Source: Alicyclobacillus sp. SP_1
Lineage (GTDB): Bacteria; Bacillota; Bacilli; Alicyclobacillales; Alicyclobacillaceae
Length of the DNA: 46,582 bases
NCBI RefSeq assembly: GCF_024706985.1
Contig: NZ_JAMCCX010000022.1
Span: forward strand, 1-46,582
Direction: 5' to 3'
Shown: piece after piece, positions 1-46,582 of the stretch
Position numbering within the stretch: position 1 is the first letter of the stretch
Layout of the letters: each line of letters opens with the position of its first letter
The notes under the pieces: model-generated
Told to the model about the DNA's origin: nothing
The model's database searches: none
Seen by the model: the letters and a program-made list of their open reading frames with translations, nothing else
Program-made: the position numbers and the translations under genes

Positions 1-452
1 TTCCGATAGAATGCCCAACAACCGAATCCCGCCTCCAATCGTATCATGTTTTTCGGGCTACGTCCAGCGGAAATTTATTGCGTTGTAGTGCTAAATGGAT
101 TGCTTCAATCGCCATCGCTTCACCATCTTTCCTGTTCTACAAGAATATTAATACGTTTACATTTACCTCAACTACAATTTTGACCAATCCAACATAGTGG
201 ATGTATGTACATGCTACTCAAATTCCTTCCATAGTTCAATAGAGTTCTTCATATGAACGACTTCGTCAAGGTATGGAAGTTTTCAAACGCCGTCCCCCGT
301 GGTACAACAAGCCTTGTCACGCCCGAGGAGTCAGTTTGCACCCGTATTTCACGCCAACTTGACCACAAGTCGGAACTTCACCTAAGCCACCCAAGTAGAT
401 TAGGCTGGCTTTGCGCAAATATTGAAGACCGGTCTTCCCAAAGGACAACAGA
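1..452. other. AT-richer left-end region without a convincing gene
   Basis: About 450 bases precede the first recognisable gene. The first 260 or so are visibly more AT-rich than the rest of the window. No complete coding frame with a good ribosome binding site is visible on either strand. A minus-strand frame that looks protein-like but is broken by stops is listed separately. The right part must hold the promoter of the sigma-factor gene at 453. A TTGACC hexamer near 359 is the only -35-like match and has no good -10 partner, so no promoter is called. Confidence 0.4.
44..187 (-). pseudogene. possible decayed coding remnant, interrupted by an in-frame TAG
   Basis: Reading the minus strand from a TTG at 187, the frame gives a beta-rich stretch (about VKIVVEVNVNVLIFL), then a TAG at 137-139. 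It then continues as an ordinary-looking segment (about NRKDGEAMAIEAIHLALQRN) to TGA at 44-46. The amino-acid pattern on both sides of the stop looks protein-like, which is why it is recorded. There is no clear ribosome binding site and I do not recognise a family. It could equally be chance. Confidence 0.18.
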
Positions 453-1034
453 ATGGAAGCACACCCGCACTTGATGCACTGGATGCACACATGGAAACAA
501 GGCGACGAGGCCAGTGCAACGCGCCTCATCGAGCAGTTTCAGCCGCTCCTGCGCAATGTTGCCGCGAAATATCATTCGCTCTCTTATGAAGATGCGTATC
601 AGGAAGCTTGCTTAGCCCTGCTCGAAGCGGCGAAGCGTTTTGATGAGACCCAGGGCACGCCAATACTCTGGTATTTACAGCGCATGGTTCACGCGAGTGT
701 GCATACCGCCATGCGGCGCATCTGGACACACCAGCGCCGGATGGTCTACGTACAGAATCGAGACGAAGACACGGAAACGGACAGTTGGGAGGAACTACCG
801 GACGAATCGTCCGCTGTGGCAACTGCACAATGGGAGGACGCATTCGTGCTGCAGCACTGGATGAAGCGTGCCAAGCTGAGCCCCAACGAGACCCTCGCTG
901 TGTCCGCCCGGCTCAAAGGATGGTCCTTGTCCGATCTCGCTGCGAAACATGGGGTTTCTTCCGAGACAGCGAAAACTTGGAATAAGCGGGCCGTGCGGAA
1001 ATTGCGACAACAATGGGAGCGTGAGCGGGATTGA
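453..1034 (+). CDS. sigma-70 family RNA polymerase sigma factor
   Basis: A 193-residue protein with the two-domain layout of a short alternative sigma factor. A region-2-like helical segment lies at about residues 15-90 (YEDAYQEACLALLEAAKRFD is typical of regions 2.1-2.2, followed by a basic, aromatic 2.3-2.4-like stretch). An acidic linker follows at about 100-130, then a region-4 helix-turn-helix at about 140-188 (LSDLAAKHGVSSETAKTWNK). It should direct RNA polymerase to a special promoter set. The ATG at 453 has AAGGA seven bases upstream. It is one of only three convincing plus-strand genes here and converges on pgsA. No neighbouring anti-sigma factor is visible, so its regulation is unknown. 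A phage- or competence-type sigma-like regulator is an alternative. Confidence 0.8.
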   Translation: MEAHPHLMHWMHTWKQGDEASATRLIEQFQPLLRNVAAKYHSLSYEDAYQEACLALLEAAKRFDETQGTPILWYLQRMVHASVHTAMRRIWTHQRRMVYVQNRDEDTETDSWEELPDESSAVATAQWEDAFVLQHWMKRAKLSPNETLAVSARLKGWSLSDLAAKHGVSSETAKTWNKRAVRKLRQQWERERD

Positions 1035-1035
1035 T

Positions 1036-1058
1036 GCCTGAAAGCGGGCTTTTCAGGC
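1036..1058 (+). terminator. hairpin just after the sigma-factor gene
   Basis: An 8-bp stem (GCCTGAAA / TTTCAGGC) with a 7-base loop begins one base after the stop codon of the sigma-factor gene. The downstream T content is low, so it may terminate weakly or only protect the 3' end. Confidence 0.45.
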
Positions 1059-1380
1059 CTTTGCGAGGCGTTCCATGGGGAGAAAGGTGCGTTATGATGC
1101 TTGGCCAATCTGCCGATTTGTTCCTGAGTGGGAGGCGAGCAGAGACGGACATACTAGCGCTACCGTCTGACAGAGAGCTCATTGGACGAACTCGTTGGGT
1201 GGAGACAAAACTCCGCCGAGACAAAGGCTCTACTCAGACTTCGCATAGATACGGAGCGCGATGCACCGCGGCAGTAGCGGCGGGACGCTGCAGACTGTTC
1301 CGGTCTGAAGGGTTGTCCCGGTCGGTTCTCTGATGGTGGTCGCGCTCCGTCCGGCCATGCCGGGCCGAGTAGACCATGCG
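1059..1380. other. intergenic region between convergent sigma-factor and pgsA genes
   Basis: About 320 bases between two convergent genes. Besides the hairpin at 1036-1058, a short GC hairpin (CCGGC-CAT-GCCGG, near 1352-1364) could contribute to termination of pgsA. A plus-strand frame starting at 1094 has a passable ribosome binding site but an Arg-rich, family-less product and is not called as a gene. Confidence 0.4.
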
Positions 1381-1938
1381 TTACAGAAGGCGCCGACGAA
1401 CTGTAATAATTTCCATGCTCGCGGTGTAGAGAAAGAACGCAATGTACGAGAGGACCACTGTAAACCAGAGCAGCGTCTGCGTTACGGCGTGATTCGGCCA
1501 ATCGAGAATGACCGAACAAATCGCCGTATAGTAGAAAACGGTCGTCACTTTTCCCCATACGTTGGCTTTCGGGACAGCGCGCTTGCCTTGGAAATAGAAA
1601 AATGCGGCTCCGACAATCATGAGGGCGTCTCGGAACAACAATAAGCCGGCCACCAGCCACGGCACTCGTCCGGATTGAATCAGAGAAAACAAGACCGCGA
1701 CCATCATGAGCTTGTCTGCCAGCGGATCGAGCAATTGACCGACTTGCGTCTGCCACGAAAACCTCCGTGCTAAATAGCCATCGAGGATATCCGTCAGTCC
1801 TGCAACGAGCAGGACGAGCAGGGCGACTACTTTGTGCGTGCTGGTCGTCGCGTAGAACGACCAGAGATAAATTGGAATAAGGACAAGGCGAAACAAAGTC
1901 AGGATATTTGGGAGATTCAATGGTTTGCCCCCTAGCAT
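1381..1938 (-). CDS. pgsA: CDP-diacylglycerol--glycerol-3-phosphate 3-phosphatidyltransferase
   Basis: Makes phosphatidylglycerol phosphate from CDP-diacylglycerol and glycerol-3-phosphate, the committed step to phosphatidylglycerol and cardiolipin, in the cytoplasmic membrane. The full CDP-alcohol phosphotransferase signature D-G-x2-A-R-x8-G-x3-D-x3-D is present (from DGYLARR to DPLADK), with several hydrophobic membrane segments around it. The upstream GTG/ATG options would add residues not typical of PgsA. The ATG at 1938 gives a product opening MLGGKPLNLPN, matching the usual NLPN start, with GGGAG upstream though spaced 12 bases. Length is then 185 residues, normal for the family. It lies downstream of flhP on the same strand and converges with the sigma-factor gene. 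Confidence 0.9.
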   Translation of the reverse strand: MLGGKPLNLPNILTLFRLVLIPIYLWSFYATTSTHKVVALLVLLVAGLTDILDGYLARRFSWQTQVGQLLDPLADKLMMVAVLFSLIQSGRVPWLVAGLLLFRDALMIVGAAFFYFQGKRAVPKANVWGKVTTVFYYTAICSVILDWPNHAVTQTLLWFTVVLSYIAFFLYTASMEIITVRRRLL

Positions 1939-2061
1939 TGGAACTTGTCGCTCCCGTTGGACAAGCTCAGAAACATTATACAGATGCATCTACTGGGAGG
2001 CAAAAGTGCAACAAGGCGCGCGGAGTAAATGCAATGTGGCAGTCCGTGATGGCGTCAGGGC

Positions 2062-2856
2062 TTACAGAATATTATTCGCAATTCCCATCATTTGATTGGA
2101 AATCTTCAGGCTCTCGGTGTTCAAATTGTACATTTGCTGTGCCTCAACCAAATTGGCCAAATCGTCAGTCGCGTTGACGTTGCTCTCATTGAGAAATCCC
2201 TGATGCACCGAATACTGCCCAGCCGGTATAGCCTTCCACCCTGGTGCAACGGCATAGTTCGTGCCGCTCACCGCAATCAGGCTCTGACTTGGCACGGGTA
2301 CGTCAACCACTTGCAACGTTGGGCCAGCAACGGCCGCACTGCCACTTTGGTCACCAAAGGTAATTTGCCCATCTTGAGCAATGGTCATGCTCGTTGGTTT
2401 TGAAGGAGCTAGAATGGGCTGGTTTTTCGTGTCCAAGACGAGGTCTCCGTTTGGCGTGGCTAAAGCAAAAGAGCCGTTTGCCTGCCGACTCCACTGAAAA
2501 CTCCCCGCCTTTGTCAAAAGCGTCTCTCCACTCGGCGTGCGAACTGTGAAAAAGCCATTGCCTTCGATGGCTGCATCGGTCGAAACACCCGTGGATTTCA
2601 TCGACATTTGTGAAAAGTTGCTTTCTAGGCCTGTGGCATAGACGCCAGAAGGTGCCCACCAACCGGGCAACGTGTATCGTCCCGCGAGCGCTGGCGCCGT
2701 CGCTTGACCGCTCATCTGGCGGGTGAGCGCGTCCGCGAATGAATTCCCTTCACTAGCAAAGCCTGTCGTATTCATGTTGGACAGATTTCCGGCAATCGTG
2801 TCGAGCCAAGTGGAGGAAGCGTTCAACCCCGACAGGCCAGCCCACAGTGACTGCAT
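2062..2856 (-). CDS. flhP: flagellar hook-basal body protein, FlhP-like (FlgF/FlgG family)
   Basis: A 264-residue rod/hook-family protein. The N-terminus (MQSLWAGLSGLNASSTWLD) and C-terminus (LVEAQQMYNLNTESLKISNQ) carry the paired amphipathic helices that form coiled coils in axial flagellar proteins. The middle has the beta-rich FlgG-type domain with GNGFFTVRTPSGETLLTKAG. An AAGGGTGA ribosome binding site precedes the ATG. Position after mbl and flhO matches the mbl-flhO-flhP order of B. subtilis, where FlhO and FlhP are distal-rod proteins. No other flagellar gene is in the window, so motility cannot be concluded from here. Confidence 0.85.
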   Translation of the reverse strand: MQSLWAGLSGLNASSTWLDTIAGNLSNMNTTGFASEGNSFADALTRQMSGQATAPALAGRYTLPGWWAPSGVYATGLESNFSQMSMKSTGVSTDAAIEGNGFFTVRTPSGETLLTKAGSFQWSRQANGSFALATPNGDLVLDTKNQPILAPSKPTSMTIAQDGQITFGDQSGSAAVAGPTLQVVDVPVPSQSLIAVSGTNYAVAPGWKAIPAGQYSVHQGFLNESNVNATDDLANLVEAQQMYNLNTESLKISNQMMGIANNIL

Positions 2857-2982
2857 GCCAATTCACCCTTTCGCGCTATCTCAAATATGCCGAGAGAACA
2901 TGAAGAAAACCATCAAGAACGATGAGCGCACTCGCTCTCCCGTCCGTCAGCGAATACGCCGTTCAGTACTGAGTGCTTTGCC

Positions 2983-4188
2983 TCACACCTTGCCCACGTC
3001 TTGTACCGCCAAACCGAGTGTGGTGTTGATTTGCTGTAACATCAACTCATTCGCTTGGTACTGATTGACGACTTGGAGCATCTGCGCCATCATCTGCGTG
3101 GCATTGACGTTACTCTCCTCCAAATATCCTGGTTTCAGCGTACCCGTCCCTGCCGAGAGCTTCGGCAACACGACCGTCGGATTGAAGGAATTATCCACTT
3201 GATACTCGGTCGCACCAAGCGGTGTGACTTGTGTCACATCGACATTAACAGTGCCTAGGCGCGCACCAGCAATGGGCTGCCCATTAGCTCCCAACACCCG
3301 ATAAGACGGCTGCCCGGCTGAATCGTACACGGGGCCCCCATCTGGCGCAAAGAGTGCCGTCCCCGTATAGTTCGCGTTGATGACAATCCTACCGCCTGGA
3401 AGGACTTGTCCATTCGCACCCACTGGCAAAAGAGCATGACCTGCTGCGTCGACTAACTCATGATTCTGTGCCACGCTGAAATGCCCATCTTGCGTCAATG
3501 CAATACCGTGCGGTCCCTGATTGGACTGGTACGCCACGGCGTAGAACGAATGCGGCCCCATATCCGCATTCGTGCCAATGCGAAGAGACCAAGCCGCCGC
3601 AGACACATCGGACGGGTTGGCCATCACTTGTCCTTTGGCATTCTCAAAAAGATAGGATGGATTGCCTTTGGCATCATAATCCGGTCGGCCATCGGCGCCA
3701 TACAGAGCCTGACCTTGATAACTCGGATTTTTCACCGCATACCAACCGGGCACAGCTTGACCGCTGCTGTTGACAACCGCCAGCGGGCGCCCATTGATTT
3801 CGAGGCGACGATTGGCTCCGACTGTCACTTGTCCCAACTCGGAGACCGTGCCTCCTCCGGCACCAGCAGCGACGGCCCCATACGTGCCGATAGGCGTGTT
3901 ATCGTCAATCGCAACATCCAGATTGCGATTGGTCTTTTTCAACTGGCCCTCAAGCCAGAGGGGAACACCTTCTTGGAAAACCACTCCGGTGCCCATCTTC
4001 CCGATGGACTGGCCCATCAGCTGGCCGTTACTAGCCTCGTACAGAGACTGCACAGGGTACTCGGAGGCAGCCCCCAGCGTCTCCTTGAATCCTGGCGTTT
4101 CCAAGTTAGCGAGGTTGTTGGCCAGTGCTTGCTGCATTCGCTCGTCCACGACCATGCTGGACGCAGCGGTTGTCAATCCACGAATCAA
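2983..4188 (-). CDS. flhO: flagellar hook-basal body protein, FlhO-like, with a duplicated internal module
   Basis: Axial flagellar protein related to FlgG/FlhO. The N-terminal helix has the family signature (ANNLANLETPGFKE) and the C-terminus the matching ESNVNATQMMAQML and YQANELMLQQ segments. The TTG at 4188 is chosen because GGGAGG lies eight bases upstream; an ATG further out (4227) has no such site. That gives 401 residues, well above the roughly 270 of B. subtilis FlhO. The excess is central: residues about 147-189 and 264-306 are two gapless 43-residue copies, about 47 percent identical by hand count, sharing N-x2-Y-x-G-x-A-L, D-G-x-P-x-Y-D and G-x-P-S-Y. It is separated from mbl by a terminator-like hairpin and precedes flhP by 126 bases. 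Confidence 0.85.
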   Translation of the reverse strand: MIRGLTTAASSMVVDERMQQALANNLANLETPGFKETLGAASEYPVQSLYEASNGQLMGQSIGKMGTGVVFQEGVPLWLEGQLKKTNRNLDVAIDDNTPIGTYGAVAAGAGGGTVSELGQVTVGANRRLEINGRPLAVVNSSGQAVPGWYAVKNPSYQGQALYGADGRPDYDAKGNPSYLFENAKGQVMANPSDVSAAAWSLRIGTNADMGPHSFYAVAYQSNQGPHGIALTQDGHFSVAQNHELVDAAGHALLPVGANGQVLPGGRIVINANYTGTALFAPDGGPVYDSAGQPSYRVLGANGQPIAGARLGTVNVDVTQVTPLGATEYQVDNSFNPTVVLPKLSAGTGTLKPGYLEESNVNATQMMAQMLQVVNQYQANELMLQQINTTLGLAVQDVGKV

Positions 4189-4231
4189 CGTGCATTCCTC
4201 CCAGGAAAACAAAAACTCACCGCACACCCTG

Positions 4232-4260
4232 AAAAGAAGGACGAGACCGCCCGAAGGCGG
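4232..4260 (-). terminator. terminator-like hairpin between mbl and flhO
   Basis: On the minus strand, CCGCC-TTCG-GGCGG (4260-4247) forms a short stem with a stable UUCG tetraloop. It is followed by a pyrimidine-rich CCTTCTTTTC tract at 4241-4232. It lies directly after the mbl stop codon and may partly uncouple mbl from flhOP. Confidence 0.45.
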
Positions 4261-4266
4261 CAGACC

Positions 4267-5295
4267 TTAACGCCTTCCTGCCACTTTCCCACCGTTGCGC
4301 AAGGCTTTTGTCCGCAAAGCATCGCGCATCTCCAAGAATTTCCCTGTACCAATGACGACGCATTGCATAGGGTCTTCCGCAATGTGGACGGGCACTTGAA
4401 GCTCATCGACCATCAGCTTGTCTAAGCCTGCAATGAGCGCTCCGCCTCCCGTCAACATGACGCCTTTATCAAAAATATCGGCTGCCAACTCTGGTGGAGT
4501 GCGCTCCAAAACGGATTTCGTCGCGCTAATAATGGCAGCCACCGTGTCTGCCAACGCTTCGCGCATCTGTCCGGCTTTGACTTCAATCGTCTTCGGCAAG
4601 CCCGTCATCATGTCACGCCCGCGGACTTCCCTCGACTTGTCATCATGGCCGGGGTAGACCGTGGCCAGTTCTTTCTTCAACTCTTCCGCCGTGCGCTCAC
4701 CAATCATCAGGTTGTATTCCCGCCGAATAAACTTCACAATCGCTTCGTCGAACTTGTCCCCCGCGACGCGAAGAGAAGAGGACGTCACCACGTCCCCTAG
4801 CGACAGGACCGCAATGTCTGTGGTCCCACCACCAATATCCACAACCAAACTGCCACTCGGCTCGAAGATATTGAGTCCAGCCCCAATAGCTGCGGCCTTT
4901 GGCTCTTCAATTAAATCAACCTGCTTGACTCCACAAGCCTCTGCGGCTTCTCGAACCGCTTTCTGCTCCACCGACGTAATACCAGCAGGTACACATATCA
5001 TCAAACGCGGACGCAACATAGAACTCTTTCCAATCGTCTTGCGCAAAAAATGGCGAAGCATGATTTCCGTCACATCAAAGTCCGCGATGACACCTTCACG
5101 CAATGGACGAATTGCCACAATATTGCCGGGTGTGCGACCCAACATCTGGCGAGCTTCCTCGCCGACTGCAACGACTTGTTTGGTCACTTGGTCGATAGCC
5201 ACGACACTAGGCTCATTGAGCACAATGCCCTGCCCGCGCACGTGAACCAAGACATTGGCCGTACCCAAATCTACCCCAATTTCCTTAGATAACAT
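4267..5295 (-). CDS. mbl: MreB-like actin homologue Mbl, rod-shape determining protein
   Basis: Bacterial actin that polymerises under the membrane and guides lateral cell-wall synthesis. The N-terminal phosphate-1 loop is clear (IGVDLGTANVLV), as are the second phosphate motif (VVDIGGGTTDIAVLSLG), the EEPKAAAIGAG region and the adenosine motif (LTGGGALIAGLD). The ATG at 5295 gives the usual short N-terminus (MLSKEIGVDLG, 342 residues) and has GGAGG upstream. A 19-residue longer frame is not supported. The spoIIID-mbl-flhO order identifies it as Mbl rather than MreB. The roughly 225-base upstream gap contains a 24-bp dyad. Confidence 0.93.
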   Translation of the reverse strand: MLSKEIGVDLGTANVLVHVRGQGIVLNEPSVVAIDQVTKQVVAVGEEARQMLGRTPGNIVAIRPLREGVIADFDVTEIMLRHFLRKTIGKSSMLRPRLMICVPAGITSVEQKAVREAAEACGVKQVDLIEEPKAAAIGAGLNIFEPSGSLVVDIGGGTTDIAVLSLGDVVTSSSLRVAGDKFDEAIVKFIRREYNLMIGERTAEELKKELATVYPGHDDKSREVRGRDMMTGLPKTIEVKAGQMREALADTVAAIISATKSVLERTPPELAADIFDKGVMLTGGGALIAGLDKLMVDELQVPVHIAEDPMQCVVIGTGKFLEMRDALRTKALRNGGKVAGRR

Positions 5296-5456
5296 CTGTA
5301 GCAAGTCCTCCCTGGTCAATGATGCCTGCTGTCGCAAATGCCGAATACTCACCTATGTCGATGGGTGAAGCCACGGTCATCCAGAGTGTGGAATAGGCCG
5401 ATGACCTGCATGGCGACGCTCGGTACGTTATTGGCGAATGCGAACCGCACCCGTAG

Positions 5457-5480
5457 CGTATGCATGACATATGACATACG
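5457..5480. repeat. 24-bp dyad with tandem TGACATA repeats upstream of mbl
   Basis: CGTATG (5457-5462) and CATACG (5475-5480) are inverted around a CATATG core, and the plus strand also shows two adjacent TGACATA heptamers. On the minus strand a TGGACA hexamer lies just upstream, so this could be an operator overlapping the mbl promoter. No -10 of good quality is visible. Confidence 0.3.
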
Positions 5481-5522
5481 TTGTCCAGGTTTACTTTCTA
5501 CAATCCACTACAAAACTCCTGT

Positions 5523-5810
5523 TCATTCGGCATAAACTTTTTCTGTCTCGAATTCTTCCTCCTCGTCTTTGTGATATTTGAGTTTCGTGGCCTCCCCCCC
5601 GCGCAGGTGCCGAATCGATTTGTGATATTCCAAGATTTCCTTCACTCGATTTGCGAGCTCTGGATTGATTTCCGGCAAGCGCTCCGTCAGGTCTTTGTGG
5701 ACAGTGCTTTTCGATACCCCAAATTCGCGTGCAATGGTGCGCACCGTGTTCCTCGTTTCAACGATGTATTCCCCAATTTTGATGGTGCGCTCCTTGATGT
5801 AGTCATGCAC
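5523..5810 (-). CDS. spoIIID: stage III sporulation transcriptional regulator SpoIIID
   Basis: DNA-binding regulator of the mother-cell programme that modulates SigE- and SigK-dependent genes. The conserved core is nearly complete: HDYIKERTIKIGEYI, then a helix-turn-helix (TIAREFGVSKSTVHKDL, residues about 25-41), then YHKSIRHLRGGEATKLKY, which contains the basic C-terminal DNA-contacting part. The GTG at 5810 has GGGGAGG eight bases upstream and gives 95 residues starting in register with the family. The longer frame upstream runs through the promoter and is not coding. The C-terminal tail is unusually acidic (DEEEEFETE). mbl lies downstream as in B. subtilis, with no terminator seen between them. 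Confidence 0.95.
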   Translation of the reverse strand: MHDYIKERTIKIGEYIVETRNTVRTIAREFGVSKSTVHKDLTERLPEINPELANRVKEILEYHKSIRHLRGGEATKLKYHKDEEEEFETEKVYAE

Positions 5811-5864
5811 TCCCCTCGCCTCCCCGATCCCCGTTGTCAACTGGTTTGGTGCCTGGTCTGATAC

Positions 5865-5892
5865 ACTATATGAGACGATGTACACCGTATTC
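5865..5892 (-). promoter_or_regulatory. candidate SigE promoter of spoIIID
   Basis: Minus-strand GAATACG, 13-base spacer, CATATAGT (5872-5865) matches the SigE consensus (KMATATT / CATACAMT) at about 5 of 7 and 6 of 8 positions. It lies roughly 55 bases before the GTG. SigE control of spoIIID is established in B. subtilis; the assignment here is pattern matching. Confidence 0.42.
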
Positions 5893-6050
5893 CTGGGGAT
5901 GCGCCATCCAGGCGAATTAGCTCTTCCTACTTCCTGCAATCTCCGAATCTCGCTGTCCTACGCGCCGGGAAATAATCTGGGAAACTTTCAGCCTATTGGA
6001 CATCCTGCAGGGGGCCATCTCGCCCTGAGAGCGCGCGCAGACACCCGCAC

Positions 6051-6087
6051 AAAGCAAATAGAGAGAGTCACCTTCCGGTGCTCTCTC
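6051..6087 (-). terminator. intrinsic terminator of the unknown membrane-protein gene
   Basis: On the minus strand GAGAGAG-CACC, loop GGAA, GGTG-A-CTCTCTC forms an 11-bp stem with one bulged A (6087-6061). It is followed by the T-rich tract TATTTGCTTT. It lies about 90 bases past the stop codon of the gene at 6175-7326 and insulates spoIIID. Just upstream at 6108-6135 are two 13-base direct repeats (GTTNTTTATCGTC, 15-base period) of unknown meaning. Confidence 0.65.
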
Positions 6088-6174
6088 CGTCATGTCCTTC
6101 TCTATAAGTTATTTATCGTCACGTTCTTTATCGTCCAGTTTTCGGTGGTCGACGGTCCGCTCGCGGAAAACGGC

Positions 6175-7326
6175 TCAGGCTTGCTGATGAGATAGACGAG
6201 ACACGCGTTGACGGCGACGAGACTTTCCAAATTCGACAAAACTCAGCATGAACAAGGCGACGAGCGGCGCAAGGTTGACGTCTGTGCCAAGTCCTCCGAG
6301 CACGCCAAAATCTTGACCCATCCACCACGCGAAAAACAGGAACACAAGTGAGACCACGACCGCTACGTGGCGAGTACGCTGGAAGTAGAGGAGCACGGCA
6401 ACGGCCAACATGAGCGCACTGGCGATGGCGTTGACGAGGACTGGGTGAGCCGTGACAACGCTCATAAAGCTGTCGATCCCGCTGGCAACCCAGTGCGGCT
6501 GTGACATCTGCAACTCGGACGTGAGGGCAGAGCGCCATTCGGCGGCAGACCAATACCCGTTGACCGGCGCAATCTGCCACAGAACGCCTAAGACCCACAA
6601 GCTGATGAGCATCCACAGGCCGATGGTGCGAATGTACCCCTCAATCCACCACCGCTTCGGCAACATGAGGAGGACGGCCGCGAGCACGTACATCAGCACT
6701 CCTCCAGGCGTACCCTGCATAATAAAGGACGCGCCATTGGCAAATGTGTTGCCGAAACCTTCGCCAAACGCCCAGACGAGGGTTCCCCAGATGATGGAGG
6801 CGCCAAGCGCAGTCGGGCCAATCCAGGGGTTCTTGCGGTAGACGAGCAGCAATGCTCCGATAAACAATTGAATGGTGAGGCTGTCGATGTTGCACTTGAC
6901 AGGGTCTTTACTCCAAAATTCCATCAGCCCATGTTGCCACGACAACAGCGCAGGAATTTGAACATTGGCAGCAGACCCTAGTACACCTGAGACGAACGAA
7001 TGCGTGAACATCATCGGTTGCGCTTGGAGAATCCCTGCAAGCAGCCACAGACCACCGACACCATACCAGAGAATGTTGTACCCTATGGGCAACGACTGCT
7101 CAATTTGTTGCCGCCGCTCCGCGCGCAGGCGGCGTTTAGCGGCCGCCGGAGTCTCCGGCACGTCGCTGCCGATGGCTTCCTCGAGCTTGGCAGTATCGTC
7201 GTTATAAATTTGCATAGCAAGGCGGGCACCGTATCGAAAAATGAGTTCCGAAAAAATCCAGACAAGTCCAAAGACTATGAGGACATTAAACATAAAGTGA
7301 TAAGGCGAGATGGGCCCACTGGACAT
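6175..7326 (-). CDS. uncharacterised conserved multi-pass membrane protein
   Basis: A 383-residue protein with about nine or ten predicted membrane segments and a cytoplasmic-looking charged stretch near residues 40-75 (KRRLRAERRQQIEQ). The ATG at 7326 has a purine-rich GAGGGGGAAG site nine bases upstream; the 20-residue longer form lacks one. Recognisable landmarks are WAFGEGFGNTF, GASFIMQGTPGG and a C-terminal WWMGQDFGVLGGLGTD. The GEG-F-G plus G-x-P-G-G pattern recalls a family of hypothetical membrane proteins I associate with actinobacteria and some Firmicutes, but I know of no function. It lies between spoIIQ and spoIIID, a spot used by other genes in B. subtilis, and is flanked by its own terminators. 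That suggests an independent single-gene unit rather than a sporulation operon member. Confidence 0.75.
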   Translation of the reverse strand: MSSGPISPYHFMFNVLIVFGLVWIFSELIFRYGARLAMQIYNDDTAKLEEAIGSDVPETPAAAKRRLRAERRQQIEQSLPIGYNILWYGVGGLWLLAGILQAQPMMFTHSFVSGVLGSAANVQIPALLSWQHGLMEFWSKDPVKCNIDSLTIQLFIGALLLVYRKNPWIGPTALGASIIWGTLVWAFGEGFGNTFANGASFIMQGTPGGVLMYVLAAVLLMLPKRWWIEGYIRTIGLWMLISLWVLGVLWQIAPVNGYWSAAEWRSALTSELQMSQPHWVASGIDSFMSVVTAHPVLVNAIASALMLAVAVLLYFQRTRHVAVVVSLVFLFFAWWMGQDFGVLGGLGTDVNLAPLVALFMLSFVEFGKSRRRQRVSRLSHQQA

Positions 7327-7685
7327 CAAGTAAATCTTCCCCCTCTCCGTCGACCAAACGGCCTGCGATGGCTTTTCCACGCGCAACTACAAGCGCAACG
7401 AGCCGTTTTGACATCTTGCGCCTAGTATACCTGCTCAGAGCAAAACTCCACCGCCAAGGACCACAACATCTGTGGATAAATGGTGAAAAAAGCACGGATT
7501 CCGCCTCATTTCGGAAGAAATGGGGAGCGGATTTCCGCGCCATCTGGGTGTCTCAGCAGTTCTTGCCGAAACTGGCCGTCCATCGACGGAGCCCTCTGGT
7601 GACACAGTGCGTCGGCGTCTGCCGACACACGTCGGTTCTTTCTAAACCTTGATAGTCTTCCGGCTGACAATGACAGTCTTGCAAC
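7327..7685. other. intergenic region between spoIIQ and the unknown membrane-protein gene
   Basis: About 360 bases. From the spoIIQ end it holds a GTCGGC-GTCT-GCCGAC hairpin (7611-7626), a terminator (7486-7536) and a TATACT -10-like hexamer on the minus strand at 7429-7424. The last lies about 100 bases before the membrane-protein start and lacks a good -35. A minus-strand frame of 85 codons crosses this region and overlaps the downstream gene; it is treated as spurious. Confidence 0.45.
7486..7536 (-). terminator. intrinsic terminator of spoIIQ
   Basis: On the minus strand an imperfect stem (GGAAATCCGC ... CATTTC-TTCC-GAAATG ... GCGGAATCC, 7536-7496) is followed after four bases by six T residues (7491-7486). 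It separates spoIIQ from the membrane-protein gene. Confidence 0.58.
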
Positions 7686-8399
7686 TTACAATTTTGGAAG
7701 CAAGTCCATCGGGTTTTGGACCTTGCCATCCTGGTTCACTTGGAAGTAGAGATGGTTGCCCTGACCTTCCTCGAATTGGCACGTACCGCTGGTACCAATC
7801 GCCTCTCCTTGGCTGACGTCTTCGCCTTGCTTGACGGAGACATCTCCGAGGGATTCATACTTTTCCACATATCCGCCGGGACTCGAGATTTCGACCGTCT
7901 CCCCGTAGAGAGGGTTCTTCTCGACCTTCGTCACTTGCCCACTGAGAGCGGCCGTGACGTTGAAAGCGGCTGCCGTATCGCTCTTGATGTCAATTCCTTG
8001 GTGCGCGTAGTACGAATTATCGTACTTGACAAGTGCGGCTGCTTGTTCGCTGGCGGATCCGTTCGGCTCAAAGTACCCTAGACTCACCTTAAACCCGGTT
8101 CCTCCGCCCACTGGCCAAACGAACGTTTCTGCTGCTGTCGTGGGTGCGGTGGTATTCGTGTCAATGGCGTTGGGTGACACGGCCGGTGCCGCGCCGCCAA
8201 ACTGAGTCTTGGCGTACACGAGACCGATGATGACTGCGGCTGCCCCAAGGTACAAAGCTGGGTAAAGCCAACGGCGACTGCGAGTAGTGCGGGTGCGCTT
8301 TCCGACCGGAGCCTTCAGATTTGGCTTCTCAGGTTCGGGCGCGCTGTCATTCGTACCATGACTTCCTTGTGATGGAGTAGGATGCTTTTTGTCATCCAT
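7686..8399 (-). CDS. spoIIQ: SpoIIQ-like forespore LytM/M23 domain protein, probably catalytically inactive
   Basis: A forespore membrane protein that pairs with mother-cell SpoIIIAH to form the engulfment zipper and channel. It has a charged cytoplasmic N-terminus (1-43), one membrane segment (about 45-63), a Thr/Ala/Pro-rich linker (70-90) and an M23 LytM-like domain (about 93-235). The first zinc motif HxxxD is intact (H133, D137), but the second motif reads H216-L-Y218. The histidine that is the third zinc ligand in LytM enzymes is therefore replaced by tyrosine. B. subtilis SpoIIQ is also degenerate, though at a different position. A SigF-type promoter and a GAGGTGA ribosome binding site precede it. 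It follows spoIID as in B. subtilis. Confidence 0.88.
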   Translation of the reverse strand: MDDKKHPTPSQGSHGTNDSAPEPEKPNLKAPVGKRTRTTRSRRWLYPALYLGAAAVIIGLVYAKTQFGGAAPAVSPNAIDTNTTAPTTAAETFVWPVGGGTGFKVSLGYFEPNGSASEQAAALVKYDNSYYAHQGIDIKSDTAAAFNVTAALSGQVTKVEKNPLYGETVEISSPGGYVEKYESLGDVSVKQGEDVSQGEAIGTSGTCQFEEGQGNHLYFQVNQDGKVQNPMDLLPKL

Positions 8400-8419
8400 A
8401 TGGCGCTCACCTCAATATC

Positions 8420-8449
8420 GAGTGTCGCCACGCTCTCTCCAATCTATAC
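8420..8449 (-). promoter_or_regulatory. candidate SigF promoter of spoIIQ
   Basis: Minus-strand GTATA (8449-8445), 15-base spacer, GGCGACACTC (8429-8420). This matches the SigF consensus GYWTA-N15-GGNRANANTW at 14 of the 15 -35 and -10 positions. It lies just over 20 bases from the spoIIQ start. SigF dependence of spoIIQ is established in B. subtilis. Confidence 0.7.
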
Positions 8450-8489
8450 CTGTTTCGTAGGCACAAGTCACAAGAATTCACAATTTTTC

Positions 8490-9707
8490 TTATCTAGCAA
8501 AGATTGCAGGAGGAAGTGAACTGCCGAGGAACGACACATCGGGTTCATCCTTGGTGCCCGGATAGAAGGTGGCGAGTATGGCCCCCCAAGTTTCCCCTTG
8601 CTCCGCGAGCGCGTTGGCTTCATGCAGACTCATGCCAACCTGAAGACCGCGACCTTCGCAGAGAAAAGAGAGGGAATGCGCGGAGGCATGGACACGAAAG
8701 GCAAGCGACGGCAAATGGAGCTTCGCGGCGAAGGCAGACGCCGTCAACGCCTCTTTGCCGACCTGCACCTCCCGGACCACTCCGCTCTGGCCCTCATACC
8801 GCACATCGACCAACTTGGACATGGCAGCGCGAGACTTGGGCAGCGGATTCGCCGGGAAGACCGCATCCCACTCAGCGGGATCGACCTTGATTATTTCTTG
8901 GTGGCGGGGAGATGCGGCATCTGCAGGACAAGGTACGGAGGGAAGGTAGGGGATGTCTTTTCCAAACGCCTGCAGTGCGCTGACGGTGTGCCCTCCCGAA
9001 ATGGGGAACTGAAACGCGAGAATCGGACTACCGTGATACGTCACGACCATGCCATCCGTGCGCTCAATACTCGTCTGCAATCGCGCAATAAACAAGTCGG
9101 CTGCATTGCCATACGCTCGTTGCACTTCTGATGCGCTCCACATGGGCAAATCGGTTTCGGGACTGTCGGTCAAGTCATCATGATGGCTCGCGGCCAGACC
9201 ATCGCCTTGGCCGTGCAGCATGTCCGCCCGAACCGCGTACGTCCGGCAAGCGACTGCCGCCGCTTCCATCGCGGCCATCTTCGACTTGGGCGTGAGTTCT
9301 GCCGATAAAACCTGCAAAATGTAGTCGTTCATCGGCAACATTTGGCTTTTGCCCGTTTGGATGGAGTATACGCTGAGCAGAACGCGCGCATCGGACATGT
9401 GTGTCCAACTCTCTGTCCCGCGAAGTGGACCGGCGTGGGCCACCATGGCAGCGCCCGTCGGCAGTCCGACGGCACCCACCACCAGCGCAACAACGGCGCC
9501 CACACTGCGAATCGCATGCCGACTCGAATCCGAACGTCGCCACCACCACCTACCTACGGCCCGCAAGCCCTTCTCTGTAGCCTCTAGGCAACGCACCGCG
9601 GATATACGCTGTGGACGCTTTGGTCGACCGCTTCGACCGCGCCGACTTGTGCGATGCCCAGCGTGCCGGCGCCCGCGAACACTCTGTCGTGGATATTGAG
9701 TTGGCAT
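8490..9707 (-). CDS. spoIID: stage II sporulation protein D, peptidoglycan lytic transglycosylase
   Basis: Part of the DMP engulfment machinery; cleaves glycan strands denuded by SpoIIP at the septum. The family core begins after a membrane anchor at about 66-87. MNDYILQVLSAEL contains the conserved glutamate (E137, aligning with the catalytic E88 of B. subtilis SpoIID), followed by AACRTYAV-like AVACRTYAV and the FPISGGHT segment. The ATG at 9707 has GGGAGAG six bases upstream. The protein is 405 residues against about 343 in B. subtilis. The difference is a cytoplasmic N-terminus of about 60 residues that is very arginine-rich (14 Arg in the first 40). It sits between murA and spoIIQ, as in B. 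subtilis, behind a SigE-type promoter. Confidence 0.92.
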   Translation of the reverse strand: MPTQYPRQSVRGRRHAGHRTSRRGRSGRPKRPQRISAVRCLEATEKGLRAVGRWWWRRSDSSRHAIRSVGAVVALVVGAVGLPTGAAMVAHAGPLRGTESWTHMSDARVLLSVYSIQTGKSQMLPMNDYILQVLSAELTPKSKMAAMEAAAVACRTYAVRADMLHGQGDGLAASHHDDLTDSPETDLPMWSASEVQRAYGNAADLFIARLQTSIERTDGMVVTYHGSPILAFQFPISGGHTVSALQAFGKDIPYLPSVPCPADAASPRHQEIIKVDPAEWDAVFPANPLPKSRAAMSKLVDVRYEGQSGVVREVQVGKEALTASAFAAKLHLPSLAFRVHASAHSLSFLCEGRGLQVGMSLHEANALAEQGETWGAILATFYPGTKDEPDVSFLGSSLPPAIFAR

Positions 9708-9743
9708 ACGGCTCTCTCCCCATCTCTATGAAGTCTATGGGGG

Positions 9744-9772
9744 AGTCTATGACGCCGATTGATAGATTATGC
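9744..9772 (-). promoter_or_regulatory. candidate SigE promoter of spoIID
   Basis: Minus-strand GCATAAT (9772-9766), 14-base spacer, CATAGACT (9751-9744). These match KMATATT at 6 of 7 and CATACAMT at 7 of 8 positions, about 40 bases before the spoIID start and in the murA-spoIID gap. SigE control of spoIID is known in B. subtilis. Confidence 0.65.
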
Positions 9773-9794
9773 ACTCTTGTGGCGAGAAAGAAAC

Positions 9795-11093
9795 TCAGGC
9801 AGATTCTGCTCCAGTGTCTTCGGTTGGCGTCTCCAAGCGGCGAATGTGAGCGCCAAGTTGCTGGAATTTCGAAACGAGGTTGTCATACCCACGGTCAATG
9901 TGGTGAAGACCGAGCACTTCCGTCTCGCCTTCGGCGACCAATCCAGCAAGCACCAGTGCTGCCCCAGCGCGAAGGTCCGTTGCCGTGACAGCGGCACCCG
10001 ACAGTCGGTCGACGCCTTCGACAATCGCCATCCGTCCCTGTGTGTGAATGTTGGCGCCCATGCGCGCTAGTTCAGCGACGTGCATGAAGCGATTTTCGAA
10101 CACCGTTTCTGTCACCGTGCTGGTTCCTAACGCCACTGACAGCGCCGCCATGATTTGCGCCTGCATGTCCGTTGGATACGACGGATAGAAGTGAGTTTTC
10201 ACGTCAATCGCGCTGAGCCGACCGCGCTCTGCAGGCCACACGCGAATACCCACGACTTCATCCTCCACCCTAGCTCCCGCTTCTTCGAGCTTGGCGATGA
10301 GAGACATCAGGTGGTCAGACACGGCATTCTCGACGTACACTCCGCTGCCGAGAAGTGCGCCGGCAACGAGGAATGTGCCTGCTTCGATTCGGTCAGGTAT
10401 CACCGTATGATTAGCTCCGTGAAGCCTCGTGACGCCATCAATGCGGATGGTATCCGTCCCTGCTCCACGAACGCGAGCGCCCATTGCGTTGAGGTAATTT
10501 GCGAGATCTACATTTTCGGGTTCTTTCGCGGCATTCTCAATGACGGTGTGGCCTTTGGCAAGCGACGCGGCCATCATGAGATTCTGAGTGGCACCGACAC
10601 TCGGGACATCCAAATAAATGCGAGCGCCGCGCAAGCCTCCGGCTGGAGCCTTGAGGTGAACGTAGCCGCCCTCATGTTGTGCCACAGCTCCCATTGCTTC
10701 AAAGCCTTTGATGTGTAAGTCGACCGGACGATTGCCGATGTTGCAACCCCCGGGGAGGGAAATTTTCGCCTCTTTGAAGCGCGCGAGCAACGGCCCTGCC
10801 ACTACGAACGAGGCGCGCATGCGGCGCACCAAATCCTGCGGAGGCTCCACGCTATGTATGCGATTAGCCTGAACGCGAACCGACGTCCCTCGCCTCTCCA
10901 CTCGTGCGCCAATCGATGAGATGGTCTCTGCCATGTTGCATACGTCCAATAAATTGGGTACATCGTCTATTTGACTCATCCCGCTCTCGGCCAACAAACT
11001 GGCAGCAAGGAGTGGCAAGACTGCATTCTTCGCACCGCCTACACGAACGGTACCAGAGAGGGGAAAGCCTCCCTCAATCACTAACTTTGGCAT
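9795..11093 (-). CDS. murA: UDP-N-acetylglucosamine 1-carboxyvinyltransferase
   Basis: First committed cytoplasmic step of peptidoglycan synthesis: transfers enolpyruvate from PEP to UDP-GlcNAc. The N-terminal [16 protein letters not shown] motif, the catalytic loop [16 protein letters not shown] with the PEP-binding, fosfomycin-target cysteine (C117) and the C-terminal [13 protein letters not shown] motif are all present. The ATG at 11093 gives MPKLVIEGG and 432 residues, typical of the family; a GTG 13 codons upstream is less likely. The ywmB-murA-spoIID order identifies it as the MurAA copy. Confidence 0.95.
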
Positions 11094-11157
11094 GCCGTAA
11101 CCCCCGTTATTTACATGACCGTAGTCTCTCACGAAGCGTTACGAGGACGATTCTTCA

Positions 11158-12120
11158 TCAGTACGTTGTTGTAATGATGGGCGTTCCGACCAAGACGTTC
11201 GTGTCTTGTTGATATCCGTCATAGTGAACAGCCACTTGCAAGTTCATGCGATGGTCGTTGGTTATAATATAGGTCAATTGCCGCGGAGCATACCCGGAAA
11301 TACTCGTTTCCAGTCCACCACTCTGAAACGTTTGGAGTGGAACCGCGCCAACCGTGTGTAGTGCGTGGTACGCCAAATTTTCCGCATGAACGCCCATGAT
11401 TTTAGCATCGAGATGCCCAATCAGACAACTACTGATTTGTGGCGGTTGACCTTCGCTCTGAAGGGCCGCCTCGAACCGCCGCTCATCGCGGACGAAATTC
11501 GCTTCGCTGTATGCTCGGTTCTCATCGGTTAAAACCAGAACGGTGGAAGAGTCGACCAATTCTCCGGCCGAGGTTCCCTCCACAGAGGTGCTTGGCGCAA
11601 ACGACGTGAGGACGATGTTGACCTGGCCACCAGACGGCAGTCGGCCTGAGGCGAGCACGTAGTGTTCTACCGAACTTGCCTGCATGGACCATTTCGCGTT
11701 CTGCACGCCCATTTCCTGCACTAATTTCTTTGCGGCGCTCATTAATTTTTGTTCACTAGAGAACGTATGGTTCAATCGCGACCAAGCATTTAGCAAATAC
11801 TCGCTCGGCGTGGCTCCAGTGGCTGCCATAGTTTGGCGAAGAAAGTCGACCTCGCGAACCGCGAGACCTTGGCTGCGACTCGTTGCTGCTGCCAGCGCCC
11901 CCGCCGTGAGCTCCCCTCTGCTCGTTTGGTTTGCAGTTTGGTTTGCGCCCTGTGTGACAGATGTCCCTGCTGCCTGCAAGCTACTCGACTGCTGGACCGC
12001 CTCAACGGGATGAGTCCAGAGAATCAGCGCCGCGGTTCCGAGGGCAATACCCCACATCCAGCGTCTCCGTACTTGCTTGCGGCGCTTCGCAGTCCGTCGT
12101 TTGGTGCCTGTTCCTGCCAT
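11158..12120 (-). CDS. ywmB: YwmB-family (TATA-box-binding-like fold) protein
   Basis: An about 320-residue exported or membrane-anchored protein of the YwmB family. The very basic N-terminus (KRRTAKRRKQVRRR) is followed by one hydrophobic segment (about residues 22-38), a Gln/Ser/Thr/Ala-rich linker and a folded domain of about 210 residues that matches YwmB by position and pattern. Its function is unknown. The ATG at 12120 is preferred because GGGGGAAAC lies upstream; ATG at 12144 is possible. It is located directly upstream of murA as in B. subtilis, so a cell-envelope role is plausible but unproven. Confidence 0.75.
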   Translation of the reverse strand: MAGTGTKRRTAKRRKQVRRRWMWGIALGTAALILWTHPVEAVQQSSSLQAAGTSVTQGANQTANQTSRGELTAGALAAATSRSQGLAVREVDFLRQTMAATGATPSEYLLNAWSRLNHTFSSEQKLMSAAKKLVQEMGVQNAKWSMQASSVEHYVLASGRLPSGGQVNIVLTSFAPSTSVEGTSAGELVDSSTVLVLTDENRAYSEANFVRDERRFEAALQSEGQPPQISSCLIGHLDAKIMGVHAENLAYHALHTVGAVPLQTFQSGGLETSISGYAPRQLTYIITNDHRMNLQVAVHYDGYQQDTNVLVGTPIITTTY

Positions 12121-12222
12121 CGTTTCGTTTCCCCCGTTTCGCATCAACTCTGTTCTTCTGCAGTGTTGACGAAACGGGCTACTTCTATACGATGTCTCTC
12201 ATGCTTATTTCATTGAGTCGCT

Positions 12223-12262
12223 AGAGCATTCGCCGTATGTGAGTCCAATACGGGGGTGCTCT
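12223..12262. repeat. two-part stem-loop downstream of ywzB
   Basis: AGAGCA / TGCTCT (outer) and CCGTAT / ATACGG (inner) arms are separated by a TTCG/GGG internal loop, with a 9-base apical loop. It lies just past the ywzB stop, where the long nuo transcript would end. No T-tract follows on the minus strand, so it is a 3'-end structure or weak terminator rather than a standard one. Confidence 0.5.
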
Positions 12263-12272
12263 CTGTAAAAGC

Positions 12273-12518
12273 TCAGAGAAGACGCATGACGTCAACGCTG
12301 TAAAGAAACAGCGCCGCCAAACCAGTCCACAAAAAACCACCGAACATGGCCATGAGAAAGCGGAGCATCTGCGCTTGCGATGACAGCGGCAGGCGTGTAA
12401 AAGACTCCCACTTCAAGACGCCGAGCGCCCACCACGTGAGCAGGAGCCCGACGAAGAAAAAGAGCACGAGGACAAATCCTTCCGATGCTAAGGAGACATT
12501 GTTGGCGCTAGACAACAC
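12273..12518 (-). CDS. ywzB: DUF1146 family small membrane protein YwzB
   Basis: An 81-residue protein with two membrane segments (about 13-33 and 49-76) and the family core TWWALGVLKWESF. The GTG start at 12518 has GGGAGGTG upstream. Function is unknown. In B. subtilis ywzB follows the ATP synthase operon; here it follows nuoN by 21 bases and is probably co-transcribed with the complex I genes, keeping its place before ywmB. Confidence 0.82.
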   Translation of the reverse strand: MLSSANNVSLASEGFVLVLFFFVGLLLTWWALGVLKWESFTRLPLSSQAQMLRFLMAMFGGFLWTGLAALFLYSVDVMRLL

Positions 12519-12539
12519 GGTGAGCCACCTCCCAGAATG

Positions 12540-14036
12540 CTAGAACCACTGTACCAAAGCCAGTGGATGGAGCAAAATTCCGGGTACTACGCCGAGTGCC
12601 ACCGTACCGAACAGACAGAGGGCGATAACAATCCCAGTGGCAACTGGCACAGGCGTCCTTCCCTCGGCCTGCCCTTGCGCTGCATCGCCATAGGTCGGCA
12701 GCGGGGACTGAAACATGGTACGAATGAGACCGAAGTAATAGAAGAAGGACAGCACGCTGGTGGCAAAAAGCACAATGCCAAGCCAAAGCACGCCCGTTTG
12801 TACGGTCGATGTGAAGATATAAAACTTGCCCACAAATCCGCCAGTCAGCGGCATACCAGCCAACCCAAGTAGAAACACAATGAAGCTGGCCGCAAGCCAC
12901 GGAGATTTTTTTGCAAACCCAGTCAGCCCATCCGCCATCGTCACATCTCGGTGGTGTTCAAGGAGATGCAGGACCGCGAAAGCGCCGATGGTCAGGAACG
13001 TATAGACTGCGAGGTAAAAGAGCAAATTGTCGTAAAGGTCGGGCCACTCACGCACGGAAGCCGTACCAAACAATGCGATGGGAATGAGAAGATATCCCGC
13101 TTGAGCCACACTGGAGAACGCAAGTAGGCGGCGCAGATTGTGTTGTGTCAGCGCGAGCCAGTTGCCCGCCAACATCGTGATGGCCGCGAGGACCGCAATG
13201 TAGGGAAATAGGTCGTGCGCGCCCCCGTTAAAGATGTAGACCAAGACGCGCAGGGCGAGGGCAAAAGTAGCTGTCTTCGAGAGCGTCGAGATGAGCGCGG
13301 CAACAGACGATGGCGCGCCTTCGTAGGCATCAGGCGTCCACATGTGAAACGGCACTAAGGAGAGCTTGATGCCAAGTCCGACAACGATGAGCAGAAACGC
13401 GATGACAGCGATAGCTGCATCGTGTTGCCACAGCGACAAACTCGCTTGAGCGAGTGCGTAGAGGCTGGTCTGCCCGGTCAATCCGTAAATGAACGACACG
13501 CCGTAGAGGAAAACGGCAGACCCTATACCACCCATCACTAAGTACTTCATGCTTCCTTCCACGGAAGCCTGTCGATGCCGTTTACGGAGTGCAACCAAGA
13601 CATAGGAACTGACCGACAGAAGTTCAAGCCCAATGTAGAGCGCGACGAGATTGACCGCAGTCACCATAGCCAGCGCCCCGACCAGAGCGAATAAAAGTAG
13701 AAATGAGCTTTCTCGAGGCATCTCCTCCGACTCATTGACATCCAAATGGAGGAGCAAGACAAGCAGTCCCGTGGCGAGCAGCAGCATGCTCGAGACCGTC
13801 GCCAGACCATCCGACACCATCGTGTCGAGGCTCAATTCGGGCGGTACGGACATCGTGTGAACGAGCACTACCCCCGCGACCACCACACCGAGGGCTGCGA
13901 GAAGGACGATAAATTTGCGCGATGCCGCTGGCAAAAAGAGTTCTAGCACCATGACCACAATGGCGGTCATCCCGACCACGAACAGCGGTCCCATGGTCGT
14001 CCATAGATGAGCTTGAAGAAGCGTTGCGAGACTCAT
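12540..14036 (-). CDS. nuoN: NADH-quinone oxidoreductase subunit N
   Basis: Antiporter-like, proton-translocating membrane subunit of complex I, 498 residues with about 14 membrane segments. The proton-antiporter M domain shows LELLSVSSYVLVAL with the conserved glutamate, KLSLVPFHMWTPDAYEGAP with the lysine, and SKTATFAL. GGAGGGTG precedes the ATG. It follows nuoM by three bases. Confidence 0.95.
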   Translation of the reverse strand: MSLATLLQAHLWTTMGPLFVVGMTAIVVMVLELFLPAASRKFIVLLAALGVVVAGVVLVHTMSVPPELSLDTMVSDGLATVSSMLLLATGLLVLLLHLDVNESEEMPRESSFLLLFALVGALAMVTAVNLVALYIGLELLSVSSYVLVALRKRHRQASVEGSMKYLVMGGIGSAVFLYGVSFIYGLTGQTSLYALAQASLSLWQHDAAIAVIAFLLIVVGLGIKLSLVPFHMWTPDAYEGAPSSVAALISTLSKTATFALALRVLVYIFNGGAHDLFPYIAVLAAITMLAGNWLALTQHNLRRLLAFSSVAQAGYLLIPIALFGTASVREWPDLYDNLLFYLAVYTFLTIGAFAVLHLLEHHRDVTMADGLTGFAKKSPWLAASFIVFLLGLAGMPLTGGFVGKFYIFTSTVQTGVLWLGIVLFATSVLSFFYYFGLIRTMFQSPLPTYGDAAQGQAEGRTPVPVATGIVIALCLFGTVALGVVPGILLHPLALVQWF

Positions 14037-14039
14037 GGG

Positions 14040-15575
14040 TCACCCTCCTATCGGCAACAAACGGTGGACGGCCGACAAGAAGACGTGGCCGAGTGGATAA
14101 GGGACAATTCCGATGAACAGTACGAGCATCGTCAAAAGGGCGATAGGCCACCATTCGGCCATGCGGGCATCTTCATACGCGGCTGCGGCCGCTCGGTCCG
14201 TGAACGGACCAAACGTCGTTTTGCGAATGGCCGTCAGACTATAGACAGCAGACAGGATGAGTCCGAGCAATCCGATAAAGGCAAAGGTCGGATGCACTGC
14301 AAAGCCTCCGAAGAAGGACTGAAATTCGCCGATAAAACCACTGGTAAGAGGCAATCCCAGGGTTGCGAGAGCGCCGAACAGCAGAAATCCGGACAAAATA
14401 GGCAAGGGTTTAGCGAGTCCAGAGAGTTGCCGCCACTCCAGAGTCAAGGTGCGCGCTTTGACACGACTCGTGGTGAGAAGCAACAAAGACGTGATGAGCC
14501 CAGAGGACACCAACAGAAACATGGCCCCTTGTATCGCATCGGCTTGCATCGTCCCGATGGCGAATAAGACCAGCCCCATGTGCGAGATGGACGAGAACGA
14601 GATGAGCCGCCGCCAGTCGCGCGCCGACCACGCGGCAAACGCTCCATAAAGTAAGTTTCCAATTCCGACGGTCGCCAGCACATAAGTGAAGATTTTTACA
14701 TCTGCTGGCATCATGCCCACGCCAAAGCGCAGCAAAGCGTACGCGCCAGTTTTGGTCAAGACGCCACCGACGAGCATGGCGGTACCCGTATCCGCATTTT
14801 TGATGGCGTCGGGAAACCAATTGTGGAGAGGTACAAACGCCTCTTCAATGAACACACCAAGAAGGAGCAGTAAAAATATCCACTGCGGTGCTGAGTAATG
14901 CGCTGAAAGAGCAGCATTGGCAGTCGCAACTCCCTGCGCGCGCGCCGCCAATTGCTGATAGCCCAACGTGAGAGGTTCGGCCATCGTTGCGGCAGAGGAG
15001 AACGCAAATCCGACCAGTGACACAATCAGAAAGACGCTTGCCACGCCGCGATACAGCAAGAATTTTATGGCTGTACGCTGGCTGTCGGCCTCCGATAAGC
15101 GCAAGAGCAGAAAGAACGTTGCAAACAGAGTCACTTCGATGGCGAGCAAAAAGGTGAAGATGTTCAGCGCCGTGAAAGTAGCAAACACTGCAAACGACGC
15201 CAGTTGCACCCACATGGCGCGCGCCTTGCCGAGACCCTCAGGAACTCGGGTAGATACAGCGATGAGCCAGAGAACGACCGCTGCCAAAGACAACAAACCG
15301 AGCGACAAACCATCGATGCCAAAATTCAGACCAATCGTCAAATTCGCGCCATGCCAGGCATCGGGGAATGAGAACCAAGGCAGGCGAACCACCGCCTGAT
15401 AGTGACTGCTCGCCGGATGAAACCGCGACCATAACGCGCCAACGGCTACCAGCGCAACGCTCTGCAAGACGATATGGATGGCCTGATACATCCTGTCCGA
15501 GAGGCGAGGCAACAGCGCCGTGGCAAGGAACCCAATCCATGGTGCGAACAAAACAATCCATAGCAAGAAGGCCAT
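14040..15575 (-). CDS. nuoM: NADH-quinone oxidoreductase subunit M
   Basis: Antiporter-like proton-pumping subunit, 511 residues and about 14 membrane segments. Landmarks are IGLNFGIDGLSLGLL, AIEVTLFATFFLLL with the channel glutamate, EEAFVPLHNWFPDA and the SHMGLVLFAIG helix. Its start overlaps the nuoL stop as TGATG, indicating translational coupling, and GGAGGTG precedes it. Confidence 0.95.
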   Translation of the reverse strand: MAFLLWIVLFAPWIGFLATALLPRLSDRMYQAIHIVLQSVALVAVGALWSRFHPASSHYQAVVRLPWFSFPDAWHGANLTIGLNFGIDGLSLGLLSLAAVVLWLIAVSTRVPEGLGKARAMWVQLASFAVFATFTALNIFTFLLAIEVTLFATFFLLLRLSEADSQRTAIKFLLYRGVASVFLIVSLVGFAFSSAATMAEPLTLGYQQLAARAQGVATANAALSAHYSAPQWIFLLLLLGVFIEEAFVPLHNWFPDAIKNADTGTAMLVGGVLTKTGAYALLRFGVGMMPADVKIFTYVLATVGIGNLLYGAFAAWSARDWRRLISFSSISHMGLVLFAIGTMQADAIQGAMFLLVSSGLITSLLLLTTSRVKARTLTLEWRQLSGLAKPLPILSGFLLFGALATLGLPLTSGFIGEFQSFFGGFAVHPTFAFIGLLGLILSAVYSLTAIRKTTFGPFTDRAAAAAYEDARMAEWWPIALLTMLVLFIGIVPYPLGHVFLSAVHRLLPIGG

Positions 15576-17479
15576 CAGAAGACACCTCCGACTCGAAACA
15601 CGGCAACGACCAAGAAGACAACCAATCCAACCAAGGCAAACGTGCCGTAGGTCTGAATTTGACCCGTTTGCGTGTAACGTAGGACGTTGCCAATGCCATA
15701 GAAAAAGAGTCCCACTAGGCGAGTGAGGCCTTCGATGAGGTATCTGTCAACGAGATCGACCAAAGCAGCCAGTAGTTTTCCGCCTCGAACAACAGTCCAA
15801 CTGTATACCTCGTCCACGTAGAACTTGTTGCGTGAGAGCGCGTACCAAGGTTTGAACGCGGAGGGAACCTTTCGAAACCCTTTGCCTCCTCCATACATCC
15901 AGGCAGCAAGACCGATGCCGCAGAGCCCTACGGCTAGGCTGATGGCCATGGACGTGAGCGGCCAGTGACTATAGCTGGCAGGAATGGGCTTGGGAGTTTT
16001 TGTGGCTGTCAGAAAGCGGCTGAGAAAATCGTCGTTCCACGGCGTGTTGATAAAACCCGCAAACGTGGCAAAAAGGCCGAGGATGACGAGAGGAACGGTC
16101 ATCACCCATCCGCCTTCGTGGGCATGTGCGTGCAAGTCTTCATCCCGCGGTGCACCAGCGAAGGTCAAAAAGACCACGCGGAATATGTAGAAAGCAGTAC
16201 AGAACGCAGCGATGAGTCCGAGTAGATAGAGTACCCAATCGCCTTTCGCCATGGCTGCGCCGAGAATCGCGTCTTTTGACCAGAATCCGGCGAACGGGAA
16301 TATTCCGGAGAGCGCCAGAGCTCCTGCCAAGAAGGTGTAGAAGGTGATGGGCATCTTTCTTCGAAGTCCGCCCATCAAGGCGAGGTCCTGTGTACCACCG
16401 AGCGCATGAATCACGCTACCTGCCGCGAGAAACAGGAGTGCCTTGAAGAATGCGTGGGTGAAGAGATGAAACACCCCATCGGCGTAAGCGCCGATGCCGA
16501 GCGCCAACATCATGTAACCAAGTTGGGAGACCGTGGAATAGGCAATGACTCGTTTGATGTCCTGTTGGGTGATGGCGATGAGCGACGCAAACAAAGCGGT
16601 CACCGCACCGACGTAGGCGACGACCGTCATGGTCACATGGGACTCAGCGAAGAGCGGGAACTCACGGGCGACTAAATAGACGCCCGCCGCAACCATGGTC
16701 GCCGCGTGAATCAGGGCCGACACAGGCGTTGGACCTTCCATGGCATCCGGCAGCCAGACGTGCAGAGGGAGTTGCGCGGATTTTCCGACAGCGCCGATAA
16801 AAATGAGCAGTGTGGCAAGGGTGACAAGATACGGCTCGCTGAGCCATGGCAAGGCGAGCGTCCCGTGCCGCGCAAGTATGCTGTAGTCGGCATCGTTGAA
16901 CGTGCCCGCTGCAAAGCCGAGCAAGAGAATGCCCGCAAACAGGCCCGCGTCTCCAATGCGTGTGACGACAAACGACTTGCGAGCCGCGCGCGCGGCCTCC
17001 GGCTTGGCAAACCAGTAACCCACCAATAAGTAGGAACACAGTCCGACCATTTCCCAGAAAAGATAAAGTTGCAAAAGATTCGGCGAAAGAACGAGTGCCA
17101 GCATCGAAAAGACAAATAAGTTCAAGTAGCTGTAGTAAATAGACAACCTCTCGTCCGTCCGCAGATACCCGTAGGAGAACATAAACACGAGAATCGAGAC
17201 GAACGTGACGATGACGAGCATCAGTGCCGTTAAGGCGTTCACTTGAATGCCGACATGAATCGAGAACGATGGGAGCACAAGCCAAGGTATCACCTGGCGA
17301 AGGACGACTCCCGGATGGGCGTGAACGTAGAGGAACAACACGATGGCAAAGACGACGGACGGAATGAGCAAGACGACCGAAATCGTCGCGTGAAACGCTC
17401 CCGGAAGGCGACGGAAGAAAAACGAAATAACGCCGGCTAAGAGCGGGAAAAGAGGTACCAGCAGAGCGAGCATGGACAC
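15575..17479 (-). CDS. nuoL: NADH-quinone oxidoreductase subunit L
   Basis: Largest antiporter-like subunit, 634 residues, with about 16 membrane segments and the C-terminal lateral-helix region that braces the membrane arm. Clear motifs are LFWEMVGLCSYLLVGYW (channel glutamate), GKSAQLPLHVWLPDAMEGPT, PVSALIHAATMVAAGVYL and AYSTVSQLGYMMLALG. The GTG at 17479 follows an ideal GGAGGTGATT site by seven bases; an ATG two codons later is the alternative. Confidence 0.96.
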   Translation of the reverse strand: MSMLALLVPLFPLLAGVISFFFRRLPGAFHATISVVLLIPSVVFAIVLFLYVHAHPGVVLRQVIPWLVLPSFSIHVGIQVNALTALMLVIVTFVSILVFMFSYGYLRTDERLSIYYSYLNLFVFSMLALVLSPNLLQLYLFWEMVGLCSYLLVGYWFAKPEAARAARKSFVVTRIGDAGLFAGILLLGFAAGTFNDADYSILARHGTLALPWLSEPYLVTLATLLIFIGAVGKSAQLPLHVWLPDAMEGPTPVSALIHAATMVAAGVYLVAREFPLFAESHVTMTVVAYVGAVTALFASLIAITQQDIKRVIAYSTVSQLGYMMLALGIGAYADGVFHLFTHAFFKALLFLAAGSVIHALGGTQDLALMGGLRRKMPITFYTFLAGALALSGIFPFAGFWSKDAILGAAMAKGDWVLYLLGLIAAFCTAFYIFRVVFLTFAGAPRDEDLHAHAHEGGWVMTVPLVILGLFATFAGFINTPWNDDFLSRFLTATKTPKPIPASYSHWPLTSMAISLAVGLCGIGLAAWMYGGGKGFRKVPSAFKPWYALSRNKFYVDEVYSWTVVRGGKLLAALVDLVDRYLIEGLTRLVGLFFYGIGNVLRYTQTGQIQTYGTFALVGLVVFLVVAVFRVGGVF

Positions 17480-17506
17480 AAAATCACCTCCACGGCGACA
17501 GCAATC

Positions 17507-17821
17507 TTACTTCTTTTGCGAATCTGCGTCTTTGACCTCCGTCGACTTGCGCAAGCGAAAAAACGCGAGCACGAGCGCGAAACCAACGGCGATTTCAGCA
17601 GCTGCCACCGTGATGCTGAACAGAGCAAACACTTGTCCAGTCAAGTTAGGCGCAGCGCCGAGACGGGAGAACGTCACGAGATTGATGTTGACGGCACTGA
17701 GCATCATCTCGATGGAGACGAGTACCATGATGAGATTGCGTTTCGTGAGAGCCCCGTACAGACCAATACAGAACAGGACTGCTGCAAGCGCCAAGAGAGA
17801 TGCGACTGGCATATGAATCAT
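17507..17821 (-). CDS. nuoK: NADH-quinone oxidoreductase subunit K
   Basis: A 104-residue three-helix membrane subunit of complex I. The conserved motif LIMVLVSIEMMLSAVNINLV carries the membrane glutamate needed for proton transfer. GGAGGAC precedes the ATG, with six bases separating it from nuoJ. Confidence 0.94.
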   Translation of the reverse strand: MIHMPVASLLALAAVLFCIGLYGALTKRNLIMVLVSIEMMLSAVNINLVTFSRLGAAPNLTGQVFALFSITVAAAEIAVGFALVLAFFRLRKSTEVKDADSQKK

Positions 17822-17827
17822 CGGGAG

Positions 17828-18355
17828 CTAGTCCTCCTTTCTTTCGCGCGCGATGAGAACCGCCCCAACCAAGCTCACCAAGAGAAGCAACGACACCAAC
17901 TCGAAGGGAATAGTGTATTCGCGAAACAAGTCGAGTCCGATGGCGACTGGATTCGCGTAGCCGTGATTGATGTGACGACCATCCCCAACGACCCAGTGGG
18001 TGCTGCGAATGACCAGCAGCAAAACCGCTCCAAGCACCACCGCGCCGATAGCCGAGAACGCTTTCTGCAGACTCCAGCGCGCCTCTGGTTCGACCGCCTC
18101 ATGGTTGGTCAACATAATGGCAAACATCATCAGAATGGTGATAGCTCCGGCATAGATCATCACCTGGGCAATCCCCACAAAGTCAGCGCCTAAAAGGAGA
18201 AACAGAACTGCGCAACCGACGAAGACGCCGCCCATGGCCAGCACCATGTATATGACTTTGCGAAAGTTGAGCATCATGACGGCACAGACGAGAATGACGA
18301 GTGACACCAAGTAGAAGACAAGGGTGTCGAGGTGCTCGAATGCGCTGAAGTTCAT
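17828..18355 (-). CDS. nuoJ: NADH-quinone oxidoreductase subunit J
   Basis: A 175-residue five-helix subunit of complex I. The family core ALFLLLGADFVGIAQVMIYAGAI is nearly canonical. It starts four bases inside nuoI (ATGA overlap) and feeds directly into nuoK. Confidence 0.94.
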   Translation of the reverse strand: MNFSAFEHLDTLVFYLVSLVILVCAVMMLNFRKVIYMVLAMGGVFVGCAVLFLLLGADFVGIAQVMIYAGAITILMMFAIMLTNHEAVEPEARWSLQKAFSAIGAVVLGAVLLLVIRSTHWVVGDGRHINHGYANPVAIGLDLFREYTIPFELVSLLLLVSLVGAVLIARERKED

Positions 18356-18816
18356 TCCGTCACCTCCGCGCCGTCTTCGCCGAGCACAGCATCCAAAGAG
18401 GGAACGCGGTCCGGGTACTTCTCTTCATACTCCTCCTCACTCTCTGTCAACCACTGCATGTCGAGTTTCAGGTGGTCTCTCGATTCCACCGCCAACTCGA
18501 ACGTATCGGACATGAGGATGGCGTCGGTTGGGCAGACTTCCACGCAGAGGTCACAGAGAATGCAAATCTCAAAGTTGATGTCGAACGTATCGATGTGCAT
18601 TTTGCGGTTCTCATCGCGCGTCCCCGATAGCGTGATGCAGTCGGTAGGGCAAATGCGCGCGCACTGGTTGCAGACGATGCACAGGTCCGGAATAAACCGG
18701 TGAACCCCGCGGAAGCGGTCCGGCAACTCCGGCATGACTTCCGGATATTGCAAGGTGACTTTTTTCTTTGGCAACTGTCCCATGGTGACGCTGAGCCCCT
18801 TCAAAAAGCCGAGCAT
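18352..18816 (-). CDS. nuoI: NADH-quinone oxidoreductase subunit I, 2x[4Fe-4S] protein
   Basis: Peripheral-arm subunit carrying clusters N6a and N6b that relay electrons to NuoB. Two complete ferredoxin motifs are visible, C46-x2-C49-x2-C52-x3-C56 and C85-x2-C88-x2-C91-x3-C95, each with the CPT ending. It is 154 residues long. It is the only gene in the operon preceded by a noticeable gap (56 bases after nuoH). Confidence 0.95.
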   Translation of the reverse strand: MLGFLKGLSVTMGQLPKKKVTLQYPEVMPELPDRFRGVHRFIPDLCIVCNQCARICPTDCITLSGTRDENRKMHIDTFDINFEICILCDLCVEVCPTDAILMSDTFELAVESRDHLKLDMQWLTESEEEYEEKYPDRVPSLDAVLGEDGAEVTE

Positions 18817-18872
18817 GGCGACTCCCTCTTCCTAATGATTTCTCGTGTCTGTAAAATCCAAATAAAACACGT

Positions 18873-19868
18873 TTACCAAAGCGTTGTGACGATAGCTGTC
18901 CCGACCAAATTGAGCATGGCGATAGGCAGTAGCACCTTCCAACTGAAACTCATCAGTTGGTCGACACGAATGCGCGGCATGGTGGCGCGCAGCCAGAACT
19001 GAAAGAAGATAAAGGCGAACACCTTGATGGCAAACCACAGCCAGCCCGGCAAAAATGGACCGCTCCAACCTCCGAGGAACAGTGTGGCCGCCAGACAGCC
19101 CATCGCAAAGACGTACACATATTCAGTCAACATGAAAAACGCGAAACGAAAACCAGTGTACTCCACGTGATAGCCAGCAACGAGTTCTGACTCGGCTTCG
19201 GGCAAGTCGAACGGAGTCCGATTCAACTCCGCCGTGGCGGCTACGAGAAAGACGCAAAAGCCGACAATCTGCGGAACGACATACCAAACCGTGCGCGACT
19301 GCGCGAGGACAATGTGGTTTAAATTGAGCGATCCGCTCATCAGCGCCACACCTACCAGCGACATGCCGAGCGGCACCTCGTAGGAGAGCATCTGCGCCGC
19401 ACTCCGCATACCCCCGATGAGCGCGTATTTGTTGTTGGACGCCCATCCCCCAAGCATGACCCCGTGAATCGTGATGGCCGAGAGAGCCAAGTAGTACAAA
19501 AGTCCCACGCCAAAGTCCGCCGTGAAAATGTGTCGCATGGTAAAGGGAATGACGGCGAGCGTCATAAACGAAGGCACAAAGGCGATAATGGGCGCCAGAA
19601 GGAACAAAGACCGGTCTGCCTTCTCAGGCACAATATCTTCTTTAATCAGGAGCTTGAAGATGTCGGCGAAAGACTGCAAAAGTCCAAAGGGTCCGACACG
19701 ATTCGGGCCGATGCGCCCCTGCATCCAGCCGATGACTTTCCGTTCTGCGTAAATGGTGTACGTGACCACCCCGAGTGTCACTGCGAGTGTGACGATGGCA
19801 CCGAGAATCATGACGAGTACGTGTGGCCATGTAACCGGGCCGTGTTGCCACAACCAAAGGGCTGGCAT
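18873..19868 (-). CDS. nuoH: NADH-quinone oxidoreductase subunit H
   Basis: Membrane subunit that forms the quinone chamber with NuoB and NuoD, 331 residues and eight membrane segments. The first cytoplasmic loop YAERKVIGWMQGRIGPNRVG and the RTPFDLPEAESELVAGYHVE loop are intact, including the acidic residues of the E-channel. The start overlaps the nuoD stop (TGATG). Confidence 0.96.
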   Translation of the reverse strand: MPALWLWQHGPVTWPHVLVMILGAIVTLAVTLGVVTYTIYAERKVIGWMQGRIGPNRVGPFGLLQSFADIFKLLIKEDIVPEKADRSLFLLAPIIAFVPSFMTLAVIPFTMRHIFTADFGVGLLYYLALSAITIHGVMLGGWASNNKYALIGGMRSAAQMLSYEVPLGMSLVGVALMSGSLNLNHIVLAQSRTVWYVVPQIVGFCVFLVAATAELNRTPFDLPEAESELVAGYHVEYTGFRFAFFMLTEYVYVFAMGCLAATLFLGGWSGPFLPGWLWFAIKVFAFIFFQFWLRATMPRIRVDQLMSFSWKVLLPIAMLNLVGTAIVTTLW

Positions 19869-21094
19869 CAGGCATCCACCTCCCCAAGCACAATGTCGAC
19901 CGCGCCGAGAATAGCAATCAGGTTGGAGAGACTCTGACCACGCAGCAACTCTGGCAAAAGTTGCAAGTTCACGAACGACGGTTTGCGAATTTTTAGGCGG
20001 TATGGCTTGTCTTTGCCATCCGCTACGATGTAAAACCCTAGTTCTCCGCGCGCACCCTCCACGCCACAGTAATATTCTCCCGCCGGAACGCGAATGATTT
20101 TCGGAACCTTTCCAAGAACCGGACCATCAGGCATCTGGGCAAGGACCTGTTCGATAATCCGCAAGGACTGTTCCATCTCCAGCAAGTGCAAATAATAGCG
20201 GTCGAAACAGTCACCATGCTGTCCTACCGGGATGTCGAACTCAAAGCGGTCGTAGATGCTGTACGGCCGATTGCGCCGCAAATCCCAGCGCATCCCCGTG
20301 GACCGGAGATTGACGCCGCTGATGCCGTAGGCGAGGGCGGTCTTGGTGTCAAACACACCAATCCCCCGAACGCGATTGAGAAAGATTTCGTTTCCGGTGA
20401 TGAGTCGGTCATACATCTCCAACTTGCCCTTCATCCAGGGGACAAAGTCTCGCACGTCGTCCAGCCAACCTTCTGGCGCATCGTATTTCACACCGCCGAT
20501 GCGCATGTAGTTGTAAGTCAACCGCGCTCCACAGATGCGATTGAAAAGCTGCACAATTCGCTCTCGCTCTTGGAAAGCGTAGAGAAACGGAGACATGGCA
20601 CCGAGATCGAGCAAATAAGCGCCGATAAAGAGCAGGTGCGATGCAATCCTCTGCATTTCCATGACGAGTACGCGCAAATGCTCGGCGCGCTCGGGAACCT
20701 CTAAATCGATAGCCGTCTCGACGGTGTGGCAGAGGGCGTAATTGTTAATCATGGAAGCGAGATAGTCGAGCCGGTCCGTGTAAGGAATAATTTGTGTGTA
20801 CTGTAGATTCTCCGCCAACTTCTCTGTGCCGCGGTGAAGATAGCCGATGACCGGGTCAGCCTCGACGATGGTCTCACCGCGCGCCCGAACCAACAGGCGC
20901 AACACGCCGTGCGTGCTCGGGTGCTGGGGCCCAACGTTGAGCAGCATCTCCTCCATGCGAATGTCGTCGACCGCCGGGCCGCCGTAGGGCATGGGTGCAT
21001 GTCCCTGAGCGGCGGGAGCGGAGTTTTGCGCCGCAGCGCTCCCCTTCTCTGACCGCATGGGTTCGCGGTCCGTCCCATTAGGAATCAGCGCCAT
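19868..21094 (-). CDS. nuoD: NADH-quinone oxidoreductase subunit D (49-kDa type)
   Basis: Hydrogenase-like large-subunit homologue that forms the quinone-reduction site with NuoB, 408 residues. Landmarks are [19 protein letters not shown] near residue 53, [25 protein letters not shown] and the C-terminal [14 protein letters not shown]. The first 45 residues are an Ala/Pro-rich extension. The ATG at 21094 has GAGGAGG upstream and lies 17 bases inside nuoC. It is separate from nuoC, not fused as in Escherichia coli. Confidence 0.95.
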
Positions 21095-21827
21095 CGCGGT
21101 TTACCTCCTCGGTCAGGGACGGATCGACAAAATCTTTGCGAAGCGGATGCCCCACGTATTCATCCCACATCATGATGCGGCGCAAATCCGGATGGCCCGT
21201 GAACTCAATGCCAAACAGGTCGAACATCTCGCGCTCTTCCCAGTTGGCTCCGGGGTGCACGGAGACAATCGAAGGGACGCTCGCGGCTTCACGCTCAGTG
21301 CGCGTCTTGATGCAGACCATGTGCCCGAACTTGGTGGACTCCACATAGGCGACCACCTCGAGATGCTCCTTATAGTCGGTCGCCGTGTAGCAGACGAGGT
21401 AGTCCAACTCCCACGAAGGCAGGGCATGCGCCGCTCTAAACACTGCTGGAAAGTGCTGCTTTCGAACACGGAGCATGGGCTGATGATGCACCGCCCCCAC
21501 TTCCTCCAGCCACCCATTCGGCAACTGAGAAGCGAGCGCCTGCGCCAATTCCTCCGCTTTGGCCTTGGCGGCCTCCACCCATGGATTAGGTGGTGGAGGC
21601 GCTTTCTTTGGCGGTGCAGCCTTTGCCGGCGACGGTGAAGTGGCGGCGGAAGTCTTCGCCGATGACGCCTTCTCTGGGGCGGCGTCCGCAGAGGCCGTAG
21701 AACCCGCTGTGGACGCTGCGCTAGCCGCGTCTGGAGGGCCAGTCATGCCTGGAGCGGCTGGTGGCATAACGGCGGCCTCCGAAGAAGGGGGCGAAGATTC
21801 TGTCTTTTGTGTCCGGTCTTCCGTCAT
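21078..21827 (-). CDS. nuoC: NADH-quinone oxidoreductase subunit C (30-kDa type)
   Basis: Peripheral-arm subunit, 249 residues. The conserved domain occupies the C-terminal half and ends in the family signature [20 protein letters not shown]. The first 95 residues are low-complexity Ala/Ser/Thr/Pro with Lys (ending near [11 protein letters not shown]), probably disordered. Long charged or Ala-rich N-termini are known in other bacillar NuoC proteins. It overlaps nuoB by four bases (ATGA). Confidence 0.93.
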
Positions 21828-22366
21828 GCGCCTTGAACACTCCTTCCAGCGTCTCGGCGAATTTTCTTTTGCAGCAGGTTAAGGCCATAGATGAGGGCCG
21901 GCGGCGATGGTGGGCAACCTGGAATGTAGATATCGACTGGCACCACTTCATCGACACCTTTGACCACACTGTAGCTCTTGACATACGGTCCTCCCGCCGT
22001 GGCGCAGGAGCCCATAGCAACGACCCATTTCGGGTCGGGCATTTGGTCATAAAGCCGACGCAAGAGTGGAGCCATTTTCTTGGTCACTGTGCCTGCAACA
22101 ATCATGACATCCGACTGGCGAGGCGAAGCCCGAAACATAATGCCAAACCGGTCCAGGTCGTAATGGGATGCCCCCGCCCCCATCATCTCAATCGCGCAAC
22201 AGGCGAGGCCGAAAGTCATCGGCCACAGAGAGTTACTGCGCGCCCACGCCTTCAGTTGCTCCAAGCTGCCGAGCAACAGTCCAGCGCGATTGAGCACCGC
22301 ATTCTCTTCCGGCGTCATCCCCTCAAACTCAATCTGCCTTGGCTGCATGCGAGGATTCAGTTCCAT
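21824..22366 (-). CDS. nuoB: NADH-quinone oxidoreductase subunit B, [4Fe-4S] N2 cluster protein
   Basis: Holds cluster N2, the last electron carrier before quinone. All four ligands are visible: the tandem C56-C57 in [11 protein letters not shown]121 in MGSC, and C151 in PGCPPSP. The ATG at 22366 gives 180 residues and has AGAAGGTG seven bases upstream. The 37-residue longer frame lies inside nuoA and is rejected. It overlaps the nuoA end by ten bases. Confidence 0.95.
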
Positions 22367-22725
22367 TCCAACACCTTCTTTCGCCAAGCATATAGAAGCC
22401 CAATGGCTAGAAGTACGATGAACAACACCATCTCCAGCAGTCCAAACTTGCCAAGAATGTGGTTGGCAACCGCCCACGGATAGAAAAAGACCGTCTCGAC
22501 ATCAAAGACGACAAAGAGAAGGGCAAACAGATAGTACCGCACATTGTAGCGTACGTGTGCGTCCCCAATCGGTTCCGCGCCACTTTCATAGGTGGTCTGC
22601 TTGGCTTTGCTGGGACGGCTCGGTCGAAGGAGCGGCCCGAGTCCCCAGAGGGCCCCGATGGGCAATAAGAGTCCTAAAAGAAGAAAAATAAACAAGTACA
22701 AATCGGTGCTCCAAGTGGACCCCAA
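22357..22725 (-). CDS. nuoA: NADH-quinone oxidoreductase subunit A
   Basis: First gene of the operon; a three-helix membrane subunit. The conserved [19 protein letters not shown] loop and the [18 protein letters not shown] helix identify it. The open frame runs far upstream, but the TTG at 22725 is chosen because AAGGGGG lies eight bases before it. This yields 122 residues, the normal NuoA size. The longer version would cross the promoter and the palindrome at 22912-22955. Confidence 0.93.
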
Positions 22726-22809
22726 GGGGCTATCCCCCTTTCTCGTGACGATGAATGGGAACAAATCTCTGCCGCAGAGGCGGAACATCTTACAGGCAGA
22801 CCTTTCTGA

Positions 22810-22818
22810 ATTATAGCA
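22810..22818 (-). promoter_or_regulatory. extended -10 promoter of the nuo operon
   Basis: Minus-strand TGC-TATAAT (22818-22810) is a perfect -10 with the TGn extension; no convincing -35 lies 16-18 bases upstream, as is common for extended -10 promoters. The predicted leader is about 80 bases and contains a small CTCTG-CGG-CAGAG hairpin near the middle. Confidence 0.62.
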
Positions 22819-22887
22819 TGGATTGGAACTATTGGGGTGTGGAATGAATGTCGAAGTCGAGGCGAGACCCAGAGAGGAGAGAGCCCG

Positions 22888-22995
22888 ATGAAAGGGGGCG
22901 TATCCATGCAACATCCCCCATGTTTCGCAGGCAAATGCCTGGCTCATGGGGGATGCACGACGAGAGGACGGGGGACTTGCAGAGAGTGGGTTTAG
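22888..22995 (+). CDS. possible 35-residue cysteine-rich peptide
   Basis: A short plus-strand frame with AGAGGAG eight bases before its ATG. It starts [12 protein letters not shown] and ends in an Arg/Gly-rich stretch ([12 protein letters not shown]). Four cysteines (positions 12, 17, 23, 31) in 35 residues is striking in a GC-rich intergenic region. It converges on tatC and overlaps its stop by a few bases. No promoter or family is recognised. The same bases form the palindrome at 22912-22955, which by itself could explain part of the pattern, so coding status is uncertain. Confidence 0.25.
22912..22955. repeat. two-tier palindrome between tatC and nuoA
   Basis: Outer arms CATCCCCCATG / CATGGGGGATG (11 bp, perfect) enclose an inner hairpin CAGGC-AAAT-GCCTG. 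It lies 37 bases past the tatC stop on the minus strand and about 95 bases upstream of the nuo promoter. It may act as a 3'-end structure for the tat transcript (no U-tract) or as a protein-binding site. Confidence 0.6.
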
Positions 22996-23759
22996 GCACC
23001 ACTGGTCAAACCCCCGGAGCTTGTGTCTTCGCTCTTGTCATATTGCTCACCGCGCCTTCTCTTTCTCGCCATCTGCACGCGACAGAGGAGGATGCTGATT
23101 TCGTACAGCGCCATCATCGGCACCGCGACACTCAGATGGGAGACCAGTTCCGGCGGACTGATGAAGGACGCGAAGACCACGATGCACAAGTACGCATATT
23201 TGCGCATACCCACGAGCCGCTTCGGTGTAATGACACCAATCTGAGTGAGAAAGAGCAACAGGATGGGCATTTCAAAAATGAGCCCAAACGGCAACGTCAA
23301 GGTGATGAGAAATTTGAAGTACTTCTGCGCGGTGAGCAAAACGATAAAACTCTCATTCGCCAAACTGAGCAAGAAGTGTAGCAGAATCGGGAAAATCAAG
23401 AAATACGAGAACAGTACGCCAAAGACAAACATGAAGGTCGCAAACGGCAGAAGACTCAAGGCGTAGTGACTTTCGCGCACAGTAAGCGCTGGTTTGATGA
23501 ACATCCAGAGTTGAAACAGGAGAAACGGCAACGACAAGCCCAGTGCAACCATGCCGGCAACGCTAAAGTAGATTTGAATGACGTCTCCTGGTCCCAATAC
23601 CGCCAGCCGCACCCCTTTTAGGGGGTACTCGAGAATGCCGAAGATTTGATGAACAAACACGAGAGCGGCGATGAAGGTGGCAACCAGGACAATCAAGCTG
23701 AAGATAATCCGCTTGCGCAAATCCGACAGGTGCTCCACCAACGTCCACGTGGGTTCCAT
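22992..23759 (-). CDS. tatC: Sec-independent protein translocase subunit TatC
   Basis: Polytopic receptor of the twin-arginine translocase that recognises RR signal peptides. The protein is 255 residues with six membrane segments. The N-terminus has the family signature HLSDLRKRI, and [10 protein letters not shown] is seen in the fourth-helix region. Its ATG overlaps the tatA stop (TAATG), so the two are translationally coupled. The immediate upstream gene encodes a likely Tat substrate. Confidence 0.95.
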
Positions 23760-24124
23760 TAGCCGACGGTCACCCGGTCAGCAGTCGACTGGGCACTGAG
23801 GTCCGTCGGGTGGACTTCAGCGGTTGATCCGGTTGCAGCTGCAGCAGTTTGCACACTTGCTGGGGTTGGGGACGCCATGTCCATGGATGAACTTCCTGTG
23901 CCAGCGGACGCTTGTGGAGCGGCTTCTGTCGATGCGGCGACGGCCGAAACGGTTCCCGTGCTCGGCACTTCGTCGTCTCCGGTCAGACCGTGCGTCGCCG
24001 ACTTAAATTCTTTCAAGGTCTTTCCCATAGAACGACCAAGTTCAGGCAGTTTCTTGGGTCCAAAGACAATCAGTGCAAACAATATGATAAGAATCAGCCC
24101 TGGCACTCCGATATTTGAAAACAT
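23759..24124 (-). CDS. tatA: twin-arginine translocase subunit TatA
   Basis: Pore-forming Tat component: one N-terminal membrane helix (about 4-20), then the [21 protein letters not shown] hinge and amphipathic helix (written here in two parts, [10 protein letters not shown] and [11 protein letters not shown]). The remaining 75 residues are an Ala/Ser/Thr-rich, probably disordered tail, longer than typical. GGAGAGATG precedes the ATG. It is paired only with tatC, as in the minimal TatAC systems of Firmicutes. Confidence 0.93.
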
Positions 24125-24226
24125 GTCATCATCTCTCCTTTGATAGTGTTCTGCTCGTTCATCAGTTCGAGGGGCGACCCCTTACCCGCCGCCACCTCGA
24201 TGGTTTGCCCTGCTTCACGTTGCGGA

Positions 24227-24955
24227 TTACGCGTTTGGATTGTAGACGCCACCGTCCACGGCGATTTTGATTTCTGCTTTGGTCGGCATCCAAAATGGGC
24301 CGTCTGGATTGGTCTTTGACTGCGAAAGGAACGGTACCAAGGCTTTCGCCACGTCTGCCACTGTGGCACCTTTCGGCGGAGCCTTTTCGAGGGTGAGATT
24401 GTTCGGAACACTCTTGTTCAAGATGACACGGCCCATCACGCGATGCTCCGCCTCAATCCCCATGATTTGGCCAGCCAGCTGCGCGAGGTCTGTGCGACCA
24501 TTCATGCTGAACTGATAGATGGCAGCTAGATATGCCTCAATGAAAGCCGTCTCGAGCGCTTCGAGAACTCCGATGAACGCTGCGTCGCTGTCAAACGTGC
24601 CCTTCGGGAAGTAGAACTTCGGATGATTGCCAACGACAGACTTGGCTCCGGCACTCGCCAGCAGTTCCGCATGGAACCATTCTTCTTCGATAGCGGCGCG
24701 GACGTAAGGTTGATTGTCTTGATTGTTGGTCATGGTGAGTTTGCTCGATTTGACACCGGTGTAATAGAACGTAGTTGCGAGTTGCTCGGCGGTCAGAGCA
24801 AGATTGATAATTTCTTGAGTGGACTCTGCCATCGTGGCTGCAAACACCTTCGTGGGACCTGCGAGCAGTGGCTCAGCCAATCCCCCCATCGTGGCGGCTG
24901 CCCCCATGAAGCCAGCCTTTTTCAGAAATTCTCGACGCGTTGTACGAGTTTCCAA
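24227..24955 (-). CDS. Tat-exported ferritin-like diiron-domain protein
   Basis: About 242 residues. The N-terminus is a textbook Tat signal (TTRREFLKKAGF followed by an Ala/Gly-rich hydrophobic stretch and LLAGPTKVFAA), so the mature protein should be outside the membrane. The domain is a four-helix ferritin-like fold with paired metal motifs: E57, E92-x2-H95, E135 or E140, and E168-x2-H171. The TTG at 24955 is chosen for GGGGTGA upstream and a compact signal peptide; an ATG at 24988 is the alternative. tatA and tatC follow directly, which suggests dedicated export. Substrate and reaction are unknown; iron or oxidant handling is an inference from the fold. Confidence 0.82.
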   Translation of the reverse strand: METRTTRREFLKKAGFMGAAATMGGLAEPLLAGPTKVFAATMAESTQEIINLALTAEQLATTFYYTGVKSSKLTMTNNQDNQPYVRAAIEEEWFHAELLASAGAKSVVGNHPKFYFPKGTFDSDAAFIGVLEALETAFIEAYLAAIYQFSMNGRTDLAQLAGQIMGIEAEHRVMGRVILNKSVPNNLTLEKAPPKGATVADVAKALVPFLSQSKTNPDGPFWMPTKAEIKIAVDGGVYNPNA

Positions 24956-25027
24956 ACTTCTCACCCCTGTGAATGGATTGGTAGACATTTCAGTGAGGTA
25001 TACGGCAGGGTCGTATGAGCGGATCAT

Positions 25028-25190
25028 AAAAAACAGGGTGATAGGAAAGTTTTTTTGGGGGAACTTTGCGCCGGAGTATGTGGGAAATTCCGTGCGAGGG
25101 GATGACGGTCATGAAGTGACCACCTGTCGGTCACGTGGAGACCGTAAGATAGGGTCGGTACATGCCGTCGCATCGAGTAGGGCGCACATT
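25028..25190. other. intergenic region upstream of the ferritin-like gene
   Basis: Between the atp terminator and the ferritin-like gene there is a GTGACC / GGTCAC hairpin (25116-25134) and an AT-rich stretch (25024-25065) where the promoter should lie. No -35/-10 pair is good enough to call. Confidence 0.35.
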
Positions 25191-25221
25191 AAAAAGAGTC
25201 AGGCCCATGGGCCTGACTCTT
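25191..25221 (-). terminator. intrinsic terminator of the atp operon
   Basis: A perfect 28-base palindrome (AAGAGTCAGGCCCA and its complement, 25194-25221) is followed on the minus strand by a T-run (TTTTT from within the arm into TTTTTAATG). It lies about 58 bases after the atpC stop and is the clearest terminator in the window. Confidence 0.9.
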
Positions 25222-25278
25222 GCGGTCTGATACCAGTCGTGGCCGGCCCACGGATGGGCCGCTCGACTCGACTGGCGT

Positions 25279-25719
25279 TTATTCGATCTCGTTGGTAAGC
25301 AAATGACCATACTGGGCCGCCCAATCGACCGCTTCGAGGCGGAGCTCGGCGCGCAGGCGCGCCGCCAACATGCGCTGCATCTCCTCGGCCTCGAGGCCCC
25401 CCCCAGCAAGGCGGGCGTTCGCCCGGTCGAGAGAGGACCGAGCGCGATCGACATCAATATCTTCAGGAAGTTCCGCAGCATCTGCGAGAAGAGTGACGCG
25501 GGTGGGCAGGACTTCTAAGAAGCCCCCTGAAACGGGAACTTTCGCCTCGCCACCGGGAACCCGGAGCTTGACGAGACACGGTTTGACCGTAGTCGCCAGC
25601 GCCATATGCCTGGGCAGAATGCCGAGTTCGCCGTAGCCGCCCTTGACGGTGACCATCTCGACGTCGCCCGTGTAGACCACTCGGTCCGGGGTGACGAGTT
25701 CAAACAGGACTGTACTCAT
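25279..25719 (-). CDS. atpC: ATP synthase F1 subunit epsilon
   Basis: Central-stalk subunit that also regulates ATPase activity through its C-terminal helices. The N-terminal beta-sandwich opens with VLFELVTPDRVVYTGDVEMV and shows GYGELGILPRHMALATTV. The C-terminal helical pair begins near residue 90 with an Ala/Arg-rich ARSSLDRANARLAGG. It is 146 residues long, with GGAGG before the ATG. It is last in the operon, followed by the strong terminator. Confidence 0.95.
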   Translation of the reverse strand: MSTVLFELVTPDRVVYTGDVEMVTVKGGYGELGILPRHMALATTVKPCLVKLRVPGGEAKVPVSGGFLEVLPTRVTLLADAAELPEDIDVDRARSSLDRANARLAGGGLEAEEMQRMLAARLRAELRLEAVDWAAQYGHLLTNEIE

Positions 25720-25747
25720 TCGGACGACCTCCTACTTCCAGCGAACT

Positions 25748-28064
<2,317 letters not shown>

Positions 28065-28095
28065 CTATGGTCACCGCCTTTCCTCTTTGGCGCGA

Positions 28096-29649
<1,554 letters not shown>

Positions 29650-29720
29650 TTACAAAACAGCGCAGACCAGCGCATCTCCCCGCCGTCCGCGCCCACGATA
29701 TCTAGCGAAGGCAACTGATA

Positions 29721-30272
29721 TTATTGCGCCGACGAAACACTGGACACTCGCTGTCCGAATTGCACAAGAGCGCCAGCAACGGTGGCATCCAACACGCGAT
29801 TGCCGAGGCGGGCACGATAGCCAGCCACGAGCTCCGGCCGAATTTCCACATGGGCGCGAACCGTCTTTTTCAGCTGCTCCCCTAGCTTCTGCTCCATTTG
29901 CAATCGATGCTCCTCAGTGAGCGGTTGAGCCGTCTCAATCCACACGGACTGAATGCCAGCTGCAGCCTCCACTAATTTGTCAACGCGCTCAGCAATGAGG
30001 TACAGATATGAAGCGCGCCTGCGATGGAAAAGGACTCTCAAGAAGCGATAGAGGACGTCCGGCAACGTTTCGCCATAGTAATTTCTCAGAAATTCCGTCT
30101 TCGCTTCTGCAGGAATGAGCGGATGCTCAAGGAAATCTCTAGCCTCCGTGCTCTCATGCAACAATTGTTTCAAGGCCTGCAGTGCTTTGGCCACCGACTC
30201 CGTCTCTTTGTGTTCCACAGCCCACTCGAAGAGCGCCCGCGCATATCGATTGGCGACCGCTCCATTCAGCAT
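29721..30272 (-). CDS. atpH: ATP synthase F1 subunit delta
   Basis: Peripheral-stalk subunit joining F1 to the b subunits, 183 residues. The N-terminal helical domain (VANRYARALFEWAVE, FLEHPLIPAEAKTEFLRNYYGE) and the C-terminal signature RPELVAGYRARLGNRVLDATV are clear. It overlaps the end of atpF by seven bases. Confidence 0.94.
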   Translation of the reverse strand: MLNGAVANRYARALFEWAVEHKETESVAKALQALKQLLHESTEARDFLEHPLIPAEAKTEFLRNYYGETLPDVLYRFLRVLFHRRRASYLYLIAERVDKLVEAAAGIQSVWIETAQPLTEEHRLQMEQKLGEQLKKTVRAHVEIRPELVAGYRARLGNRVLDATVAGALVQFGQRVSSVSSAQ

Positions 30273-30760
30273 GCGAGTTCACCCAGCTTCTCTTCTGCCT
30301 CTTGAAGCATTTTGGCATGGGCTTCGGCGGTCACATAGTTGTGGAGCAACTTCGTCGTCAATTCGACGGTCAGCTCTGCCACGCGCTGGAGCGCCGCATT
30401 GAGGGCCTCTTCGCGCTCTTGTTGAATCAGCTGCCTACCCTCCGCCAAAATTCGTGCCGATTCTTCCTCCGCCTGACGAATGAGGTTGCGCGACTGTTCG
30501 TCGGCACGCATGCGGGCAGCGTCTAAAATTTCCTTTGCCTCTTTGCGTGTCTGTTCCAGAAGGCGTTTTTGCTCCGCCAGTATCCGCTCTGACTCAAGTC
30601 GATTGTGTTCTGCCTCTGTCAATTGACCCGTGACATAGACGCGACGTTTTTCCATAATGCCTGCAAGGGGTTTGAATCCCACTTTAGCAATAATCCAGAA
30701 GACGATTAGGAAGGAAACAATAGATACGATAAACGTTCCGACCTCAAACACCCGCGACAC
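30266..30760 (-). CDS. atpF: ATP synthase F0 subunit b
   Basis: Peripheral stalk: one N-terminal membrane helix (about 8-27), then a long charged helix rich in Glu, Arg, Ala and Gln that dimerises as a right-handed coiled coil (e.g. RILAEQKRLLEQTRKEAKE). It is 164 residues long. GTG at 30760 lies very close to the AGGAGG site; GTG at 30751 is better spaced and may be the true start. Confidence 0.94.
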   Translation of the reverse strand: MSRVFEVGTFIVSIVSFLIVFWIIAKVGFKPLAGIMEKRRVYVTGQLTEAEHNRLESERILAEQKRLLEQTRKEAKEILDAARMRADEQSRNLIRQAEEESARILAEGRQLIQQEREEALNAALQRVAELTVELTTKLLHNYVTAEAHAKMLQEAEEKLGELAC

Positions 30761-30800
30761 TCCCTCCTATCTCCGGCTTACTCGTTCTTGCAGCCGGCAA

Positions 30801-31064
<264 letters not shown>

Positions 31065-31164
31065 TCAGAAATTGAAGACTGAATTTTCGTAGGTTCTCCC
31101 TCATGGGATGGACGTGCACACACGGGCTATGCCGTTCGTGAGACCTTGAATGAACACCTTACTT

Positions 31165-31929
31165 TCAGTGATGTCCCGGCCCATCAAAAGATTTGTTTCC
31201 CACATATAGACACATCAAGATGGAAAACACATAGGCTTGAATCGTGCTGACAAACAGAGAATAAAGGAGCCACACCAGAATCAGCGGCAACGTCCAAGGA
31301 ATCCAACCGAGTAGGCGCGGAGCCGTGACCATGACCGTCAACAGCGCTTCTCCCGCAAAAATATTGCCGTAAAGTCGCATGCCGTGCGTCAGTGGATTCG
31401 TGATTTCTTCAATGACGGCGAGCGGAGACGGACTGTAGAAGTGCTTCAGCCACTTCTTCGGGTGACGAAGACCGCGCGCATGCGAGAGAATCCAAACCAT
31501 GACCGCCAGGCCGAGAGTCATGCTCATGTTGGCCGTTGGAGAGTCGAACAGCACTACTTCTCCTTTGGACTGACTCAAATCGTGCGCGGTAATGCCCCAC
31601 ATACCGGATGGACTGTGCAGGTGCAAGGCAATGATGCTGATGAGGCCGAGCCAATTGCTGACGAATAGGAACGTCAACATGGTAAATGCTAAGGGCAAGA
31701 TGAAATTGACAGCGCCTTCAGTCGGCATGGTATCGCGCGCCATCGTGCGCGTAAACTCCACAGCCCACTCAAGAATGTTTTGCAGTCCCCTCGGATTGCG
31801 CATATCCATCCGCCGCAAGCCAATGCGCAAGACCACAACCACCACCAGTCCGGCGAGAAAAATCATCGCAATCGTGGTCAAGTTGATTTTGAAAATCGAG
31901 TTGGGGAAAAGCGTTGGAAAAGCTGGCAT
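31165..31929 (-). CDS. atpB: ATP synthase F0 subunit a
   Basis: Stator channel subunit that conducts protons to and from the c ring, 254 residues with five to six membrane segments. GMRLYGNIFAGEALL contains the essential arginine. The C-terminal IQAYVFSILMCLYVG helix is also typical. It begins four bases after atpI; AGGTGA precedes the ATG. Confidence 0.95.
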   Translation of the reverse strand: MPAFPTLFPNSIFKINLTTIAMIFLAGLVVVVVLRIGLRRMDMRNPRGLQNILEWAVEFTRTMARDTMPTEGAVNFILPLAFTMLTFLFVSNWLGLISIIALHLHSPSGMWGITAHDLSQSKGEVVLFDSPTANMSMTLGLAVMVWILSHARGLRHPKKWLKHFYSPSPLAVIEEITNPLTHGMRLYGNIFAGEALLTVMVTAPRLLGWIPWTLPLILVWLLYSLFVSTIQAYVFSILMCLYVGNKSFDGPGHH

Positions 31930-31933
31930 CTAA

Positions 31934-32338
31934 TCACCTGCTTTCGCTGGAAGTTGTATCTTGGTTTCTGGCGATTCCGTAGAGGCCTACGAAAATGAAA
32001 ACAAACCCGAGCAAAAAACCGACGAGGGTCATGTAAGGGTTGAACACGGTGTGCCACTTGGAAGCAACCACCATCACGACCGCGAGGGTACCAAACCGGA
32101 GAATTGTACCCACAATTCCGGACAGCAAAAGTGGTGCCCCAGTCGTCTGGCTGTTGGGCTGTCCCCCACGGATGAGTGTGAGCACGACCACCGCACCACC
32201 TAGCTCGCCGAGCAGCAGACCGCTGACCCAGACTCTCTCGGCAGACAACACGACCCACGCGATGCACGTCAGAGCGATGAGACCGAGACCCCACCACTGG
32301 ATGGCGCGCAAGCGAGCGTTCAATCGGTTTTCCTTCAT
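31934..32338 (-). CDS. atpI: ATP synthase subunit I (AtpI)
   Basis: A four-helix membrane protein of about 135 residues that assists assembly of the c ring and may move Mg2+. The ATG at 32338 has AGGAGA upstream and overlaps the stop of the preceding small gene (ATGA). An upstream extension of the frame is rejected. AtpI is poorly conserved, so the call rests on size, hydrophobicity and operon position. Confidence 0.82.
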   Translation of the reverse strand: MKENRLNARLRAIQWWGLGLIALTCIAWVVLSAERVWVSGLLLGELGGAVVVLTLIRGGQPNSQTTGAPLLLSGIVGTILRFGTLAVVMVVASKWHTVFNPYMTLVGFLLGFVFIFVGLYGIARNQDTTSSESR

Positions 32339-32604
32339 GGCCTGTCTCCTAAAATGTTTTTGATGAGGAACGCCAACCCCGATGCGCCAACAACGACTCC
32401 CACTACTACACCGAGTGCAATCATCCATTCATGGTGTGTCTGCACCGCCAGTCGATGGCCGAGATATCCAAACACAAGGACTGATACAGCTAACTGCAGC
32501 GTGGCACCAGAATAGACTGCAAACGTTTTCCACATTCTTGGCTCACTAGGCTTGTCTGTGGGCCTCTTCGGTGAACGTCGGTCGTTCTCGAATTTGTACA
32601 CCAC
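32335..32604 (-). CDS. AtpZ/AtpI-family small membrane protein
   Basis: An 89-residue protein with a charged N-terminus and two membrane segments (about 30-48 and 57-80). The pattern LQLAVSVLVFGYLGHRL ... GVVVGVVVGASGLAFLIK is that of the AtpZ family, which with AtpI forms a Mg2+/Ca2+ pathway in alkaliphilic Bacillus. It is the first gene of the atp operon. The GTG at 32604 has no good ribosome binding site; ATG at 32535 would leave both helices intact and is an alternative. Confidence 0.72.
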   Translation of the reverse strand: MVYKFENDRRSPKRPTDKPSEPRMWKTFAVYSGATLQLAVSVLVFGYLGHRLAVQTHHEWMIALGVVVGVVVGASGLAFLIKNILGDRP

Positions 32605-32814
32605 CCATTGTGAATCCAGAGAGGTCTATCGTCAGAGAGTCGATGAACAGCGCGGCAAACCAGGCTTGAATAGGATAAATTACGACATCTGCATCCATCC
32701 TGCCCGATGATGGGCTTCCGTAACCTCGTTCAAGGGCAAAAAGTGTTTCTGGAAACCTTCGTTTCGTAGGGTGAAACACCTGTGCCTCAGAGTGAAATGC
32801 CTGAACCCACGCTA

Positions 32815-32844
32815 ATAGTACACTAGCAAAAAAGTTAGTGTCAA
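32815..32844 (-). promoter_or_regulatory. SigA promoter of the atp operon with a dyad in the spacer
   Basis: Minus-strand TTGACA (32844-32839), 18-base spacer, TACTAT (32820-32815): a consensus -35 and a good -10. The spacer and hexamer edges carry an inverted repeat, ACACTA N10 TAGTGT (32820-32841), placed where a bound repressor would block polymerase. It lies about 210 bases before the first atp-operon start. Confidence 0.75.
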
Positions 32845-32850
32845 CGAACC

Positions 32851-32877
32851 CGGCGCAAAAATCGTCATATTGCGCCG
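32851..32877. repeat. perfect inverted repeat upstream of the atp promoter
   Basis: CGGCGCAA / TTGCGCCG (8-bp arms, 11-base loop). It follows the thiolase gene by about 65 bases on the minus strand and precedes the atp -35 by seven bases. A terminator for the thiolase gene (T-rich loop, no T-tail) or a regulatory site are both possible. Confidence 0.55.
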
Positions 32878-32941
32878 TATTGGCTCGTTTGTTCATAAAA
32901 TCGACGCCTTTTCGATGTTTTTCTCTGTACAGTTCCGTTTC

Positions 32942-34126
32942 TCAAAGACGCTCGACGACCATTGCGACTCCCTGGCCTCCGCCGATACAGAGTGTCGCCA
33001 ACCCCAGACGTCCTTGTCGCTTCTGTAATTCGTGCAACAACGTGACCAAAATGCGCGCTCCGCTCGCACCGATAGGATGGCCTAATGCGACCGCCCCACC
33101 GTTGACATTGACTTTGGCATAGTCCCAGCCGAGGCTTTTGCCGACTGCGAGAGACTGCGCGGCAAAAGCCTCATTCGCCTCAATCAGGTCGATGTCCGCC
33201 AGCGTGACCCCCGCCCGGGCAAGCGCCTTTTGTGTCGCTTCGATGGGACCGAGCCCCATCACTTCTGGAGAGACACCAACACTCGCGTAGCCCAACACTC
33301 GCGCCAACGGTTTCAGTCCGTGGCGAGTGGCAGCAGCTTCGCTGGCCACCACCATCGCCGCCGCACCGTCGTTGATGCCACTGGCATTTCCCGCGGTGAC
33401 CGTTCCATCTGGTTTAAAGGCTGGCCGCAAGCGCGCCAACGTTTCGACCGTCGTGCCTGCACGCGGGAATTCGTCCGTGTCAAAGAGAACCTCCGGACCT
33501 TTACGCTGTTTGACGGGAACTGGCACAATCTCGTCGCGAAATCGCCCCGACTGAATAGCCGCCGCAGCCCGTGACTGGCTCTCGGCTGCAAATGCATCTT
33601 GCTCCTCTCGACTCAGAGAATACCGCTCTGCCACGTTCTCTGCGGTGATGCCCATGTGTACGTCGCAAAAGGCACACCAGAGACCATCGCGAATCATGCT
33701 GTCCACTACCACTCCATCGCCCATGCGATAGCCAGTACGAGCTTGCGGCAACAGGTAAGGTGCATTCGACATACTCTCCATGCCACCAGCTACCAGTAAC
33801 TCCGCATCTTCGGCACGAATAGCTTGACTGGCCAACATGACGGCTTGAAGACCAGAACCACAGACTTTGTTGATGGTCATCGCAGGAATCGAGTCGGAAA
33901 GTCCGGCGCGAATGGAGGCTTGGCGTGCGGGATTTTGTCCCAACCCGGCCTGCAACACATTTCCCATCAGCACCTCTTCGACGGAAGCGTCCGGTGCTCC
34001 GGCCCGTCGCAACGCTTCTCGAATGACCAACGCTCCGAGGTCTGGAGCGGAAATGCTGGACAGTGCCCCCATAAAATTACCGATGGGCGTACGCACTGCT
34101 CCTGCTAATACAACGGATGATGGCAT
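32942..34126 (-). CDS. acetyl-CoA C-acetyltransferase (thiolase)
   Basis: Condenses two acetyl-CoA to acetoacetyl-CoA, or cleaves longer 3-ketoacyl-CoA, in the cytoplasm. All thiolase active-site blocks are present: the nucleophile C89 in [22 protein letters not shown], the histidine in GHPIGASG, and the second cysteine in CIGGGQG. It is 394 residues, the usual size. AGGAGGG precedes the start. It stands between the epimerase gene and the atp operon, where B. subtilis has no such gene. Biosynthetic (ThlA/PhaA-like) versus degradative (FadA-like) use cannot be told from here. Confidence 0.92.
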
Positions 34127-34182
34127 CGCTCATGTTCCCTCCTAAAGTCAAGCATAACGTATTTTTTGACGAAAGACGACAC

Positions 34183-34203
34183 AAAAGGCATTGAATGCGT
34201 TTT
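34183..34203 (-). terminator. weak hairpin between the epimerase and thiolase genes
   Basis: Minus-strand AAAAC-GCAT-TCA-ATGC-C-TTTTG: a short stem flanked by A- and T-tracts, about 28 bases after the epimerase stop. The stem is only four GC-containing pairs plus A-T pairs, so termination would be partial. Confidence 0.3.
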
Positions 34204-34231
34204 CACCACTCCGCACAGACAAAGCTGCGCA

Positions 34232-35413
34232 TCATCCCTCCGCAATAGCGTCAGCCATACCGTCCGTGCTTTTGTCATAGACGAACGGATTGGGCGCCGG
34301 CCCCCGCTGAAAGTGGTGGAGAATGGCTTGCACGATGCGCAGAGAGGCCACACCATCGCCGTACGGATTTTTTCGCATCGCCATGTCGCGATAGGCATCC
34401 TCGTCCGTCAACAAGCGCGTAGCCTCAGCGACAATCGCCGCTTCATCGGTCCCAACCAACTTGAGTGTACCCGCTTCAATGCCCTCCGGACGTTCTGTCG
34501 TGTCACGTAGGACCAAAACTGGCACACCAAGCGACGGCGCCTCCTCCTGAATCCCTCCAGAATCGGTCAAAATGAGCTTGGAGCGAGCCATGAAATTGTG
34601 ATTTTCGACCACTCCGAGCGGCTGCATGAGATGAATGCGAGGGTGATTTCCCAAGTGTTGAAACACCGTCTCCTGAACGTTCGGATTGAGGTGGACAGGA
34701 TAGACCAAATGCAGATTAGGAAAGCGCTCCACCAGAGTTAGAACCGCACGACAAATATCACTGAGCGGTTTGCCAAAATTCTCGCGGCGATGAGCGGTCA
34801 TGTAGACCACCTGACCGTCTTCTGGCATGGATGCTAAGATGGGATGCTCGAAATTCGGACGAACCGTCGTCTTCATGGCATCAATCGCGGTATTGCCCGT
34901 GACAAAAATGGAGGCATGCGGTTTTCCCTCTGCTCGCAATTGATGTGCAGCCAGTTCTGTCGGTGCAAAGAACAAGTCGGACAGAACGTCCGCCAGTTGC
35001 CGATTCATCTCCTCCGGAAACGGACTATGCTTGTCATAAGTGCGCAGTCCAGCTTCGACGTGGCCAATGGCGACGCGCTGATAGAAGGCTGCCAGTGCTG
35101 CCGCAAAGGTCGTCGTAGTGTCGCCGTGAACGAGCACAATGTCTGGCTTTCGCCGCTCGATGACCGCTTCCATCCCCTCGAGCGCCTTGCGCGTGGTCAG
35201 CCCAAGCGTCTGCCGCTGCTCCATGATATCCAAGTCGTCGTCTGGAATGACTCCAAAGACATCCAAGACTTGGTCCAGCATCTCCCGATGCTGTGCCGTC
35301 ACGCAGACCAAACCCTCGATGTCCTCATGATTCGCCAATGCGCGCACAAGCGGTGCCATCTTGACCGCCTCTGGACGTGTTCCGAAGACCGTCATGACTC
35401 GCAATTTGTCCAT
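34232..35413 (-). CDS. mnaA: UDP-N-acetylglucosamine 2-epimerase (non-hydrolysing)
   Basis: Interconverts UDP-GlcNAc and UDP-ManNAc, the latter used for teichoic-acid linkage units and other wall polymers. N-terminal FGTRPEAVKMAPLV, the central RRENFGKPL block and SGGIQEEAPSLGVPVLVLR with TTERPEGIEAGT are diagnostic of the WecB/MnaA family. The ATG at 35413 has AAAGGAGG upstream and gives 393 residues; its first bases lie close to the upp end. The upp-mnaA order matches B. subtilis. Confidence 0.95.
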   Translation of the reverse strand: MDKLRVMTVFGTRPEAVKMAPLVRALANHEDIEGLVCVTAQHREMLDQVLDVFGVIPDDDLDIMEQRQTLGLTTRKALEGMEAVIERRKPDIVLVHGDTTTTFAAALAAFYQRVAIGHVEAGLRTYDKHSPFPEEMNRQLADVLSDLFFAPTELAAHQLRAEGKPHASIFVTGNTAIDAMKTTVRPNFEHPILASMPEDGQVVYMTAHRRENFGKPLSDICRAVLTLVERFPNLHLVYPVHLNPNVQETVFQHLGNHPRIHLMQPLGVVENHNFMARSKLILTDSGGIQEEAPSLGVPVLVLRDTTERPEGIEAGTLKLVGTDEAAIVAEATRLLTDEDAYRDMAMRKNPYGDGVASLRIVQAILHHFQRGPAPNPFVYDKSTDGMADAIAEG

Positions 35414-35427
35414 GCTCTTCGCCTCCT

Positions 35428-36057
35428 TTACCATGTCCCATACAGGCGGTCCCCGGCATCGCCCAGCCCGGGGACAATATATCCATGCTCGTTTAAACCC
35501 TCATCCACTGCTGCCGTATATATCTGCACATCTGGATGTTCACGCATAATCCGTTCCACACCTTCCGGTGCGGCCACGAGACACATCAACTTTGGCGCAA
35601 CCGCCCCGTGCCGCTTCACGACCTCCAACGCCGCAGAGGCAGAGCCGCCTGTCGCGAGCATGGGGTCGACCACAATCACATCGCGGTGCGCCAAATCAGA
35701 CGGTAGCTTACAATAGTATTCGACAGGTTGCAGTGTTTTCTCATCTCGATACAGTCCTACGTGTCCCACTTTCGCTGCTGGTACGAGGTTGAGAATTCCA
35801 TCGAGCATGCCCAGTCCCGCGCGAAGAACGGGCACAAGTGCCAGTGTCTTACCAGCGATGACCTTCGCCGTGGTGGTTGCGACGGGCGTCTCGATGGTCG
35901 TCTCACGAAGAGGCAAATTGCGAGTCAATTCGTAAGCCATCAACATGGCGACCTCTTGAACAAGAGCACGAAATTCCTTCGTCCCAGTTCGTTTGTCTCG
36001 AAGTAGGGTAATCTTGTGTTGAATTAACGGGTGGTCCAAAGAATGGATGTCGCCCAA
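35428..36057 (-). CDS. upp: uracil phosphoribosyltransferase
   Basis: Salvages uracil with PRPP to UMP. The family opening [25 protein letters not shown] is seen in two parts ([23 protein letters not shown]), the PRPP loop is [11 protein letters not shown], and the C-terminal [12 protein letters not shown] is intact. The TTG at 36057 gives 210 residues in register with the family; AAAGGA lies 12 bases upstream, rather far. A start 28 codons earlier would give an unusual N-terminus lying in the leader. Confidence 0.94.
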
Positions 36058-36141
36058 AGGGAAGCACAATCCTTTCGTCCGCGGGTCCCCCGACGTTTCG
36101 ACAGTCGAACGTTGGAGGGCACACCAGGGGTTGTCCACCAC

Positions 36142-36150
36142 AGTATATCA
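36142..36150 (-). promoter_or_regulatory. extended -10 promoter of upp
   Basis: Minus-strand TGA-TATACT (36150-36142) with the TGn extension and no good -35. It would give a leader of about 80 bases containing an imperfect 9-bp hairpin (ACGTTCGAC / GTCGAAACGT). Confidence 0.5.
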
Positions 36151-36191
36151 GACGCATACCTCCGTTCCGAATAGAGGATGGGTGCGGGGGG

Positions 36192-36220
36192 TTGCAAACT
36201 CGAGATTTTTTTCTGAGAAT
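36192..36220 (+). promoter_or_regulatory. possible promoter of the ugtP-ltaA unit
   Basis: TTGCAA (36192-36197), 17-base T-rich spacer, GAGAAT (36215-36220). The -35 is fair and the -10 weak. It lies in the divergent gap with upp, about 80 bases before the glycosyltransferase start. Confidence 0.3.
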
Positions 36221-36302
36221 GGTATGCAAGGGCGATCTTTAGGCCGAAGATGGGAAAAGGCATGAACTTTTCACAGAGACTTAAGATCGAGAGGTGCGAT
36301 GT

Positions 36303-37499
36303 ATGACGCGTCTATCGCGGCTCCTCATTTTGTCGGCCTCTTACGGCGACGGCCATCAACAGGCGGCGCGCGCTGTGGAAGCAGCCGTGAACGCTTCAAG
36401 TCCGGAGACAGATGTACAGATTCTCGACTATTTGCGTGTGGTACACCCAACCATCGATTGGATGGCAAAACACTTTTATATTCAGAGCGTCAAGTACGCT
36501 CCTCTGCTGTACGACTGGTTCTATCGGGGAACGAGCCAAATTCCGCCGACCTCGCTCATTCAGCGGCAATTAAACTCGCTTGGCATGGAAGATTTGGCGG
36601 AAACACTCGCAACATATCGGCCAGATGCAGTGCTGGCCACTTTCCCAACGCCTGCTGGCGTCTTGTCCGCATTGAAGCAGCAGGGGCGAACAACGGTTCC
36701 ACTCACCACTTTGGTGACCGACCATGCTGTACATAGTCAGTGGATTCATGCGGGTACCGACTTGTACTTCGTACCCTCTCACTATGTACGCGAAGGCTTG
36801 ATTGCGCGAGGCACGCCCCCGGGAGCGATTGAGGTCACAGGAATTCCAGTGCGACCCTCCTTCCAGGTGATGCCGAATCGGCCGCAACTGCTTGCCAAGT
36901 ATGGCCTCGATGAGCGCGTTCCGACCCTGTTGGTGATGGGCGGGGCCTACGGCGTACTTGGCGATATTGGTATTCTCTGCGAGGAAATCGCTCGCTGTAG
37001 CGAACGCCTGCAACTGCTCGTGGTAACCGGGCGCAATGACCGATTGCTACAGCAGGTTTCCATGATTGAAACCGAACCGCATATTCATATGCAAGTGTTC
37101 GGTTTTGTTCGCGAAATTCACGAACTGATGGCAGTGTCTGACCTTATGCTGACAAAAGCTGGCGGACTGACGGTGTCCGAGGCCGTCGCTCTGCAATTAC
37201 CGATGCTGCTCTACCGTCCAATTCCCGGGCAGGAGATTCAAAACAGCGCCTATTTGGTGAAATCGGGCGTAGCTCGCTGGGCCAAGTCTCGGGACGAAGT
37301 CGTGGAACAAGTGCGGCAGTTGCTCTTCAATTCTCCCGAGACGCTCGAAATCATGCGCAAAAAGGCACTCAGCATTCGACGATTGGACGCAGCCGCCGTC
37401 ATTGCCGACCGTCTGCAGGCACTGGCGCGGGGAAACACGGTCTACCCCTCGTCGCACTACGCGACCGTCACCGCGAAATCGTCTGGGGTGGCCCATTGA
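36303..37499 (+). CDS. ugtP: UgtP-like diacylglycerol glycosyltransferase (MGDG synthase family, GT28)
   Basis: A membrane-associated glycosyltransferase of about 398 residues that transfers sugar from a UDP-sugar to diacylglycerol, making mono- or diglycosyl-DAG. The N-terminal motif SASYGDGHQQAARAV is that of the MGDG-synthase domain, DHAVHSQWIHAGTDLYFVPS follows, and the C-terminal donor site is LTKAGGLTVSEAVALQLPML with PIPGQEIQNS. ATG at 36303 has GAGAGGTG six bases upstream. Its TGA overlaps the TTG of the following MFS gene (TTGA). Pairing with an LtaA-type flippase points to synthesis of the glycolipid anchor for lipoteichoic acid. MurG-like activity is unlikely because the MGDG N-domain is present. 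Confidence 0.88.
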   Translation: MTRLSRLLILSASYGDGHQQAARAVEAAVNASSPETDVQILDYLRVVHPTIDWMAKHFYIQSVKYAPLLYDWFYRGTSQIPPTSLIQRQLNSLGMEDLAETLATYRPDAVLATFPTPAGVLSALKQQGRTTVPLTTLVTDHAVHSQWIHAGTDLYFVPSHYVREGLIARGTPPGAIEVTGIPVRPSFQVMPNRPQLLAKYGLDERVPTLLVMGGAYGVLGDIGILCEEIARCSERLQLLVVTGRNDRLLQQVSMIETEPHIHMQVFGFVREIHELMAVSDLMLTKAGGLTVSEAVALQLPMLLYRPIPGQEIQNSAYLVKSGVARWAKSRDEVVEQVRQLLFNSPETLEIMRKKALSIRRLDAAAVIADRLQALARGNTVYPSSHYATVTAKSSGVAH

Positions 37500-38824
37500 A
37501 CGCCACCTCCAAACCTGCCAGCCGATTCTTCAAGCCGACCACAAAGCGGGAAGTTCGGGGAGGTTTCCGCGGAGACCTGTTTCAGCCCTACCTGCTTGGC
37601 ATTTTTAGTGCCTTGGCGCTGTCTGAGTTCGTGCGCGGCGCCTTGACGTTCTCGGTGTTGCCCACCTATGGGACGGGCGTTCTCGGCATTCCGGTACAGT
37701 GGACAGCATTGGCCATCTCTTTGCAATACCTCGTCGACACCATTTTTCGCGCCCCGTTTGGTTGGATGATTGACCGAATTGGGCCCCGTTATCCGCTGCT
37801 GATGGGTTTCGCGGCGGCCATGGCGGGAGTCTTACTGGCGCTTCGGTCCGGAACCGCTACTCACCTCATTTTGGCCGCGATGCTCTTTGGCTTCGGGGTA
37901 TCGCCCATGTGGCCCGCAGCGATGGCTGGCATCGCCCGCTCCATCGCGCCTGAGCGGCGAGCATCCTTTGTGGGTTATCTTTACATCTTCTGGCTCTGTG
38001 GCACCGGGCTCGGCCCAGTCACAGCAAACTTTCTCATCGCCCGCTCCTACACCGCCGCATTTCTCGCTCTTGCAGCCGCTGATGCTCTAGGCGCCGCCGT
38101 GGTTCTCATCTTTGTCCATCGGGCCCGCGACCGCAGCCGAGAGTTTGCTAAAGACGTGCCTGACGGACAAGCTCTCCTCCAAAGCGCGCACGGCGGTCAT
38201 GCTCGCGAGGCGTCGCCGCGAGCGCGGTTGAAGGCCATTTGGCGCAATGTTCGCGATGCCAGCTACCTCTTCCCCGGTATGTTTGCTCAGACATTCGCCA
38301 TTACGTCGCTGGTCCCCATTCTCTCGCTTTACGCCAAACTGGTGCTGCACTTATCTCCCACGCTGTACAGCAGTATCCTCGTCGGAGGTGGCCTCGTGAC
38401 AACCGTCACCTTACTCCCGGCGGGAAAATTGGTCGACCACTTCGGCCCACGGCGCTTTCTTATCGGCGGTTTTGCTCTTGCCGCTGCCGCGCTCATCTTG
38501 TTTTCGTTCTACCACACCATCGCTTCGACGTTCCTGGTGGTGGCAATGATTGGCTTGGGCTATGGCATGGTGCTGCCGTCTTGGAATAAAACCGTGGACA
38601 GTAATATCGATCCCGATAAAAAAGCCACCCTCTGGGGCATTTTTATGACGGTGGAAGGCATTGGTTCCGCTGTGGGTCCATACATCGGCGGAACCGTTTG
38701 GGATGCCATCTCACCGCAAGCCCCGTTCTGGGTAGCAGGTAGTGTCATTCTCGGTATTTGTTTGCTCTATGCTCTCTTGCCGTCACACACAGGTCATGCG
38801 CGGTCGTACGACAAGCTGGTGTAA
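37496..38824 (+). CDS. ltaA: MFS transporter, probable glycolipid flippase LtaA
   Basis: A 442-residue, 12-helix major-facilitator protein with a hydrophilic central loop (about 215-250). From my memory of LtaA, which flips diglucosyl-DAG in Staphylococcus aureus, matching stretches include EF-x-RG in helix 1 (E44, R47), an aspartate in helix 2 (D81), VSPMWP, LFPG then LVPILSLYA, and YGMVLPSWN with WGIF and [15 protein letters not shown] loop signatures DRIGPRYP and DHFGPRRF are also present. The TTG at 37496 follows GGGGTGG and overlaps the glycosyltransferase stop, implying coupling. Its last 31 bases overlap the convergent end of glyA. Confidence 0.82.
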
Positions 38825-40053
38825 AACGGAAATTTTGCGGTCAACTCGCGCACGCGCTGACGCGCCTCTGCCTTCGCCGACTCCGTATGCTCAGGACGCA
38901 GCGTCAGGTCAAAAATTGCCGCAACTTCGCGCATGGCCTCTTCGTCAAAGCCCCGCGTGGTCACTGCCGGAGTGCCAACGCGAACGCCGCTGGTGACCAT
39001 GGGGCTGGCGGGATCGAACGGAATAGCATTTTTATTGACGGTGATGCCAATCTCATCGAGTCGGCGTTCCGCCTCTTTGCCCGTCAACTCGCGCGAACGG
39101 ACATCGATGAGAATGAGGTGGTTGTCGGTGCCACCAGAAACCAATTGCAAACCATGCGCCGAAAGAGTCTCCGCAAAAGACTTCGCATTTTTCACAATTT
39201 GTTCAGAGTACTGTTGGAATTCTGGCTTCAGCGCCTCCCCAAAGGCAACTGCCTTGGCGGCGATGACGTGCATCAAGGGACCACCCTGAACTCCTGGGAA
39301 TATAGACTTGTCGACACCTTTGGCGAATTCCTCGGTGGTCAAAATCATGCCGCCGCGCGGGCCACGGAGGGTCTTGTGAGTCGTCGTGGTGACAAAGTGG
39401 GCGTGAGGCACAGGCGATGGGTGCACGCCGCTGGCCACCAACCCAGCAATGTGCGCCATGTCCACCATCAGATAGGCGCCGACTTCGTCGGCAATCGAGC
39501 GCATGGCTGCAAAGTCGATGATGCGCGGATAGGCACTCGCCCCCGCAACCAACATGCGCGGTCGGTGTTCCAGGGCTTTTTGCCGGACTTCGTCGTAGTC
39601 GATGACGTGTGTCGTGGGATGAACTCCATACGACACAAACTCATACAACTGCCCGGAGAAGTTGACCGGACTCCCGTGCGTCAAATGTCCGCCGTGGGCT
39701 AGGCTCATGCCGAGTACCTTGTCTCCCGGCTTGAGTACGGAAAAGTACACAGCCATGTTGGCCTGAGCGCCTGAGTGTGGCTGAACGTTGACATGCTCCG
39801 CACCAAACAGTTGCTTGGCTCGGTCGCGCGCCAAATTTTCAACCACATCGACATGCTCACAGCCGCCGTAATAGCGCCGTCCCGGATATCCTTCTGCATA
39901 TTTGTTGGTCAACACGCTACCCATCGCCGCCATAACCGCTTCGCTGACGAAATTTTCCGACGCGATGAGCTCAATATTGTCCTGCTGACGCCGTAATTCT
40001 GCTTCCATCGCGACCGCTACGTCTGCATCCCACGCTGACAAATTCACCGGCAT
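38794..40053 (-). CDS. glyA: serine hydroxymethyltransferase
   Basis: PLP enzyme interconverting serine and glycine with tetrahydrofolate, the main source of one-carbon units. The PLP-lysine motif [15 protein letters not shown], the N-terminal [14 protein letters not shown] and [12 protein letters not shown] are canonical; 419 residues. GGGAGAGGGG precedes the ATG. It follows ywlG by 18 bases as in B. subtilis, but the next gene on this strand, upp, is separated by the inserted plus-strand pair. Confidence 0.97.
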
Positions 40054-40071
40054 ACCCCTCTCCCATGCAAC

Positions 40072-40662
40072 TCAGACATTCCATCTGCGCTTTGCTTCCG
40101 CCTCATCGTACACTGCACGGGTCCCACCAATCAATGGGGGTCTCGTTTTGGCCATGACCACATGCGCTTCCCCGACCGCGTCCGTGTGTCCGCGGACCGG
40201 TACGGCCACACGGCGAAGGTGCATGCCAATCAGCGTGTCCCCGATGTCCATGCCCGCATCTGCAAGTACCGTTTCGACGAGACATGGGTCTTCCAACCGT
40301 TCATACGCTGCAGCCGCTACAGCACCTCCCGCTCCGGGTACGGGGATGGCCCTCACCTCTTGCCAACCGCGCTCGCGAGCAAGATGTCGTTCCACGACCA
40401 AGGCTCGGTTTAAATGCTCACAGCACTGGAAGACCACATGACAACCAAACTCTTGCCCCGCTGTTTCGAGCACGGTCTGCACCACGAGGCGCCCGAGCGC
40501 CAGAGACGTGGCCGTGCCAATATGCTGACCGATGATTTCGCTCGTCGACGCTCCGAGTACGAATACATCGCCCGGCCGCAGCGGAGCTTCGGTTCGGAGA
40601 TGACGCAACAAGTCCCGCACTGTGCTCGCCACGTCTTGAAAGTGTTGTTCATCCGCCATCAT
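40072..40662 (-). CDS. ywlG: YwlG family (TIGR01440/UPF0340) protein
   Basis: A conserved cytoplasmic protein of about 196 residues with unknown function. Family landmarks are VLGASTSEIIGQHIGT, CCEHLNRALVVER and the C-terminal RPPLIGGTRAVYD. GGAGGGG lies six bases before the ATG at 40662; a second ATG follows directly. The much longer upstream frame overlaps ywlE and is not supported. The start lies 14 bases inside the ywlE end, so the two are probably coupled. Confidence 0.88.
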   Translation of the reverse strand: MMADEQHFQDVASTVRDLLRHLRTEAPLRPGDVFVLGASTSEIIGQHIGTATSLALGRLVVQTVLETAGQEFGCHVVFQCCEHLNRALVVERHLARERGWQEVRAIPVPGAGGAVAAAAYERLEDPCLVETVLADAGMDIGDTLIGMHLRRVAVPVRGHTDAVGEAHVVMAKTRPPLIGGTRAVYDEAEAKRRWNV

Positions 40663-41239
40663 TTTGCCCCTCCGTCTCGAGTCCATCGTCCTCCCCATGT
40701 TCGCCCGGCCGCGGCGGCTCGTTGCCAGCGTCCGAAACGGACTGCTCAGGGACATCTGCCACCTCTGCCGACAGTCGGCTGAGCATCTGCTCAATGCTCC
40801 CCTCCAGCGCTTTTGCACAGAGTTCGTAGCGGTCGTCCGAGAACCCGAACGGATCCGCCAAATCATACTGCCGAATCTCACGCAGCGGCTCGTCTGGCGC
40901 AGCCCCTGCCGCGAAAGCGCCGAGCACGTGCACCTTATGCGCCATATGGGGAAAGCGGCGCACCACTTCGGAGCGGTGAGCCGCGGTCATCGTCAGAACA
41001 ATGTCAGCAGACGCCAGCATCTCTTCATCCACGGGGCGCGAACTATGAGCGTTTAAGACCACGTGGCGACGGACGAGCGCGTTGACCGCCGGAGCAGACA
41101 TCGGCATGCCAGGTGCCGCATGCAATCCGGCGGACGCAACCTGCCAGGAAAGCCCGCGTTCCGCCAACTGGTGCCTCGCAATGTGTTCCGCCATCGGACT
41201 GCGGCAAGTATTTCCAGTGCACACGAAAAGAATCCGCAC
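40649..41239 (-). CDS. ywlE: protein-arginine phosphatase YwlE (LMW phosphatase family)
   Basis: Removes phosphate from arginine residues modified by McsB, part of stress protein quality control. The P-loop CTGNTCRSPMAE has the nucleophile C7 and R13; threonine at position 11, instead of the Ile of tyrosine phosphatases, is the known determinant of arginine specificity. The DPFG loop supplies the general acid. The protein has 196 residues against about 150 in B. subtilis; the extra 45 at the C-terminus are acidic and low-complexity (EHGEDDGLETEGQNDGG) and overlap the ywlG start. Confidence 0.9.
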   Translation of the reverse strand: MRILFVCTGNTCRSPMAEHIARHQLAERGLSWQVASAGLHAAPGMPMSAPAVNALVRRHVVLNAHSSRPVDEEMLASADIVLTMTAAHRSEVVRRFPHMAHKVHVLGAFAAGAAPDEPLREIRQYDLADPFGFSDDRYELCAKALEGSIEQMLSRLSAEVADVPEQSVSDAGNEPPRPGEHGEDDGLETEGQNDGG

Positions 41240-41319
41240 GACAGGTCACCTCCTTTCCTGAGGTTGCGGAAACCGCTGAAATGTTGCCTCTATGCACATT
41301 GTATCCTCATCGAACCACT

Positions 41320-41880
41320 CTACTCAAACAAAAAACGCAAACCGAGCGCAATCAGGATGGCGGCTCCTATCCACTCGCCCACTTTTCCCGACACACTGGT
41401 AAACCGCTTGCCGATGATGAGCCCCAGACCCGTCAAGAGCGCACCCGCCAATCCAAAACTGACCGCGGACACCACGCCGTAGGCGGCGCTTCGCAGGCCT
41501 AGTGTAAAGCCGATGGACATGGCATCGACGGACACGCCCGCGGCAAACGTCAACATGGCCAGCGTACTCCGGACCGTGCGATTGCCGGACGACGGTTCCG
41601 CTCGCCAAGAGACGAGCAACATGTGCAGTCCGAGGCCAATCAGCACCACTGCTCCAAAACCGTTGGCAAAGCGGCCGATCCGGTCTTCAATCCACACCCC
41701 AATAACCAGTCCGATGAGTGTCAGCAACACGTGGAAGACGCCTATCCAGAAGCACAGCTGCAACGCTTCCTTGCGCCGTATGCCGGCAAGCCCGATGCCA
41801 ATGGATAACGAAAACGCATCCATCCCCAGCGCCAGAGCCATCATGACAATCTCGAACAGGTCGTGTAGATGGTTGCCCAC
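41320..41880 (-). CDS. mntP: manganese efflux pump MntP
   Basis: A six-helix membrane exporter of Mn2+, 186 residues. The paired aspartate motifs of the family are present: GMDAFSLSIGIGL (D21) and SVDAMSIGFTLG (D119). It corresponds to ywlD in B. subtilis by position between tsaC and ywlE. No yybP-ykoY-type manganese riboswitch is recognised in the 100 bases upstream. Confidence 0.92.
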   Translation of the reverse strand: MGNHLHDLFEIVMMALALGMDAFSLSIGIGLAGIRRKEALQLCFWIGVFHVLLTLIGLVIGVWIEDRIGRFANGFGAVVLIGLGLHMLLVSWRAEPSSGNRTVRSTLAMLTFAAGVSVDAMSIGFTLGLRSAAYGVVSAVSFGLAGALLTGLGLIIGKRFTSVSGKVGEWIGAAILIALGLRFLFE

Positions 41881-41980
41881 TCCACATCCCCCTCAGGCCG
41901 TAAAAGCGCCGCGCCGCGAGCTGGCACGCAGAAGGACGACCTGTTAAGGAACTTATGCGGGAATGCGGACAAAGATGATG

Positions 41981-43081
41981 TCAGCGCTCTGGGATGTCAA
42001 AAATGCGGCCTTCGGACGCTTTCATCAGCCGATTCGTGAGCGCGAGACTCCACTCCTGTCCAGCCGGTACTCCGACGACATAAATCGCGTCCACGCGATG
42101 GCGGTCGGCCTCGCGGAGCGACGCATAGAGGGCCTGAGCCAAAGCCGGTGCGTACGTATCCCAGTCATTTCCATCCAATGCGTTCGTCCAGACCGGGGCG
42201 ATGGTCGACTCAGCCCGCAGAACGAGGGCACGCGGACCAATCAGCGCCACGCGGTGATGATGGACGGACTGCATCGTGGCCGCCATGGCTTGAACCATCT
42301 TGTCAGCAGGGCCAGACCATACGAAGACCGGAGCATCCGGCGCATAGTGCCGGTACTTCATGCCGGGCGCGAGCGGCGCTGACGCATCTCTGGCATCGCC
42401 GTGCGTAGGGCCAGTGGAAAGGAGCGGATCGACCCGGATGTCAAGGCCTAACGTTCGCTCGAGGGCCGCGACGGAAATGGCGCCCGGACGGTAGACGGTG
42501 GCGCCCGTTGCGTCCAGTCGCAGAACTGTCGACTCAATGCCGACGGCGCATGGGCCGCCATCGACGAGGGCGTCGAGGGCTGGCGCCAAGTCCAGGGCGA
42601 CATCGGCAGCATGAGTGGGACTCGGTCGACCCGAAAGATTGGCACTCGGCGCGGCCACAGGTACGCCCGCTTGGCGAATGAGTTCGAGCGCAACCGGATG
42701 ATTCGGCATGCGCACGCCGACAAGCGGCTGCCGCTGATAGACGTTCACTGCGATGCGCGCGCTCGGCGCCAAAAGCAGCGTGAGCGGGCCTGGCCAGAAC
42801 TGCGCCATGGCCTCCCGGACCTCGGCCGTCAGCGCCTCTCTCTGCACCACTTGCTCCAACATCTCCAGACTCGACACGTGAACAATCAGCGGATTGTCGG
42901 ACGGCCTGCCTTTCGCCGCAAAGATACGCTCCACAGCCGCCGCATCGAAAGCACTCCCGCCGAGGCCATAGACGGTTTCCGTCGGAAACGCAACAAGGCG
43001 CCCGGACCGCAGCCATGCCGCCGGACGCTCGAGATGATGTTGCCAGCCCTCTACTGCCCAGTTGACCGTGTACTCTTCCAC
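41981..43081 (-). CDS. tsaC: L-threonylcarbamoyladenylate synthase
   Basis: Makes threonylcarbamoyl-AMP from threonine, bicarbonate and ATP for the universal t6A37 tRNA modification. The N-terminal YrdC/Sua5 domain (about 15-210) shows FPTETVYGLGG, KGRPSDNPLIVH and ANLSGRPSPT. A C-terminal Sua5 domain begins at LAPGMKYRHYAPDAP. It is 366 residues, the two-domain YwlC type. The GTG start is the only in-frame option; the AAGGGGG site is nine bases away. Confidence 0.94.
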   Translation of the reverse strand: MEEYTVNWAVEGWQHHLERPAAWLRSGRLVAFPTETVYGLGGSAFDAAAVERIFAAKGRPSDNPLIVHVSSLEMLEQVVQREALTAEVREAMAQFWPGPLTLLLAPSARIAVNVYQRQPLVGVRMPNHPVALELIRQAGVPVAAPSANLSGRPSPTHAADVALDLAPALDALVDGGPCAVGIESTVLRLDATGATVYRPGAISVAALERTLGLDIRVDPLLSTGPTHGDARDASAPLAPGMKYRHYAPDAPVFVWSGPADKMVQAMAATMQSVHHHRVALIGPRALVLRAESTIAPVWTNALDGNDWDTYAPALAQALYASLREADRHRVDAIYVVGVPAGQEWSLALTNRLMKASEGRIFDIPER

Positions 43082-43117
43082 CCTCCCGTGCCCCCTTGGT
43101 CAGGGTCGATCCCGCCG

Positions 43118-43822
43118 TCAGGCGTGGGTAGGGAACTTTGGCGGATCGACCTTATTTTTAATGGTGTGCCACAACTCTTCCCCATAATCGAGGGCTGCGA
43201 TGCGCACCTGCACTTTTTCCATCTTGCCGTTTGGACCCATCATCCGCAAGACTTCAAGCGGAGGTATGTCTGGAAAACTTCCGGTGTTGGGAACGGCGTC
43301 ACCTTCTGCGATGTCGACGAAGCAGAGAGGCGGAAACAACACGCACCACCAATTCGCTCCTTGTCCTTTGCCGAGAATGATGCGAAGGGCCTCGTAGCGA
43401 CCGGCCGGATATATTTGATTGCCGTAAATTTTAGTAGGAAAGTGTACTTTAGCGACAGCGGTTTGAACGCCGTAGTGGAAGCCGTGCTCGCGCACGACGT
43501 GCAAAGCGATGCTTTGCAACTCTGCCACATGCGATTCGACAATGTCGCGCGCTTCGGTGGATGAGGTGACTCCGTGCATCCACTGTCCAACCTGTAACAC
43601 GATGGCGTTGCGGACTTCGCGCTTAAGCTGTTGGTCGGCGGGACTGTCACTATTGGCGATGATGCGCAGACGCAACGCTTCCTTGGGGATGGGCGCGTTG
43701 TGGGGAACCGCCGGATTAAACGGTGCTGCGTGCAACTGCCCGGTCGAACTCATCCACAATCTCGCTCCTGTGCAAACACACGCCACCACCGCCACGAGTA
43801 TCAACATCCGTCTCCACATCAC
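43118..43822 (-). CDS. spoIIR: stage II sporulation protein R
   Basis: Secreted by the forespore into the intermembrane space to trigger SpoIIGA processing of pro-SigE in the mother cell. It has an N-terminal signal or anchor (about 5-20), then the conserved LRLRIIANSDSPADQQLKRE segment (in parts: LRIIANSDSPADQQLK), YPAGRYEALRIILG and GANWWCVLFPPLCFVD. It is 234 residues long. A SigF-type promoter overlaps the end of prmC. Neighbours prmC and tsaC match B. subtilis. Confidence 0.95.
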   Translation of the reverse strand: MMWRRMLILVAVVACVCTGARLWMSSTGQLHAAPFNPAVPHNAPIPKEALRLRIIANSDSPADQQLKREVRNAIVLQVGQWMHGVTSSTEARDIVESHVAELQSIALHVVREHGFHYGVQTAVAKVHFPTKIYGNQIYPAGRYEALRIILGKGQGANWWCVLFPPLCFVDIAEGDAVPNTGSFPDIPPLEVLRMMGPNGKMEKVQVRIAALDYGEELWHTIKNKVDPPKFPTHA

Positions 43823-43848
43823 ACCGCGCCTCCTATCGTCTCTAGCAA

Positions 43849-43878
43849 AAGCATCGCCAGAAAACGATAGATTTATTC
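43849..43878 (-). promoter_or_regulatory. candidate SigF promoter of spoIIR
   Basis: Minus-strand GAATA (43878-43874), 15-base spacer, GGCGATGCTT (43858-43849). It matches GYWTA at 4 of 5 and GGNRANANTW at 9 of 10 positions, and lies about 30 bases before the start. The -35 overlaps the prmC stop codon. SigF control of spoIIR is established in B. subtilis. Confidence 0.65.
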
Positions 43879-44902
43879 AAAGGCGCGGGCGCACAATAGA
43901 AACAACGCGGTCCACTTGGCGCAGGTCCTGGGACACGGAGACATGGTAGTCGCGAAACTGTTGGTTCTCGGCGAATAAGGCGGCCACTGCGGCAGCTTGT
44001 CCGGCGCCAACCTCCAGAAACACTGCGGCAGGCCCTTGCTGCGGCAGCCAAGCAGGACTCAGTCGCGCGATTTCGCGATAAAAGTGCAGGCCATCAGCAT
44101 GACCATCAAGCGCTAGTCGCGGTTCAAAGTCGCGCACTGAAGGTTCCAATTGGTCCAACTCCGCGGTGGGAATGTAAGGCGGATTGGACAACAGCACGTC
44201 GAAGCGGCGTTCTTGTTCCAGAGCCGTATGGACGGGTGCCGGGGCGGACGCATCACGGGAAGGGGTGACTGGGCTTTCGAGGTGTGCCAGGCCATCGACG
44301 AGGCGAAACGTCACATTGGCGCAAAGTCGCTTCGCGTTGCTGGCGGCGACTTCGAGCGCGCCGGGCGACACATCCCATCCCTCGACCTTTGCCCGCGGAC
44401 AGAAGAGCGCCACGCTGATGGCCATGCAGCCGCTGCCACAACCGAGATCGACCAGAGAGGCCGTGGGATGATGCACGGAGACGAAGTCCACGGCGGCCTG
44501 AACGAGCCACTCCGTGTCTGGCCGCGGAATCAGGCAGCGCGGGTCTACGGAAAACAGATGCCCGAAAAATTCGGCCTGGCCTGTGATGTAAGCGACCGGC
44601 TCGAAACGCATGCGACGTGCAGCCAAATCATCGATGTGCTGGACCTCATCCGCAGAAACAGTCTGCTGGAAACGAAGTGGCAGTTGGCTTCGGTCGCCTC
44701 CCACGGCAAAAGCGACGAGTTCCATGGCTTCTCGCCGCGCCTGTTGCTCGCGCTCTGGGCGAGGCCAGTCGGCATAGAGGGAACTCCCCAGAAAGTGGGC
44801 CGTTACGCGCTGCACCACCTGGGCAATGGTCGATCCGTTGCAGAGCACACGGTCATCGTGCCCGCCCCTTGCCTCCTGCGAATCTCCGCTACCTGACGCC
44901 AT
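43877..44902 (-). CDS. prmC: peptide chain release factor N5-glutamine methyltransferase
   Basis: Methylates the glutamine of the GGQ motif in release factors, using S-adenosylmethionine. Motif I LVDLGCGSGCMAI binds the cofactor and NPPY (about residues 240-243) binds the substrate glutamine; RCLIPRPDTEWLV is also family-specific. It is 341 residues, somewhat long, with about 30 extra N-terminal residues and an Ala/Pro/Ser-rich insert near 215-225. The ATG at 44902 overlaps the prfA stop (TGATG) and has GGAGG four bases upstream; GTG at 44905 is too close. It is directly downstream of its substrate gene. Confidence 0.94.
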   Translation of the reverse strand: MASGSGDSQEARGGHDDRVLCNGSTIAQVVQRVTAHFLGSSLYADWPRPEREQQARREAMELVAFAVGGDRSQLPLRFQQTVSADEVQHIDDLAARRMRFEPVAYITGQAEFFGHLFSVDPRCLIPRPDTEWLVQAAVDFVSVHHPTASLVDLGCGSGCMAISVALFCPRAKVEGWDVSPGALEVAASNAKRLCANVTFRLVDGLAHLESPVTPSRDASAPAPVHTALEQERRFDVLLSNPPYIPTAELDQLEPSVRDFEPRLALDGHADGLHFYREIARLSPAWLPQQGPAAVFLEVGAGQAAAVAALFAENQQFRDYHVSVSQDLRQVDRVVSIVRPRL

Positions 44903-45975
44903 CACGCCTCCATCGCTTCCGACAAACGCTCCGTCTGGTCGGCCACGATGAGATGTTGGACAATCTCGTCTAAATCTCCGGCCAAAACGGCATCGAGCCG
45001 ATGGAGGGTAAGCCCAATGCGGTGGTCCGTGACTCGGCTCTGCGGGAAATTGTAGGTGCGGATGCGCTCGCTGCGATCTCCCGTGCCGACCTGACTTTTG
45101 CGAGCTGCTGCCTGTTCTTCCTGTTGCTCCGCCTGATACTTTTCAAAGAGGCGGGCCCGAAGCACTCGCATCGCCTTGTCGCGGTTTTTCAACTGCGACT
45201 TCTCGTCCTGGCAGGACACCACGAGACCTGTGGGCAGATGGGTGATGCGGACAGCAGACTGGGTGGTGTTGACGCTTTGCCCGCCTGGCCCAGTCGAGCA
45301 AAACGTGTCAATGCGCAGATCCTTCTCATGCACCTCGACCTGTACATCCTCCACTTCGGGCAGCACGGCCACGGTTGCCGTAGACGTATGAATGCGCCCT
45401 CCCGACTCGGTCGTCGGCACGCGCTGAACGCGATGTGCGCCACTCTCGTATTTCAATTTGCTGTAAGCACCTTTGCCGAGAATCGACAGCGTGGCATCTC
45501 GAAAACCACCGATGTCTGTGTAACTGGCATCGATGAGTTCTGTCTTCCATCCATTCGCCTCAGCGTAGCGCGTGTACATGCGTAGAAGGTCTCCGGCAAA
45601 CAGGGCCGCCTCTTCCCCGCCCGCCGCTGCACGGACTTCAAGGAACACGTTCTTGTCATCGTTCGGATCCTTTGGCAACAACAACACCTGGAGCCGATTG
45701 CCGTACTCCTCCAACCGGCGAGAGACTTCGTCCACTTCCTGTTTCACCATCTCACGCATCTCATCATCGAGCTTCTCGCTCAACATCGCCTTTGTCTCCT
45801 CGAGTTGGCGCTCTGCCTCTCGGTAAAGACGGTAAGTTGTGACGGTCTCTTCTAAATCCGACTGTTCTTTGGCGTACGTTCGCAGTTTCGTTGGATTCCC
45901 AGAAATGTCCGGGTTACAGAGCCACTCACTGAGCTGCTCATACCGCTTTTCCATAGACTCTAGTTTGTCAAACAC
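44902..45975 (-). CDS. prfA: peptide chain release factor 1
   Basis: Terminates translation at UAA and UAG. The stop-codon-reading tripeptide is P187-T-T189 (P-x-T of RF1) in QRVPTTES, and the catalytic GGQ is at 231-233 in [12 protein letters not shown]. It is 357 residues long. GTG start at 45975 with GGAAGGAGG upstream. About 105 bases separate it from the structured element beyond rpmE. Confidence 0.97.
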
Positions 45976-46080
45976 GGCAATTCCTCCTTCCGTTCAAAAT
46001 CGTCCGCAAAACGCGCCATGCATCGACACCAGCACGCATCCACCGACATGAGTCCCGTCAACATGAACCTACATGAATAA

Positions 46081-46174
46081 CCTCGAAAAGAGCCATTACA
46101 GGCGCGCAGCACAATCGTGCCTGGGGTGACCATAAAAATGGCACCCCTGCAACCAGAAATGGCTCTTCTCGAGG
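46081..46174 (-). repeat. nested inverted-repeat element between rpmE and prfA
   Basis: Outer arms of 17 bases (46174-46158 and 46097-46081, CCTCGAGAAGAGCCATT paired with AATGGCTCTTTTCGAGG) pair completely in RNA with one G-U. Inside are a GGGGTGCCAT / ATGGTCACCCC stem with one bulge and a four-base T loop, and a GCAC-GATT-GTGC hairpin. It therefore folds as a three-way junction of 94 bases. It starts nine bases after the rpmE stop. No U-tract follows. A structured RNA, a 3'-end processing signal or a miniature inverted-repeat element are possible. Confidence 0.65.
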
Positions 46175-46182
46175 AAAGCGAA

Positions 46183-46398
46183 CTACTGAGCTGTCTGAGT
46201 TTGAATTCCGTACTTTTTGTTGAAACGGTCGACGCGTCCGCCCACATCTATCAGCTTTTGCTTTCCTGTATAGAACGGGTGGCATTTCGAACAAATTTCA
46301 ACGCGAAGATTGCCCTTCACCGAACCGGTCTCAAACGTCTCTCCGCACGCACAGGTAACCGTCACCTTTTGATAATTCGGATGTCCCTCTGATTTCAT
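46183..46398 (-). CDS. rpmE: 50S ribosomal protein L31, zinc-binding type
   Basis: Ribosomal protein of 71 residues that bridges the subunits. [11 protein letters not shown] and [12 protein letters not shown] provide the cysteines of the zinc-containing (C+) form, followed by [15 protein letters not shown] at 46398 has AGAGAGGTGA upstream; a 12-residue longer frame is rejected. In B. subtilis tdk lies between rpmE and prfA, but here only the structured element does. Confidence 0.96.
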
Positions 46399-46442
46399 GC
46401 CGTTCACCTCTCTCAAAAACCACTTTGTAGACACTGCGCTCT

Positions 46443-46471
46443 ATACTAGCACACTGATTACAATTTGTCAC
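46443..46471 (-). promoter_or_regulatory. SigA promoter of rpmE
   Basis: Minus-strand GTGACA (46471-46466), 17-base spacer ending in TGC, TAGTAT (46448-46443). The -35 matches at 5 of 6; the TGn extension supports the weaker -10. It gives a leader of about 40 bases. Confidence 0.6.
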
Positions 46472-46553
46472 GCCCATGCGCGCGTGAAAAAATATTGCAA
46501 TTTCTCCTCTCTCAGGAAAAGTACGTTTTTCTCTCATTTCCTCATTCAATCGC

Positions 46554-46578
46554 ACCATTTCGCATTTGACCATTTCGC
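46554..46578. repeat. two tandem ACCATTTCGC repeats at the right edge
   Basis: Two identical 10-base units at 46554-46563 and 46569-46578 with a 15-base period, about 85 bases upstream of the rpmE promoter. The window ends here, so it is unknown whether more copies follow. Confidence 0.45.
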
Positions 46579-46582
46579 GTCC

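Follow-up and report, generated by a model that had tools for sequence, protein, structure and literature searches.

The junction of rpmE and prfA in Alicyclobacillus sp. SP_1 raises the question of what a long, branched palindrome is doing between two genes that lie on the same strand. The palindrome sits near one end of the window, that is, the whole stretch of DNA that was analysed (46,582 nucleotides, one of the 105 contigs that make up a 3.4-Mb genome). The upstream gene, which we take from its sequence and position to be rpmE, encodes ribosomal protein L31, and the downstream gene, presumably prfA, encodes peptide chain release factor 1 (RF1). Among the matches listed, the closest named relatives of the prfA product are from Alicyclobacillus species at 75-76% protein identity; 57 of the 61 genomes yield a match at E ≤ 1e-60, which in a few cases reaches only the level of the weaker paralogue. 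Both genes are on the minus strand, with 207 nt from the rpmE stop to the prfA start. The reading favoured here, which comparison of sequences and predicted folds makes rather probable, is that the element is the intrinsic terminator of rpmE, a long, branched and probably leaky one located inside an rpmE-prfA transcription unit. The element is of an ordinary kind and an uncommon shape. The relevant features of the locus are the following.

46183..46398, minus strand: rpmE, ribosomal protein L31, 71 amino acids, stop TAG at 46183-46185 (from translation)
44902..45975, minus strand: prfA, peptide chain release factor 1, 357 amino acids, GTG start with AGGAGG upstream (from translation)
46443..46471, minus strand: promoter-like site upstream of rpmE, GTGACA-17-TAGTAT with TG before the second hexamer (consensus match only)
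46081..46174, minus strand: whole element, a branched, probably leaky putative intrinsic terminator of rpmE, upstream of prfA (from the fold and the anatomy of relatives)
46158..46174, minus strand: 5′ outer arm, CCUCGAGAAGAGCCAUU (predicted pairing)
46081..46097, minus strand: 3′ outer arm, AAUGGCUCUUUUCGAGG, with the interrupted U-tract UCUUUUC after a GGC base (predicted pairing)
46123..46147, minus strand: inner hairpin 1, GGGGUGCCAU...AUGGUCACCCC (pair probabilities 0.93-1.0)
46109..46120, minus strand: inner hairpin 2, GCACGAUUGUGC (pair probabilities 0.99-1.0)

The initial annotation had described, from the letters of the DNA, a 94-base unit with 17-bp outer arms enclosing two separate hairpins and starting close to the rpmE stop, and this description holds. 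The element begins at the ninth base after the TAG. The prediction is firm for its two inner hairpins (pair probabilities between 0.93 and 1.0) and less so for the short closing helix of the junction (0.33 to 0.71). The predicted fold has a z score of -5.75 on the minus strand and -6.70 on the plus strand, and none of 200 shuffled sequences folded as well on either strand; the low plus-strand value is what would be expected of a near-palindrome. The outer arms nevertheless distinguish the two strands. On the minus strand, which is the sense strand of both genes, all 17 positions are paired (46081-46097 with 46158-46174), one of them as G-U, whereas on the plus strand this same position is an A-C mismatch; the sense strand is thus the one that the element suits. 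Six inverted repeats of comparable quality, defined by 17-bp arms with 16 or more Watson-Crick matches over a span of 50-130, were counted in 38 stretches of this genome (649,271 bases, about 19% of it), against none in one Markov control. The element is well beyond chance, though other repeats of its class exist in the genome.

Two perfect hairpins with 17-bp arms and no evident U-tract occur elsewhere in the same genome (L225:6304-6353 and L210:3103-3161). The window itself also holds a perfect 14-bp inverted repeat with zero loop at 25194-25221 (AAGAGTCAGGCCCA/TGGGCCTGACTCTT), and a hairpin at 33131-33172 with perfect 13-bp arms (GAGGCTTTTGCCG/CGGCAAAAGCCTC) set 16 nt apart, which may be another terminator.

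An intrinsic terminator consists of a stem followed by a run of U, and the initial annotation had stated that the U-tract was absent. This was only partly right. A GC-containing stem is present on the sense strand directly after rpmE, and the 3′ arm reads AAUGGC-UCUUUUC-GAGG before running into the tail UUAUUCAU; a short, C-interrupted tract thus follows the GGC base of the stem. The tract is weak (UCUUUUCG, 5 U in 8) and is paired with the A-rich 5′ arm, so that the helix continues past it, which is why it was overlooked. The tail UUAUUCAU, which follows the full helix, is a second weak tract and likewise has 5 U in 8. Two terminator scorers both chose the whole 17-bp stem together with this tail in preference to UCUUUUC, and the point of termination is therefore uncertain; a separate terminator scan returned only an inner site at 46161-46142 (one, against a shuffle mean of 1.6, hence no excess). 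The identity of part of the 3′ arm with that of a same-genus relative and the U-runs that follow TGGC in other relatives, both described below, favour UCUUUUC as the likely tract of the window. When the RNA is folded as it would stand with the polymerase on UCUUUUC, the branched hairpin is already formed, at -36.7 to -46.4 kcal/mol. For the internal terminators described in the portion of PMC9045158 drawn on here, efficiency rose with the length of the poly(U) tract, and a stem that lacked such a tract failed to terminate; since the tract in the window is short and interrupted, the element should be weak. The case suggests that an operon-internal terminator may take the form of a striking branched palindrome, the outer stem of which a simple hairpin-plus-U-tract scan misses, as the separate scan did here. 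The alternative of a simple terminator, with which the initial annotation had contrasted its own proposals, is accordingly correct as to kind, a terminator being the best reading, but not as to "simple", the stem being long and branched.

In the one same-genus genome compared (G001), rpmE is followed by an element of similar length, the ends having been chosen by the analyst. It keeps 12 consecutive pairs of the 17 outer pairs of the window, nine unchanged and three altered (G-U/A-U, A-U/G-U and U-A/G-U), two by a one-sided and one by a two-sided change, although a covariation statistic would need more than two sequences. The 3′-arm segment UGGCUCUUUUC is identical in the two genomes, and the fold of the G001 element has a z score of -3.38, with 1 of 200 shuffles as good. 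The four outermost outer pairs and the inner hairpins of the window are not kept in G001; since the inner hairpins differ, the branched cap is not conserved.

For the wider family, 40 of the 41 genomes were inspected downstream of rpmE, G017 having no rpmE match. A stem base of the form GCCA.../...TGGC followed by a U-rich tract is found after rpmE in 23 of the 40, distributed over 6 of 16 genera (g1, g2, g3, g5, g9 and g12). Eighteen elements from these 6 genera were aligned, having been picked by eye for the shared base and being thus biased toward the motif; GCCA, TGGC and TTT are invariant in this alignment, and the relatives carry runs of 4-7 U. A named stem of 22 pairs has 78.3% of its cells paired against 72.2% in shuffled alignments, and its covariation score is 0.194 against 0.130, neither value being reached in 500 shuffles and the score dropping when the stem is slid out of register. 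The four core pairs never vary and are therefore uninformative either way. A neutral scorer that looks for a stem and a U-tract after rpmE was significant on the sense strand in 25 genomes out of 40 and on the antisense strand in 4 out of 40, significance being defined as at most 2 of 40 shuffles matching and both strands being judged against sense-strand shuffles. The 15 of 40 genomes in which it found no significant sense-strand terminator include visible misses, namely short CCTGC/GCAGG-CTTTTTT-like hairpins of genus g4 and hairpins in G035, G036, G063 and G064, which perhaps do not account for every miss.

Two covariance models mark how far this comparison reaches. The first (R1) was built from the 18 sequences, window included, and its best 23 family matches, all of at least 34 bits, sit at the rpmE-prfA place, these matches or near relatives of them having been in the model itself; the best match off that place scored 27.8 bits, and the model failed to recover its own training element of G002. 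The second (R2) was built from 16 elements of other genera with genus g1 left out, and a search with it did not find the elements of the window and G001. Within the window it matched only 8260-8334 (11.6 bits), and its four matches in genome G000 are all elsewhere, three inside and one at the edge of predicted reading frames. As R2 misses both g1 elements, the case for homology outside the genus has only position and anatomy behind it, and what may be claimed for the wider family is a shared position and a shared kind of element, not a homologous RNA family.

Two further observations were made in genus g3. Two successive hairpins follow rpmE in L056, L050 and L060, the first with arms GGCCAGGCA/TGCCTGGCC or close to these and the second being the GCCA/TGGC-UUUUU element. 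The post-rpmE sequence of L172 (G027, placed in g8) matches that of g3 (L056), and the contig is possibly misbinned.

The position of the element bears on how prfA is transcribed. The promoter-like site upstream of rpmE is the sole one on the minus strand within 44800-46582, a region in which both strands combined gave 2 such sites versus a shuffle mean of 0.9. Twenty intervals between rpmE and prfA were collected from the family and 19 were scanned by consensus only (G002 was left out for length); promoter-like sites scoring at least 9 of 12 were found in 0 of the 19, the best score being 8. From the end of the U-tract to the prfA start these intervals measure 24-109 nt, and in 11 of the 19 less than 60 nt. 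RF1 is essential. Given an essential prfA, a short gap and no promoter-like site, transcription probably crosses the terminator in the short-gap genomes. The window's own gap from the element to prfA is about 105 nt, which could hold a promoter unseen by a consensus scan; as far as can be judged from the sequences, prfA is probably transcribed through the element here also. The suggestion that the element acts on prfA at the RNA level is thus supported in a limited form, that of a terminator which RNA polymerase probably reads through on its way to the gene.

The favoured reading would operate as follows. As the polymerase leaves rpmE, the GC-rich AAUGGC/GCCAUU helix and its branched cap would form before UCUUUUC is cleared, and a fraction of the polymerases would stop at this tract while the remainder continue into prfA. 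In the read-through RNA the outer arms could then zip through and past the U-tract into the 17-bp helix. One promoter would in this way yield much L31 mRNA and little RF1 mRNA. If the read-through is true, the supply of RF1 would depend on a leaky terminator in the family.

The same helix may be viewed from the standpoint of the finished RNA. It is possible, at a clearly lower probability, that the element chiefly governs mRNA stability or processing, as an RNase III-like target, a 3′-end protector or perhaps a stable small RNA, and that it terminates little. A 17-bp helix running past the U-tract would be a fit substrate for such a role, and the text consulted of PMC9045158 ties paired U-tracts and unpaired regions of internal terminators to the stability of the upstream mRNA. 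Weighing on the other side is the U-tract anatomy found after rpmE in many genomes of the family. A stable 3′ end of the rpmE mRNA is possible.

A regulated version of the terminator appears unlikely. Here the helix would toggle between terminating and read-through states on a signal such as a shortage of RF1 at the rpmE UAG or an RNA-binding protein. UAG is read by RF1 alone and UGA is not read by RF1, and since rpmE of the window ends in UAG, control of the RF1 supply by RF1 itself was considered. Among the 40 family genomes, rpmE ends in TAG in 11, TAA in 18 and TGA in 11. Of the 16 genera, 7 have one or more genomes with TAG, compared with a TAG stop in 71 of 394 long reading frames in the sampled part of the window's genome; this gives a P of about 0.015 if genera are taken as independent, which related genera are not. 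A precedent is the autoregulation of RF2 through a UGA-based frameshift, as related in the cited part of PMC8073009. Against such an attenuator, the 11 genomes with UGA include all rpmE-bearing genomes of g2, g11 and g15, by which a general RF1 mechanism is ruled out: the RF1-only stop is not conserved before the element, and control through it is not general. The base of the terminator, moreover, starts about 20 nt past the stop, beyond the reach of a terminating ribosome, which covers roughly 10 nt past the stop. Rfam 15 gave no match in 45900-46582 at E ≤ 5 and none in the loci of 20 relatives at E ≤ 1. More doubtful still is the extended proposal that the rpmE-prfA junction is a valve for RF1 supply, an attenuator that must be crossed for RF1 expression across much of the family and that responds, in the UAG lineages, to how active RF1 is at the stop codon of rpmE. 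Translational read-through of the rpmE TAG was rejected as a separate candidate: the frame stays open across most of the element, but in G001 it stops after three codons (judged by eye). The stop of prfA itself is TAG in 0 of 30 family loci (L031-L060).

Quite improbable also is a ribosome termination structure, that is, a stem closely following the stop codon, which would prevent re-initiation and so separate the translation of the two genes. The start of the element at the ninth base after the stop would suit this role, and PMC7518266, in the section cited, reports structures of this kind at 18-65% of genes across 128 genomes. It would, however, leave the TGGC-U-tract pattern of the relatives unexplained, and with the genes 207 nt apart re-initiation would be unlikely anyway.

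Very improbable is a miniature transposable element or other mobile repeat, which the initial annotation had raised in view of 94 nt with long terminal inverted repeats; the candidate was rejected after searches of the genome itself, 60 relatives, phages and plasmids. BLASTN finds one genomic copy at E ≤ 0.001, and one extra 17-base match at E ≤ 1. Beyond the element itself, the matches at E ≤ 1 in 34 of 61 genomes (its own included) cover only 15-44 bases, the best in the 60 relatives having an E of 0.002 over 25 bases, and phages and plasmids gave no match at E ≤ 1e-5. No empty site was seen, a related element instead occupying the same place in the one same-genus genome compared, and the G-U pair, a mismatch on the other strand, also argues against a repeat of this type. 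A lone chance palindrome, for which the only point is that R2 misses the element, is just as improbable in view of z scores of about -6 with 0 of 200 shuffles as good, the absence of such repeats from one 649-kb Markov control and the pairing kept in G001.

Among open-licence PMC papers, none was found that treats rpmE, prfA, a terminator and read-through together, and the part of PMC8632094 considered names neither rpmE nor prfA. Several known systems nevertheless resemble the element in one respect or another. A ribosome termination structure is, like it, a stable fold just after a stop codon, but its role is translational and a U-tract is absent from its description in the cited section of PMC7518266. 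The L31 ribosomal leaders are likewise structured elements associated with rpmE, but according to the passages used of PMC7247131 they sit upstream of that gene, and the element here has no Rfam match. The NusA/NusG-dependent terminators of B. subtilis, as described in the portion cited of PMC8060035, share interrupted U-tracts and weak A-U or G-U pairs at the base of the stem; unlike in these, the interruption here is near the stem and not distal. B. subtilis also has a partial terminator between secA and prfB, the gene for RF2 (PMC8073009, in the part referred to above), and a partial terminator, putative here, thus precedes a release-factor gene in both cases, although the gene pair is another and prfB has its own UGA frameshift control. 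A further likeness is to the internal terminators in ABC-importer operons of Ruminiclostridium cellulolyticum, which depart from the canonical form in that their stems are longer, their U content is lower and the U-tract is paired, and for which the available text of PMC9045158 reports partial termination by Northern blots. Those terminators were shown experimentally, whereas the present, putative one lies between rpmE and prfA and carries a branched junction cap. As in R. cellulolyticum, the genes are co-directional, the stem is long, the U content is low and the U-tract is paired with the 5′ side, and read-through would presumably determine how much mRNA of one flanking gene is made relative to the other.
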